Positions 1 through 64,000 of a DNA stretch of 64,000 nucleotides are shown piece after piece (position 1 is the first letter of the stretch; the number at the start of each line of letters is the position of its first letter). The position numbers were made by a program, and so were the translations under genes. The stretch lies in assembly GCA_948144175.1 (NCBI GenBank), contig CANXME010002062.1:372001-436000 (forward strand), written 5' to 3'. This stretch comes from Closterium sp. NIES-65 (Eukaryota; Streptophyta; Zygnematophyceae; Desmidiales; Closteriaceae). The notes beneath the pieces are model-generated. The model was not told the DNA's origin, searched no databases, and saw only the letters and a list, made by a program, of their open reading frames with translations.

Positions 1-190
1 GGACCCTGGAGTTGGAGCTGCTGCTGGTGCTGAGGACCCGGGCGTTGGAGCTGCTGCGGGTGCTGCGGACCCGGACGTTGAAGCTGCTGCTGGTGCTGCG
101 GACCCTGGAGTTGGAGCTGCTGCTAGGTGCTGAGGACCCTAGAGTTGGAGCTGCTGCTGGTGCATGAGGACCCTGGAGTTGGAGCTGCTA
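1..190 (+). repeat. 33-bp tandem repeat encoding the integrase-RT linker
   Basis: About five imperfect copies of a unit of roughly 33 bp, reading GVGAAAGAEDP or close variants. The equivalent position in copia B, C and E also carries low-complexity Gly/Ala/Glu/Pro repeats between the integrase and RT domains, so this is a family trait. The unit number differs between copies. Confidence 0.75.
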
Positions 191-2602
191 CTAGGTGCTG
201 GAGGTGCTGGCGCTGCTGGAACTACTGGTGGTCCTGCTGCTGCTATAGCTGGAGACCCTAGAGCTGAGGCTACTGGTGGTCTCTCTGCTGGTTCTGGCGG
301 CGCTACGCGGCCGCAGCCGTACTTCGTTCCACTCCTTCAGCAGGTTCTTGGTCAGTTGCCTCCTCCTTGTCCTGCTCCCTCCTTAGAGTGTCTTCCGCCA
401 GACCAGTCGCAGTCACAGTTACCTCCTTGCCTTACCACTCCCTGGTCCTTCTCCTTACACTGGTCCGACTGGAGGTCTTACAGAGCGTCGTGAGCCTGAG
501 TCTCGTCCAGCGTCGCCCGAGTCTCGTCGTGCGTCGCCTGTTCGTGCAGCTCACACTGGTCGGCGTGTCCCTCGTCAGCGCCCTCCTGCTTGTCCCAGGC
601 ACTCACCAGATGGCGCTTCGTCCTTACTCTGCTCCTCAGCGCGTCCCCCTGCCGTCTCCTCCTGAGTCCTCTCTTCCTGCTCTTGCTGACTCGGAGTCTG
701 ACTCCCTTCATGCTGCCAGTCCTACTGTCACGCATCTCCTCGCCACTGTTGTCACTGACCCTTCCTTTGAGTCCTCTGCTGCGTCTGCTCTAGTCGCTGA
801 GTTAGTTGACTTTGCTGCTGCTTGTCGTCTAGACTACGCCGCCAGTCTTGTCGCTGAGTCTGAGTCTGAGTCTGTCTGTCCTCCGTCCGTCGAGGGTGAG
901 TGTGCTCTTGGCACGGACGTCCTTGAGGACAGGCAGGAGGAGTTTGAGTGCTTTGCCGCTGCTTTACCTCATCTCGTGTCCATGCTGCTTGCCCCTGAGG
1001 GAGACCCGGATGCTCCAGACATCCCGACCCCGCGCTCTTACACTGAGGCGATCGCGGGTGAGTACTCCTCTCAGTGGCAGACAGCCATGGACGCAGAGAT
1101 GGCTTCCTGGAAGTCCACAGGCACCTACGTCGACGAGGTTCCCCCACCTGGGGCGAACATCGTCAGTGGCATGTGGATTTTCAGGGTGAAGCGGCCGCCG
1201 GGTTCTCCGCCTGTCTTTAATGCGCGTTTCGTTGCACGAGGCTTCAGTCAGCGAGAGGGAGTTGACTTCTTCCAGACCTTCTCCCCGACCCCGAAGATGA
1301 CCACTCTTCGGGTTCTGCTGCACGTCGCCGCTCAGCGTGACGACGAGCTCCACTCTCTTGACTTCAGCACTGCTTTCCTACAGGGCAGCCTGCACAAGGA
1401 GATCTGGCTGCGCCGCCCACCTGGCTTCACTGGGTCGTTCCCTCCTGGTACCCAGTGGAGCCTCAGGCGGCCAGTCTACGGTCTCCGCCAGGCACCCCGT
1501 GAGTGGCACGACACACTGAGGACTACTCTTGCTGCTCTTGGGTTCGCTCCTTCTACTGCTGACCCGTCGCTGTTTCTGCGCACCGACACTACGCTGCCGC
1601 CGTTCTACGTTCTCGTTTGCATAGACGACTTGGTCTTTGCTACTGCTGACACTGCGTCACTTGCCCACGTGAAGTCGGAGCTGCAGAAGAGACACATGTG
1701 CACCGACTTGGGTGAACTGACAAGCTATCTTGGCTTGCAGATCACCCGGGACAGAGTACAGTGCACCATCACACTAACTCAGTCACACATGGTGCAGCAG
1801 GTCCTTCAGCGCTTCTGTTTCACGTACTCCTCGCCTCAGGCCACTCCTCTGCCTACGGGTCACTCGCTCTCAACTCTGCCTTCGGATGAGTCCGTAGAGC
1901 CGAGTGGCCCGTATCCAGAGCTTGTGGGCTGCCTCATGTTCCTGATGACCTGCACTTGACCTGACCTTGCATACCCTCTTAGCAACCTCGCACGCTATGT
2001 TGCTCCTGGCCGTCACCGGAAGGAGCACATGGATGCAGCTAAGAGGGTGTTGCGCTACTTGTGCAGTACGTCGGGCATGGGGCTAGTGCTTGGAGGACGG
2101 GCTCGAGTTGTCCTCACTGGGCACTCAGACGCTTTCTGGGCTGACGACCAGGCTACTCAGCGGTCGTCTCAGGGTTACACCTTCAGCCTTGGCTCTGGTT
2201 CAGTTTCTTGGCGTTCTACTCGCTCGTCTTCAGTTCTCAGCTCCAGTTGTGAGGCTGAGATCTATGCCACAGCCATGGCTGCACAGGAGTTACGCTGGCT
2301 CACATACCTGCTGATTGACCTCGGAGAGCGGCCTCGTTCTCCTCCAGTGGTGTACGTAGACAACAAGGCTACCATTGCCTTGTGTCAGGAGCACAGACTG
2401 GAGCACAGGACGAAGCACATCGTTCTGCGCTACTTCCTTACTCGAGAGCTGCAGTAGCGAGGTCAGCTTTGTCTTGCTTACGTGGGCACTAGGGCCAACA
2501 CTGCTGATGTGTTCACCAAGGCTCTTCAGCCTTGTGATCATCAGCGCTTCTGTACTGTTCTAGGCCTTGTGCCTACTGTGCCTCACTTGCTTACTTCTTG
2601 AC
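164..2602 (+). pseudogene. copia A polyprotein: linker, RT and RNase H (degenerate)
   Basis: RT motifs are present: QWQTAMDAE, MWIFRVK, ARGFSQ, HSLDFSTAFLQG, YGLRQAPR and the active-site box, here CIDD instead of the YVDD seen in copies C and E. RNase H follows (EAEIYA, YVDNKA, HRTKHI) with the conserved C-terminal ADVFTKAL. Compared with paralogous copies there are at least two frameshifts near positions 440 and 590 (the latter an extra T), a CGA to TGA stop at 1957-1959, and a CAG to TAG stop at 2455-2457. The frame otherwise continues to TGA at about 2602. It cannot encode an active enzyme. The 2603-2835 stretch is the 3' untranslated region and has no gene. Confidence 0.9.
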
Positions 2603-2835
2603 TCTGTTTGTACTGTGATCTCTATATATATACCTATATGCTTACACTTGCTAGGTTGTGATCACTGTACCCCTTGCTATATTATTAAACTGCATGTGAA
2701 CTGGTCTTGTGACCACTTGCTTGTACTCGGAATTTGTGTGGTTTCCTCGAGATCCACCCTGAGCTTGCTTTGCCCTTCCTGACTGGACTTGTGACCACTA
2801 TTTGCTCTGGCTATCCCCCATTTCGCCTATGGGGG

Positions 2836-2987
2836 TGTATCAAAACATATGCATAATTATATCTAGGCTATATTGGGGCTATCCTTAGGGGGTACAGAAA
2901 TAGTCTCGACACTCTAGTCTTGTACCCCAATCTTCACCCAATCTGATCATTCTCGTTCCTCTCCTCACCTAGCTAGGGATTCTAACA
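2836..2987 (+). repeat. 3' LTR of copia A
   Basis: Starts TGTATCAAAAC just after the polypurine tract and ends TCTAACA, about 152 bp. It aligns in pattern with the LTRs of copia B (14466-14596), C, E and I, which share a start like TGTCAAA and an internal GGGGTA box. Confidence 0.75.
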
Positions 2988-4457
2988 GTGAGGTGGTAAG
3001 TTGTGGGGGACTGTAGGTGGAGGAGGATCTGTAGGGCCGACGGGTGTGGATTCAGTGTGCAGGGGGCTTCGGGGATAGGTGCGGTAGGGCAGTATGGTGT
3101 CGCGGTCTATGGGCGGCCGAGAATCTGCTGATGAGCCCCAGGAGTCACTGGGTGAGGCGCCTGAAGGAGGTATACCGAGGGGGTGAGGGGAGCCGTAGGG
3201 TCCTGCGGCTTCTGCGGCGGCTTTAGCTTCGGCGCGCGCGATCTCCTCTTCGATCGGTTCTTCCTCCTCTTGTGGTGGTGTCCCCCAGGTTGGCGTGGTG
3301 CCGAACCATCCACCTTCAAGTCCGCTTCCCCATCCTCCAGCTGCTACTGCCGCTACTGCTTTGGCGTCTTCATCTGAGCGGCGGCGTCGCTCCTCTTCCT
3401 CATGGTGCTGAAACTCCTTGGTCGTCATGGTGCGTTGGGACCAGGGATGAGCGACATGGTATGTCTCCCAGGTCAGGGGTAGGGGGTTGTTGTTTGCGTC
3501 AAACGCGCCAGGGCCGATGTAGTGGGTGAGGAGTTCGAGACGGTCTTGGACAGTGGGGTTGGTCCGAGATTTGCGGTGCTGGAAGATGGTGAGTGCTGCG
3601 GCAAGTTCTCCATCCCTGATGCCTGTTGGGTGGGGGGTTTGCCATTGGGCTTCTTCGACGATGTCCATAGCGCGGGGAAGGGGTGGTGTGATCACGGTCG
3701 AGGTTGGTGTGGGAGATTCCTCTGGGGCAAGGGTTGCGGTGGTTGCGGCGGCAGCAAGTCATCGTGCAGCTGCGGCGGATGATTCGCCTTCGTAGCTGCC
3801 CCTTTTCCCTTGTCGGGCGAGGGAATCCTTTGCGCGGGAGGCTGTGGCAGGTCGATGCGTTCTGTCTTCTGTAGATGATGCAGTTGGTGTGCGGTAGTTG
3901 CGGTAGAGTCCATCAGGTCCAGGAGCGTGGAGGTCAATCTCCCTTGGGTGAGCGTGGTGCTTGACCCAGGGGCGGCCGTCAGGGTGAGTTGGCTTGGTGG
4001 ACCATGCCACGTCTTGGGGTAGGAGATCGATGAGATCTCCTGAGTCGGCGCTGCAGTCGGGGATGTCGAAGTCGAGGATGTAGACGCCATCCTCGGAGTG
4101 TGCTTTGCCGATGTAGCGGGGTGTGCTGTTCGGTATGCTGTTGTCCTTCCAGTGCATGATGATGTCGCGGGTCTCAGGATCAGTGTGCATGAGGACTCCG
4201 CTTTGTACGAGTTGGTCATAGGAGAGCAAGTTGTACTGAAGATCGCTCAGCGTGATGTGGATGTTGCTGTCGTACGCTTTGAGGACGACGATGCCACATG
4301 CGCGGGCGTGAAGCTGTTGTGCGTTTGCCACGGTGATAATGGTTGGTTCGGGAATGGGGTATGCGTTGGAGGATCCGCGAAACAAGACCCTGCACCGACC
4401 GGGAAACTCCAGCCGTATACCCCGACAAGTAAGAATATTACTTCTCGTGGGTTTCAA
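2982..4457 (-). pseudogene. copia-like gag/protease fragment X
   Basis: Read on the minus strand, one frame of about 490 codons is broken by a single TGA at 3759-3761. The N-terminal half carries the pattern that follows a copia aspartic protease: IITVANAQQLHARACG, then a beta-strand/NLLS box (LQYNLLSYDQLVQSG). The second half is low-complexity and acidic (EEEEPIEEEIARAEAKAAAEAAG) and proline-rich; I do not recognise it. The usual DSGAS catalytic box is not visible, so the fragment begins downstream of it or has lost it. The lower end is cut by the LTR of element A. An identical 82-bp piece recurs at 36011-36092. Confidence 0.6.
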
Positions 4458-4689
4458 GCCTTTATTAAGGGAGAGTCAGAAATTAAACCGGTACCGGGTA
4501 TTATGGGGACCCTACTCCAGAGCGCTAATACGGGTCGAGCGTTCCGAGGAGTTAATATTCTCTCCCAGCAGCACTGTTTAAAGGCTCCCTGTTCCCCACA
4601 GATGAAGCCTACACAGCTGCAAAGGCTTAGTGGAAGGTTCCAGGCCCAAGAGAAGCCGAATCGGCCTCGGATAAATCCTTCTAACCTTT

Positions 4690-7600
4690 CTCAGTTGAAA
4701 ACTGATACTGAAGCGGCATCTTTGAGCGCAGGACCTAGGGATAACATATTCGACGTACCCTACGATCCTATAAGCGATACCATCTACGGATACTCGGAGC
4801 AGCAGCAACCACTAGTACTCGAGGTGATCTGCAACGGGCGTCGCCTCCAGGCCCTGGTGGACAGTGGTGCGTCCCACTCGGTGTGCGACCGCGGGACGTT
4901 GGAGAAAATTGGAGAATCCTAAGAAGAAACCCAGTTTACAGCAACGATGGTGGACGGTACGAAGCTTCCCATCCACGGAAAGTCAACACTGCAGCTGCAG
5001 ATAGGGGCGTTGAGGTGGAAGCCGACGTTGCCGATCACGAATATCAAGGGATTAGATTTCATCTTGGGGCAAGATTTTCTGAAGCTGTTCAACCCCAAGA
5101 TCGACTGGGTCAACCGGAAAACGTGCATCTACAACAACGGGAAACGAGTGGAGCTGCGAAGCTTGACGGATACAGGGAGCGTTCTTGAAACGACACTGGC
5201 ACGGTTCGAACGGACAGTGAACGAGAGTAACACGGGTTACTTAGCACTGGTTATAGCAGCAGCAAAGGAGGAGGTCTTGGAGCAGTACAAGGATATAATG
5301 CCCGACGACCTACCCACAGGCGTATCTCCAGCACGCACCCACGAGCACGAGATCGTGGAGGAACCAGGTGCGAAACCCGTCTCACGTGCACCAAACCGAC
5401 TGAGTCCGACTGAACTGACAGACATGAAAAAACAGATAGAGTATCTATTGGACAGACAACTGATCCGCCCATCCACCTCTCCCTACGGCGCACCAGTCCA
5501 AAACCAGACGGCAGTCTACGGATGTGCATCGACTACCGCGCACTGAACAAACAGACATTCAAAAACAAATATCCCATACCGCGCATAGACAACCTACTCG
5601 ATCAACTGCGTGGAGCAACAGTATTTTCGAAACTGGACCTACGATCGGGCTAGTGGCAGATCAAGATGGCAGACAACTCCGTCCACAAGACAGCGTTCCG
5701 TACCAGATACGGCTCCTACGAATACTTGGTGATGCCGTTCGGACTCTGCAACGCACCAGCAACGTTTCAGGCGGAGATGAATCACATCTTACGACCCCTG
5801 CTAGACGAGTGCGTGGTGGTGTACCTGGACGACATTCTCATCTACTCCAAGAACATGAAGGAGCACGTGGAGCATCTGCGGAAGGTGTTCGAGATCCTGC
5901 GGAAAAACAAGTTCTACGTGAAGCTGTCAAAGAGCGACTTCGCCCTGAAGAAGGTGCAGTTTCTCGGGCACATGGTGAGTGCCGAGGGCGTACATGTGGA
6001 CCCACGGAAGATCAAAGCCGTCAAGAAGTGGAAAGTACCAGAGAACGTGAAGGAGTTACAGCAGTTCCTAGGCTTCGCCAACTACTACAACAGGTTCGTG
6101 CCGCAGTACGCTAAGATAGCAGCGCCACTAACCGACCTACTGAAAAAGGATACGCCCTACAAATGGGATACCCTTCATCAGCAAGCCATGGAGCAGCTAC
6201 AGACAGCAGTGACTACAGTGCCAGTACTCATCTTGCCGGACCGAGACAAGGACTACGTGGTGGAAGCAGACGCTAGTGACCAAGCAGTCGGAGCAACTCT
6301 GATGCAGGATCACGGACGCGGTTTGCAGCCCATCGCCTACCTCAGTAAGAAGCTACACGGAGCAGAAATAAACTACCCCATTCACGACAAGGAAGCCTTA
6401 GCGATAGTCATAGCCTTCAAGGCGTGGAGGTGTTACCTAGAGGGAGCCAAGACTACAGTCTATACTGACCACTGCAGTCTCAAATACCTGAAGTCACAGC
6501 CGACACTCTCACGACGTCAGGTGCGGTGGGTGGACTTCCTGGAAACTCACTTCCACTACGACATCGTCTACAAGCCTGGGCTACACAACAAGGCAGACGC
6601 GTTGAGCCGCCCCGGACATGTAGCAGGCATCCAGCTCAATGGGATGAACCCTCTGCTCTAGGGTCTATTCCAACATGGGTACTCCGTGGACGCAGAGATT
6701 GCTACAGCACAGACCAAGAAGCTGTTACAGTGGGAGAAAGACTTAGCTGTAAGGAAGGGTTCAGGAAAGATTTGGGTACCGAATTACGCCCCGCTACGGC
6801 AGATCCTATTGGAGGAGTTTCACGACGTACCTTACGCGGGACATTTCGGGAGCAACAAGACGTTAGCTGGGATAGCGAAGTATTACTACTGGCCCGGGAT
6901 GGCAACAGACGTGCAGCAGTTCGTCACCTCTTGCGACACGTGCCAGCGGATGAAGAGCAGCAAGCAGTAAAAAGCAGGGTTACTTCAACCTCTACCCGTA
7001 CCGGAGCAGCCATGGCAGGTTGTTAGCCTCGACTTCATCACAGGGCTTCCTTCGACCTCACGGGGACATGATTCCATCCTCGTGGTGATCGATAAGTTCT
7101 CCAAAATGGGTCACTTCATACCGACCAACGCCACAGCTACAGCTGAAGCAACTGCTCGACTCTTCTTCGACCGCATCATCACCATCCACGGCATCCCCGC
7201 TACACTCATCTCAGACAGAGACCCCAAATTCACGAGTAAGTTCTGGAAGGAGCTCATGGGACTGTTGGGGACAAAGCTTGCAATGTCTTCAGCATACCAC
7301 CCCTAGACTGACGGACAGACAGAGCGACTCAATCAAGTGGTTGAACAGTTACTGCGCACAGCTTGCAAGGACGACGTCAGCCACTGGGACACACAGTTAC
7401 CAACCCTAGAGTTCGCTTACAACAACGCATCACATGCGGCCACAGGGAAAACTCCTTTCTTCCTGTGTTACGGACGGGAACCACTCACACCACAGCAGCC
7501 AACTACACCGGCACACGTCCAAGCCGCACATGACTTCGTCACCACCATGCAGCAGCTATGGGAGAAGACTCAGCGACGTCTCACCACGATGCAGAACTCC

Positions 7601-8092
7601 CAGAAGCAGTATGCCGATCGTCAGCGACGTGATCACTCAGTAGCAGTCGGAGATCAGGTGCTTCTTGACACGCGCAACTTGAACCTGTCTCACCTCCCAT
7701 CCAAACTCCGGCCTCGCTTCTGTGGTCCTTTTCTCGTTGAGGCACAGGTGACACCAGTTACATTCCGCTTGCGCTTACCAGATACATGGAAGCTTCACAA
7801 CGCTTTCCATGTCCAGCTACTGAAGCCCTACAAGGACCCCAACCAACAGTTCCAGGGACGGCAACTACCGCCACCACCACCCGTTCTCATACAGGATGAA
7901 CCCGAGTACGAGATCGAGCGCGTTCTCTCTCATCGGCGCCGCGGTGGCAAGACTCTCGAGTTCCTGATACACTGGAAGGGATACGACCCCACTGAGGACA
8001 GTTGGGTTGCAGAAGCTGATATGGGCAACGCACGCCGTGCTCTCAAGGACTATCTTGTCAAGCAGGGTGTATCTCACGCCACCCAGCTTTGA
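4690..8092 (+). pseudogene. gypsy G1 pol: PR-RT-RNase H-integrase-chromodomain
   Basis: The protease has ALVDSGASHSVC and GLDFILGQDFL. RT has the VVYLDDILIYS active site. RNase H shows VVEADASDQAVG and ADALSRP. Integrase shows WPGMATDVQQFV, CDTCQRMK and DFITGLP. The C terminus is a chromodomain (EYEIERVLSHRRRGG, FLIHWKGYDPTEDSWV). Breaks: TAA at 4920-4922; a small deletion and frameshift near 5500 between the protease spacer and RT; in-frame stops at 5651 (a Tyr position in relatives), 6659, 6968 and 7304. The 7304 TAG is CAG in copy G2. The domains are otherwise well preserved, so inactivation seems fairly recent. Confidence 0.92.
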
Positions 8093-8102
8093 GGGGGGAA
8101 CG

Positions 8103-8480
8103 TGTGAGAGTACGACGGCTTATGCCAGCTATGCTTGCTTGCCTCTACTTTATCATGCTATTTCTAGCATAGGATAATCATATGCATGCATGAATTGCGT
8201 GATTTCCTAGGCTAGGTGCTTTCCTATATTTTATTATAGTTATAGCACCGAGCTAGGTTGCGTGCACCGAATTCTGGCTTTTCGGTTGCCACCGAATTGC
8301 CTTCTACCGTATTTGGTAAGGAACTGTTCGGGATGCTTCGCGACCCGCGGAACCTTCGCGTAACACCTGGTTACGGGGCCTTGTGTCGAGCCTATATATA
8401 GCCTCGTGTTGTACCCAGGTGGACATTCAATTCAATTCAATTTGAATCATCTTTTCTGAGCTCGATCCCAGATCCTCACA
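8103..8480 (+). repeat. 3' LTR of gypsy G1
   Basis: 378 bp, TGTGAGAGTACGACGG to CAGATCCTCACA. It contains a TATA-like CCTATATATAGCC near 8390, likely the LTR promoter. Its partner LTR in G2 is 58533-58900 on the other strand, with the same ends and the same TATA block. Confidence 0.88.
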
Positions 8481-8630
8481 GCCCTGCTCTGGCCACACGC
8501 CGCCCTGCTCTAGCCGCGCGCCGCCCTGCTCTGGCCGCGCGCTGCCTGCTCTGGCCGCGCGCCGCCCTGCTCTAGCCGCGCCCAGCCCTGCTATGACCGT
8601 ACACCGCCCTCCCTGACCGTGCACTGCCCC
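8481..8630 (+). repeat. GC-rich tandem repeat beside the G1 LTR
   Basis: Five or so degenerate copies of a unit like CGCCCTGCTCTGGCCGCG. No coding potential is evident. It separates the G1 LTR from the remains of copia B. Confidence 0.6.
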
Positions 8631-8711
8631 AACCTACCCTAGTGCCTCCTCGCCGCCCTTCCTTCCCTATGTGCTGCCTTGCTCATCACTTGACTTCTCT
8701 TCACGGCAGCG

Positions 8712-9602
8712 GTGGGAGTGGTGGCGGCGGTGGCGGCAGTAGCGGGAGTGGTGGCGGGCTCAGAAGCAGTCGCTTTGGAGCTGTTCGGTGGGGAGTTTTC
8801 GGCAGTGGCCAGATGCAGCTGCAGCGACGTCCGAGCGAGACCCTTACGCCCCAGCAGCTTCGTGAGTGGTATGCTCGTAGGTGTCGTGGCGGCGGCAGTA
8901 GTGGCAGTCGCGGTGCAGCCAGTGAGTTGGGAGTTTCAGGCGGTTGCCTGGTGCAGCTGCAGCTGCGTCCGCGCGAGACCCTTACGCCCCAGCAGCTTCG
9001 TGAGTGGTACGCTCAGTGTGGGAGGTCTCGGAGTAGTGCTCATTTGCAAAGGTGATCAGGCTGGTCAGACATGCGGGACACCTGGCCACACACAATCCCG
9101 TTGCTTTTCCTGTCTGAGCGACACCTGGCAAGCAGAGTTTGGTGACGCGGCTGAGCTCCCCCGCTGGCTAGACCTTCTTAGGCAGGGCGTGGATGTCTTT
9201 GCGCTAGACTATGACGCTATCCTTACTGCCATATATGCATTGACTATTAGTGTTGAGGGTGACTGTTACATGTGTGTGCCGCCGAACCCTTGTATAGAGG
9301 CTGCTGCTCTAGGTGCTAGTGCGTCTGCTCTCTCTAGTACTGCACGTGCTGAGGCCCTGCACACCTTCACACTTGAATCATGTGCTTCCCGCTGTTTCTT
9401 TCGCGACAGTACCACAGTCACACCACTCCGTGGACCTGAACCTGTCACACTGGCTGACCCCTCAAGGGGCCCGATTCTTGCCCGTTCTACCACTATTCTC
9501 CCGTGTCCGGCGGTTCCGTCCGGCTCACTCTCAGGTCTTTACCTGCCCCTCGTTCTATACGAACTTGGTGAGTACCGCTGCCCTCCAGGATGCGATGGTT
9601 GA
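8712..9602 (+). pseudogene. copia B gag C-terminus and protease (inactive)
   Basis: The gag end holds two copies of the family signature ETLTPQQLREWYA and a knuckle remnant (CGTPGHTQSRC). The protease box reads LESCASRCFFRD where copia C has LDSGASRSFFRD: the catalytic Asp is Glu at 9375-9377 and the following Gly is Cys. The rest of the domain (SGLYLP and a changed NLVS region) is recognisable. Truncated at 9602. Confidence 0.8.
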
Positions 9603-9773
9603 TACCTTTACTCCTGGGGGTCAGCGTGTATCGATCTGCACGTATGCGATGGTTGATACCTTTACCAGGCCACGTTCACCCATCGGCCTGGGTCGAGTCT
9701 GTACACACTGACTACTGAGCCTCCCCAGGTCGCTGCGTCCGCGTCTGCGTCAGGACAGCATGCGGCCCCCTGC

Positions 9774-10615
9774 TTGTGTCACGCCATGTCACACCAGACT
9801 CTCCTTTGGCACCACCGCCTTGGTCACCCCTCCCTGCCACGCCTCCATGGCATGCACTTCCGCTACCTTGTCTCTTGTCTTCCCAAGTCTCTGCCTGCCC
9901 TCCCGCGCTCGTCAGCCCCGCTCTTTCTTCCTTGCATCGAGGGGCGGCAGCGCGCCGCTCCTCACTCCTCCTCGTTTCCCCCAACAGAGGCTCCCTTGCA
10001 GACTCTTCACATAGACGTGTGGGGCCTAGCCCGCGTCCGTGGATAGGGCCGCAAGCGATACTTTCTACTGGTTGTTTACGACTACTCGCGTTACACCACG
10101 GTCTTACCCTTGCGCAGCAAGGGGGAGGTCCCTGATGTCTTTGATCCCTTGGAACTGCGCTGTCTGTCTCCAGCTTCGCGAGCAGTTTCGCGAGGACCTT
10201 CCTGTCCTGCGTCTGCACTCTGACAGAGGTGGTGAGTTCGCCTCCGACCTCTTGCGGGACTTTTGTCGTGGGGAGGGCATCCGCCAGACGTTCACACTTT
10301 CCGGCCTCTCCACAGCAAAATGGGGATGCTGAGCGCCGCATTGGCTTAGTCATGGAGGTCGCTCGTACCTCCATGATCCATGCACCTGCCCCCCATTTTC
10401 TGTGGTCGTTTGCAGTCCAGTACGCTGCGCATCAGCTCAACCTCTGGCCCCGTATCTCCTTGCCGGAGACCTCGCCCACACTGCGTTGGATGGGGGAGGT
10501 TGGCGATGCGGCGGTGTTCCAAGTCTGGGGATGTCGTGCCTTTGTCCGCAATGCTTCCGCGGACAAGCTCTCCTCCCGCGCCATTTCCTGCGTCTTCCTT
10601 CGCCTTTCCCCGTGA
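9774..10615 (+). pseudogene. copia B integrase (fragmented)
   Basis: The GAG-pre-integrase box LLWHHRLGHPSLPRL and TLHIDVWGLARVRG are followed by a stop at 10044. The next pieces switch frame: VLRLHSDRGGEF (second catalytic Asp region), then QQNGDAERRIGLVMEVARTS with the catalytic Glu, and HFLWSFAVQYAAHQLNLWP. At least three frames are needed to read through it. Two cytosine homopolymers (about 10729-10747 and 10831-10845) follow in the linker. Confidence 0.85.
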
Positions 10616-10869
10616 CGCGTTTGGTTGGCAGTTTTACCACCCCACCACGAGCCGTGTCTTCTCTTCTTAGGATGTCACGTTTGACGAGTCGGTCCCCTTT
10701 TACCGTCTCTTCCCCTACCGCACTGCCCCTCTCCCCCCCCCCCCCCCGCCGCTCTTCCTCGCTCCAGGTTCCCCCCCGGTAGACCCCCTCCCCCCTCAGG
10801 GTCCTGCTCCCTCAGGTGTGTCTTAGGTAGACCCCCCCCCCCCCCGTGGCTGAGCCTGTCAAGGTAGCT

Positions 10870-11780
10870 GTCGACTCAGGTGCTGCTAGGGTGCTGCGTC
10901 TGAGGGTGTAGGGCCTGCGCATGCGGAGCCTGGGGGTGCTGAGATTGGAGCTGCTGAGTTTGGGGGTGCTGAGCCTGGGGGTGCTGAGCCTGAGGGTGCG
11001 GAGCCTGGGGGTACTGCGTCTGGGGGTGCTGAGCCTGGAGGTGATGTGTCTGCTGGAGGTCCTTCGGGTGCCTCATCACAGCGCGAGCCTCTCTCTCCAC
11101 TGCAGCTGCGTGAGTGGTTTGCTCGGCGCTGGAGTGGCGCTGCTGGAGCTGGGGGGCCTGCCGCTGGAGACACTACCGCTAGAGGCCCTGGAGCAGGAGG
11201 CACTGGAGCTGCTTGTCTTGGAGGCGCTGGAGGTGCTGCAGGTACTAGAGGTGCTGGCGCTTATCCTGCCGGAGCTGTCGGTACTACGTCTGGGGGTGCT
11301 GAGCCAGAGGGTGCTACGTCTGGGGGTGCTGAGCCTAGGGGTACTGCCTCGGCTGGAGGTACTCCGGGTGCCTCGTCCCGGCGGGAGCCTCTCTCACCAC
11401 AGCAGCTTTGCGAGTGATTTGCTCAGCGCACCCGCCTTCGGAGTGGTGCTGCTGGAGCTGCTGGTTCTGGAGGTGCTCGTACTAGAGGTACTGGAGCTGC
11501 CGGAGCTGGTGGTGGTACTGCTGCTGGAAGTGAAGGAGCTGCTGGTCCCGGAGGTGCTCGTTATGGAGGTACTGGAGCTGCTGGAGCTGGTGGTGCTGGA
11601 GGTGTTGGAGCTGCTGGAGCTGCTGGAGGTACTGGAGGTGCTGGAGGTGCTGGAGGTGCTGGAGGTGCTGGAGTTGCTGGAGCTACTGGATCTGCTAGAG
11701 TTGCTGGTCCCGGAGTTGCTGGTACTGGAGCTGGTGTTGCTGGAGGCGCTGGAGCTCTCGGTGCTGGTGCTGGAGACGCT
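10870..11780 (+). repeat. copia B low-complexity linker repeats
   Basis: Imperfect tandem repeats. The first block reads GAEPGGAEPGG-like, then comes SSQREPLSPLQLREWFARRWSG, a second block, the signature again (SSRREPLSPQQL), and a long GAGGAGGAG block of GCTGGAGGTACTGGAG-type units. The LSPQQLREWFARRW motif echoes the gag signature LTPQQLREWYARR, as if part of gag had been duplicated into the linker. Confidence 0.7.
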
Positions 11781-14225
11781 GTGCGGCCGCGACCGTACTT
11801 TGTTCCCCTTATTCGCCAGGTTCTTGGTCTCCAGCCTTCTACTGACCTTACTCCACCACTACTGTGTCCACCACCTAACCAGTCACAGCCACGGTTACAG
11901 CCCGCCTCCCCACTGCCTGCTCCTTCTCCTTACACTGAGCAGACAGACTCCCTTACAGAGCGTCGTGTGCCTGCGTCTCGTCCTGCCTCGCCTGTTCGTG
12001 CTGCTCGCACTATTCGTCGTGTCCCGCGTCCGCGTCCTCCCCCTGTGCCCAGCACTCACACTCCTAGTGTCACACGTCTTCTAGCCACTGTTCTCACCGA
12101 CCATTCGTTTGAGTCCACTGCTGCATCTGCCCTAGTTGCTGAGCTTGTCGACTTTGCTGCTGCGTGTCGTCTAGACTACGCCACTAGTCTTGTTGCTGAG
12201 TCTCAGTTTGTCTGTCCTCTATCCGTAGGGGGTGAGTGTGCTCTTGGCACGGACGTCCTTGAGAACAGGCAAGAGGACTTTGAGTGACTTGCAGCTGCTG
12301 TACCTCATCTCGTGTCCATGCTGATTGCACCTGAGGGAGACCCGGATGCCCCAGACATCCCGACCCCGCGCTCCTTTGAGGAGGCGATTACGGGTCCCTA
12401 CTCCTCTCAATGGCTGATAGCCATGGACGCAGAGATGGCATTCTGGAAGTCCACAGGCACTTACGTCAACGAAGGTTCCCCCTCCTAGGGAGAACATAGT
12501 CGATGGCATGTGGTTTTTCAGGGTGAAGCGGCCGCCAAGTTCTCCGCCTGCGTTCAAGGCTCCTTTCGTTGCTAGAGGCTTTAGTTTGCGACAAGGAGTT
12601 GACTTCTTCCAGACCTTCTCCCCTACCCTGAAGATGACCACTCTTTGGGTGCTGCTGCACGTCGAAGCTCAGCATGCCTACGAGCTTCACTCTCTTGATT
12701 TCAACACATCTTTCTTACAGGGCACTCTGCACGAGGAGATCTGGCTGCGCCGCCCACCTAGCTTCACTGGGTCGTTTTTTGCAAGTACCCTAGTGGAGCC
12801 TTCGGCGGCCAGTCTACCGTCTCCGCCAGGCGCCTCTTGAGTGGAGCGATACACTAAGAACGACAGTTGCGGCTCTTGGGTTTGCTCCTTCGACTGCTGA
12901 CCCGTCTCCTTCAACTGCTGATTCGTCGCTGTTCCCGCGCACCGACACTTCGCTGCCGTCGTTCTACATCCTCGTGTACGTCGACGAACTGATCTTTGCC
13001 ACTGCTGTTACTGATTCACTGACTCTAGTAAAGTCAGAGCTGCAGAAGGGACATACATGCATAGACCTGGGTGAGCTGCGCAGCTATCTTGGCTTGGAGA
13101 TCACCCGGGACAGAGCACGCCGCACCATCACCCTAACTCAGTCACACATGGTGCAGCAGGTCCTTCGGCGCTTCGGCTTCCGGTACTCCTCGCCCCAGTC
13201 CACTCCTCTGCCTACTGGTCACTCGCTCTCAGCTCCACCTTCGGATGAGTCCATAGAGCCGAATGGCTCGTATCCAGAGCTTGTGGGCTGCGTCATGTAC
13301 CTGATGACCTGCACTCGACCTAACCTTGCTTAGCCTCTCAGCATCCTGGCAAGCTAACGTTGCGCCCGGGAGACACAGTTGAGAGCACTAGGAGGCCGCT
13401 AAGAGGGTGTTACGCTACTTGTGCAGTACGTCGGGCATGGGGCTCGTGCTTGGAGGAAGGAACAAGTTGTTCTCACTGGCCACGCCAACGCGTCTTGGGT
13501 TGACGACTTGGCTACACAGTGGTCGTCACAAGGCTACACTTTCAGCCTTGGCTCCGGTTCTGTTTCTTGGCGGTCTACCCGCTTGTCTTCTATTCTTAGT
13601 TCCAGTTGTGAGGCTGAGATCTACGTAGGGGCCATGGCTGCACAGGAGTTACGCTGGCTCACCTACCTGGTGACCGACTTGGGAGAGCGGCCTAGTTCTC
13701 CTCCTAGTTCTGTACGTAGACAACTAGGCCATGATTGCCTTGTGTCACAAGCACAGACTGGAGCACAGGACAAAGCACATAGCTCTGCGTGACTTCCTTG
13801 CTTAAGAGTTGCAGCAGCGTGGTCAGCTTTGTCTTGCTTACATGGCCTCTCAGGCCAACACTGCTGATACACCTAATGGGATGGGCACCCTGAGACTTCG
13901 GGACTGTTAGAATACACCCGGGAGATTTTCCGTCTGAGAAAATCCACACTTAGTGCTCCGAGACAGGGAGCTCATCGGCATAACAGAGTTGCAGCTGCGG
14001 TAACCTCGCAAAGGGTACGCAAAACTCTACCCTCTTAAATCTTTCGGACTACCCTTGTATTCAATCCTGATCACGGAGAAGTACCCCTGCGTAGTTAAGA
14101 TAGCAGCGATTAAAATACCGCGGACTAGGTGTATCTTCACCAAGGCACTTCAGTCTTGTGATCATCAGCGGTTCTGTATCGTTTTAGGCCTTGTGCCTAT
14201 TTGGCCTCACTTGCTCACTTCTTTA
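11781..14225 (+). pseudogene. copia B RT-RNase H (degenerate)
   Basis: Begins RPRPYFVPLIRQVLG, then SALVAELVDFAAACRLDY and RT motifs. The active site reads YVDE: the second Asp is Glu (codon 12986-12988). Stops or frameshifts occur at about 12285, 12486, 12838 and 13331. The RNase H part (EAEIYVGAMAAQELRW) is broken by frameshifts and by the TA-flanked insertion at 13870-14131. The C-terminal IFTKALQ box resumes after it, and even the usual stop codon is changed. Confidence 0.87.
13870..14131. mobile_element. 262-bp TA-flanked DNA element (MITE candidate)
   Basis: Interrupts the RNase H codons GCTGATATCTTCACC of copia B. The insert begins CACCTAAT and ends with the complement ACTAGGTG (short terminal inverted repeats, one mismatch in eight). 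The host dinucleotide TA is present on both sides (13868-13869 and 14132-14133). Other copies of this copia family are contiguous here. It holds no ORF of note and has an internal hairpin GATTTTC/GAAAATC near 13930. A TA duplication fits Tc1/mariner-type non-autonomous elements; the family cannot be named from one copy. Confidence 0.7.
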
Positions 14226-14465
14226 CTTTGCTTAAACTGTGATCTATATACTTATACCTGCATGCTTAACCTGCATGCTTACACTTGCTAGGTTTTGATC
14301 ACTGTATTGCTTGTTCTCAATATATAACTCTGCATGTGAACTGGCCTTGTGGCCATTTGCTTGTGCTCAGAGTGTGCGGTGACTTCATGATCCACCCCGA
14401 GCTTGCTTTGCTTTGCTTGACTGGTCTTGTGACCCCTTGTCTCCCCCACTTTGCCTATGGGGGTG

Positions 14466-14596
14466 TGTCAAACTTATATGTTGCATGTTGTGTAGGCTGT
14501 AGTGGGGTAGCCTATATGGGGTACAACCCAATTAGGGTTAGTACTTGTACCCATCCTGCTACTAGTTCATCCGTTCCTGCTCATGAGATTCTGACA
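14466..14596 (+). repeat. 3' LTR of copia B
   Basis: 131 bp, TGTCAAACTTATATG to GAGATTCTGACA, preceded by the polypurine tract CCTATGGGGG. A reversed partial copy of its end recurs at 36149-36212. Confidence 0.82.
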
Positions 14597-15427
14597 TCTA
14601 GCTCATCTTGGCATTCGCTCTTACGGTTGTCTGGCCTGCTGCACGCGAAGCAGCGCCGCGCCTACTGTATTTGTTGTGACAACGTATACAGTGGCGTGCT
14701 TGGTCATACTTCGAGTACGCTATAGTGGTAGGACCCTGCCCTCGGACGACGTAGTATGTTGATCTTCTTGGCGAGCTCCAAGATCTTGATATAATTCGAA
14801 ATCTCACAAAGTAGAAATCCCGCAATATTTCTGGCTTCAAGCCATCTGCGTAGCGATCCACTCGCTCTGCCTCATGCATGTAGCCGACCTGTTCGCACAG
14901 CGCGAGATTATCGGTCGTGTATTCTTGAACTAACCCAAGCTGTCGCCAATTGCGTAACTTCTAAAATGCTCAGATCAAGATTACAATTGGCTGGTAAAGC
15001 GACCGAAGCTCTGCGCACCACGCGTCCCACGTGCTATATTGGGCGACTTTGCAGAATTCTAATTTATACCCAGCCCTAAGGGCCTCTCCCCTTGCGATAG
15101 TGGCGCTTGGCGACGTTATGATAACTCGCCACCGGTCCATGGCGGCCCTGCACAGCAAGGATATGGTGTACCGGATCTTTGCTACAGCCGATGTGACGTA
15201 ATTCGCGTTAAAAAACGCGTTCATCGTAAACACCCACAATTGAATCGTCGGACCTACTCGCTGGCTAGGATCAAAACAGGGTGGGAGCTGCTGCTTGAGT
15301 GGCATCGGCTCACCAATGTCGTTGCTCATGACGGGTACTGCAATTCTGATTTGGCGACGGGCTTCGCGAGGTGTGGTTACTCCTAGTGCCTCTCTAGTTC
15401 GCTCCATGCTCGGCATAGTTTGGGCGG
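14597..15427 (-). pseudogene. K-family gypsy gag, C-terminal part (element G3)
   Basis: Minus-strand gag: MPSMERTREALGVTTPREAR, PCFDPSQRVGPTIQLWVFTMNAFF (capsid-like), MDRWRV and then YADGLKPEILRDF, ending at zinc-knuckle remnants (HCIRCHNKYS). Frameshifts split it around 14880-14970. The K1 copy at 36213-37300 is the same protein on the plus strand. The N-terminal half continues at 21904-22311 beyond the inserted copia C. Confidence 0.8.
15423..15427. other. target-site duplication of copia C (left)
   Basis: GGCGG directly precedes the LTR at 15428 and recurs directly after the other LTR at 21899-21903. Joining the flanks restores the K-family gag sequence also seen near 36470. Confidence 0.85.
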
Positions 15428-15548
15428 TGAGAAGATGTGAACGAGAATGAATGACTAAGAAATCGAAGTGATACAAATATGCAACCCTAGAAATGTGTAC
15501 CCCATATGGGCTACCCCACTATAGCCTACACAATATTATAATTTGACA
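15428..15548 (-). repeat. 3' LTR of copia C
   Basis: 121 bp; read on minus it runs TGTCAAATTATAAT to CATCTTCTCA. Preceded on minus by the polypurine tract CCTATGGGGG (15549-15560). At 121 bp it is unusually short for copia. Confidence 0.92.
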
Positions 15549-15751
15549 CACCCCCATAGGCAAAGTGGGGGAGAACAAGGGGTCACAAGACCAGTCAGGC
15601 AAAGCAGACAAAGCTCAGGGTGGATCACAACTGTCACCACATAGTCCGAGCACATGGTCAAGGCCACAAGGCCAGTTCACATGCAGGAGTACACATATAT
15701 ATATAAGGCTAAACAAACAAGGTATATATATATGTAAGAGTACAAGCAAGG

Positions 15752-17690
15752 TCAAGGGGTGAGCAAGTGAGGCAAGACAGGCACAAGACCCAGCTGAGTG
15801 CAGAAGCGCTGATGATCACAAGGCGCAAGTGCCTTGGTGAAAATATCAGCAGTGTTGGCCTCAGAGGCCACGTACGCAAGTCGCAACTGACCACGCTGCT
15901 GCAACTCACGAGCAAGAAAGTAGCGGAGAGCAATGTGCTTCGTTCTGTGCTCCAGGCGCTGCTCCCGACACAAGGCTAGCATGGCCTTGTTGTCTACGTA
16001 CAGCACCGGAGGAGAACCAGGCGGCTCTCCGAGGTCAGTCAGCAGGTAGGTAAGCCAGCGAAGCTCCTGTGCAGCCATGGCCCCGGCGTAGATCTCAGCC
16101 TCACAACTGGAGCCGAGAACAGAAGACGAGCGAGTAGCCCGCCACGAAACAGAGCCGGAACCAAGGCTGAAGGTGTAACCCTGTGACGACCGCTGCGTAG
16201 CCTGGTCGTCTGCCCAAGAAGCGTCCGCATGAGGTCGTGTGCAGGTCATCAGGTACATGAGGCAGCCAACAAGCTCTGGGTACGGGCCACTCGACTCTAC
16301 GGACTCATCCGAAGGCAGAGCTGAGAGCGAGTGGTGAGTAGACAGAGGAGTGGCCTGAGGCGAGGAGTACGTGAAGCCGAAGCGCTGAAGGACCTGCTGC
16401 ACCATGTGTGACTGAGTCAGGGTAATGGTGCGGCGTGCACTGTCCTGGGTGATCTGCAAGCCAAGGTAGCTGCGCAGTTCACCCAGGTCTGTGCACGTGT
16501 GTCTCTTCTGCAGCTCGGACTTCACGTGGGCGAGTCCAGCAGTGTCAGCTGTGGCAAAGACCAAGTCGTCGACGTACACGAGGATGTAGAACGGCGGCAG
16601 AGAGGTGTCGGTGCGTAGAAACAGCGACGGGTCAGCAGTAGAGGGAGCAAACCCAAGAGCCGCAAGTGTAGTCCTCAGTGTGTCGTGCCACTCAGCGCGG
16701 TGCCTGGCGAAGACCGTAGACTGGCCGTCGGAGGCTCCACTGGGTGCCAGGAGGGAAAGTCCCAGTGAAGCCAGGTGGACGGCGCAACCAGATCTCCTCG
16801 TGCAGGCTACCCTGCAGGAAAGCAGTGCTGAAGTCAAGGGAGTGAAGCTCGTAGTCACGCTGATCGGCTACGTGTAGCAGCACCCAAAGAGTGGTCATCT
16901 TCGGGGTGGGAGAGAAGGTCTGAAAGTAGTCAACTCCCTGCCGCTGACTGAAGCCACGAGCCACGTACCGCGCCTTGAAGACAGGTGGAGAGCCCGGCGC
17001 CCGCTTCACCCTGAAGATCCACATGCCACTGACGATATTCACCCCAGGAGGGGGAACCGCGTCAACGTAGGTGCCTGTGGACTTCCAGGAAGCCAGCTCT
17101 GCATCCATAGCTGCCTGCCACTGAGAGGAGTAGGGACCCTCTACGGCCTCTGCGTAAGAGCGCGGAGTCGGGATGTCTAGTGCATCCGGGTCTCCCTCAG
17201 GGGTAAGCAGTACGGACGCGAGATGAGGTGAAGCAGCAGCCAGACACTGGAACTCCTCCTGCCTGTCCTCAAGGACGTCCGTGCCAAGAGCACACTCACC
17301 CTCGACGAACGAAGGACAGATAGACGCAGACTCAGCAACAAGACTAGCAGCGTAGTCTAGACGACAGCGAGCAGCAAAGTCGACGAGCTCAGCAACAAGA
17401 GCAGACGCAGCAGTGGACTCAAAGGAGGGGTCAGTGACGACAGTAGCAAGGAGACGCATGACAGTAGGACTGGCAGTACGAAGAGAGTCCGACTGAGGGT
17501 CGGCAAGCACAGGAAGAGAGGACTCTGGAGGAGACGGCAAAGGGGCACGCAGAGGAGCAGTGGACGGACGCAAAGACATCCTGGTGCGTGCCAGGGACAG
17601 GAGGAGGACGCTGACGCGAATTGCGACCACTAGTGCGAGCAGCACGAACAGGCGACGCAAGACAAGACGCAGGCTCACGACGCTCAGCAA
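15752..17690 (-). pseudogene. copia C RT-RNase H
   Basis: RT is nearly intact: SQWQAAMDAELASW, GMWIFRVKRA, LDFSTAFLQG, LVYVDDLVFATA. RNase H shows EAEIYAGAMAAQELRW, YVDNKAMLALC and ADIFTKAL. A one-base insertion near 16694 (in the QAPR/EWHD region) splits the frame. About 165 bp is missing between CTRP and ADASWADD relative to copy E, removing the RT-RNase H connection but keeping frame. Ends at TGA 15752. Confidence 0.9.
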
Positions 17691-18114
17691 GACCTCCAGT
17701 AGGACCAGTGTACGGAGAAGAGGCAGTGGGGAGACCGGTGGTAACTGCGACTGCGGACTGGACAGGCGGTGGACACTCTAAGGGAGGAGGAAGACCAAGA
17801 ACCTGCTGAAGGAGCGGAACAAAGTACGGCCGAGGCCGCGCGGCGACTCCAGACACAGCAGGGACAGCACCAGTACCCCGAGTGGCAGCACCAGCGTCAA
17901 CAGCACCTCCAGCTCCAGTACCTCCAGCAGCACCAGTAGGACTAGCTCCTCCGAGACCAGCGGCACCAGCACCCTCAGCAGCCGAAGAAGCACCAGCTCC
18001 AGTATTACGCCTCCAGCGCCGGGCAAACCACTCGCGCAGCTCCTGTGGAGAGAGTGGCTCCCGCCGAGACGAAGCACCCGGAGAACCAGCAGGCCCAGCA
18101 CCGCCAGACGCCAC
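17431..18114 (-). pseudogene. copia C integrase-RT linker
   Basis: Contains SSRREPLSPQELREWFARRWRR, a Gly/Ala-rich stretch, then ARPRPYFVPLLQQVLGLPPP and ASPVRAARTSGR, the same order as copies A, B and E. A frameshift near 17570 (after VPGTHQ) moves reading into the RT frame. Confidence 0.82.
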
Positions 18115-18239
18115 ACGAGCAGGTCCAGCGGCCGCGGGCTCCGCACCCCCAGGCTCAGTAGCTCCAGACTCAGCACCCCCAGGCTCAGCAGCTCCAAACG
18201 CAGCACCCCCAGGCGAAGGACCCCCAGGCTCAGCAGAAG

Positions 18240-19440
18240 GCCAGAGGAGAACTCTCCGCCTCGGTCAGAGTGCAGACGCAGAACAGGAAAGTCCGAGCCG
18301 AAGCTCCTCCTGAGCTGGAGACGAGCTTCGCGGATCCAGTCGATCAACACCTCAGCGACATCACCCTTGCTGCGCAAGGGGAAGACTGTGGTGTAACGCG
18401 AGTAGTCGTCAACCACCAGCAGGAAGTAGAGCTCGTGACCCTGTCCACGTACGCGGGCCGGGCCCCACACGTCCATGTGAAGCGTCTGCAGCGGGGCCTC
18501 TGTCGGGGGAAACTGAGAGGAGTGAGGGGCAGCTCGGAGCCGCCCCTCGAGACAGGGGACACAGGAAGGACCAGGCCCCGGAGGAAGGGGAGGGAGGGAC
18601 CGGGGAAGACCAGAGACAAGGACACGGGAAGCCATGCCTCGGAGACGAGGCAGGGAGGGGTGACCAAGGACGGTGGTGCTAGAGGAGAGTCTCGTGAGAC
18701 AGGAGGCGACATGAGCAGGGGGCAGACTCAGGACCAGATCTGGACGCTGCAGGCAAACACCTGACCCGACGCAGCTACCTGACCAGACGCAGTGACTGGA
18801 GGAGACTCAGTGGTCAGTGTGTACAGGCTCGACCCCAGCCGACGTGTAAACGTGGCCAGGTGTCGGCCTGTCCGAGCGTCCGTGCTAGTGGGTCACCCGC
18901 TGACTCGCAGGAGTGAACTGGTGAACCCACGTATTCTGCAGGTCAGCACCACTCACCAAGTTTGTATTGAACGAGGGGAGGTAAAGACCAGACAAGGTGC
19001 CAGAGGGGGCAGCCGGACACGGGAGGACAGTGGAGAAGTGAGAGAGGACAGGACCCCCAGAGGGGTCTGCCAGGGAGACTGCAACTGGCCGACCAAGCGA
19101 CGTGAGGGTGGTGCGGTCTCGAAAGAAGGAGCGAGAAGCCCCTGAGTCAAGTGTGAAGGTGAGGGAGGCCAAAGCCGACGTGGTACCTGAGAGCGCAGAC
19201 TCACCAGCACCTGAGGGCGCGGACGCACTGGCACCTAGAGCAGCAGCCTCACCAGTACCTAGAGCAGCAGTACCAATGCCCGGGTCAGGCGGGAAACACC
19301 GGTAACAGTCACCCTCATCACTAATAGTCACAGCAGACATGGCAGCAAGGATAGCATCAAAGTCAAGATCAAAGATAGCTACGCCTGCCCTAGACAGCTC
19401 TCCCCAGTGTGGGATCTCACTAGCCTCCGGGAACTGCTGA
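18240..19440 (-). pseudogene. copia C protease and truncated integrase
   Basis: The protease has an intact LDSGASRSFFRD box near 19150. Upstream is a knuckle-like run (RSGDRAGEQCGG..HPTQRC). After a frame break near 18885 come RLRGMASRV, LQTLHMDVWGPARVRG, FLLVVDDYSRYTTVFPL and VLRLHSDRGGEFSSGLL. The sequence then jumps straight into linker repeats. The catalytic-Glu half of the integrase and the following FLGFPPDAPGW region of copy E are absent, an internal deletion of several hundred bp. Confidence 0.87.
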
Positions 19441-19664
19441 CGCCAAGCGTCCGTCAGGCGGCCAAAGCAGCGCTGGGTGGGGTGAGCACCCCCACACTGC
19501 TCACCCGCGCGGTCGCCGGAGCGGAGGACGTAGGTGCACGGGCCAAAACCCCCACCACGCTGACGCTGCGTGTACCACTCACGGAGCTGCTGAGGAGGGG
19601 GGATGTCCCGAGAACGCTGCTGCTGCTGCTGCTGCTGGCGCTGACCACTCCCGAAGCCGCTCCA

Positions 19665-19880
19665 TTAAGAAGTACCACCCCGACCAGCTCCACCTCCTCC
19701 ACCACCGCCGCCTCCACCTCCGCCGCCACCGCCGCCTCCGCTCCCACCGCTACCGCCACCGCCGCCTCCGCCTCCGACGCTGCCACCGCCACCTCCACCC
19801 CCGCCACCACTCCTACCGCCACCCCCACTCCCCCCGCCGCCCTCACCGCCACCTCCACCACCCCCTGCTAGCCCCACCCG
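19665..19880 (-). repeat. glycine-codon tract in copia C gag
   Basis: Low-complexity run of GGN codons on the minus strand (GGGGGSGGGG-like), opposite ACC/GCC-rich plus strand. Very prone to slippage, and the probable site of the frame loss between gag and protease. Confidence 0.7.
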
Positions 19881-20677
19881 CGCCCTTGCCCCCCTTGCCC
19901 TTGCTATAGCGGCGTCTCCCGCTAGGGGCAGACGCCGCACCGACCGACTCAAGACCAACGAGGTCGGCTGCAGCAGAAGAGGCGACAGAGGGCAACAGGG
20001 GGGAAGGGGAACACCCCTCAAAGATGGGGGTGCGAGGGTCACCACGAGAGGCTCCTACAGCGACTATGCTCTTCTCCGCTGCGAGGAGGGCCTTCTCTAG
20101 GAGGTCAACAGTGAGAGTGGTGGGACAGACTGAGAGGAAGTGGTCCCTCACTACGCGAAGGGAGTCAGGGAGGCGAGTGACTATATAATAGAGAGTGATG
20201 TACATGGGGGGGAGATTCTTGGCGCAGAAGTCAGCAGAAAGTGCGGCGCGGTAGCGAGTGTCACTAGTGCGGAGGTGCGTAACGAGGTCAGCGACTGTGG
20301 GAAAGGCAGCAAGGTCAGGAAAGAGGTACGGTAGCATGAGGCGGCTCAGTGCAGCAAGTGGCAGGGGAAGAGTAGCGCGCAACTACAGCGTCGTATAAGG
20401 TGTGAGCACTCTTGTACTGACCAAAGTGCGCGCGCTCAGAGGTAGGCAGGTGGCGACGCACAGCAAGACGTGCACAAGCATCGCACGTGGCCCACTGGGA
20501 GCGAACAGTGGGGTCAGCATCAGCAGCAGGGGCAGGAGAGGCGCCAGAGGTGAGGTCAAAGAGGGAGAGACCGTCTGCCCTATCGCACTGTAAGAAGAGC
20601 TGCAGGTCATCTACCCAAACCTCAAGGTCAATGGCTCGACCCTTAGCGTCAAAAGTGAGAACACTAGGGGAAGCCAT
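19843..20677 (-). pseudogene. copia C gag
   Basis: Starts MASPSVLTFDAKGRAIDLEVWVDD at 20677. Typical copia gag features follow: QSQWATCDACA-like region, HLPTSERAHFGQYKSAHTLYDAVVARY, DLVTHLRTSDTRYRAAL, LPPMYITLYYIVTRLPDSLR, LEKALLAAEKS. An extra T near 20355 causes a frameshift (two overlapping frames, 20677-20315 and 20382-19843). It ends in a Gly/Arg-rich tail; about 19665-19900 is a (GGN)n tract. Confidence 0.85.
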
Positions 20678-20819
20678 GACAGCAGTAGACTAGTGAGACC
20701 AACTGTAGGACAGGGGCAGTGCAGTGACAGAAGCGCTGGTCTCACCAGACAGGGCAAGTCGGGCAGCTCAGTAGTGCAGTAACACGGCAACACGGCTGCT
20801 TGGACGGCTCAGTAGCGAC

Positions 20820-21000
20820 TGCGACTCCGCGGCACCGGCGACTCGGCTGATCAGGCGGCTCGGGCGGCTCGGGCGGCTCGGGCGTCTCAGGCGGCTCGGG
20901 CGGCTCGGGCGACTCGGGCGGCTCGGGTGTCTCGGGCGGCTCGGGGCGGCTCGGGCGGCTCGGGCTGTTCTGGCAGCTTGGGCGGCGCGGGCGGTGTAGG
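20820..21000 (-). repeat. short GC-rich tandem repeat in copia C leader
   Basis: Repeats of GGCGGCTCGG (plus strand) with some variation. Lies between gag and the larger 21/22-bp array. Confidence 0.65.
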
Positions 21001-21012
21001 GCGACAGGGCCG

Positions 21013-21756
21013 CTAGTGAACGGTGGCGGGGCCGCTGAGTAGGGCGGCGGGGCTGCAGGAGTAGGGCGGCGGGGCCGTAGGAGTAGGGCGGCGGGGCCGC
21101 AGGAGTAGGGCGGCGGGGCCGCAGGAGTAGGGCGGCGGGGCCGCAGGAGTAGGGCGGCGGGGCCGCAGGAGTAGGGCGGCGGGGCCGCAGGAGTAGGGCG
21201 GCGGGGCCGCAGGAGTAGGGCGGCGGGTCCGCAGGAGTAGGGCGGCGGGGCCGCTGCAGAAGGGCGACGAGGCCGCTGAGCAGGGCGGCGGGGCCGCGAG
21301 GTAGGGCGATGGGGCCGCGAGGTAGGGCGGCAGGGCCGTGAGGTAGGGCGGCGGGGCCGAGAGGTAGGGCGGCGGGGCCGCGAGGTAGGGCGGCGGGGCC
21401 GCGAGGTAGGGCGGCGGGGCCGCGAGGTAGGGCGACGGGGCCGCGAGGTAGGGCGGCGGGGCCGCGAGGTAGGGCGGCGGGGCCGCGAGGTAGGGCGGCG
21501 GGGCTGCGAGGTAGGGCGGCGGGGCCGCGAGGTAGGGCGGCGGGGCCACGAGGTAGGGCGGCGGGGCCGCGACGACGGGCGGCGGGACCGAAGCGACGGG
21601 CGGCGGGGCCGAGGCGACGCGCGGCGGGGCCGCTAGGGGAAAGGGGCCGCTAGGGCGGCTCGACGAGGTGAGAACCCGAAGTGCGACTCGGGCGGAGCGC
21701 GCTTCGGGCAGGAAAAAAAAAAGGTCGATGTGGTGGGCCCTAGGCACAGTTCCCAC
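21013..21756 (-). repeat. 21/22-bp tandem arrays in copia C leader
   Basis: Two arrays. About 12-14 copies of a 21-bp unit (plus strand CCGCGAGGTAGGGCGGCGGGG) at about 21290-21570, which read AAPPPYL on minus. About 8 copies of a 22-bp variant (CCGCAGGAGTAGGGCGGCGGGG) at about 21045-21250, which cycle through all three frames. An open frame of 247 codons spans both, starting at 21756 upstream of gag. It may be a leader ORF or only a by-product of repeat composition. No known domain. Confidence 0.75.
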
Positions 21757-21759
21757 GGG

Positions 21760-21777
21760 GGAACCTGCTCGATACCA
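21760..21777 (-). other. primer-binding site of copia C
   Basis: Directly after the 5' LTR on minus: TGGTATCGAGCAGGTTCC. It matches the 3' end expected of an initiator-Met-like tRNA (ending GATACCA), the common copia primer. Confidence 0.75.
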
Positions 21778-21898
21778 TGAGAAGATGTGAACGAGAATGA
21801 ATGACTAAGGAATCGAAGTGATACAAATATGCAACCCTAGAAATGTGTACCCCATATGGGCTAACCCACTATAGCCTACACAATATTATAATTTGACA
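21778..21898 (-). repeat. 5' LTR of copia C
   Basis: 121 bp, two differences from 15428-15548 (A/G and C/A). Target duplication GGCGG follows at 21899-21903. Confidence 0.92.
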
Positions 21899-21903
21899 GG
21901 CGG

Positions 21904-22311
21904 CACTATCACGGATTGTGCATGAGCGCTATCCCACGTTGTCGTGTTACAATGGTATCCCTGATGAAATGGCAATAGATTCTTCATTGTGTGCGGGTGC
22001 ATTTGCTGGCGCTTCTACTGATGCATTTGCCATTGATTGGTGCTGTGCGGAGTCGCGTTCCACTGTGAGCATCGCATTGTCAAGAGTTCATTCCTCCAGC
22101 TGGCGTAGAAGTCGTCGAGGCGCTCTTACGTCAATGTTGGGAGCTGAATGCTACCGAGTTCCTCATGGCGGGGGTGTCGGGCTAGCTCAGCAGGAGTTTC
22201 TGTCGTGGCTGTATGTGCTTGTGAGAGAGCAGCGGTGCTTGGTTGCAGAGGGACGTCTACCCACCCTAAAGTATAAATAATTTGGGATGGGAAGGTGTGG
22301 GCGCAATCCAA
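21904..22311 (-). pseudogene. K-family gypsy gag, N-terminal part (element G3)
   Basis: Minus-strand reading begins near 22311 (DCAHTFPSQIIYTLGWVDVP), then ARHPRHEELGSIQLP and a region equivalent to LDELLRQLEE/NAMLTVERDSAQ in copy K1 (36230-36330). Several frame changes. It continues across the copia C insertion into 14597-15427. Confidence 0.65.
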
Positions 22312-22314
22312 AAA

Positions 22315-22335
22315 GGGTCGAATCTCTTAATACCA
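22315..22335 (-). other. primer-binding site of gypsy G3
   Basis: TGGTATTAAGAGATTCGACCC-type sequence on minus, two bases inside the LTR end at 22338. Initiator-Met-like. Confidence 0.6.
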
Positions 22336-22337
22336 AA

Positions 22338-22693
22338 TGTTACTAGTGTAATTGAGTGAGGCAAGAGAAGATTGCACTATCAAAGCAAAACGATACCTTG
22401 AGGGGAAAAATGAGCGAAATGTTAAATATCGAACTAGAGTGGTAAAGGTAACGAACGAATTGTAGGGTACACAGCGGGCCTAGCGCTGAGGTTGGGAATT
22501 GTGGAGGTGGAGAACCGGAGCGCAGGTTACTAGCCGAGCCATGAGGTTGCGTCGCAACGTGAATAGTGGCGGGAACAGTAGTCGAGGCGAGTGTCGCGAG
22601 ATGGTAACATTTTACTGTTCGGTACTGTTGGCGTGAACAGTTGTGTACGTGGTAAGCAGGGGCACGAAGTAAGGAAAAGGAGCTTCCCTTACA
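22338..22693 (-). repeat. 5' LTR of K-family gypsy G3
   Basis: 356 bp; on minus TGTAAGGGAAGCTCC to TAGTAACA. Same family as 41482-41834 (plus) and 41992-42341 (minus), each of which follows a K-family chromodomain. Shared blocks include CGGGCCTAGCGC, GAGGTTGG.AATTGT and GTGAACAGTGGCGGGAACAG. Confidence 0.8.
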
Positions 22694-22749
22694 GGTGTAC
22701 AATACACGTTCTGAACTATAGCTGACGAGCCTACGCTACATCACATACA

Positions 22750-23176
22750 AACTTAGCCATCTTGACACATTATGGGTTGTAGGTGTTGTAGAAACAGATT
22801 GAGAGTGAAGTACATCCTTGCCCTATAACAAAAGAAACATGCACTAGTGAGTATGTATGCGAACAATTAGAGTTACACAAAATGTCGCATACAGTTGGGA
22901 CATGTGGACCGTCAGCGGTAGAAACATCGAGCAGCTTCATCGCCAAGGATTTGGTGGGAACAGATTCATAACTGCAATAAGGGAATGTACATATTAAAGT
23001 ACATGGCCAATAGGACTTTTCGTATTCCCTATATTTCCTATGTACATAAACCCATGTATGCTTTTGGTATACTTCTGTCATTGACGTTTACTCTGATATA
23101 AGGTCAATTTTGCTGCATTAACTTTGTGCGAACAGCCTGAGGAGATTTCGATACTGTCATACGTTTGATCATAACA
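22750..23176 (+). repeat. LTR of an F-family copia element (start uncertain)
   Basis: The end (ATCATAACA at 23176) is fixed by the primer site after it. It shares AAAGTACATGGCCA, GACTTTTCGTATTCC and a TATA/ATAAACCC.TGTAT promoter-like block with 33130-33350. No coding part follows, so this is a remnant. The true 5' end was not found. Confidence 0.6.
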
Positions 23177-23448
23177 TGGTACGAGAGCGACTCAGGAATT
23201 CTTCGCACTGCCACCTCCGAACATTTGGTGAAGTAAGGTGGTGTCCGGCACACGCTCGCACGTAAGGATGGTTGGAAGATCAGGAGGTCGGACAAATCTG
23301 ACGGCTGAAGCCCAACCTAATATGGTGGCAAACGCCGAGGCGACGATGACGATTGTAGAGAAACACTAGCAAAAAGTTAGAAACAGAAAGAGGGGTTGCA
23401 CCAGCAGCAGATAGGATACATATAGCAAACCCTAGTCTGGGCTGTAAT
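23177..23448 (+). other. primer site and leader of the F-family remnant
   Basis: TGGTACGAGAGCGACTCAGG at 23177 parallels the F element site TGGTATGAGAGCCATTCAGG at 33351. The following 270 bases match the F leader for about 80 bases (GGTGTCCGGCACACGCTC), then hold nothing recognisable. Confidence 0.55.
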
Positions 23449-23985
23449 TGTTGGTGCAACCCCACGGTTTGCACTCGGCTTGTTATCGGTGTGCGTGCAT
23501 GCGTGTGTGCATGGAATGGAATGAGGGCATGGAATAACATATCTTTCATGCTTATAATAGTGTGTGAATGTTGTAGTCATGATGTCGAATGTGTGTGTCG
23601 AGTCAATAGCAAGTTATCGCTAGTCGCGTGTTACGCGGTCGTTTGTGTCTCCCTGCGCGGTTCCTATTTTGTCGTGCGCGGTTTCTATTTTTGTCTTGTG
23701 TCGAACGTTCGGCATGTCGCAGGTGTGTGCAGCAGACCCATCAGCAGAGCCCTGGTGTCAATATTCAAGTGATCACGAAGCCCGCGAAAAGGGTACACCT
23801 AAAGATATTGAAGATTACATTACTTTGTGTAGTGTAACATTTCACTTGGTGTAGACCCTTGTGAAGGGTAGTTTCGAGACCCTTCGTGGTTGGGGAAAGT
23901 GTGGCACTGTTCCACACTACTGTACCTAAGCTCTTGGGGTTTGTAGGAGCTGGGAGTCATTCCCAACTCGTAACTCTTCCTAAGT
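23449..23985 (+). repeat. solo LTR of copia family H
   Basis: Starts TGTTGGTGCAACCCCACGG and runs in parallel with the reverse complement of the H LTR (about 60018-60598) up to AACTCTTCCTAA near 23983. No internal H sequence on either side, so probably formed by LTR-LTR recombination. The exact end is uncertain because the two copies diverge there. Confidence 0.72.
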
Positions 23986-23989
23986 TGTG

Positions 23990-24620
23990 TAAAACTATCG
24001 GCCAGGCGCGTCGTCAGGAAAGCCAAAGAAAACACAGCGAATTGTGCGATGAGAGAGCTTGCCCATGGTAGTACCGTAGACAAGGGCAAGCGAACCCCAG
24101 ACCCGAAACGCTGACACACTGCCAACCTCCCCCGTCTGACGCAGTATAGTGAGGTCCCTGGCTCGGGGACATGGGGCCAAAGGCTGAGTTGATGCGCGGT
24201 GTATCAGACCACAAACGGCCACAGAAAATGGGGACCAACTGCATGGATTATGGAGGTGCGAGCAACCTCCATGATCAAGCCAATGCGGTGCTCAACGATC
24301 CCAGTCTGGTGTGGAGAGGCCGGAAGCGTGAACGACTGGGTGATGCCCTCCTCAAGGAGACCGACAAAAAACTCACCTCCACGATCAAAGTGCAGACGAA
24401 GCATTGACAGGTCCTGGCGGAACCGTGCGCTTAGCTGGCAACAAATTGCGCGGTTCCAGAGGATCAAAACAACACAGACATCTCCCTTGTGCTGTACAGG
24501 AAACACCATGGTGTGGCGCGCGTAGTCGTCTATGACCAGTAAGAAGTAGCGCTCCCGACGCGGCCTAGAGACGGGGGCGGGGCCCTACACGTCCATGTGC
24601 AGCGTCCGCAGAGGAGCATC
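23990..24620 (-). pseudogene. copia I integrase
   Basis: Contains RERYFLLVIDDYARHTMVFPVQHKGD, LHFDRGGEFF (second Asp box, HSDRGGEF in relatives), SPHQTGIVEHRIGLIMEVARTS with the catalytic Glu, HFLWPFVV and the FGFPDDAPGR tail. Split among three frames. Confidence 0.78.
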
Positions 24621-24799
24621 GGTAGGAGGGAACGAGGAGTGGAGCTGCGTGCTTCCGCCCCTCGAATGCATGATGACGCAAGGGATGGGAGGAGTGAGGG
24701 CAGGGACCTCGGGAGTGCAAAGAATCACTACACAACTGGTGGGAGCTGGACACGGGAAATGCACGGGTTGTATGAGTGACCGTAGCGTTTGCTTGTGTT

Positions 24800-25640
24800 C
24801 TCTCTACGCACACATACACAAGGAGAAATGGCTAGAGTTTCACTAGCAAAATTTCACAACACTAGTTGCAACAAAGATGACAAGAATGACTACATCAAAA
24901 GCAAGTTTGCCTTGCTGCCAGCACGGCAGAAGAGGCACGGCTCCAGCATTGCAGAATGGAGGCTTGCTAACAGAGCAAGTTGGTGGCTTGCCAGCATCGC
25001 ACCAAGGCGGCTTGCCAACGCTGCACAAGAACGGTATGCCAACGATGCAACCGCATAGTAGCGCAGGTGCGCACCCACTTTGTAGGTGCGCGGCGACAGT
25101 CGAGCACGTTGTGCACTGTCGTGCACGTGCCGAGTCGGCCACGTGCGGATGGTTGCGCTTGAAGAGCCACGTTGACCTCGGGTTACCAGCCCACGACTGT
25201 CACGCACCCGCAGCACCGCGTTGCCTGGTTAACTTGGTCGACAAGGAAACCAGCAAGTAGCCGTCGACTTGTGCAGCCGGAGCCGCCAACAGTTGTACGT
25301 GCACGTCGACTACCCAGGTCAACGACCACAAGCCAAATTCACTAAGTCAGCCATGCTGCAGGTCGACGAACCCTTAATCGACCACCGTGGAGCTGTCCGC
25401 CGACTTTGCCAAGTCGGCCAGTCAAGGTGGCCGCCCTTCCCAGGTCGACGAGTCCGCTCGTCGACCACTAGTCAAAGTCAGCCGCCTGTTTTCTTGTTGG
25501 CGGCTTCCTAGTGGCCCCGTGCAAGTCGGCCAACTCCATCGACCAGCTCGCCTAAGCCGGCGTCCGCCACTGCAGTCAGTCGGCTGCACCTTTCCGCACA
25601 CTCGATAACAAAGTCGTCTTCGACCAAGCGAGGACGGGGC
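24800..25640 (-). repeat. GTCGAC-rich dispersed repeat Y2
   Basis: Interrupts the pre-integrase region of copia I. Rich in GTCGAC/GTCGACC and AAGTCGGCCA motifs, with direct repeats of a GCTTGCCAGCA/TGCCAACG type. The other copy (Y1, about 40445-41370) is in opposite orientation and shares TGTAGTCATT.TTGTCAT, GCAGTGCTGG and GTTGGCAAGTCG-like blocks. No ORF or LTR ends identified. Confidence 0.6.
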
Positions 25641-25649
25641 CAACTCCCG

Positions 25650-26200
25650 TTAACAGGGAGGCTAGAGACAAGGAGACGCGATGAAGCGGCATAGACGCTG
25701 CAGAGAGGGGTGACCAAGACGATGGTGCCAGAGGAGAGACGGGTGCGTGGGCAATTGACACGAGCAAGACAGAGCTACCTGACTGGATGCGGTTACCTGT
25801 GCAGACTCTGTGTGCAGTATGTACAGGCCAGACCTAGGCCTCGAGTGAACGTGGCAAGGTGGTCTCCAGTCACTGTGTCCAGTAGAGATTGCCACGAGCT
25901 CGCCTCCAGTAGTGGTGGTAGTGACCAACATATCCTGGAGGAAAGAGGTACTCACCAAGTTTCTAGCGAACGAGGGGAGGTGGAGACCTGTGAGGGAGCC
26001 GAGGGGGTTGCTGGACCCGGTAGAACGCTGGAGCCGCTTGCAACGACTGCGCTAGAGGAGGGGTCGGCTAGAGTGACAGGGACGGGTGCTGCGAGCAGTA
26101 TGACAGTGGTGCAGTCACAGAAAAAGCAGCGGACATTGGTGCCGGAAAACAGCGTGAAGGTGTGGAAAGCCGCTGCAGGAACTGCACCTGAGCTAGCAAA
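25650..26200 (-). pseudogene. copia I protease and pre-integrase fragments
   Basis: LPTHPSLLWHHRLGHPSLQRL is the GAG-pre-integrase box. Upstream minus-strand pieces correspond to the protease: VFFSVTAL-like start, then VTLADP/GPVLP-type stretches, all frame-broken. No intact catalytic DSGAS could be read. Confidence 0.6.
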
Positions 26201-26216
26201 CTCACAAGCACCTACA

Positions 26217-26741
26217 CTAGCCTCCTCGACACACGCTAGCGACGACAGGTGTTGCTGCTCCTAGAACAACGGACGTCGCCGCTGCTTGCTTCTGCTGCTG
26301 CTGGCCACCCCCAAAACCTTCACCCCCACACGCTAGCGACGACTGGTCGGAGAGGAGAAATGACAACGCAGGATGGCCTAGGGTGGCAGGAGAGAAGGAG
26401 GAGCAGTGCCTAACCATAACGTCGTAGAAAGTTTGGGCCGACGTCACCTTGCGAAAGTGGGCCCTCTGGCGGAACGACATGTGAGCGCGATCAGCAACCT
26501 GGGCAACAGCATCACGTGCCATCTACCGTGTGCAGGCAGTGCGGTCTGCCTGGTACCGCCACTGGATGTCCTCTCCACCGTTAGCAGCAGGCTCAGTTGA
26601 AGTCGTGGGGGCTTGAAGAGGCCCCGACGTGTCGTCGAACACGGAGATGCCATAAAAAATGAAACGCTGGAGATGCAGGTGCAAGCACTCTAGCCATGAC
26701 TCATATTCTGCATCAACTGCTAGTACAGGGATAGTGGCCAT
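26217..26741 (-). pseudogene. copia I gag
   Basis: Starts MATIPVLAVDAEYESWLECLHLHLQRF at 26741, comparable with MASPSVLTFDAKGRAIDLEVWVDDLQLFLQ of copia C. A stop at 26523 separates it in frame from MARDAVAQVADRAHMSFRQRAHFRKV, which matches the HLPTSERAHFGQ region. Truncated afterwards. Confidence 0.7.
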
Positions 26742-26759
26742 GGCACGAGCTAGGTCAAG

Positions 26760-27560
26760 TGTCTTTACTAGGAAGTAGCTGCAGTTACATTGGCAGCAGC
26801 ATCAGGGGCGGCGGCTGCAACTGTAGGTGTAATGCGAGCGGCAGCAGCACCGGCTGCTGTAGTGGCTGTAGAGGCAGCGGCAGCAGCTATTGCGGCATTT
26901 GCTGCGGCTGCGGCAGCTGCAGCGGATGTAGCGGCAGCGGCAGCAGCTTGTAGCTGCAGTTGCGGCGGATGCGGCAGCTGTAGTGGCAGCTGCAGTGGCT
27001 GTAGTGGCAGATGCGGCAGCTGCGGCAGCTGGAGCAGCAGCTGCATGGCACGCACGCAGGGCTGTGGGTCGACGAGTCGCGCGTAGCGCTGGGAAGAGGG
27101 GCAGCGGGGCGCGCGTCGCGCAAGGCAGCTGCACGCAGGGCAGCTGGCGACGGGGCGCACGTCGAGCTGAGCAGCAGGGCAGCTGGGTAGCAGGAAGACG
27201 GAGCGCACGTCGCGCTGGTGAGCTGCGCGCTGGACATCGGCGGCAGGGCATTGTGCAAGGGCAGGCACGGCGCGCGGGGCAGCGTACTGGCTGGTGCGGC
27301 AGGGCGGCGCACATGGGCAGCTGCGTGTGGGGCAGTGCCAGCAGGGCAGCGTGCGCGGGCAGGAGCGGCGCGCGGGCCAGCGGCGTGTGAAGAGCGCGCG
27401 CGTGCGGAGGCTCGGCGCATGAGCAACAGCGCGCGGGGCAGCGCAAAGGGCGCGCGTAGGGCAGCGTGCGGGGCGGCGCGAACGACTCGCAAGGGACGGC
27501 GTGAAGGGCGAGTGCGGGGCAGTGATGGGCAGAGTATACGTGGGGCAGCTGCGCGTCGAA
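26760..27560 (-). repeat. low-complexity leader of copia I
   Basis: About 26770-27050 consists of GCAGCNGC-type triplet runs open in several frames on both strands. About 27050-27560 is a GCGCGCGGGCAGC-rich stretch. It occupies the place of the repeat-rich leader in copia C. The long apparent ORFs here are products of composition; I see no gene. Confidence 0.65.
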
Positions 27561-27686
27561 CATGCACAGGTAACTAGCGGTAGGTACAGAGCTAATTTAA
27601 GAAATAGGAAGAGCGGAATGATGTACATTAGCAAGAACGGGGTACAACTTCAAATTCTAACAAGCGTTGTACCCTATTCTCAAAAG

Positions 27687-27802
27687 TGATGCATAGCATC
27701 ATGACTAGCAGGTGGGAGATACAAATGCTAAACCTAGAAAGTATTGTACACTCTACAACCCTACTCACTATGGCCTATCAATATAATGTAGAACATTTGA
27801 CA
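27687..27802 (-). repeat. 5' LTR of copia I
   Basis: 116 bp; on minus TGTCAAATGTTCTAC to TATGCATCA. Similar in layout to the copia C LTR (AACCTAGAAA.TTGTAC, ATGGCCTA, TTTGACA). A primer site after it is not convincing. Confidence 0.68.
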
Positions 27803-27947
27803 CCAATATTGTGTACCCCGTTAAAGCCGAACAAGCAAGGTTATGCTGTGACAGATTTCATCATTAGATTATGAGCCCTTGTACTTGGCACGCACACCGG
27901 TACTGGCCAAGCTCCATCAGTACAAATCACTGTCTTATGGTTCCAAG

Positions 27948-30900
27948 TCATGACGTCTTATACTTGGCGAGCTCCTTCTGTGTCTCATCTAGCTTCTGTC
28001 GCAGCTCCTTCACCTCCTGTTCCAGCTCCACCAATCGTGTTGCAACAAGTGGCACCGGCCGGGGAACGTAAGGTGTGATGAGGTGTTTCCCAAAAGATTT
28101 GAGGGCGTCCACTCCTCGCACCTGGTGGGGATGAGGTGAGGTGAGGTGAGGAATACGCAAAGGTGGAAAGGTATGCGGTTAGGACGTTCTTGCGGTGGGA
28201 TCCTAGCAAGTCCACTCCTTGCAGGTGGCGCGTGCAGCATGGGTGGAGAGTGGTTTCTGAGACATCGCAAACAACACATTCAGCTTGAGGATGTACAGTC
28301 TCTGGGGTTTTAAACATGGAAAGATATGAGTGTGCTTTATTACTCACAAATGTGCACACACCCACACACAGAAATGCACTCATGCAAGCACATGCTGGCA
28401 CACGCACACACAGACGCACACACATATCCATACACTTCCTGTGTTCCCCTTTACCCACGCAAATGCTCGGACAAAAACATGCCCCCACCCCCCCACCTCC
28501 TCCTCCAGCAGTGGTAACCGCGTGATGTTGAAGTCCTCATACAGCTCGTTGAATTGATCCAAGTACTTCTGCTGCATCTTCACCCGCGCTGCCAGCAGCT
28601 TCGACTCCCCGGCTGTGTGGGAGAAAGAGAACAACGGGGGGCGGAGGGAACAGGGGAAATCGGGCTTTGAGTGGCTCTCCACACAGCTCGCTGAATTGGC
28701 CGCTTCATTTGCCTGCTGGTATGACTCCCCGTCTGATGGTAGAGAGAGAAAATGCGGAGGAAAAGAGGGGAATGATGAGGGGAATCTTATATACATGAGT
28801 TGACGCCTCATACGGCTCGTTGAATTGTTCTACCTACTTCTGCTGCTAGCAGCTTCGCCTTCCCAGCTTTGAGGAATAAACAAGAGGAGGGGGATGGGAA
28901 AGGGGGGGGGATGGGAAAGGGAGGGGAGGAAGGGGAGCTAGTGGGTTTTGAGTTGAAAGCCGCATTGAAAACCTATTTTTGGGACATCTCAAAATCTTTG
29001 TTCTCAACCTGCGGTTGCATTAGCCCATGCACCAGCTGAGTTACCTGGTGACTATGGAATCAGGTCAAGAGTTCCCCTCCACCTCTAACTGCAATTGAGA
29101 TCTATATAGTCTCCCCCCCCCTTGAGTTCCCCTTCCCCCTGGAACAGCACTTGGGTTGATCAAGATTCCGTGAGTGTCGATCTCAAACCGCTCTGAACCG
29201 CTCTTGCAGCAGTCTGAGAAACGAGGTGCAAGCCAACTCACCTTCCTCCTTGAACAGCACTGGTTAATGACAATGTCGTGAGTGTCCATCTCAAACAGTG
29301 CTGCCACCAAGGTTACCTGATGACTACTGTAACCACTCAGATCTTCCGTTCTCAACCTGCAGCGCAGCTCACCTTCCTCCTGGAAGAGCACTTGGTTGAT
29401 GACGATGTTGTGCGTGTCGATCTCAAAGCGCGCGAGCTCCTGCACGAGGCGCTCTGTCTCGTAGAGAGAGAGGAACTCGGGGATGCACACACACACGAAC
29501 GTGGTCATGTCCTGGTGGGTGGGGACGCACAGGGCAACGATACGACTACATGCTCAAACGCCAGCTAATGCACTGGCTTTTTTATCTTGTGCAGAAGAGA
29601 GGAACTCGGGGATGCACATACACACGAACGTGGTCATGTCCTGGTGGGTGGGGAGGCACAGGGCAACGATACGACTACACGCTCAAACGCCAGCTAATGC
29701 ACTGGCTTTTTGATCTTGTGCAGAAGAGAGGAACTCGGGGATGCACACACACGAACGTGGTCATGTCCTGGTGGGACGGGGACACAGGGAGAGAGAGATT
29801 TGAAACTCGTGTGGATACACAACACACACAAGCACATGAATGTGGATATGGCTGCAGACCGGGGGAAGAGTAGGAAGAGGAGGACGAGAAGGAAGAGCAG
29901 GGGGAGAAAGATTTGACTTGCATTTACCAACGTTGTTTCACAGGGTCTTGCTGCATGCTGACTTGCATTCACTCGTGTTCATACGCAGGGGCTTTGAACT
30001 GCATGTTTGCCAGCGTGTTGACTTGCGTTGACTCGAATGGTGCATGTTGACTGGCGTTGACTCACAGGGTCTTTGAACTGCATGTTGACCTTCTCAACCA
30101 CGCTCTTCATGCTCTCCAGCTTCGACGTCACCACGTCCTCCCCTAGCTCCTCGCCCACCCCCATCATCCGTGTCACCTGGGCGAGGAGAGGGATGCATGC
30201 ACAATCATGCATGCACAGATTGTGATACCAAGATGAGAGCACAAGAATGTCACCACGTCTCCCCTTGCACCTCGCCTACACCCACCATGCGCGCCACGTG
30301 GAGGGAGAAAGCGGGGAAAGCACTTACATGCGCACGCATGCGCATACAGACAGATACATGGGAGCAGCAAGCATACAGACAGATACATGGGAGCAGCAAG
30401 CATGGTACAAAGACCAGCGAGAGAGTGAGACATGGAGGGCGTTACTCCGTCCTCCCCTAGCTGCTCGCCCACCCCTCCCATCATCCGCAACACCTGGGGA
30501 GAGGGATGCACATACATGCACACCACACACATGCGCCATGAGTTTTGGCAAGCCCCTTCTTGAGCACGGGGGGAACTGCAGCAGCCACCTGGCCACAGCA
30601 TCACACATCTAAACACCTCATTATCGCACTCCACACCAGCCCACAGATTAACAGACCTCATCACCGCTCTGAATACCTCATCACACCTGGTCCATCATCC
30701 CGCCAAACTTGCTCTTGAGCGCCACAAGCCCCTTCACAAGAGTGGAGGGGAGCTGCAGCAGCCACAGAATCACAGACCTGCTCACCGCACAAATTGTCTC
30801 ATCACCGCACTCAACACCTCGACACCGCACTACACACCTGGCCCATCATCCAGCCAAACTTGCTCTTGAGCGCCATGAGCTTGTCCAGCCCCTTCTCGAG

Positions 30901-32469
30901 AGTGGTTCGGAACTGCACCAGCCACGGAATCACAGACCTGATCACTGCACAAGTTGTCTCATCACCGCATTCAACACCTCGTCACCGCACTACACACCTG
31001 GTCCATCATCCCGCCAAACTTGTTTTTGAGCGCCATGAGCTTGCCGAGCCCCTTCTCGAGAGTGGAGGGGAACTGCAGCAGGCGCAGGGTGTGGCCCGTG
31101 GGGGCCGTGTCAAACACGATGCAGCTGTAGTCCATCGTCTGCACCAGCCTGAGGGATGAGAGGGCGGTGGGGAGCGGGGCCAAAGGGGGGAAGAGTTGAT
31201 TCATCCAGTGGTCCAAAGCTCCTGGGTGTTGTGTCAAGCACAATGCAGCCATAGCTCATTGTTTGCACGAGCCTGAGGGATGGGGCGGTGGCAGGGGAAG
31301 AAGGAAGAAGTGATGCCAAGTCAGCAGCCCATCAATCAAAGGACACAAGGCACATAGGGACCGAGTTGAATGCTCTGCAGCAGTCAACTGTGGTCTGGTC
31401 CGGTCAGATTCAGCCTAATCTGGTCCGGTCCAGTCTGGTTGGGTCTGGTCCAGTCCGGTCTGGTCTGGTCTGGTCCGCTCCGGTCCGGTCCAGTGTGGTC
31501 TGGTCCGGCCTGGTCTGGTCTGGTCCGGACTGGTCTGATCTGGTCTAATTTGGTCCAATTGTTCTGGTCTGGTCTGGTCTGGTCTGGTCCGGTCCGGTCT
31601 GGTCTGGTCTGGTCTGGTCTGGTCTGGTCTGGTCTGGTCTGGTCTGGTCTGGTCTGGTATGATCGCCGGGTCTATCCTATCACGGGCCCCCCTTACTTGA
31701 TCATCTCGCCGAAGCTCATGGCCTCGTCAATCCCAGGAATAGCGCCTGCCAACTCCGACACGCTCCCCATGCCGCTGCCCGCCAGCAGCCCGCTCAGCCC
31801 CCCCGCTGGCCCCCCTGCGCCGCCCAGCCCGGTTGACTGCGCCAGTTGCCCCGCCATCTGGTCGAAATCGTCCGTCTCGACCGTCGGATCCACCTCCTGT
31901 TGACGGATGAACGGCCAGGGTGAAGACAATTGAGGAATAGGAGTCGGGTTGAGTAGCTCTCGCACACTCGGCACACCTTGGAATTACCAAGACCATGAGC
32001 TTTAGTCAATAATTCGCACACGCACATGCACAAACTGTGTGTGTATCTACTGTGCGCTAAGCGGCCAACTGTGCGAAAGGGCGCTACTCGTCCGGGCGTC
32101 CTATGGCGCGCTACGCGTCGTACCATCATGGCACGAGGGTTCGAGAAGCCGTTGACTGTAAGTGGCTTTCTAGAACAAAAACGACTCGAATCGCGGTAGT
32201 ACCATGGCGTAGAGGTTCGAGAAGCCATTAACGAGAGTCGGCGTGCGGGTGAACTTCTGCCGAAACGCGTCGCTAAGATTGTGCGCGGGATCCGTGGAGA
32301 TTATAAGAACCTTCTCGCGAACCGCCGCTAATAGCACCGCCAAGCAGCTACTACACGTCGTCTTGCCAACGCCGCCTTTCCCGCCAACGAATATCCACTT
32401 TAAAGACGTCTGGTCTAGGATATTCTGAAGCGTTGGCGCCAATCCGTCTGCGTCTGCGTCTCCTGCCAT
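27948..32469 (-). CDS. GET3: GET3/ArsA-type ATPase (tail-anchored protein targeting), seven exons
   Basis: Cytosolic ATPase that receives tail-anchored membrane proteins and delivers them to the ER receptor. Exons by splice-site reading: 32469-32203, 31896-31697, 31148-30998, 30176-30066, 29511-29373, 28612-28497, 28121-27948. All introns are GT-AG and phases join cleanly to 1158 nt, 385 aa. P-loop KGGVGKTT at residues 31-38; switch [11 protein letters not shown] with Asp60; switch [12 protein letters not shown] at about 169-178; [53 protein letters not shown]. The start has ACATGG context. It is longer than the roughly 350 aa usual for the family because of a Gly-rich insertion at about 98-130. 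The CxxC zinc pair of fungal/animal Get3 is absent ([17 protein letters not shown]). It is the only intact host gene here, hemmed in by transposons. Confidence 0.95.
28122..32202 (-). repeat. exon-edge duplicates inside GET3 introns
   Basis: Intron segments resemble neighbouring exon ends plus splice sites. Exon 1 end: 32111-32162. Exon 3 start: 31232-31291. Exon 3 end: 30831-30925 and 30681-30763. Exon 4 start: 30243-30306 and 30445-30500. Exon 4 end: about 29937-29960 and 29985-30010. Exon 5 start: 29598-29650 and 29730-29775. Exon 5 end: 29238-29300 and 29128-29200. Exon 6: 28676-28733 and 28806-28873. Exon 7 start: 28206-28232. Their reading frames are mostly broken, so they are not extra exons of the main protein. 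Confidence 0.85.
31385..31660. repeat. pentanucleotide (TGGTC)n tract in GET3 intron 2
   Basis: Imperfect then nearly perfect GGTCT/GGTCC repeats, purest at about 31563-31660. Expansion-prone microsatellite within intron 2. Confidence 0.9.
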
Positions 32470-32640
32470 GTCAGACGATCACAAAGCAATCCCAGGAGTG
32501 GCCTTCACGACTCGTACCAGAAAAATTCTGAACGCACTTGGTACATACAGAAAAGTGTGGATCTGCTGAAAACCGCCAGCGTTTAGCGCAGCTCACCACA
32601 CGATACGAGTATTTGATGTAACCACAATACTACACTTTTT
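32470..32640 (-). promoter_or_regulatory. probable GET3 upstream region
   Basis: Only about 170 bases separate the GET3 start codon from an LTR-like segment. No clear TATA box was seen within it. A CTATATAGC block at about 32724 lies in the LTR-like segment; its role is unknown. Confidence 0.3.
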
Positions 32641-32913
32641 GTGAGTTGTAAACTAGAGTGCGCGGAATAACGGATAACGAGGTCGTGACTCAACGAACTG
32701 TGAATACAATGAAATGCATGCGTCTATATAGCGGGTCAACCTAGCTAGGCGGGAACCTCGGGAATACTAGGTTGGGTGCAGGTTGGGCAAAGGAAAGCCG
32801 AAGGCGACGCGGGGTTGCTTCGGCAGCAAGTAAACCGGCCGAACATGGACTTTCGATAGTCGGGGTTGTACGCGGTTGAGTAAACCCCAGTAAGGAAAAG
32901 GTTTTTTCCTTAC
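32639..32913. repeat. diverged LTR-like segment upstream of GET3
   Basis: The end (CAGTAAGGAAAAGG..TTCCTTACA) resembles the K-family LTR end at 22660-22693. The remainder is too diverged to align by eye. Could be a remnant K LTR. Confidence 0.35.
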
Positions 32914-33049
32914 ACTATGTTACGATATGGAATAGTTGGAATTAACATTCATGAGTAACGAATCCTCAACGCGAAGATGACTATAGCGAGGACGAAAGAC
33001 CAAGCGACAAGACAGTTACAAGCAAAAAGATATTGAAGTGCAAAGCGCG

Positions 33050-33350
33050 GGAAATGTTCAAACGATTACCGGACCGCGTACAGTTACCGAACCGCACGGT
33101 TGCGATGCTGCATCTAGATTAGCCCTAAGGGGAATGTACCCCCTCAAAGTACATGGCCAGCTATGACTTTTCGTATTCCACTGTATTCCTATATAAACCC
33201 CTGTATCCGCATTGTTATAGTCACTTCTGTTGAGATTCAAATCTCCTTCTACTGACAGAGTCCGTACCCGACATTACCTAGCAATCTTCCGCTGCTACAC
33301 TCCGTGCGATCAACCTGAGACGATCCTATAAGACGGTTCAGATTGTATCA
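33050..33350 (+). repeat. LTR end of copia F
   Basis: Shares GTACATGGCCAGCTATGAC and the promoter-like CTATATAAACCCCTGTATCC block with the remnant at 22970-23176. Ends GATTGTATCA, directly followed by the primer site. The LTR start is not resolved. Confidence 0.6.
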
Positions 33351-33368
33351 TGGTATGAGAGCCATTCA
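33351..33368 (+). other. primer-binding site of copia F
   Basis: TGGTATGAGAGCCATTCA, initiator-Met-like, immediately after the LTR. Confidence 0.68.
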
Positions 33369-33598
33369 GGATTCTTCGCATCACCACCTTTGATTCAAAT
33401 TCAAATTCAAGGTGGCGTCCGGTACGCGCTCCCGCCGAAACATGGCCGGAGGATCTGGTGGGCAAGCGGCCAACACTTTCGAACCCCCCGCCAACCCAAC
33501 CGCGAATTCTGCGGGAACCACTACCGTCAGCAATGCGCTTCTGGAGCAACTCATCCAGCGGATTACCACGCTGGAATCTGGAATTCAACAATTGAAGA

Positions 33599-35316
33599 TG
33601 TCAGAATGTTATGTTTGTCTAGCCTGCAGTGGGGTACTCAATAGTGAGTACAGCCCAACTTAGGGTTTCCTTTATGTACTCAACTGCTTGCTAGTGAACC
33701 CCTCTCTCTTCTTCATTTCTCGTTTCTTCACATGGTATCAGAGCATCTACGGTCAAGGCCTGTGGGCCCACCTAACTACTTCCGCTGCTACTCTGTGCAC
33801 TACACGCCCCGTGGCGTGCCCCTCCCGCGACCCTTAGTGGCCCCGTCGCCACCCCCCGCGGCCCCGTCGCCGCCCTTCTCGGCCCCTCACAACCCCTTCG
33901 CGGCCCCGTTGCCGCCCCTTTCAGGCCCCTCGCGGCCCCTTCGCAGCCCGTCGCCGCCCTTCCAGGCCCCTCGCGGCCCCTTTCGCGGCCCCGTCGCCGC
34001 CCCTATCGGCCCCGTCGCCGCCGCCAGCGGCCCCGTCGCCGACCTCTCAGGCCCCTCGCGGCCCCTTCGCGGCCCCGTCGCCGCCGCCTGCGGCCCCGTC
34101 GCCGCCCCTAACGGCCCCGTCGCCGCCCCTATCGGCCCCGTCGCCGCCGCCAGCGGCCCCGTCGCCGACCCTAGCGGCCCCGTCGCCGCCCCTATCGGCC
34201 ACGTCGCCACCTCCAGCGGCCCCGTCGCCGCCACTTGCGACCCCGTCGCCGCCCCTTTCGGCCCCTCCTCGACCCTGCCCCGGCCCTGCCCCGGCCATGC
34301 CCCGTCGCCGGCCGCGGCGCACCGGGGGCACGTGCACTGCCCCCCCCCCCTTTTCCCGTCGCCTGTCAAGGCGACCTGAGGGGGCCGCGTGCGGGAGGGG
34401 CGACCTGGGGGAGGGGGGCGAGCATCGCCCCTTCTGCCGCCTGTTTTGGCGCCCTGGGAGACCGCGCGTCGCCCCCCCCCCCCCCCCCCCCTAACCTCCC
34501 TACCCGCCGTCCCGCCCTGCCCTGTGTTAGGGTCTGGGGGTGGCGAGTAGGGGGTGACGGGTGTGTGGTCTCCCCTGCTCCTCCTCCTCCTTCGTCTCCC
34601 ACTGCTGCAGCTGTCGCTGAGGGGGGTGGATGTGTGGGAGCCTGGGGTTTAGGGTTTAAGGGGGGTGCTGTGGGAGTGGAGCTAGGGTTTTGAGGGAGGT
34701 GGATGTGTGTGAGCCTGCGGTTTAGGGTGTAAGGGGGGTGCTATGGGAGTGGAGCTAGGGTTTGAGCAGGGGGTGTGTGTCGAGAGGTGTGGGGCAGCTG
34801 GAGGAGGTTGTTTGAACGGAGGTTGTCGTCGTGTCGTCAGCAGCACCAGTAGTCCGGGGCGCTGCTCCGGTAGCCCAGTCGTAGCCAGCTGTGCCAGTCG
34901 CCCGTGGGTCCGTTGCTCGTCTGCCGCTAGTCTTAGCCGCGGAGCCAGTTACTCTAGTAGTCCGGAGCGCTGTTCCGGTAGCCGCTGTGCCAGTGTGACT
35001 CCTGTTGCCCGTGTGTCTGCAGCTTCAGCCGTCGCCTCCTATCTCCTCTCCTTTTACAGTCTCGCCTCCTCCTCCTTATTTGCCATTTGTGAATGACTCT
35101 AGCTTTGCTCGCTATTGTGAACTCCTGCTCTATGCCTGCTTGCTCATTGTGCTGATTACACCCCACTTGGGCTATGGGGGTGTGTAAGAATGTTATGTTT
35201 GTCTAGCCTGCAGTGGGGTACTTAATAGTGAGTACAGCCCAACTTAGGGTTTCCTATATGTACTCAACTGCTTGCTAGTGAACCCCTCTCTCTTCTTCAT
35301 TTCTCGTTTCTTCACA
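33599..35316 (+). mobile_element. non-autonomous short-LTR retroelement D (1718 bp)
   Basis: Two 134-bp LTRs (33599-33732 and 35183-35316) with 3 differences by eye, flanked by identical GAAGA (33594-33598 and 35317-35321). The primer site TGGTATCAGAGCATC follows the first LTR and the polypurine tract GCTATGGGGG precedes the second. The 1450-bp interior has no gag or pol domains, so it must use enzymes in trans; its short LTRs and polypurine tract resemble those of the A/B/C copias. Related sequence lies in reverse at 37645-38695. Confidence 0.9.
33830..34330 (+). repeat. Pro/Ala-coding tandem repeats inside D
   Basis: Repeats of GGCCCCGTCGCCGCC(C/G)... of 15 to 30 bp. Open on both strands with PVAAPIGPVAA-type translations. 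Followed by a C-rich run (34471-34489) and two copies of a roughly 80-bp GTGCT.TGGGAGTGGAGCTAGGG unit (34620-34770). Confidence 0.75.
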
Positions 35317-36010
35317 GAAGAATGACGACCCAGCAACCACGCAGCAACCCGAGCAACCGGCCGCTCCAACCAAGGAACCGAGCCCAGCCACCTTCGACCT
35401 CGGGTCAAATTCTTCTGCTCCAACCGCTCCTCGTCCAAGTGACGAAGCCGTGCTTGCAGCCCAAACAAGTTTCTGACCATCTCCAAAATTCGAACGAGCA
35501 CCGTGTTTAGCGGACGTGATTTTTACACTTGGAGCTTCGAGCTGGAACTGCTACTCCAAAACGCGCAAATCTCCTGCTACTTTGACGGAAGCTACGCTGG
35601 AACCACCAGCGATACCGACGACGCGAAAGCGCAATACTACAACGAATCGTTAATGGCTTATAGCGTTCTCCTTCGGAACTTGGCGCCGGCCGAACAGCTC
35701 GACATCCGCCCCTACAAAACTTACCCAGCTCCCGCCCTCGTCGCCTGGAACTACCTCACTAAGACTTACCAACCCAAGGACTCCGTCTCTTCCAGTCGCG
35801 TGCTCCAGGAACTCATGGAAGTCAAAATGGCACATGTCGAGAAGGCAAACACTTACATCTATCGCTGTCGCAGTGTCCAGCGACCAACTTCTGAAGCTGG
35901 GTAACACCATCTCCGAGGACATGTTTGTCACCATTGTCCTCCGAGGACTCGGCCTCCACTAGAATCCTTGCAAAGCCCTGCTTCGCCAACAAGGCATACT
36001 CTCCGAAGCT

Positions 36011-36092
36011 GTCGTACGCTTTGAGGACGACGATGCCACATGCGCGGGCGTGAAGCTGTTGTGCGTTTGCCACGGTGATAATGGTTGGTTCG
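36011..36092. repeat. 82-bp fragment identical to part of element X
   Basis: TGTCGTACGCTTTGAGG to GGTTGGTTCG, the same as 4271-4352, then both sides diverge. In X it is the in-frame protease-region segment; here it sits at the end of copia F gag in the antisense orientation. Confidence 0.8.
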
Positions 36093-36148
36093 AACCTGAA
36101 ACCATGTTAGAACCAGCAGAACCTACTGCTCTGAAACCATGTTAGAAC

Positions 36149-36212
36149 CTGATGAGCAGGAATGGATGAACTAGTAGCAGGATGGGTACAAGTACTTACC
36201 CAAGTACTAACT
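36149..36212 (-). repeat. partial copia LTR fragment
   Basis: GAGCAGGAATGGATGAACTAGTAGCAGGATGGG matches the reverse complement of the copia B LTR end. It abuts the K1 gag. Confidence 0.7.
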
Positions 36213-37300
36213 AGTAGCATTCAGCTCGCGACATTGATGTAAGAGCGCCTCGACGAGCTTCTACGCCAGCTGGAGGAATGAACTCTTGACAATGCGATGC
36301 TCACAGTGGAACGCGACTCCGCACAGCAGCAATCGACGGCAAATGCATCAGTAGAAGCGCTAGCAAATGCAACCGCACATACAGAAGAATCTATTGTCAT
36401 TTCATCGGGGATACCATTGAAACACGACAGTGTGGGATAGCGCTCATGCACAATCCGTGATAGCGCCCCCCAAACTATGCCAAGCATGGAGCGAACTAGA
36501 GAGGCACTGTGAGTAACCACACCTCGCGAAGCCTGTCGCCAAATCAGAATTGCAGCACCCGTCGTGAGCAACGACATAGGTGAGCCGATGCCACTCAAGC
36601 CGCAACTCCCACCCTGTTTCGATCCTAGCCAACGTGTAGGTCCGACGATTCAATTGTGGGTGTTTACGATGAACGTGTTTTTTTAACGTGAATTACGTCA
36701 CATCGGTTGCAGCGAAGATCCGGTATGCCATATCCTTGCTGTGCAGGGCCGCCATGGACCGGTGGCGAGTTATCGTAATGTCACCAAGCGCCACTATCGC
36801 AAGGGGAGAGGCCCTTGGGGCCAGCTATAAAATTGGAGTTCTGCAAAGTCGCCCATTATAGCACGTGGGACGCGTGGTGTGCAGAGCTTCGGTAGCTTAA
36901 CCAGTCAATTGCAGACTCGATCTAAGCATTTTAGAAGTTACGCAATCGTTGGCAGCTTGGGTTAGTTCAAGACTACACAAGCGATAATCTCGCGCTGTGC
37001 GAACAGGTCAGCTACATGCATGAGGCAGAGCGAGTGGATCGCTACGCCGATGGCTTGGAGCCAGAAATCTTGCGGGATTTCTACTTTATGAGATTTCGAA
37101 TTTAATCAAGATCCTGGAGCTCGCCAAGAAGATCAACATACTACATCGTCTGAGGGCGGGGTCCTACCACTATAGCGTACTCAAATTATGACCAAGCATG
37201 CCACTGTACACACTGTCACAACAAATACAGTAGGCGCAGCGCTGCTTCGCGTGCAACATGCCAGGCCACCGTAAGAGCGAATGCCAAGATGAGCTAGAGC
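36213..37300 (+). pseudogene. K1 gag with CCHC knuckle
   Basis: Reads MPSMERTREAL(stop)VTTPREACRQIRIAAPVVSN, LKPQLPPCFDPSQRVGPTIQLW, MDRWRVIV, HEAERVDRYADGLEPEILRDFYF and a zinc knuckle CFACNMPGHRKSEC near 37240. A second cysteine pair (HCTHCHNKY) just upstream lies in another frame. Several stops and frameshifts. Confidence 0.78.
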
Positions 37301-37343
37301 GCCGAGGAGCAGAGCAGGGGGAGGGAGTCCGGAAGGCAGGGAA

Positions 37344-37530
37344 ATGCCATCAGTCAGTAGAGTACGGGTCACTACTGATGGGACTCATTGCTCGCCCGAC
37401 CCTACTGTCCCTCATCAAGTGACTGTACTGATTCACACAATCGATCGGGCTCACCTGAATAAGGAGGGTAAAGCAACGGATTGCCCAGTATTAATTCATG
37501 GGAAGATAGAAGGGACAGCAGCGAAGTTCT
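37344..37530 (+). pseudogene. K1 start of protease region
   Basis: DGTHCSPDPTVPHQVTVLIHTIDRA.. then VLIHGKIEGTAAKFL, the strand that normally leads into the gypsy DSGAS box. The box itself is missing because the sequence switches to a hairpin segment at 37531. Confidence 0.5.
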
Positions 37531-37644
37531 TATCAGAATATCTTTGTGTAACTGCTTGTAGCTACAAGAATCGTGCACCACCAATAGTTTATGATTGCTA
37601 CACTAAACTACAGCTACAGGCAGTTACACAAAGATATTCTGACA
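37531..37644. repeat. 114-bp foldback segment
   Basis: Arms of about 36 bp (37531-37566 and 37608-37644: TATCAGAATATCTTTGTGTAACTGC and its near-perfect complement) around a 40-bp loop. It sits where the 3' LTR of the reversed D-like unit should begin, and starts TGTCAGAAT on minus like the D LTR. Confidence 0.75.
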
Positions 37645-38695
37645 CTCCCCCATAATTGCCTGCAGCAAGAGTTGTGCAACGACACCTCATGGATGGGTAC
37701 ACCAAGCAGAAGAAGAGGCGAAATGAGGAGGAGGAGGGACTCTAAGAGGAGTGGAGATAGGAGGCGATAGATGAAGCCGTAGTCACACGGGCAACAGGAG
37801 CGCCGCGCACAGTGGCTACCGAGCGCACGAGGGCACCGGACTACGGGAGTATCTGGCTCCGCGGCTACGACGAGCGGCAGGAGCAACGGACCCACAGGCG
37901 ATTGGCGAAGCAGGCTCGCTAAGCTACAGAGAGCACGAGGGCTCCGGACGAATGGCGCTGCTGACGACACGACGGCGACCTCCGCTCAACCTCCCCTAAC
38001 AGTCCCATACCCCCTTCTCACACACCCCCTTGCTGCACCCCTGTCTCCACTCCCACGACACCCCCTTAGCTCCACTCCCTCGGCTCCCACACATCCACCC
38101 CCCTTCAACAGCAGCTGCAGCAGTGGGAGACGAAGAAGGAGGAGGAGGAGGGGAAGGGTAGCACCCACACTCATCACCCCCACACCCGCCAACCCCATAC
38201 CCTCCCCCCCATGGCTGCACGAGGGCAGGCGCGGGTGAGGCAGGGGCGGCTGCACTGAGGGCATGCGCAAGTGAGGCAGGGGCAGCTGCACGAGGGTAGG
38301 CGCGGGTGAGGCAGGGGCGGCTGCACGAGGGCAGGCGCGGGTGAGGCAGGGGCGGCTGCACGAGGGCAGGCGCGAGTGAGGCAGGGGCGGCTGCACGAGG
38401 GCAGGCGCGGGTGAGGCAGGGGCGGCTGCACGAGGGCAGGCCCGGGTGAGGCAGGGGCGGCGTCACGGGTTCCAGGGCCGCGCGTCACGGGGTCCAGGGG
38501 CGGCGTCGCGGGGTCCAGGGGCGGCGTCGCGGGCTCCATGGGCGGCGTCGCGGGGTCCAGGGGCGGCGTCGCGGGTGCAGGGCAGGCCCGCACGCGGCCC
38601 GCAGGGCAGCTCGACGGGTAGAACAGGCCCGCGCGCGGCCTGCAGGGCAGCGCAACGGGCAAGAAGCCCGCGCGCGGACGTGGGACGTAGACCAA
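37645..38695 (-). mobile_element. D-like non-autonomous element D2
   Basis: On minus it follows the internal sequence of element D: Pro/Ala-rich repeats, a GGTGT..GGGAGTGGAG.TAGG block (38040-38100), then CGTCAGCAGCGCCATTCG and TGTGGGTCCGTTGCTC, ending at a polypurine tract (ATTATGGGGGAG, 37645-37660). No coding domains. It replaces the protease-RT spacer of K1. Confidence 0.68.
38215..38580 (-). repeat. tandem repeats in D2
   Basis: Six to seven copies of a roughly 36-bp unit (GCACGAGGGCAGGCGCGGGTGAGGCAGGGGCGGCT-like) followed by GGTCCAGGGGCGGCGTCGCG units of about 24 bp. Open on minus as Pro/Ala-rich repeats; no recognisable protein. Confidence 0.78.
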
Positions 38696-39620
38696 CTGCG
38701 AACAGCTAGGATCTCTTCAAAAATCGACTTTCGCGAAGGTTACCACAAAATCCGAGTCAACTTGGCGGACTACGCCACAACAACCTTTAGAATTAGGTGC
38801 GGGTCCTTTGAGTACACGGTGATGCCGCTTGGGCTTACCAACTTGCTCGCGACTCTCCAAATGATGATTAGCGAAGCGTTTGGACCACTTTCAGAAAAAA
38901 AAGTATCCTCGTATACCTCGACGGCATCTTAATTTACAACCAGGACAAGCGGCGTCACTTTGAAAATTCTAGGCGCACATCGGCTACTGACGAAGGGTTT
39001 GAAGTGCGAGTTTTTTTCAGGACCGCCTGGAATTTTGGGGCACGTCGTTTTGGAAGTTGAGGTTAAAGTAGACCTGAAAAAAATGGATACCGTCAAAGCG
39101 CGGCACCCCTTTGACAAACATTTCGGAACTGGGTGCATTCTGCGGTTTGTTGATTATGTGCGTCGGCCCTTCCCCGACATGGAGCGGTTAACAACCCCAC
39201 TAAAAGACTTTTACGTGGTGGGAGAAAGAGCAAGCTACTTTCTTCCCCTGAAAATTGTTCTTGTTCATCGCCCGTGCTACGCATCACCAGCCCACACCAG
39301 TTTATTTGAAGTTTTTACTAATGCTAGCAATGGCTTACAACCCATCGCATACGAATCATGAAAGCTGCACCCGCCCGATAAGGATTACCCGATACACGAC
39401 CGCAAAGTGCTCGCGCCTTCAAAGTGGGTGCTGCAACTTGACCGGCAACGTGAGAGTACGGACAGATTACTACACTACCTTTGCACACAACCTCAGCTTA
39501 ACCCACAACTGATGCGCTTGCTTGATTTTCTCGAGTCAAAATTTCATTACACGGTCACCTATATGAAGGGTGTTTAAAAAAATGTCGTCGACGCACTGAC
39601 CCGCCCAACGTCCTAAGTAC
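38696..39620 (+). pseudogene. K1 reverse transcriptase and RNase H
   Basis: KIDFREGYHKIRV, FRIRCGSFEYTVMPLGLTN, then ILVYLDGILIYNQD: the YLDD active site reads YLDG. LGHVV..KVDLKKMDTVKARHPFDK, FVDYVRRPF, LTTPLKD follow. RNase H pieces: FTNASNGLQPIAYES (stop), LHPPDKDYPIHDRKVLA, YLCTQPQLNPQLMRLLDFLESKFHY, VDALTRP. Frameshifts and stops throughout. Confidence 0.82.
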
Positions 39621-39819
39621 ATACAATACTACTCACCCAGACCATCCCACTGCTCGAGGGGCTACTTACCCACGGCAATTGGACAGACCCATTCTTCACA
39701 GACGGCATAATAAAAATCCGGCAGTAGACATTATTAAAAAAGGAAAAAAAAGATCGAACCTTATTGCTTAGCGCAACTTAGATCGCCACTACCGCCCCGT
39801 CACTTATCTGCCCAATAAC

Positions 39820-40250
39820 ATCGTATTGCTCGACACTGAAAACATCCGCCAGCTCATCACTCCAAAGTTACACCCAAAATATTGCCTGCCATTTCGCGTT
39901 AGTCACATGATCACACCCGTCACTGCCCACCTCCTCTTGCCTGCTGACTGGTACGTTAGCCCGTCTTTCAACATCAGCCTCCTCCGCCCCTACGTTCCGT
40001 CAACATATCAACTGTTTGGCAGCCCGTCTTTCCACACAACTGCCTGTCCAGCATGACTCATCCGTGAAGGAACCAATCATCAGCCCCGAAAAGATAGTAA
40101 GTCACCGAGTTCGCGACCTACATGAATCACGTCGTATTGAGTTCCGGATTTGTTGGAAGCTCCGCACGCCTACGGAAGACAACTAGGTCCCCTGGATAAA
40201 ATTCGAAACCACCACGTCCTCACCGAGCACCTGCGCAGCTAAAAATTTCT
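39820..40250 (+). pseudogene. K1 integrase C-terminus and chromodomain remnant
   Basis: LDTENIRQLITPKLHPKYCLPFRVSHMITPVTAHLLLPADWYVSPSFNISLLRPYVPS, followed by a chromodomain trace (IVSHRVRDLHESRR, LRTPTEDN). Most of the integrase between 39620 and 39820 is missing. Confidence 0.75.
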
Positions 40251-40261
40251 CGACTTACACG

Positions 40262-40342
40262 CGCCTCTTGGGAGAGGAGGTGGAGGGGGGAGGGGGGAAG
40301 GAGGGGGGAGGGGGGGAGGGGGGGGGGGGGGGGAGGGGGGGT
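40262..40342 (+). repeat. G-rich tract
   Basis: GAGGTGGAGGGGGGAGG.. ending in a run of 16 or so G. Sits where a polypurine tract would lie. Strong potential for G-quadruplex and for assembly or sequencing error. Confidence 0.75.
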
Positions 40343-40444
40343 ATGTTAACAGGAATGGAGTGTTGGCCCCGCCCTCGCTTGGGCAACGCCGGCGACTTGG
40401 TCGGATGTACAGGAGTAGCAGCCGACCGTTCACAGTGGGAGAGC

Positions 40445-41370
40445 TGCTCGACAGGCATCGTCAAGCTGCAGGGGACCGCTGGGGTGCTGTTGTGGACCAG
40501 GGAGCTCGACAGCTGCAACTGACTGGTCTGGGTGATGGGTGGGCCGTCGACCAGGAGGGGCAGTTCGACCAGGAGGCCTCTGTCGACCTGCAGCTCGACC
40601 GGGAGGTCTCCGTCGACCTCCAGCTCGACCGGGAGGTCTCCGTCGACCTGCAGTTCGACCAGGGGGTCCTCAGTCGACCTACAGCTCGACCGAGAGCAGT
40701 CCGTCGATCTGCAGCTCGACTGGGAGCAGTCTGACGACCTGCAGCTTCGACCGAGAGGTCGACGGAGCAGTCTGTCGACCTGACAAGTGAGCAGCGGTTG
40801 ACGAGGGGAGCTCGGCGACAACCGTTGACGGTTCTGGTCGACGGAAGGGGTCCATCAACCAGGGGGTAGCTCGTTAGGAGTTGTGGTCGACCAGAAGCAG
40901 TGGTGGTCGACCGGGTCGACCGGGTAACCTGCTCGACGAGTTCTGCGGAGGCACGCGGACGTCGTCGAGGATGCGAAGGCCGCAGGCGACTGCGGGCTGG
41001 TATCTCGGAGTCGATGTGGCTCGTCAGGCACAGACAACAGCCGACGGATGCCCAGCGAGGCAAGTCGGGCCAATCGTCTACGCGCATCTGTGAGCGTGCG
41101 CACTGCTGTGTTCTACGGGGCAACGCTGGACAGCCGCTCTGCTGCAGCGTTGGCACGCCGTCGACCTGCTCTGTTGGCAAGTCGCCCTTCTGCAGTGCTG
41201 GCGCGGCTCCTCTACGCAACGCTGGCAGGTGGTCGACCGAGCTGCGCTGGCGGTCGACCAAGCTAGCAGCAGGGTTGCTAGGTGCCTAATGTAGTCATTG
41301 TTGTCATTGCTTGTTGAATCATTCTGGAATTTCGACTTTGCCTAGTGGAAACTCTTGCTGTTTTCTCCCG
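40445..41370 (+). repeat. GTCGAC-rich dispersed repeat Y1
   Basis: About 40550-40780 is a 30-bp tandem array (CTCGACCGGGAGGTCTCCGTCGACC...), followed by unique sequence dotted with GGTCGACC and ending in CTCTTGCTGTTTTCTCC. The second copy, Y2, is at 24800-25640 in reverse. No protein domain recognised in any frame. Confidence 0.62.
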
Positions 41371-41481
41371 TGAATGCCCAAGCACTAAAGAAATCAGCAA
41401 ACCTACGATCACTCCTAGTAGTTCGTGCCAACCCCTGTAGTCTAGCTCACTACCGTAGTAGAGTGACTCTCCGTAGGGTAG

Positions 41482-41834
41482 TGAAAAGAAAATCCATTTT
41501 CCTTACTTTGCGCCCCTGCTTACCACGTACACGACTGTTCCCGCTATAGTACCGAACAAGTAATCGTTACTACCTCGTAACACTCACCTCGACCACTGTT
41601 CCCGCCACTATTTACATCGCGACCCGACCTTACGACTCGGCTGGTAACCCGCGCTCCGGACCTCCGCCTCAGCAATTCACATCTTCAGCGCCAGGCCTGC
41701 CGTGTACCATACAATTTGCTCGTTACCGTTACCACGCTAGTTCGCTATTTAACAATCGCTCATTCCTTCGCTCAAGGTACTGACTTACTTAGAAAGTGCA
41801 ATCTTTGTTCGTTCACTCACTTGCACTCCTAACA
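41482..41834 (+). repeat. 3' LTR of gypsy K1
   Basis: 353 bp, TGAAAAGAAAATCC to GCACTCCTAACA; same family as 22338-22693 and 41992-42341. The 41371-41481 stretch is short and unassigned. Confidence 0.75.
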
Positions 41835-41991
41835 ACACCTCGTAATGTATTTTTGCAACAAGTTCAGTATGCAGACTTCATTCACAAATAGAGCACGTAA
41901 AGTTGATGTCTGACCTGATTGCGTAAACAATTCTCAGTTGTTATGGAATTCACTTCCTTAAATTCCCAAAGGGTACTTTATTATACGCGAC

Positions 41992-42341
41992 TGTTACGAG
42001 CGCAATTGAGTGAGCGAGCGAGAATTGCACTATCGAAGGAAAACAGTACCATGAGCGAAGGCATGAGCGAAGGACATATAGCGAAACTACAGTGGTAATG
42101 GTAATGTGTGGAAATGGGGTGCGCGACGGGCCTAGCGCCGAGGTTGGAAATTGTCGAGGCGGAGGTCCGGAGCGCGGGTTACCAACCGAACCGTGAGGTT
42201 GGGTCGCGTCGTGAACAGTGGCGGGAACAGTGTCGAAGCGAGTGTCGCGAGTGGTAACGGTTTACTGTTGGGTGCTGGTGGCGGACAGTGGTGTACGCGC
42301 TGAGCAGGGACGCAAAGTAAGAGAAATTAAACTTCCTTACA
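41992..42341 (-). repeat. 3' LTR of gypsy K2
   Basis: 350 bp; on minus TGTAAGGAAGTTTAA to GCTCGTAACA, directly after a polypurine tract AGGGGTGGGGTAG. Faces the K1 LTR tail to tail, giving an inverted repeat with a 157-bp spacer (41835-41991) in which I see nothing. Confidence 0.8.
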
Positions 42342-42489
42342 CTACCCCACCCCTAAGGATGCCCCCCTTATGAAAGCGCGTGTAGATCTCGGTGGCTGCG
42401 CATGTACTTGTCAGAGGTCCACTGGAGATCCCCGATTGATCCTAGGGAAGGGTTACAGGCACGTCAGCCTGGGGGGTTATGGGCGCACT

Positions 42490-43339
42490 GACCCGCCAGT
42501 GAAATAAGCCCTTTTATCCCAATGGTTAGTGGCTGGGATTCTGACAGTACTCGATGAGGATGGGGTGGTTTTCAATTCTGTCCAGGGGAACCCAGTTGTC
42601 TTCAGTGGGTGTGCGGGCTGCCCGCGGATCACGAACTCGATGGCTCAAGATTTTCTCGGGCATAATGATTGCCTCTGTTGGCGGTCGTGTCATGCTGGTT
42701 GGGCGGTTGCGAGGGAGTGGCTGGTGGATGGCACGTATGGGCAAAGCAGGCTGACGTGGAAGGACGGGCTGACTTACCAGTCAGCAGGGAGGAGGAGGTG
42801 GGCGGTGACGGGTGTGATCATGTGGCTGATGCGAAATGGCCCGCAATATTGGGGGCGGGGTTTTGGGGTGATGGGCAGGCGGAGGTTTTGAGTGTCGAGT
42901 AGTACGAGATCGTCGGGCTGGTAAGTGACAGGTCGGCGGTGGCGGTCGGCGTTGCGCTTAGCGATGATGTTTGATTTTTTTTTTTTATTGCGTCTGCTGC
43001 TCGGGTCTATGCTGCTTGTAAAATTTATGCGAACTGTTGCGTGCCTGGCACCGAGTTGTCTTGATTTGGAGTCATGGGTACTGTGGGGTCTTTTCCGTAG
43101 TTTAGGTAAAACGGTGACTGTTGGGTCGTGGCGGATGGCGAGTTATTGTACGCGAACTCGATGAGTGGTAGTGGCTGTTCTCAGGTGGTCGGGCCGTTGC
43201 ACGTGGCTCGGATGAGTTGCTCCATGGTCCGATTTGTTCGTTCTGTCTGTCCGTCGGTCTTAGGGTGGTTCGAAGAAGCTAAATTGTAGTCGCGTGCCGA
43301 ACTGCGGCCACAGGTTCCGCCAGAAGTTGCTGGTGAATT
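42490..43339 (-). pseudogene. K2 integrase C-terminus and chromodomain
   Basis: Minus: FWRNLWPQFGTRL-like, FEPPKTDGQTERTNRTMEQLIRATC (broken frame), then LPITPKPRPQYCGPFRISHMITPVTAHLLLPADW, and the tail IIMPEKILSHRVRD, TEDNWVPLDRIENHPILIEYCQ, a chromodomain-like end. The upstream half continues at 51585 on the other side of element L. Confidence 0.8.
43335..43339. other. target-site duplication of element L (left)
   Basis: GAATT here and TAATT at 51585-51589. The K2 integrase reads GACACGAAATTCACC across the site when the insert is ignored. Confidence 0.6.
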
Positions 43340-43586
43340 GTCGGAACCTCCCCACCTCCCTGCTGCTTGTTCTGTCAGACTCCAGTCCTTGCTGCTCTCT
43401 CCTCCCTTATCTCCTCGGACTGGACTCGTTGGATCTCACCCCTTTGGCTCCCCCCCCTTTACCAGGAACCTCTCTTGCCCTCGTCAGTCTTACTGATTAT
43501 CCTCCTGGTGTGACCTCTGCATGCAGACTCTCTTCCCCTCTCCCTCTTCTCTGGTACTGCTTTTGGTACTGAACTCACCCTTGCCC
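43340..43586 (-). repeat. extra terminal segment A1 outside the 3' LTR of L
   Basis: 247 bp matching A2 at 44272-44518 (for example CACCTCCCTGCTGCTTGTTCTG and TGGATCTCACCCCTTTGGC). A2 is the normal end of the L interior; A1 lies between the LTR and the target duplication. Confidence 0.82.
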
Positions 43587-44268
43587 GATAAGCCCTTGGC
43601 TCCTTCACATAACACACTCTGCGAATCGCTTTATTCCATCCTAGCTTGCAATATCTCCTTTTCCTCACTACTTGCTTGAGTAGGTGCAAGAATATCGTGT
43701 TCAAAGGAAACATACAAGCATTGAGAATAGCTACCACAAGGTACCTCCTATCTACCAGATCGGCCTCCGCCTCACTCATCCTGCCTACCCTTGCCTGTCC
43801 GCAGAGGCTAATGCGACTTTGGAACAGACTAGCAACCACCCTGCCAACTGCCTCTTCTGCCCGCCTCCTGCTTCTTTCCCTCCAGCTGCCACAGTGCCGT
43901 TCCAGCTGGCTCCTTGGAGCACACCTGCACACATACGAAAGCAAACACACATGCATGCGAGCACCCATCCGAGCTGATGTGGTAACCTGCTGGCCTTGCC
44001 GCTGCCAAGCGCTAGTAGTTTCAACCCTTGCCCTCCTCCTACTTATGTAAGTCCCGCCCTGTTTGCTCCCCATGCCTTTCCCCAACCATTCGCTTCGGCA
44101 GACGTCACCCTCCCGCGCACCCACTTGTCTCCCCGCAAACCTCAATCGTCACCTTGACCCTTCGCATCCCATCCTCGGCACTGCCCTCCTCGCTATATAC
44201 AGTATATACAATTTGTACACTTCCCGATCTCTCCTCACTATCCCACTCACATTCACATAAATGTGACA
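43587..44268 (-). repeat. 3' LTR of element L
   Basis: 682 bp; on minus TGTCACATTTATGTG to GGGCTTATC. Contains GTATATACAG/TATATACAATTTG (44200-44215), a possible promoter block in both LTRs. Confidence 0.88.
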
Positions 44269-44506
44269 GCTGTCGGGACCTCCCCACCTCCCTGCTGCTT
44301 GTTCTGACAGACTCCAGTCCTCGCTGCTCTCTCCTCCCTTATCTCCCCAGACTGGACTCGTTGGATCTCACCCCTTTGGCTCCCCCCCCTTTACCAGGAA
44401 CCTCTCTTGCCCTCGTCAGTCTTACTGATTGTCCTCCTGGTGTGGCCTCCGCCTGCAGACTCTCTTCCCCTCCCCCTCTTCTCTGGTACTGCTTCTGGTA
44501 CTGAAC

Positions 44507-46530
44507 TCACCCTTGCCCCCTCCTAGGACCAGCTGCCGCCGTCCTCGCCCTGGTCATGGGACCAGAGTACTGCTGCACTCCCTTCGCTTTCCCGGCCAAG
44601 GCCACATTAGTCACGTGGTCCATCACCCGCTTCCCATTCTCTCCCTCTAGCACCAGTACCCCTGAGTCTCGCACCTCCTTCACTGTCCACCTCTGCTGCG
44701 ACACTCCTAGGTCCAGCCCATCCCGCTTTGCTCGCCTGACATACACTTCTCCTCCCTCCTCCACAGCCGGGTCTCGGCCTTGCATCCTTGCCAGCTGCCG
44801 CTGCTTGTAGCGGTGAATGTCTCGCAGCTGCGCCACCTTCAAGCTCTCTAGCGCGGCAGGCAGCATCTTCCTGAGGTACACCGCGCACGCATCCGCCAGT
44901 GCCACTCACTTCTCTGCTGTTCCTGCCGACACGCTGTCCGTGAGCACTTTGGGAGCTCCCACCGGCAGAATCGGATGCTTCCCAAAGAGCAAATAGTAGG
45001 GAGAGACATCCTTGAGCACTGCTTGCTTGCTAAACCTGTCATTACCCACGCCAGCTTCTTGTCCCAGTCCCCCTTATGTGCCTTCCCATATACCCGCAGG
45101 CCTCTCTTCATTGTCTGCACCAGCCTCTCTGTCAGTCCGTCGGCCTACGGATGATACCTTGAGGTTGTGCGGTGCTGAATCCCGTTGGACACCAACAGCT
45201 CCTTGAACTCTCCCTCAAACTCCGCCCCTTGATCTGTGAGCACCTCCCCGCATGCCCCGAACCGTGTGATCACCATTTCCTCAAATGCTTCTGCCACTAC
45301 TGCTGCTGACTTGTTCACCAAAGGTCGTGCTTCCGCCCATTTGCTTACGTGCTCAATCATGAGCACTATATACTTCCTCCCCCTCCTTGACACTGGCAGC
45401 TCCCCTGCAATGTCCAAGGACCAACGATACCCGAGCTCCACTATAGCCAATGGCTGCAGCTCCGCCTGGCTCCTCAGCAGCGTGGCCTTGTTCCTGCAGC
45501 ACAGCTCACACTTCTCTACCCACTCCTTCACTTCTTTCCTCATTCTCGCCCACCACCACCCCGTCTGCAGCAGCTGGATCGTGCGCAGCGGTCCGTAGTG
45601 GCCAAGCTTCTCGTGCACTTCCTTGATTATAGCCTCTCGTGCTGCTGGCTCCGGTACTCGCTTCCACCCATCCTTGGTCTGCAGCTGTACCTGCCCTTGG
45701 TACCACCTGTAGTGTTGCCCCCTAGCCCTCGCCCTGGTGTCAAGTCGACCATCCTCTGCTGTCTCTCCCTTGATCCATGCCAGCGTCGCTGCGTCCTGCC
45801 ACACATCTGCCGCTCCTTTCTCCTGCTCCCCACCTGCCCCCTTTTCCTTGACCATGACAGTCAGCGCTGCCACCGGCTGCCCCCTTGCTGTGTCTCCGTT
45901 CTCTCCGTCCTCCTGCTCCCTTGGTGGGTTTCTTGAGAGCCCATCCACGTGCTGCATGGTTCGGCCCCGGCGGTTCTTCACTGTGAAATCGTATTCCTGT
46001 AATTTCATCGCCCATCGTGCGTTCCGCTCTGTGAGAGTCTGGTTCTGCATCAGGCACAGCAAGGGCTGGTGATCCGTCACCAGAGTAAAGTGCCTTCCCT
46101 GTAGGTACACTCGAAAGTGTCCCACTGCCCAAACTGCCGCTAGCCCCTCTCCCTCATATGACGAGTAGTTGGCCTCCGCCGGATTACAGGTTCTGCTCGC
46201 GAATGCGACTACCTTCTCCTGTCCTTCTTCCAGCTAGCTCAGCACCGCCCCCATGCCTACGCTTCTCCAATCCGTGTGGAGCATGAAAGGCGCCTTCCCG
46301 TTCGGCAGCTTCAGTACGGCCCCGCTCTTCACCGCCTCCATCAACCCCTTCAAGGCCTCTTCTTGTGGCTCCTCCCACTGCCACTTCTGATCTTCTCATA
46401 GTAGCTTGTTCAGTGGTGCCGCGCGCTTGCTGAAGTCGGGAATGAACTTTCTGTAGTAGTTCAGGAATCCCAAAAGTGCTCGTAGCCCGCTCCTGTCCCT
46501 TGGTCGCCCCACCCTGTCCAACACCTCCAC
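44507..46530 (-). pseudogene. L RNase H and integrase
   Basis: After RT comes LRALLGFLNYYRKFIPDFSKRAAPL, then RNase H parts (HTDWRSVGMGAVLS, YEGEGLAAVWAVGHFRVYL, LVTDHQPLLCLM, VDGLSRNP). Integrase has an HHCC zinc region (HEKLGHYGPLRTIQLL..CELC), SLDIAGELPVS, LTDQGAEFEGEF and, after a TAG at 45145-45147 (YHP-stop-ADGLTERL), the catalytic-Glu segment. The C terminus ends at 44507. Other stops lie near 46250 and 46400, and frame changes near 44900-45000. DDE residues are readable. Confidence 0.85.
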
Positions 46531-46531
46531 C

Positions 46532-47269
46532 TTAGCCCAACTCCCCTCCTGCCACCTCAAACCCCAGGTAAGCCACGCTGCTGTGTCCGAAACGGCACTT
46601 GCCCGGATGGCATGTTAGTCCCGCTGCTTGAATGGCCGTCAGTGTCGCCTCTATGTCCTCCACGTGTCTTTCGCTGTCCGGGCTAAAGATGATGACATCA
46701 TCTATGTAACAGGCAGCTCCCTTAACCTCTCTTAGCACGGTGTCCATTACCCGTTGGAAGACTACTGAAGTGTTGCGCAGGCCGAACGGCATATAGTTCC
46801 ACTCGTACAGGCCGTGTGGTCCATGGAATGCCGTCTTTCGTTTATCCTCCTCTGCTATAGGGATTTGGTTAGAACCCTGCCGCAAATCCAGCGTAGAGAA
46901 CACCCAGCTTCCGTGCAGCTGATCGAAAATTTCCTCTGCCATGGGCATATGGTAGCGGTCGCTAGCTGTCACTTTGTTTAGGCCCATGTAGTCCCCGCAC
47001 ATTCTCCTTGACAGCACTACTCATGTCAGATCTGTCCTGGCGGCTAATACTGTGGCAGCTGCATAGTCTGAGGAAGAGCGGCGGATCAGTCCGGTCGCCA
47101 ATAGCTCCTGGCATTTCGCAGTGCAGACCTCAATGTCCTGTGGGCTCATCCTCCGCCGTCTCTGATACACTGGCACCTTGCTGGTCAGAGGCAGGTTCAT
47201 GGTACTCATCGTGCACTTCCCCAGCTCCTGCAGAGTGTGTGCGAACGCCGCTGCGTGCTTACGCAGCAC
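46532..47269 (-). pseudogene. L reverse transcriptase
   Basis: MNLPLTSKVPVYQRRRRMSP, LLATGLIRRSSSDYAA, then a TGA at 47019-47021, then CGDYMGLNKVTASDRYHMP, FSTLDLRQGSNQIPI, KTAFHGPHGLYEWNYMPFGL, CYIDDVIIFSPD (active site YIDD), GKCRFG..VAYLGFEV. Same frame on both sides of the stop. The region 47270-47442 between the methyltransferase ORF and RT is acidic and in a shifted frame. Confidence 0.88.
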
Positions 47270-47442
47270 TGCTTCCAGCCGAATTGCTGCAGTTCCTTGC
47301 AGGGCAGCGCCTATGTTCCATTGGTGTCCGGCTCTCCTGCTGCCACTTGTCCTTCCGTGCCCTCGGCGACCTGTGGTGCTGGCTGTCCCTCATCCTCTAC
47401 CTTCCTTTGCGCTTCGCTCTCCCCTCCTTCTCCAGCGTCTCC

Positions 47443-49842
47443 TCACCGCTCTTCTCCGCCGTCGCTCCTCAGCGCCATGTACGCTCTCCTTGGGCCCAGG
47501 AATACTTCGTCAGGGTCAGGGATCCATGCGTCCGTTGGATCCTCTCTCTCTTCACTGTCCCAATCCATTTCAGGCTCCCCCCCTTCTTCCACATCCTCCT
47601 CCTCCTCATCCTGGTCAGGGTATCTCCCGGGTGCTTCATCCCTTTCCGCGTAGCTTCCCGTCCTCCTCTCCACCGGTACCCCCTTTTGACGTTCTTCCCG
47701 TGCTTCCTCCTCTAGCAGTTTTAGGAACCGCTCCGCTTCCCACTGCTTTCGGTCATCCCGCTCTGTCCTTGGGTTTACTCTCGCTGCATGATCTCTCCTC
47801 CTCTCCAGCCGCTTTTTCTCTAGGTGCCTCTGTAGGACTCCCACTAGCCAGTGTAACGCGTTCAGATCCATCGCATTCCCCAGTGCCCTCTTTCTCTGCT
47901 GCTCCGTCACGTCTCCACTCGCCGTGGCTCCTGCCATGAATCCCATTGCCACCTCTCGTTCCAATGCTGTAGGCTCTTCCCATATTCCCTTCAGGCTGTC
48001 GTACACCATCCCTAGGCCTTCTCTAGCACCTTTCATCTTGAACCCCTTCGCCTGGTCGTGTGCCACCAGGGTGGGCCATGCTTGCCGTGGCTTGCCCACC
48101 GCGTTGCATGGGTACTGCATCTCGTGGTCAGGATATCTCACGGGAGCTGGGACTCTTGCAGGCTCGAGTATGTCCTGCACCAGGCGGGCATGCGGCCGCT
48201 CCATCATAGACAGCTCGTATAGGACGGCTGCCTCCGGTATCACGATCTGCCAATACCTGCGAGGTCTGTGCGCCCTGCTGCCGTTCTGCGCCGCGTCCCA
48301 AGCCACTCCTGCCCCCAACTCTGCACGAATTTCTTCCTCTGCTCTCTTCACCGCCTCTCTCCCGTCATCCCGGGTGTCCACATTCTCCACTATGTATGCT
48401 ACCTCCCCTTGCTTCCTCTTGATCATCTTCAACACTCGCACCAGCTCGTGGAACAGCCCACTCCTCGGATCCTCAAACCCCATTCCTTCTCCTGCTCGTG
48501 ATAAGCCATGACACTCCCATCCTGCGACTACCAGATCTACGTGCCCCCAGTGGGCCAGCGCGTCTTCCTTCACATCTTCTACCCTGTGACACACCCATTC
48601 CGCCCCCCTTTCCACTGCGCCTGCATACAACTGCGAGGGGTAACGCTCTTCCAGTTTCTTAATGTGGTGCCAAGCCATGCAGTTCACCGCCTCATCATTT
48701 TCCACGTAGATATACTTCTCCACCCTCAGCCCTGCCTTCAGCACTGCGGCCAGCCCCGTGCAAATACCCGCGAACAACTCCAGCAACACTATAGGCTTGT
48801 GGAACACCCCCGCATCCAGGTGCAGCTCCCTCAGTCTACCACTCTCACCCCAACGCTGTCGGTGCCAATCTCGCTGCCTTCGTTCCTCATCCAATCTTTC
48901 CCAACTGAGAATCCCCAATTCTTCCTCCACAGTCCTGATCTCCGCCTGGTATGCCTCTCGTGGTTCTCGGCGGATGAATCTGACGGGCAGTTCTGCCACT
49001 GGCTGATTCTTCTCCCAGTACACGACTCGGTACGTGAGTTTCTCCTTCCACATGCATATGGTAGCACCGATGCAGTAGAGGAATTTCACACCCAGCAACA
49101 GATTGTAGTCTTCCGAGGGTGAGATTCCACACTGTAGCTTGACTGAAGACTCCTCTGGGCTTCCCTGCCGTATGTATATCTCAACCGTGCTCCTGGTCTT
49201 CGGCATCCACTTGGTGCCTCCTCCCTCTGCTGTCATCAGCAGCAGGCCTTCTTCTATCTGTCGCTCCAGCCGATCTAGCTGCAAGTGCTGCGCAAATCTC
49301 TTTCCGATCAGCACCGGGTGAGCCCCGGTGTCTATGATAGCCTGTTTCACTGCTACTCCTCCCACCGTTATATATCCCTTCTCTGCCACCAGCACAGACG
49401 CAGCGCAGCTGAGCCTCTCCAGTGGGTGGCGGCGCGGCGGGTGCAAGTCTTCTTCCTCTGCTGCTGCCCGGCGCCTCGGTCCCTCTTCCCTCCTTCCCTC
49501 CGTCCGTGGCCTCAGATTTCTCTCCTGCGTCCTCAGCCCCAACTCTTCGCGGTCCCTCGCAGGCCATGCCATCAGGCAGAAGTCCTCTTCGCTACTCTCC
49601 TCTTCTTCCCTCCTGGCCACCATTGCCGGTTTCTTCTCCTCCCCCGACTCTCGCCCCTCCAACTGAGCTCTCAGCCTCTCGATTTCTGCCCGCATCTCCG
49701 CCACTTCGCTCCTGTCACGGCTGTCTCCCCTCCCTTCTCCCCTCTTCGAATTGCACTCCCTTTCCGCGTGCCCCCGTCGCTCGCACTTCCCGCACACCGG
49801 CGCTTCGGGGCAGTCGCGCCTCTGATGATCCCTCTTGTCCAC
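47443..49842 (-). CDS. L pol N-part: zinc knuckle, protease and C5-cytosine DNA methyltransferase
   Basis: 799 codons without a stop, the longest frame in the window. Residues 17-30: knuckle CGKCERRGHAEREC. About 45-65: charged coiled-coil-like. Protease IIDTGAHPVLIG with Asp171. About 350-675: C5-methyltransferase with motif I LLELFAGICTGLA (353-365), motif II YVENDE (379-384), motif IV GWECHGLS with candidate catalytic Cys444, GMGFEDPRSGLF, motif VI VENVD (485-489), motif VIII-like QNGSRAHRPRRYW (519-531), motif X-like RALGNAMDLNAL (652-663). A Glu/Asp-rich tail follows (745-780). The layout recalls DNMT3-type enzymes (inference). Would methylate cytosine using S-adenosylmethionine. The first Met is a frame start only; the native start is the gag ATG. 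Confidence 0.9.
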   Translation of the reverse strand: MDKRDHQRRDCPEAPVCGKCERRGHAERECNSKRGEGRGDSRDRSEVAEMRAEIERLRAQLEGRESGEEKKPAMVARREEEESSEEDFCLMAWPARDREELGLRTQERNLRPRTEGRREEGPRRRAAAEEEDLHPPRRHPLERLSCAASVLVAEKGYITVGGVAVKQAIIDTGAHPVLIGKRFAQHLQLDRLERQIEEGLLLMTAEGGGTKWMPKTRSTVEIYIRQGSPEESSVKLQCGISPSEDYNLLLGVKFLYCIGATICMWKEKLTYRVVYWEKNQPVAELPVRFIRREPREAYQAEIRTVEEELGILSWERLDEERRQRDWHRQRWGESGRLRELHLDAGVFHKPIVLLELFAGICTGLAAVLKAGLRVEKYIYVENDEAVNCMAWHHIKKLEERYPSQLYAGAVERGAEWVCHRVEDVKEDALAHWGHVDLVVAGWECHGLSRAGEGMGFEDPRSGLFHELVRVLKMIKRKQGEVAYIVENVDTRDDGREAVKRAEEEIRAELGAGVAWDAAQNGSRAHRPRRYWQIVIPEAAVLYELSMMERPHARLVQDILEPARVPAPVRYPDHEMQYPCNAVGKPRQAWPTLVAHDQAKGFKMKGAREGLGMVYDSLKGIWEEPTALEREVAMGFMAGATASGDVTEQQRKRALGNAMDLNALHWLVGVLQRHLEKKRLERRRDHAARVNPRTERDDRKQWEAERFLKLLEEEAREERQKGVPVERRTGSYAERDEAPGRYPDQDEEEEDVEEGGEPEMDWDSEEREDPTDAWIPDPDEVFLGPRRAYMALRSDGGEER

Positions 49843-50881
49843 AGATGGAACACGCCGGCGGATTCCTGCAGTCCCGCCTCAAATGTCCCATCTGCCCACG
49901 GTTGTGGCACTTGCGGGTGTCTCCAAGGCCTCTCGGCGGTTGCTCCTTGTCTACTGGAGCCGCGCTCCATGCAGGCCTCCTGTGCTCTGGCGCACGTTCT
50001 GCCGTGCGCTCCACCTCGAACAGCCGCCTCCCGGTCTCCACTCTCTTCGCCGTTTTGTACGCCACGCCCAGCGTTGCCGTCGCCCCCATCTCAAATATCT
50101 TCACCTGTACGTCCCGCTGCAGCTCGTAATTCAGTCCATTCAGAAATTTGCTGACGAGTCTGCCTTGATCCACACAATTCATGTCCTCCGCTAGCTCCAC
50201 CAGTTGCCCGTAGTAAGCCAGCAGTGACTCTCCCGACTTTCGTTTGAGCCCGCGGAATTTGACCACCCGCTCCGGCGTCTGCAGAAGAAACTGTTCTCGC
50301 AGCATCTCCAGGAAGCGCCTCGTGGGGTCCCTTTCCCCAGCCGGCGCATGTGCCGCCCAATCCAACAACTCGCGCCTGCAGATGCGATAATAAGTCTCTG
50401 CTTCTCCCGTCAGGGTATTCGCCAGCCCTCTAAAGAATTCCTCCGCATCCAATCGATCTCACTCCCATCTCGCGCGCAGATTCTCCAGCTGCATCAAGTA
50501 GTTCTTCAGCGAGGGACCGCGCCTGACTTCCCCCGAAAAGCGTTCCGACACCTCCACCTTAGGCAGCATAGTATAACACCAGCGCGTTAATGCCACGTCT
50601 TCCTCAAAGCCTTGCCACGATGCACTTCGGCGATACGGTCTGTCTCTATTCTGGCCAGCTCAGGTTGCCGCCGCTGTTTCTCCGATCGTCAGTCCCTCCC
50701 CTTTCTCCTTTGTTTCCTCCTTTTCTGCGCGGCGCTGCTCTTCGTGCGCTTCTCCTGAGCCCGTGGCTCCGCCCGGCCTCTTTTCGCCCATTCCTTCCGC
50801 GCCTTGCGCGCTCGCTTCCTCCATCTCGCCTTCCTTCTTGAGGTCCTTCACTGCAAAATCTAGCCCTGATCGAGTGGGCAT
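49715..50881 (-). pseudogene. L gag
   Basis: Frame opens MPTRSGLDFAVKDLKKEGEMEE at 50881, about 20 bases inside the LTR. Charged N region, in-frame TGA at 50660-50662, then MLPKVEVSERFSGEVRRGPSLKN, TGA at 50459-50461, then capsid-like DAEEFFRGLANTLTGEAETYY, FLEMLREQFLLQTPERV, LKRKSGESLLAYYGQLVELAEDM, VSKFLNGLNYELQRDV. Knuckle 1 reads CHNRGQMGHLRRDC with the second Cys replaced by Arg. Knuckle 2 begins CSICGQEG and loses frame in a G run, moving into the 49842-47443 frame. Confidence 0.85.
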
Positions 50882-50902
50882 CCAAGCCTGAATGCTTGTA
50901 TG

Positions 50903-51584
50903 TGATAAGCCCTTGGCTCCTTCACATAACACACTCTACGGATCGCTTTATTCCATCCTACCTTGCAATATCTCCTTTTCCTCACTACTTGCTCGAGTAG
51001 GTGCAAGAATATTGTGTTCAAAGGAAACATACAAGCATTGAGGATAGCTACCACAAGGTACCCCCTATCTACCAGATCGGCCTCCGCCTCACTCATCCTG
51101 CCTACCCTTGCCTGTCCGCAGAGGCTAATGCAACTGTGGAACAGAATAGCAACCACCCTGCCAGCTGCCTCTTCTGCCCGCCTCCTGCTTCTTTCCCTCC
51201 AGCTGCCACTGTGTTGTTCTAGCTGGCTCCTTGGAGCACACCTGCACACATACGAAAGCAAACACACATGCATGCGAGCACCCATCTGAGCTGATGTGGT
51301 AACCTGCTGGCCGTGCCACTGCCAAGCGCTGTAGTTTCAACCCTTGCCCTCCTCCCACTTACGTAAGTCCCGCCCTGTTTGCTCCCCATGCCTTTCCCCA
51401 ACCTTTCGCTTCGGCAAACGTCACCCTCCCGCGCACCCACTTGTCTCCCCGCAAACCTCAATCCTCACCTTGACCCTTCGCATCCCATCCTCGGCACTGC
51501 CCTCCTCGCTATATACAGTATATACAATTTGTACACTTCCCGATCTCTTCTCACTATCCCGCTCACATTCACATAAATGTGACA
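50903..51584 (-). repeat. 5' LTR of element L
   Basis: 682 bp, the same length as 43587-44268, few substitutions. The right edge TGTGACA adjoins TAATTTCGTG of K2. Confidence 0.88.
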
Positions 51585-51960
51585 TAATTTCGTGTCGCAA
51601 TCGTTGATAATCGCTGCTGGTATCCCGTGCAGTCGAACGACGGTGGAGATGAAGAGGCGGGCTGTCTCTTCGGCTGTGATTGATTTCTTGCAGGCTGCAA
51701 AATGTGCCATTTTTGTCATCCGATCGACGACAACCAGGATCTCGTCGTTCTCACTTGCTCCAATCGGTAACCCGTGACGAAGTCCATCGTCACCTGCTGC
51801 CAAGCACACTCTGGGGATGGTATTGGCTGCAACTATCCTGTGAGCCGCTTCCGTGATGACACGTGTCGTTGCACGTCGGTCAGCATCTCGGGCCAGAAAT
51901 AATACTGCTGCAGCTGCTGCCGTGTTTTCTCTACTTTGAAATCGCCTGAGGTAACTCCGT
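51585..51960 (-). pseudogene. K2 integrase, N-terminal and core part
   Basis: YYFWPEMLTDVQRHV, then VTMDFVTG in one frame and LPIGASENDEILVVVDRMTKMAHFAACKK, AEETARLFISTVVRLHGIPAAIINDCDTK, where it is cut by element L. Relatives have S/T-DRD at the last Asp box. Confidence 0.8.
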
Positions 51961-52129
51961 CGTATGCCTCCTGTAGCATAATTCCCGTAGTAATGTATAG
52001 CCCAATACCCAGATCCTGTCAGTGCCGGCTTCTACGTAATACATCCCTCTTGCTGCTGCAAACTGCTGCGAATCTCTTCCGGTGAAGAACCAGTCTGTTA
52101 GGTAGCTGTGGGTAAATAGTCATGTAAGT

Positions 52130-52960
52130 AGTGGACTAGTCTGGGCGAGTAGTCTGGCGTGGATTTGGGCAATGGGGCAGGTCAGTGCGTCGGCAATGTT
52201 CTATGCCCCTTTTTTGTAGGTGGTCTTGTAGTGGAGATTTGACTCGAGGAAATCGAGCCAGCGGATCTGTCGTGGGTTGAGGTGGGGCTGTGCACGTAGG
52301 TACTGTAGTGATTTGTGGTCTATCTGTATTGTCACGTCTGCGCCGGTCAAGTAACAGCGCCACACTCGCATGCACGATCGCGATCGTGTATCGAGAAATT
52401 CTTCTCGGGCGGATGCAGTTTTCACAACTCGTATGCGATGGGATGTAAATCATTGCCGAAATCCTGTAGCAATACGGCTCCAATGGTGCGTCTGTAAGTA
52501 CTTCGAAAGTGTGGTGTGGGTCGGCGATGCAAAGTACAAGCGGTGAACAAAGAACATTTTTCAGGACGGATAAGGCAGCATGCTCTTTCTCCCCCACTTA
52601 AAAGCGACCCCCTTCTGCAACAGACCCGTCAGTGTGGCTGTTATTCCTGCTATGTCGCGGACAAACCGACGCACATAATTAACGAACTTTGAAAAACTCT
52701 GCAGCTCCGTGATATTTGTCGGGGGGTGCCACGCTTTGACCATGTCCAACTTCTTTGGGTCGATCTCAACTCCAGCCTCCGAAATAACGTGCCCCAAAAA
52801 TTCTAGCCAGACCTGAAAAAACTCGCACTTGGAGCCCTTGGTCAGTAGGCATTGCTTGTCTGAAACTTAAAATACTGCTTCCAGATCTGCTAATTGCTGC
52901 TGCCTATCGCGAGTGTAGACAACGATGTCGTCGAGGTAAACGACTATGCATTCATCTAAG
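52130..52960 (-). pseudogene. K2 RT end and RNase H
   Basis: DECIVVYLDDIVVYTRD (RT active site intact), CLLTKGSKCEFFQ, LGHVISEAGVEIDPKKLDMVKAWHPPTN, FVNYVRRFVRDIAGITATLTGLL, then RNase H: LCIADPHHTFEVLTDAPLEPY, SYELKTASAREEF-like, GADVTIQIDHKSLQYLRAQPHLNPRQIRWLDFLESNLHYKTTYKKGA. Truncated at 52960 by the LTR of copia E. Confidence 0.82.
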
Positions 52961-53085
52961 TGTGAAGAATGAGGAATGAATGAACTAGGAAAGAGGTGGG
53001 TACAAGTAGGAAAACCTAGAAATGTTGTACCCAATATTGTCTACCCCACTACAAACTACACAGACTATAGCATATAAGTTTGACA
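52961..53085 (-). repeat. 3' LTR of copia E
   Basis: 125 bp; on minus TGTCAAACTTATATGC to CATTCTTCACA. Inserted in K2. Confidence 0.85.
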
Positions 53086-53282
53086 CACCCCCATAGGCAA
53101 AGTGGGGGAGAACAAGAGGTCACAAGACCAGTCAAGCAAAGCAAAGCAAGCTCAGGGTGGATCACAACGTCACCACAAAGTCCGAGCACAAGCTCAAGGC
53201 CACAAGGCCAGTTCACATGCAAGATCATATATAAAGGTAAACAAGCAAGTGCAGGTATAGAAAGATCACAGTACAAGCAATG

Positions 53283-55257
53283 TCAAGAAGTGAGCAAGTG
53301 AGGCCAAGTAGGCACAAGACCTAGCATCGTACAAAAGCGCTGATGATCACAAGGTGCAAGTGCCTTGGTAAAGATATCAGCAGTGTTGGCCTCAAAGGCC
53401 ACGTAAGTAGGGCGCAGCTGACCACGCTGCTGCAGCTCACGAGCAAGGAAGTAACGAAGAGCAATGTGCTTCGTTCTGTGCTCCCGACACAAGGCCAGCA
53501 TGGCCTTGTTGTCTACGTACAGAACTGGAGGAGAATGAGGCGGCTCTCCTAGGTCAGTCAGCAGGTAGGTGAGCCAGCGTAGCTCCTGTGCAGCCATGGC
53601 CCCCGCGTAGATCTCAGCCTCACAGCTGGAGCCAAGAACAGAAGACGAGCGGGTAGACCGCCACGAAACAGAGCCGGAGCCAAGGCTGAAGGTGTAACCC
53701 TGTGACGACCGCTGCGTAGCCTGGTCGTCAGCCCAAGAAGCGTCTGCGTGACCTGCGAGGACCACTCGACGTCGCCCTCCAAGCACTAGCCCCATGCCCG
53801 ACGTACTGCACAAGTAGCGCAACACCCTCTTCGCTGCAACCATGTGCTCTGGTCGGTGTCTCCCAGGAGCAACATAGCGTGCCAAGATGCTAAGAGGGTA
53901 TGCTAGGTCAGGTCGTGTGCAGGTCATCAGGTACATGAGGCAGCCAACAAGCTCTGGGTACGGGCCACTCGGCTCTACGGACTCATCCGAAGGCAGAGCT
54001 GAGAGCGAGTGGCGAGTAGACAGAGGAGTGGCCTGAGGCGAGGAGTACATGAAGTCAAAGCGCTGAAGGACCTGCTGCACCATGTGTGACTGAGTCAGGG
54101 TAATGGTGCGCTGTGCTCTGTCCCAGGTGATCTGCAAGCCAAAGTAGCTGCGCAGTTCACCCAGGTCTGTGCACGTGTGTCTCTTCTACAGTTCGGACTT
54201 CACGTGGGCGAGTCCAGCAGTGTCAGCAGTGGCAAAGACCAAGTCGTCGACGTACACGAGGATGTAGAACCGCGGCAAAGAGGTGTCGATGCGCAGAAAC
54301 ATCGACGGGTCCGTAGAAGAAGGAGCAAACCCAAGAGCCGCAAGTGTAGTCCTCAGTGTGTCGTGCCACTCACGGGGCGCCTGGCGGAGACCGTAGACTG
54401 GCCGCCGGAGGCTCCACTGGGTACCAGGATGAAACGACCCAGTGAAGCCAGGTGGGCGGCGCAGCCAGATCTCCTCGTGTAGGCTGCACTGCAGGAAAGC
54501 TGTGCTGAAGTCAAGAGAGTGAAGCTCGTAGTCGCGCTGAGCGGCTATGTGCAGCAGCACCCGAAGAGTGGTCATCTTCGGGGTGGGAGAGAAGGTCTGA
54601 AAGTAGTCAACTCCCTGCCGCTGACTGAAGCCTCGAGCCACGTAACGCGCCTTCAAGACAGGCGAAGAACCCGGCGGCCGCTTCACCCTGAAAATCCACA
54701 TGCCACTGACGATGTTCGCCCCAGGTGGGGGAACCTCGTCGACGTAGGTGCATGTGGACTTCCAGGAAGCCATCTCTGCGTCCATGGCTGACTGCCACTG
54801 AGAGGAAGTAGGGACCCTCGTTCGCCTCAGCGTACGATCGAGGAGTCGGGATGTCTGGTGCATCCGGGTCTCCCTCAGGGGCAATTGGTGTGGACACGAG
54901 ATGAGGCAAAGCAGCAGTAAAACACTGGAACTCCTCCTGCCTGTCCTTAAGGACGTTCGTGCTCAGAGCACACTCTTCCCCGACGGACGGAGGACAGACA
55001 GACTCAGACTCAGCAACAAGACTAGCAGCGTAGTCTAGACGACAGCGAGCAGCAAAGTCGACAAGCTCAGCAACTAGGGCCGACGCAGTAGCGGACTCAA
55101 AGGAAGGGCCAGTGACAACAGTAGACAGGAGACGCATGACAGTAGGACTGGCAGCACGAAGAGAGTCAAACTCCGGGTCAGCAAGAACAGGAAGAGAGGA
55201 CTCTGGAGGAGACGGCAACGGGACACGCAGAGGAGCAGTGGAAGGACGCTGTGCCAT
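53283..55257 (-). pseudogene. copia E RT-RNase H
   Basis: MAQRPSTAPLRVPLPSPPESS, SALVAELVDFAARCRLDYAASLVAES, then a one-base insertion near 54810 shifts to SQWQSAMDAEMASWKS, GMWIFRVKRPPG, LDFSTAFLQC, YGLRQAPREWHDTL, LVYVDDLVFATA. A TAG at 54186-54188 replaces the CAG of SELQKRH in copy A. It continues LGELRSY-equivalent, YLCSTSGMGLVLGGRRRVVLAGHADASWADD, EAEIYAGAMAAQ, YVDNKAMLALC, ADIFTKAL, ending LLTS stop at 53283. Confidence 0.9.
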
Positions 55258-55437
55258 CTGGCGTGTGCCTGGGACCGCAGGAGGACGCGGACGCGGAGCA
55301 CGACTACTAGAGCGAGCAGCACTAACAGGCGACGCAGGACGAGACGCAGGCTCATGACGCTCAGCAAGATCTCCAGTAGGACCAGTGTAGGGAGAAGGAG
55401 CAGGTAGGGGGGAGGCGGGCTGTAACTGTGACCGCGA

Positions 55438-57245
55438 CTAGACAAGCTGTGGACACTCTAAGGGAGGAGCAGGACCAGTAGAGGGCGGGAGACCAAGAAC
55501 CTGCTCAAGGAGCGGAACGAAGTACGGGCGCGGCCGCGCAGCGCCTCCAGAACCAGCAGAGACAGTACCCGTACCCCCAGCGGCAGCACCCCCTAGGCTC
55601 CGTACCCCCAAGCTCAGCACCCCCAGACTCAGCACCCCCAGGCTCAGCACCCCTAGACTCAGCACCCCCAGGCTCCGCACCCCCAGGCTCAGCACCTCCT
55701 GACCCGGCACCCGCAGGCTCAGCACCTCTAGCAGCACCAGAGTCAATAGCTACCACGATAGGCTCGACTGCGTCTTCCCAGGACATACATGATGGGGCAG
55801 GACCCTGAGGGGGGGGAGGGTCTACCGGGGGAGAACCTGGCGCAAGGAAGAACGGCGGTGGGGGGAGGGGCGCAGTGCGGTAGGGGAAGAGACGGTAGTA
55901 GGGCACTGACTCGTCAAAGGTGACGTCCTGGGAGGACAGAACACGGCGCAAGGTGGGGTGGTAAAACTGCCACCCAGGCGCGTCAGGGGGGAAGCCAAGG
56001 AAGACGTAGGGAACAGCACGGGGGGACAGCTTGTCCGCAAACAAGTCGCGGACAAACGCCCGAGATCCCCAGACCCGAAACGCAGACGCATCGCCAACCT
56101 TCCCGGTCCACCGCAAGGTGGGGGAGGTCTCTGGCAATGAGACCCGGGGCTGAAGGTTGAGCTGATGCGCTGCGTACTGAACCGCAAATGGCCACAGAAA
56201 ATGGGGGGCAGCTGCATGGATCATGGACGTACGAGCGACGTCCATGACCATGCCAATGCGGCGCTCAGCAATCCCATTTTGCTGTGGAGAGGCCGAAAGC
56301 GTGAAGGTCTGGCGAATGCCCTGTGCACGACAGAAGGCTCCCAGACGGGCAGAGGAAAACTCTCCGCCTCTGTCAGAGTGCAGACGCAGAGACAGGAAAG
56401 TCCGAGCCGAAACTCTCGCCGAGTTGGAGACGAGCCGTGCGGATCCAGTCGATCAACACCTCAGTGACGTCACCCTTGCTGCGCAAGGGGAACACTTTGG
56501 TGTAACGCGAGTAGTCGTCAACCACCAACAGGAAGTAACGCTCGTGACCCTGGCCACGAACGCGGGCGGGGCCCCACACGTCCATGTGAAGAGCCTGTAG
56601 GGGAGCCTCTGTCGGAGGAAACTCGGAGGAGTGAGGGGCGGCGCGCTGCCACCCCTTGACGCAAGGAACGCAGGTAGGGTCAGGCCCCAAAGGGAGGGGA
56701 GGGAGGGACCGGGGGAGACCAGAGACAAGAACACGGGAGGCCATGCCTCGGAGACGAGGCAGGGAGGGGTGACCAAGGCGGTGGTGCCAAAGGAGAGTCT
56801 GGTTGGATAGGAGACGACACGAGCAGGGAGTAGACTCAGTACCAGACCTGGACTCTGCAATAAACACCTGACTCGACGCAGCTACCGGACCAGACTCAGC
56901 AACCGGAGGAGACTCAGTAGTCAGTGTGTACAGGCTCGACCCCGATCGACGGGTAAACGTGGCCAAGTGTCGGCCCGTCCGAGCACAGGTGCAGTGGGTC
57001 ACCCGCTGACTCGCAGGAGTGAACTGGTCAACCCCTCTATCCTGTAGATCAGCTCCACTCACCAAGTTCGTAGAGAACGAGGGGAGGTAGAGACCTGACA
57101 GGGTGCCAGAGGGGGCTGCCGGACACGGTAAGACAATGGAGAAGCGAGCAAGGACAGGACCCCCACAGGGGTCCGCCACGGAGACCGCATTCGGCCGACT
57201 AAGCGGCGTAAGCGTGGTGCGGTCTTGAAAGAAGGAGCGGGAAGC
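55438..57245 (-). pseudogene. copia E protease end, integrase and linker
   Basis: SGASRSFFQDRT.. (protease start cut at 57256), SGLYLPSFSTNLVSG, LLWHHRLGHPSLPRL, HMDVWGPARVRGQGH, YFLLVVDDYSRYTKVFPLRSKGD, a frame break near 56375, HSDRGGEF in the next frame, MDVARTSMIHAAAPHFLWPFAVQYAAHQLNL, FRVWGSRAFVRD, YVFLGFPPDAPGWQFYHP, then the linker of GGAEPGGAES repeats (55590-55720) and PRPYFVPLLEQVLG. The linker ends at a TAG (55438-55440) where relatives have CAG. Confidence 0.87.
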
Positions 57246-57256
57246 ACCCGAGTTAC

Positions 57257-57680
57257 CTGCTGACTGACCTAGGAGAGCCGCCTCGTTCTCCTCCAGTTCT
57301 GTACGTAGACAACAAGGCCATGCTGGCCTTGTGTCGGGAGCACAGACTGGAGCACAGAACGAAGCACATTGCTCTTCGCTACTTACTTGCTCGTGAGCTG
57401 CAGCAGCGTGGTCAGCTGCGACTTGCTTACGTGGCCTCTCGGGCCAACACTGCTGATATCTTTACCAAGGCACTTTAGCCTTGTGATCATCAGCGCTTTT
57501 GTACGATGCTAGGTCTTGTGCCTACTTGGCCTCACTTGCTCACTTCTTGACCTTGCTTGTACTGTGATCTATCTATACCTGCACTTGCTTGTTTACCTTT
57601 ATATATAATCCTGCATGTGAACTGGCCTTGTGGCCTTGAACTGGTGCACGGAATGTGTGGTGACGTTGTGATCCACCCTG
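57257..57680 (+). mobile_element. inverted copia 3' fragment J
   Basis: Plus strand, RNase H C-terminus (YLLTDLGEPPRSPPVLYVDNKAMLALC, HRTKHIALRYLLARELQQRGQLRLAYVASRANTADIFTKAL), a TAG where copies A and B read CAG, then LLTS stop and 3' untranslated region to about 57680. No LTR. Joined head to head with E at 57256/57257. Confidence 0.85.
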
Positions 57681-58532
57681 AAAATGTACATGCCATTGGC
57701 TACGTTCTCCCCAAGGGGGGGGGGCATCTCTGCGTCCATGGCAGCTCTCCATTGAGAGGCCCAAGGCCCTAACACTGCCTCAGCGTAAGTGCGAGGAGTT
57801 GGTATGTCAAGGGCGTCAGGGTCTCCCTCAGGAGCGAGCAGCATGGCACAGAGGTGAGGGGAAGTGGCTGCCAGGAACTCAAGCTTAAACTGTCTGTCCT
57901 CTAGAGCGTCACACTCAAGGGCAGACTCACCCCCGACGGCCAAAGGACTGATAGGAGGAGCAGTCACAAGAGTAGTTGTGTAGTCAAGGCGGTGATTAGA
58001 GGCAAACTCAGTGACTGAGGCAGCAAGAGCGGAGACAGAGGACAGAGAAATATGGGGGTCGATAACAAGAGAGGCGAGAACGCGGGGTAGTAGTCAGTGA
58101 CAGGAGTAGAGAAGGAAGCAGTGAGGACTCAAGAGGAGAAGGAAGCACAGACGGCGACGAACGAGGCGGACTAGGATGGAACAGGACAATAGGAAGGTCG
58201 AGGAGACAGAGGATAGGGGATAGGGGACAAGGAACGAGCACGAGGAGAGCGAGAATTCCGAGCGTGAGAAAGAGGAGGGGACAAAGGGTGCTGAGAACGG
58301 GGGAAACAGCTGTGGCGGGGTCAGGAGGAGGAAACTTGGGACCGTAGACAGGAGGAGAGGGAGAGGGGAGACCGAGGGCTCGAAGGCCAGAGACAGGAGG
58401 AAGAGGCTGCTACTCCTGCTGCGGCGGCTGCTGCTGCTACTGCTCCTGCTACGGCGGCTGCCACTGCTACTCTTGCTACTCCTGCGGCGGCAGCTGCGGC
58501 TCCTCCAGCTGTGGCTGCTGCTTCTCCAACTG
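57681..58532 (-). pseudogene. copia fragment N (linker and RT start)
   Basis: TAPPISPLAVGGESALECDALEDRQFKLEFLAATSPHL, EGDPDALDIPTPRTYAEAVLGPWASQWRAAMDAE and GENVANGMYIFRV, then an abrupt join. Upstream is a Ser/Ala low-complexity linker (58300-58530). A more diverged relative of A-E. It touches the LTR of gypsy G2. Confidence 0.75.
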
Positions 58533-58900
58533 TGTGAGGATCTAGGATCAAGCTCAAAAAAGAGAATGTGAATTGATTGATTCACCTGGGTACAACACGA
58601 GGCTATATATAGGCTCAACATAAGGCCCAGTAACGAGGTGTTACGCGAAGGTTCTGAGGGTCGCAAAGCGTCCCGAACAAATCTTCCCGAATTCGGTAGA
58701 AGGCAATTCGGTGTCAACTGAAAAGCCAGAATTCGGGGCACGCAACCTAGCTCGGTGCTATAACTATAATAAAATATAGGAAAGCACCTAGCCTAGGAAA
58801 TCAAGCAATTCATGCATGCATATAAATATCCTATGCTAGAAAAAGCATAATAAAGTCAGGGCAAGCAAGCATAGCTGGCATAAGCTGTCGTACTCTCACA
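58533..58900 (-). repeat. 3' LTR of gypsy G2
   Basis: 368 bp; on minus TGTGAGAGTACGACAGC to AGATCCTCACA. Contains the CTATATATAGCC block as in G1. Preceded by TTTGAGGGGGGGACG. Confidence 0.88.
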
Positions 58901-58910
58901 CGTCCCCCCC

Positions 58911-59780
58911 TCAAAGCTGGGTGGCATGAGATACACCCTGCTTGACAAGATAGTCATTGAGAGCACGGCGTGCGTTGCCCATATCAGCTTCTGCAACCCA
59001 GCTGTCCTCAGTGGGGTCATATCCCTTCCAGCGTATCAGGAACTCGAGGGTCTTGCTGCCGCGGCGCCAATGAGAGAGGACGCGCTCCACTTCATACTCA
59101 GGTTCATCCTGGATGAGAACAGGTGGTGGTGGCGGTAGCTGCCGTCCCTGGAACTGTTGGTTGAGGTCCTTGTAGGGCTTCAGTAGCTGAACATGGAAAG
59201 CATTGTGAAGCTTCCATGTAGTAGGTAAGCGCAAGCGGAATGTAACTGGTGTCACCTGTGCCTCAACGAGAAAAGGACCACAGAAGCGAGGCCGGAGTTT
59301 GGATGGGAGGTGAGACAGGTTCAAGTTGCGCGTGTCAAGAAGCACCTGATCTCCGACTGCTACTGAGTGATCACGTCGCTGACGATCGGCATACTGCTTC
59401 TGGGAGTTCTGCATCGTGGTGAGACATCGCTGAGTCTTCTCCCATAGTTGATGCATGGTGGTGACAAAGTCATGTGCGGCTCGGACGTGTGCCGGTGTGG
59501 TTGGCTGCTGTGGTGTAAGTGGTTCCCGTCCGTAACACATGAAGAAAGGAGTTTTCCCTGTGGCCGCATGTGATGCGTTGTTGTAAGCGAACTCTAGGGT
59601 CGGTAACTGTGTGTCCCAGTAGATGACGTCGTCCTTGCAAGCTGTGCGCAATAACTGTTCAACCACCTGATTGAGTCGCTCTGTCTGTCCGTCAGTCTGG
59701 GGGTGGTATGCTGAAGACATTGCAAGTTTTGTCCCCAACAGTCCCATGAGCTCCTTCCAGAATTTACTGGTGTTATAGTC
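58911..59780 (-). pseudogene. gypsy G2 integrase end and chromodomain (5'-truncated)
   Basis: Open from TSKFWKELMGLLGTKLAMSSAYHPQTDGQTERLN (catalytic Glu intact) through LEFAYNNASHAATGKTPFF, GDQVLLDTRNLNL, RLRLPTTWKLHNAFHVQLLKPY to the chromodomain YEVERVLSHWRRGSKTLEFL and WKGYDPTEDSWV, with no internal stop. Cut at about 59778; upstream to 60017 I see nothing recognisable. Confidence 0.9.
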
Positions 59781-60017
59781 ATAGTAGGCTCCAATGTGCC
59801 TAAAACGAAAGATAGAGTGCACAGTCGGATTTCTGCACAGCGGCTTCAAACGTTCATAGCGTTCTGGTCACAACATCAAATGACTTGATTCAACTTGGAT
59901 CTGGAGCGTCTTATTTTCGCCTACACTAGGCAATTTAGATCGCACGATTTGACCAAGTATTGACGACACAGCGTCGGTTTGAACGAACGACACTATGGCA
60001 GCAACATTGTCTTAGAA

Positions 60018-60598
60018 CACAAGATAGGAAGAGTTAGGAAGAGTTACGAGTTGGGAATGACTTCCAGCTCCTACAAACCCCAAGAGCCGAGGTACAGTGA
60101 TGTGGAACAGTGCCACACTGTCCCCAACCACGAAGGGTCTCGAAACTACCCTTCACTAGGGCCTACACCAAGTGAAATGTTACACTACACAAAGTAATGT
60201 AACTATCTTCAATATCTTGAGGTGTACCCTTTTGGCGAGCTTCGAAATCACTTGAGGCTTGACACCAAGGCTCGGGCTCTTCATCACAAACTCATCCTTG
60301 GGTTCTTGATGGGTCTGCTGCACACACCTGCAACACGCCGAACGTTCCGTACAGGACAAAATAGAAACCGCGCACGACAAAATAGAAACCGCGCGCGAGA
60401 CACAAACGACCGCGTAACACGCGTCTAGCGATAACTCGCTATTGACTCTATACACACACTCGACATCATGACTCAACATTCACACACAATTATAAGCATG
60501 AAATATATATTATCCCATGCCCTCATACCATTCCATACAAACACACATGCACGCACACGGACAACAAGCCGAGTGCAAACCGTAGGGTTGCACCAACA
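60018..60598 (-). repeat. 3' LTR of copia H
   Basis: On minus starts TGTTGGTGCAACCCTACGG at 60598, after polypurine CCGAGGGGGAGTT. The lower end is approximate. A tandem pair CGGTTTCTATTTTGTCGTGCG occurs at about 60358-60395. Solo copy at 23449-23985. Confidence 0.75.
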
Positions 60599-63500
60599 AA
60601 CTCCCCCTCGGATTGTTGGCCTTAGGATATGTTGCTCTCATCATGTCAGCCGGCTGCCCCGTGGTCTTCACGTACCGCAACTCAACTTCACCCGCGGTCA
60701 CCATGCTCCTCGTCCAATGCCACTTCACCCTCATGTGCTTTGTGAGTCCATGCAACACAGGGTTCTTAGCAAGAGCAATGGCACCCTGGCTGTCACAGTA
60801 GAGTGGGGTAGGTCCTTGCTGCTCCTCCCCCAATTCAGCCAACAAACGCCGCTGCCACACAATCTCCCGTACGGCACGGAAGAGTGCCATGTACTCGGAC
60901 TCTACCGAGCTCAAAGCTTGGTCAACCTGCTTCTTGCTCTCCCAAGCAGTTGGGCCTCCACCAACACAGCATATGAAGCCTCCCACACTTGTCATGTCCT
61001 CTGGTTCTGATGCATATGAAGCATCCGAGTAGGCGGTGAGGAACAAACGCCCGGGTTCAACACCATCCGCGCCCTTTTGGCGCCTTTGTGCCGCCGCCGA
61101 GTATTGCAGCCCAACGGTCGGTGTTTGGCCAAGATACTTGGCCACCCTCATTCCAGCTGCTACCTGCTCCTCATTAGGGCATTGCACAACCCTAGCCAGC
61201 TGCCCGGTAGCAAACGCGACGTCCGGTCGGGTGTTTACCGCCGCATACATGAGGCTGCCCACCAACGAGTGAAAACGGCGCCTCTCTTCTTCACAAACGC
61301 TCTCCTCCTCTGGTCCCTTCACACACTTGAACCCAGAGGGAAAGGGAGTAGCCACATGACCTTCACTCTGGCCAAAATTGGCAGCCAACGCCTCCAGGTA
61401 CTTCCGTTGGTGCACTCGCATGCTCCGCTTCTCCACGTCTCGTTCGATGTGGAGCCCAAGGTAGAAGTTCACGTCACCAAGGGACTTGCACTTGAACTTG
61501 TCATGCAGCTTCAGCATCACCTCCTTCACAAGGTCAGAGGAGGGTGAGAATATAAGAATGTCATCCACATAAACCACCATGAAGCTCCTCTGCTCCCCCT
61601 CGCCAAGCATGAACAAGGAGTGATCGGCCGTTGAGGGAGTGAAGCCGATCTACTCCAACACTTCGCGCAGCTTCATGTACCATTGCCTAGGGGTCTGCTT
61701 CAGCCCATAGAGGGCCTTCTTTAGCTTCCACACTCTGCCACTACCATCATCAAACCCCTCTGGCTGCGCCATAAAAATCTCCTCCTCAAGGATGCCGTTG
61801 AGGAATGCCGTTACGATGCCCATTTGTTTTACTACCCATCCTTTGTTGGCGGCTCCCGTGAATAGGGTTCGCAGCGTCGTCGGCTTCACCACAGGGGCAA
61901 ACAGCTCCTTGAAGTCCACCTTCTCCTTCTGCTGGTACCCCTTGGCTACAAGCCTAGACTTGTAGCGCTCGATCTTGCCGTCGGTATCCGACGTGATTTT
62001 GAAGAGCCACTTGGACGTTACCGCCGTACGCCCCTCCGGTAGCTCCACCAATTCAAACGTGTCATTCTCCTTGATGCTCTTCAGCTCACTCTCCATGGCC
62101 TTCTTCCACTCCTCAGCATCACTACTCTCCAAATCCTCCTTGAGAGTTGCTGGTTCTCCCGGCATCTCCACCGGAGAGAAGAACGCGAAGGCACACTCCT
62201 CGTAGTCACTCTCCTCGTCGTCTCCGACCATCATTGCCGCTCCGGCCAGGGCTGACTTGCCCTGCTTTCCCGGCGCATCATAGGTCAGCCTATTAGGGGG
62301 TTGAACTCTCCTCTTCCCCCTTCCTTCCTCCTCAGCTGCAGGGACTTGAAGGCCTTTCCGTTGCTGCGGTGTGGCTCGAATCCGTGGAGCACTCGTAGTA
62401 CGGGAAGGGAGTGACGGTGCATGCTCGCTCACTTGCTGCACCTCCTCCTCTTCTTCCTCTGCATCATTGGCCTCCTCTCCCCCATTCACAAGGGAGGATT
62501 GCCTCGTGGTTGTGCTGCCGCTGCTCAGCTCCAAAGGCAGCTCCACATGCTCCAAACCGGAACTCTTCACCTCCCCAAACCGCACGCCTATCTTCGCCTC
62601 ATTCTCCGCCTTCCAATCTTTGTACATGAAGTTCTCCATGAACTTGCAGTCCCTGCTCACCAAGAACTTCTTGGTGAATGGATCCCAAAGAAGCCATCCC
62701 TTGCTGTTTTGAGCCATGCCCAAGTGCACGGCCCACACCGCCTTGGCACCAAGCTTGTTGTGCCGAAGATGCTTAGGCACGAGCGCCATGCACATGCACC
62801 CGAACACCCGAAGCATATCCACCTTTGGCTTCCTTCCTAGCCACTCCATATAGGGCACCCATTTGTGTGCTCCCACATGAGTCAAGGCTCGGTTCTTGGC
62901 CACACACGCGCTCCGCACCGCATCAGGCCAGAAATAGTCGGGTAGCCCGGCTTCAATGAGCAACCCGCGTGCCGCCTCCGTGATTGTGCGGTTCGCTCGC
63001 TTGGCGATGCCGTTCATTGCAGGGGAGTATGGCATGGTGAGGGTGTGCGGAATGCCATTCTTCTTCAGCCACAACCCAAACTCCTTGCTCAGGAACTCTC
63101 CCCCTCGATCGGTGTGGATTGACTTGACTAGACGGTCTTGTTGCCGCTCCACCATCGGGAACCAATCCGCCTTCAACGTTTCAGCCACGTCGCTCTTCTT
63201 GGCCAGCACGTACACCCAAGTCATACGGGTGTAGACGTCCACAATAGTGAGGAAGTACTTAGCTCCAGCAGCTCCAAGCTTCAGGGGGCCCACCACGTCC
63301 ATCACCACCTCATCAAGTGGTGCCTTAGCCGTTGCCTCCGAACTAGAGAATGGGAAACGGGCGAACTTGGCTTGCATGCACGTCGGGCAGCCAAGTACCT
63401 CATCGGGCTCCCCCTTCACACGTATGCCAGCAACCATCTCATTCTTTACTAGCTGCTGCAAGATGGGCAGGGCCATATGCCCCATGCGCCGATGCAAGGT

Positions 63501-63890
63501 GAGCCAATCACACTCCCCCGTAGCCGAAGTTGGATTGGAGAATGCCGCGCTCGCAATAGCGCCCCACATACTCTCTCCGTAGTCCTCCTCCGCTGCTGCC
63601 TCGGGGTTCTCCTCACCCTTTTGCTGCTCCTTGGCTGCTGTACCTCTCTCCATAGGTTCACCAAGCTTGCTGGTCCCTCCAAGATTGCACTTCTTGGACT
63701 CCTTCTCCTTAGCGCGACCGTCCACGCAATCGCCGCTACCAACCGCTCCACCTTTGGTGCTGACGCTTGCTGCCACTTGCCTCTCCTTAGGCATTGGGAC
63801 CACAGGGATCTGCCACATCTCGTTGTAGACATCTCTGTCCTCATGAAGGTCCCAAAGAATCCGATCGCCCTCGTGTGAGATAGAGTACAT
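60510..63890 (-). pseudogene. copia H pol: pre-integrase, integrase, RT, RNase H
   Basis: One frame with a single TAG at 61650-61652. GAG-pre-integrase WLTLHRRMGHMALPILQQLV with CPTCMQAKF; integrase MDVVGPLKLGA, IHTDRGGEFLSKEF, YSPAMNGIAKRANRTITEAARGLL; linker rich in Glu (AEEEEEEVQQVS); RT EEWKKAMESELKSIKENDTFELVELP, KWLFKI, RLVAKGYQQKEKVDF, VVKQMGIVTAFLNGILEEEIF, ALYGLKQTPRQWY, VVYVDDILIFS; RNase H AYSDASYA, SSVESEYMAL, LPLYCDSQGAI-like and HMRVKWH. Catalytic changes: integrase Glu is Lys (63000-63002) and the first RT Asp is Gly (61818-61820). Confidence 0.92.
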
Positions 63891-64000
63891 GGCCCTGCAT
63901 CATGGGGCAAAGGAGGTGGTGTGGCTGAGGCGTTTGTTGGAGGAGATCGGAGTGTGCCAGAGGGAGCCGACTGTGATTTTCTGTGACAATGAGTCGGCGG
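60599..64000 (-). mobile_element. Ty1/copia element H (5' part beyond window)
   Basis: A different copia lineage from A-E: longer LTR and an integrase-RT polyprotein with an acidic linker. Runs off the right edge at the protease/pre-integrase boundary. Confidence 0.9.
63891..64000 (-). pseudogene. copia H protease/pre-integrase edge
   Basis: Minus reading continues upstream as LSQKITVGSLWHTPISSNKRLSHTTSFAP, plausible sequence between protease and the pre-integrase zinc region. Cut by the window edge. Confidence 0.45.

Follow-up and report, generated by a model that had tools for sequence, protein, structure and literature searches.

Does the retrotransposon at this locus carry a DNA methyltransferase as a regular component, or did a single copy capture a host gene, and how would an element with such ends be integrated? 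The locus, element L, lies in a 64,000-nt stretch of the Closterium sp. NIES-65 genome (the window). Closterium is a green alga closely related to the land plants. L belongs to the Ty3/Gypsy retrotransposons and carries a C5-methyltransferase (MT) domain of the Dnmt3 class between protease (PR) and reverse transcriptase (RT; Table 1). Among the matches listed in the open-access literature, there was no report of such an element in Closterium or of its integration anatomy.

Results

The methyltransferase in the Closterium family

The window copy shows the order GAG-PR-MT-RT-IN, as do all 20 loci selected by MT; MT also lies between PR and RT in 5/5 loci (4 distinct) selected by RT. The domain is present at the same position in 26 of 26 loci read (20 of them chosen for MT), and 111 genomic places were scored for MT, duplicated contigs included. 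In full open reading frames, MT is inside the polyprotein ORF with PR, RT, RNase H (RH) and a DDE integrase (IN), and the four ORFs scanned with Pfam, each of which is a single frame of 2,134–2,321 codons, all contain the full domain set. The family would make one Gag-PR-MT-RT-RH-IN polyprotein. The window copy is frame-broken, with the break in gag seen relative to locus L023. L itself is dead and fairly old, and its family is large and recently active in Closterium, as indicated by a repeat divergence of 0.12–0.8% in 7 of 13 copies.

We also looked for copies lacking MT. For 54 RT matches at 79% identity or more, MT was listed within 3.5 kb for 37 and not for 17. Two of these 17 (L029 and L030, near-identical to each other) were examined and both have MT, frame-broken; MT may have been lost in some of the other 15. 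Three further RT matches at ~69–72% identity also have MT.

Table 1. Features of the window copy of element L (window coordinates)
Feature	Position	Strand	Evidence
Element L as a whole (8,246 bp); Ty3/Gypsy type, direct repeats split	43339..51584	-	Repeats, TGTC...GACA ends, flanking-frame restoration
Target duplication (4 bp), 5′ copy; ATTA when read along the element	51585..51588	-	3/4 match to ATTC
Repeat A1, element 5′ end	50904..51584	-	96% to A2
gag, open over part of this frame; C-terminal CCHC zinc knuckle	49718..50452	-	Matches below curated cut-offs
Aspartic protease region	49057..49392	-	PF13975 E 1.5e-4, below curated cut-off
C5-methyltransferase domain, Dnmt3 class	47773..48804	-	Profile matches and motifs
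Reverse transcriptase	46535..47017	-	PF00078 E 4.1e-28
RNase H end, integrase H2C2 zinc and rve core	45148..46125	-	PF17917, PF17921 5e-17, PF00665 7.8e-13
Polypurine tract AGGAGGGGG at repeat B1	44516..44524	-	GGGGGCA conserved across copies
Repeat B1	44271..44518	-	95.6% to B2
Junction of B1 with A2, palindromic GACA-GC-TGTC; the ends of the element meet across a 2-bp GC spacer	44265..44274	-	
Repeat A2	43587..44268	-	Repeat comparison with A1
Repeat B2, element 3′ end	43339..43586	-	Repeat comparison with B1
4-bp target duplication, 3′ copy, ATTC	43335..43338	-	Paired with ATTA; frame test

Repeat organization and target site duplications

The original prediction gave L LTRs; the ends are not ordinary LTRs: the repeats are direct and split, in the order A1-genes-B1-A2-B2. 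The ends are of the TG...CA type with a target duplication in the 4–6 bp range, as in a canonical LTR element; the same full LTR is not found at both ends, with A only at the 5′ end and B1-A2-B2 at the 3′ end. The order A..B-A-B recurs in 16 of 19 loci belonging to diverged subfamilies, and three copies have an A-int-B form without A2-B2. The full repeat set was not seen in 5 of 24 distinct loci (L013, L014, L017, L018 and L031).

Perfect 4-bp target duplications flank 17 of 19 copies, compared with 0 of 342 cross-locus pairs. In 15 of the 16 A-int-B-A-B loci they directly border the outer ends of A1 and B2, and they are also perfect in two of the three A-int-B copies; L024 has none. In the window, dropping 4 nt restores one open frame across the flanks of L. 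Read by eye and with a weak Ty3 match, these flanks suggest that L is nested in an older Gypsy element, within its integrase gene; the interrupted frame gave no Pfam match and no BLASTP match to L023.

The element begins with TGTC in 18/19 cases (TATC in L029) and ends with GACA in 19/19. The GACA-GC-TGTC junction is exact in 19 of 26 loci, where 0.25 would be expected by chance, and is always 3′ of pol. The polypurine GGGGGCA is located at or within ~20 nt of the start of B1 in all 15 copies inspected. A search of these copies for the TGG of a tRNA primer site, covering the last 10 nt of A1 and the 18 nt that follow it, detected none. The A2/B2 joint is variable: it differs within all three split-repeat pairs of 99.0–99.1% identity, and the A repeat of L012 extends 274 nt beyond the end of that of L011. 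We looked for mirrored A-B-A-int-B copies and found none, nor was the junction ever 5′ of gag.

Class, motifs and selection of the methyltransferase

The MT of L contains ELFAGICTGL, GWECHGLSRAG, YIVENVD, SRAHRPRRYW and LGNAMDLN, which we take to be motifs I, IV, VI, VIII and X, respectively. The domain is of the Dnmt3 class, and its motif order is not rearranged, unlike that of DRM. The match to DRM was weaker and covered profile positions 3–131 only, and among 53 PDB sequences at E ≤ 1e-3 there was no chain named DNMT1. Searches of viral contigs returned just distant methyltransferase matches (26–44%), and those of prokaryote genome contigs no relative.

MT dN/dS was 0.05–0.11 with a median of 0.08 in the nine pairs with dS above 0.05, comparable to the medians for RT (0.12) and IN (0.04; 10 pairs each). 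These values are based on 13 of 190 pairs, with MT dS ranging from 0.02 to 1.2; the four closest pairs (dS 0.05 or less) gave 0.21–0.36 from few changes. Purifying selection on the Closterium MT is thus indicated in the nine pairs with dS > 0.05, as for the MT of KnitGypsy-Dnmt3, where Ka/Ks is < 0.2 (PMC5890265). The predicted C5-methyltransferase between PR and RT of a Gypsy element is borne out as a family-wide component under selection.

In all 16 Closterium loci compared, a Glu precedes the catalytic Cys in place of the motif IV Pro, a residue that to our knowledge is nearly universal in this methyltransferase class. The same Glu is found in two proteins of RT-RH-MT-IN-PHD architecture (P0053 and P0054), Closterium protein P0013 has an Asp at this position, and the relative P0027 lacks the catalytic Cys altogether (WPYQ). 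The Pro is kept in the Klebsormidium nitens protein P0047. Because of the Glu, catalysis by the Closterium MT remains putative.

Methylation footprint

C/T changes between the repeats of 13 copies amounted to 0.050 per C at CG, 0.018 at CHG and 0.008 at CHH sites (CG vs. CHH, p 1e-12; CHG vs. CHH, p 0.009). Their concentration at CG and CHG implies that the elements have been methylated. This footprint does not tell self-methylation from methylation by the host, being compatible with either.

Discussion

We assign a probability of about 0.66 to the joint reading that L is a dead copy of an active Closterium family whose circular cDNA is inserted through an internal site and whose MT marks the element itself.

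Three other origins of the structure can be weighed against the loci described above. The idea that one element alone captured a methyltransferase gene of its host is practically untenable: it is refuted by the 111 scored places and the equal position of MT in every locus read, as the original prediction had asked to be checked, and relatives exist in Klebsormidium. If the window were the only evidence, B2-A2-B1 could pass as a tandem LTR remnant, so that L would be a plain LTR element beside a stray LTR fragment, with the extra 248-nt repeat an artefact of nesting or recombination. This is very improbable given that the arrangement recurs across diverged subfamilies, and it is refuted by the perfect target duplications outside A1 and B2. 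Split direct repeats A1-B1-A2-B2 are what define PAT elements (PMC4157794), and DIRS-group elements also carry an MT domain, as would suit an element of DIRS/PAT type integrated by a tyrosine recombinase. We consider this reading scarcely credible, however, since all four full ORFs contain H2C2 and rve domains and no tyrosine recombinase (Pfam, E ≤ 0.01), and since 4-bp target duplications occur here whereas the DIRS1 model yields none (PMC3266345).

The end structure poses a mechanistic question, in that a DDE integrase seemingly uses a repeat-internal attachment site, as if inserting a circle. We infer that the integrase likely inserts joined (circular) cDNA through a position within the "LTR" rather than at its ends. 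The "LTR" of replication would be B-GC-A, with the polypurine tract at its start and first-strand synthesis beginning close to its end. End-to-end joining of linear B-A-int-B-A cDNA would create the variable A/B joint, and the integrase would then process GACA-GC-TGTC inside the LTR and insert A-int-B-A-B with a 4-bp stagger. A symmetric circle with two junctions predicts mirrored copies and none were seen, so something directional is missing from this model. The A-int-B copies could alternatively have arisen by recombination between B1 and B2.

As to the role of MT, we hypothesize that it marks the element's own free cDNA. This proposal is weaker than the integration model: MT would be kept to methylate cDNA or joined DNA, mainly at CG, before or soon after insertion; incoming element DNA would then resemble methylated host DNA, and host enzymes would maintain or extend the mark. 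MT might instead be active and serve to limit the element itself, or to silence new copies in a host-friendly way, rather than to protect cDNA, or the footprint might be entirely the host's, which we regard as possible if rather doubtful. The repeats are enriched in CG and CHG transitions after insertion, as would be expected of any methylated plant-like transposon, and K. nitens has plant-like methylation with CHH and CHG marks on silent element copies (PMC5890265). Against this stands the recent activity of the family, and the strong conservation of MT is easier to reconcile with a function in every cycle than with a cost, yet is compatible with silencing as well. Somewhat less probable, and in our view unlikely, is a non-catalytic or RNA-directed role, such as nucleic-acid binding in the particle, of an MT that no longer methylates DNA. 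The Glu shared by the Closterium loci and P0053/P0054 would suit such a role, as would the lack of methylation by the K. nitens domain in yeast, a result that its authors call inconclusive (PMC5890265), although P0047 keeps the Pro. Self-marking by MT stays a hypothesis, as does the marking of the host genome raised in the original prediction.

A broader proposal is tentative and, we think, questionable: that DDE-integrase elements insert circular cDNA via a repeat-internal site, with the PAT/DIRS topology and a different recombinase, and that MT marks or protects the circles. The Klebsormidium and Closterium Gypsy elements and the DIRS group share this topology and carry MTs of unrelated types, which would suggest that MT is kept to mark or protect free circular cDNA. 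If true, retrotransposon methyltransferases would be a property of replication through circular intermediates. Counter-examples are Ngaro and Viper, which have split repeats and, in the available part of PMC4157794, no MT, and dinoflagellate LINEs with a DNMT (PMC5890265).

The family has many copies, several of them young with long open frames, and the alga is kept in culture, so that activity, cDNA methylation and silencing are open to experiment.

Comparison with known systems

The original prediction named charophytes and dinoflagellates as the reported sources of retrotransposon-borne DNMTs, and this was right in outline: KnitGypsy-Dnmt3 is described in the charophyte K. nitens and SymbioDIRS-Dnmt3 in Symbiodinium (de Mendoza et al, 2018; PMC5890265). 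SymbioDIRS-Dnmt3 likewise carries a Dnmt3-class enzyme, and the MTs of two of its copies made CG methylation in yeast; it differs in its DIRS order and, according to the authors, was an independent acquisition (PMC5890265). PAT/DIRS elements resemble L in their split direct repeats (PAT), an internal junction of fused ends and an MT domain (PMC4157794; PMC3266345). They differ in having a tyrosine recombinase and, in the DIRS1 model, no target duplication (PMC3266345), compared with the DDE integrase and 4-bp duplication of L, and their MT is of the adenine type (DAM; PMC6338049). P0053 and P0054 have a homologous MT (39% over 327 aa between P0054 and L023) and Gypsy-like RT and IN, but MT is located between RNase H and integrase and a PHD finger is C-terminal.

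The closest system is KnitGypsy-Dnmt3, of which we take P0047 (KFL_009030040) to be a copy. P0047 is collinear with L023 (38% along 920 aa in Pol and 31% along 538 aa in PR-MT), and because of this shared order we assign the Closterium family to the same kind, of which it is a further member, now in a Zygnematophyte. Both have a Gypsy Pol, a Dnmt3-class MT, collinear PR-MT-RT-RH-IN and purifying selection; the K. nitens repeats are "as in DIRS" by the figure legend (PMC5890265), and those of Closterium are A-int-B-A-B. The two differ in motif IV, where Cys follows Pro in P0047 and Glu in Closterium, in forming separate clades in the MT tree and in abundance, with "fewer copies" in K. nitens than in Symbiodinium (PMC5890265) against 111 scored places in Closterium. 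The available part of the KnitGypsy-Dnmt3 account describes no 4-bp duplications, junction or joint variation (PMC5890265). In a poorly rooted RT tree, the Closterium rows were not recovered as one group, and L015 and L028, with a long-branch warning, shared an unresolved fork with the types from Klebsormidium and with PHD. Collinearity with the Klebsormidium element argues for one old acquisition of MT, probably retained by selection, rather than for two thefts.

Gene order and state of the copies

The original prediction placed a C5-methyltransferase (MT) between protease (PR) and reverse transcriptase (RT) of a Gypsy element, element L, and called for a search for further copies. The observation is confirmed, with its LTR reading corrected, and further copies were found. 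Besides the window, we read 25 stretches of ~10 kb: 20 were picked by a PF00145 match in a long open frame, so that MT is present by choice, two as RT matches without a listed MT, and three as RT matches of ~69-72% identity. The order GAG-PR-MT-RT-IN (IN, integrase) was found in 20/20 PF00145-picked loci, and MT lay between PR and RT in all five RT-picked loci (four distinct). In the four copies scanned, a single ORF of 2,134-2,321 codons holds all domains, rve included, and no tyrosine recombinase is among the Pfam matches of these four full ORFs. Compared with the 2,154-codon ORF of the reference copy L023, the window copy has four frame changes and eight stops in aligned segments and is therefore dead.

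With the window MT as query against the assembly (874 Mb, 2,400 contigs), at least 111 places were scored out of 1,450 candidates, with 52-100% identity; this is a lower bound in which near-identical contig pairs are included. In the PF00145 search, 14 of 123 scored rows fell within open frames of at least 1,900 codons. Some contig pairs (carrying L009/L010, L029/L030 and other identical rows) are near-identical in loci and flanks, which suggests that both haplotypes or duplicated contigs are present in the assembly; copy counts are inflated because such pairs are counted. The closest proteins came from Closterium sp. NIES-54, -53, -65, -67 and -68 (best 92-96% over 63-78% of the query), and the NIES-65 protein P0012 is 98-99% identical to MT and RT of loci L024-L026.

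Catalytic motifs, selection and methylation footprint

The catalytic Cys is invariant in 22/22 rows of the MT alignment, as is the motif VI Glu, and the motif VIII Arg is nearly so. The residue preceding the Cys is Glu in 16/16 Closterium loci and Pro in the Klebsormidium nitens protein P0047; to our knowledge, Pro is near-universal at this position in this enzyme class. The motif IV His of the window copy (WECH) is absent from the other 15 Closterium loci aligned. Outside the alignment, P0027 has Tyr in place of the catalytic Cys. P0042, a divergent retro-MT-like protein with motif IV FPCQ, forms a long branch in the MT tree.

Among 190 pairs of 20 copies, 13 had an MT dS between 0.02 and 1.2. 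For the nine pairs with dS > 0.05, MT dN/dS was 0.05-0.11 (median 0.08); the four closest pairs gave 0.21-0.36, from few changes. For RT and IN, the medians (10 pairs each) were 0.12 and 0.04. Purifying selection on MT makes us lean moderately towards an active enzyme.

Repeats within a copy differ by 0.12-3.9% (13 copies), the window being highest. Pooled C/T differences affected 36/724 cytosines in CG, 19/1,059 in CHG and 30/3,650 in CHH (CG vs CHH, p 1.3e-12; CHG vs CHH, p 0.009), besides four transitions without clear context and 53 transversions. Deamination of 5mC at CG and, to a smaller extent, CHG sites would leave this footprint. It points to methylation of the copies and does not distinguish element from host as the source.

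Split direct repeats and target duplications

The reading of element L as flanked by ordinary LTRs had to be corrected to split direct repeats, A1-genes-B1-A2-B2.

Terminal and internal repeats of element L, in element orientation (minus strand of the window)
Feature	Coordinates	Position
Repeat A1	51584-50904	5' end
Repeat B1	44518-44271	after genes
GC spacer		between B1 and A2
Repeat A2	44268-43587	
Repeat B2	43586-43339	3' end

We compared 26 loci including the window, 24 of them distinct (L010 is a near-duplicate of L009, and L030 of L029). The order A..B-A-B was found in 16/24 distinct loci and A..B only in three (L020, L022, L024), whereas five had incomplete repeats or none of this kind (L013, L014, L017, L018, L031). 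The element begins with TGTC in 18/19 loci and ends with GACA in 19/19. The flanking 4 bp were the same on both sides in 17/19 loci (the window matched at 3 of 4 and L024 at 1 of 4), compared with 0/342 in a cross-locus control. B1 meets A2 in the palindrome GACAGCTGTC, exact in 19/26 loci against a chance expectation of 0.25 and always 3' of pol; L011 is one change away. In all 15 copies inspected, a purine tract with a GGGGGCA end lies at B1 or within ~20 nt of it, and no TGG primer site was found within 18 nt after A1.

Proposed joining of cDNA ends

In the pairs L011/L012, L019/L021 and L025/L026 (99% identity), the A2/B2 joint differs in 3/3 pairs having both repeats; the GC spacer between B1 and A2 is common to these copies. 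The A repeat of L012 extends 274 nt past the end of that of L011, into internal sequence. Because an inherited joint would be common to close copies, we take the A2/B2 joint to be formed afresh in every cycle, when the cDNA end at the polypurine tract (B) is joined to the end at which the first strand starts (A). Integrase would then open the joined molecule at a GACA-GC-TGTC site to give A-int-B-A-B (int, internal gene part). Cutting both strands of CA-GC-TG after CA would leave 2-nt recessed ends, as in ordinary 3' processing.

A molecule with a single junction would give A-int-B, as found in L020 and L022 with perfect 4-bp duplications (two of the three loci with one A and one B). Recombination between B1 and B2 could be another source of such copies and would look the same. 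L020 and L019, the latter a split-repeat copy, share 99.6% identity. Mirrored copies (A-B-A-int-B) were not found among these loci, and joining of cDNA ends gives no reason for their absence.

Elsewhere in the assembly, three MT matches lie on one strand of contig C995 at 7,064-bp spacing (460522, 467586, 474650) and two on one strand of C382, 7,088 bp apart (36104, 43192). Both spacings nearly match the ~7.2 kb of an A-int-B unit, and the series are possibly head-to-tail arrays, from a circle or from recombination.

Insertion site and neighbours in the window

Joining the flanks of L in the window, minus 4 nt, restored one open frame (..INDCDT|KFTSNFWRNLW..). Its best PDB match was Ty3 Gag-Pol, a weak one (E 0.0098), and a Pfam scan of the frame gave no match. 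Judging by this frame, L seems to have landed in a second Gypsy element, now decayed, within its integrase gene (43160-43338, 51585-51780). Elsewhere in the window, 144-2896 and 11604-14525 are collinear direct repeats (69-83%) flanking an RT/RNase H fragment at 5414-6658, with no methyltransferase match. They probably mark an older element bounded by regular LTRs, which contrasts with L and its split repeats in one window.

Relation to known elements

In the sections of de Mendoza et al (2018; PMC5890265) that describe KnitGypsy-Dnmt3, a Dnmt3 lies inside Pol of a K. nitens Gypsy element with Ka/Ks < 0.2, a figure legend equates its repeat structure with that of a DIRS retrotransposon, and a yeast assay showed no activity, a result that its authors call inconclusive. 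P0047 and L023 are collinear across PR-MT-RT-RH-IN (RH, RNase H); identity is 38% over 920 aa of Pol and 31% over the 538 aa of PR-MT. P0053 and P0054 are Gypsy-like polyproteins of the order RT-RNase H-methyltransferase-integrase-PHD finger, with a chromatin-reader domain added; their MT is homologous but lies between RNase H and integrase, so the retro-MT domain occurs in a second position.

The MT tree has separate supported clades for Closterium (99/100), the Klebsormidium type (100/99) and the PHD type (100/98). The RT tree recovers four of the five Closterium subfamilies of the MT tree, and MT and RT have therefore largely travelled together within Closterium; L015 and L028 do not group in the RT tree, where they branch from an open fork together with the Klebsormidium and PHD types. 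A domain acquired once, before Klebsormidium and Closterium diverged, or transferred from one to the other, would be likelier than independent captures at one position.

PAT elements, as described in PMC4157794, PMC3266345 and PMC6338049, resemble L in their A1-B1-A2-B2 repeats and carry an MT of another type; unlike L, they use a tyrosine recombinase, and the DIRS1 model makes no target duplication. The element kind is already known from K. nitens. What is new, as far as our literature search shows, is a family in a Zygnematophyte (Closterium is a member of the Zygnematophyceae), how large and young this family is, and the anatomy of its integration.
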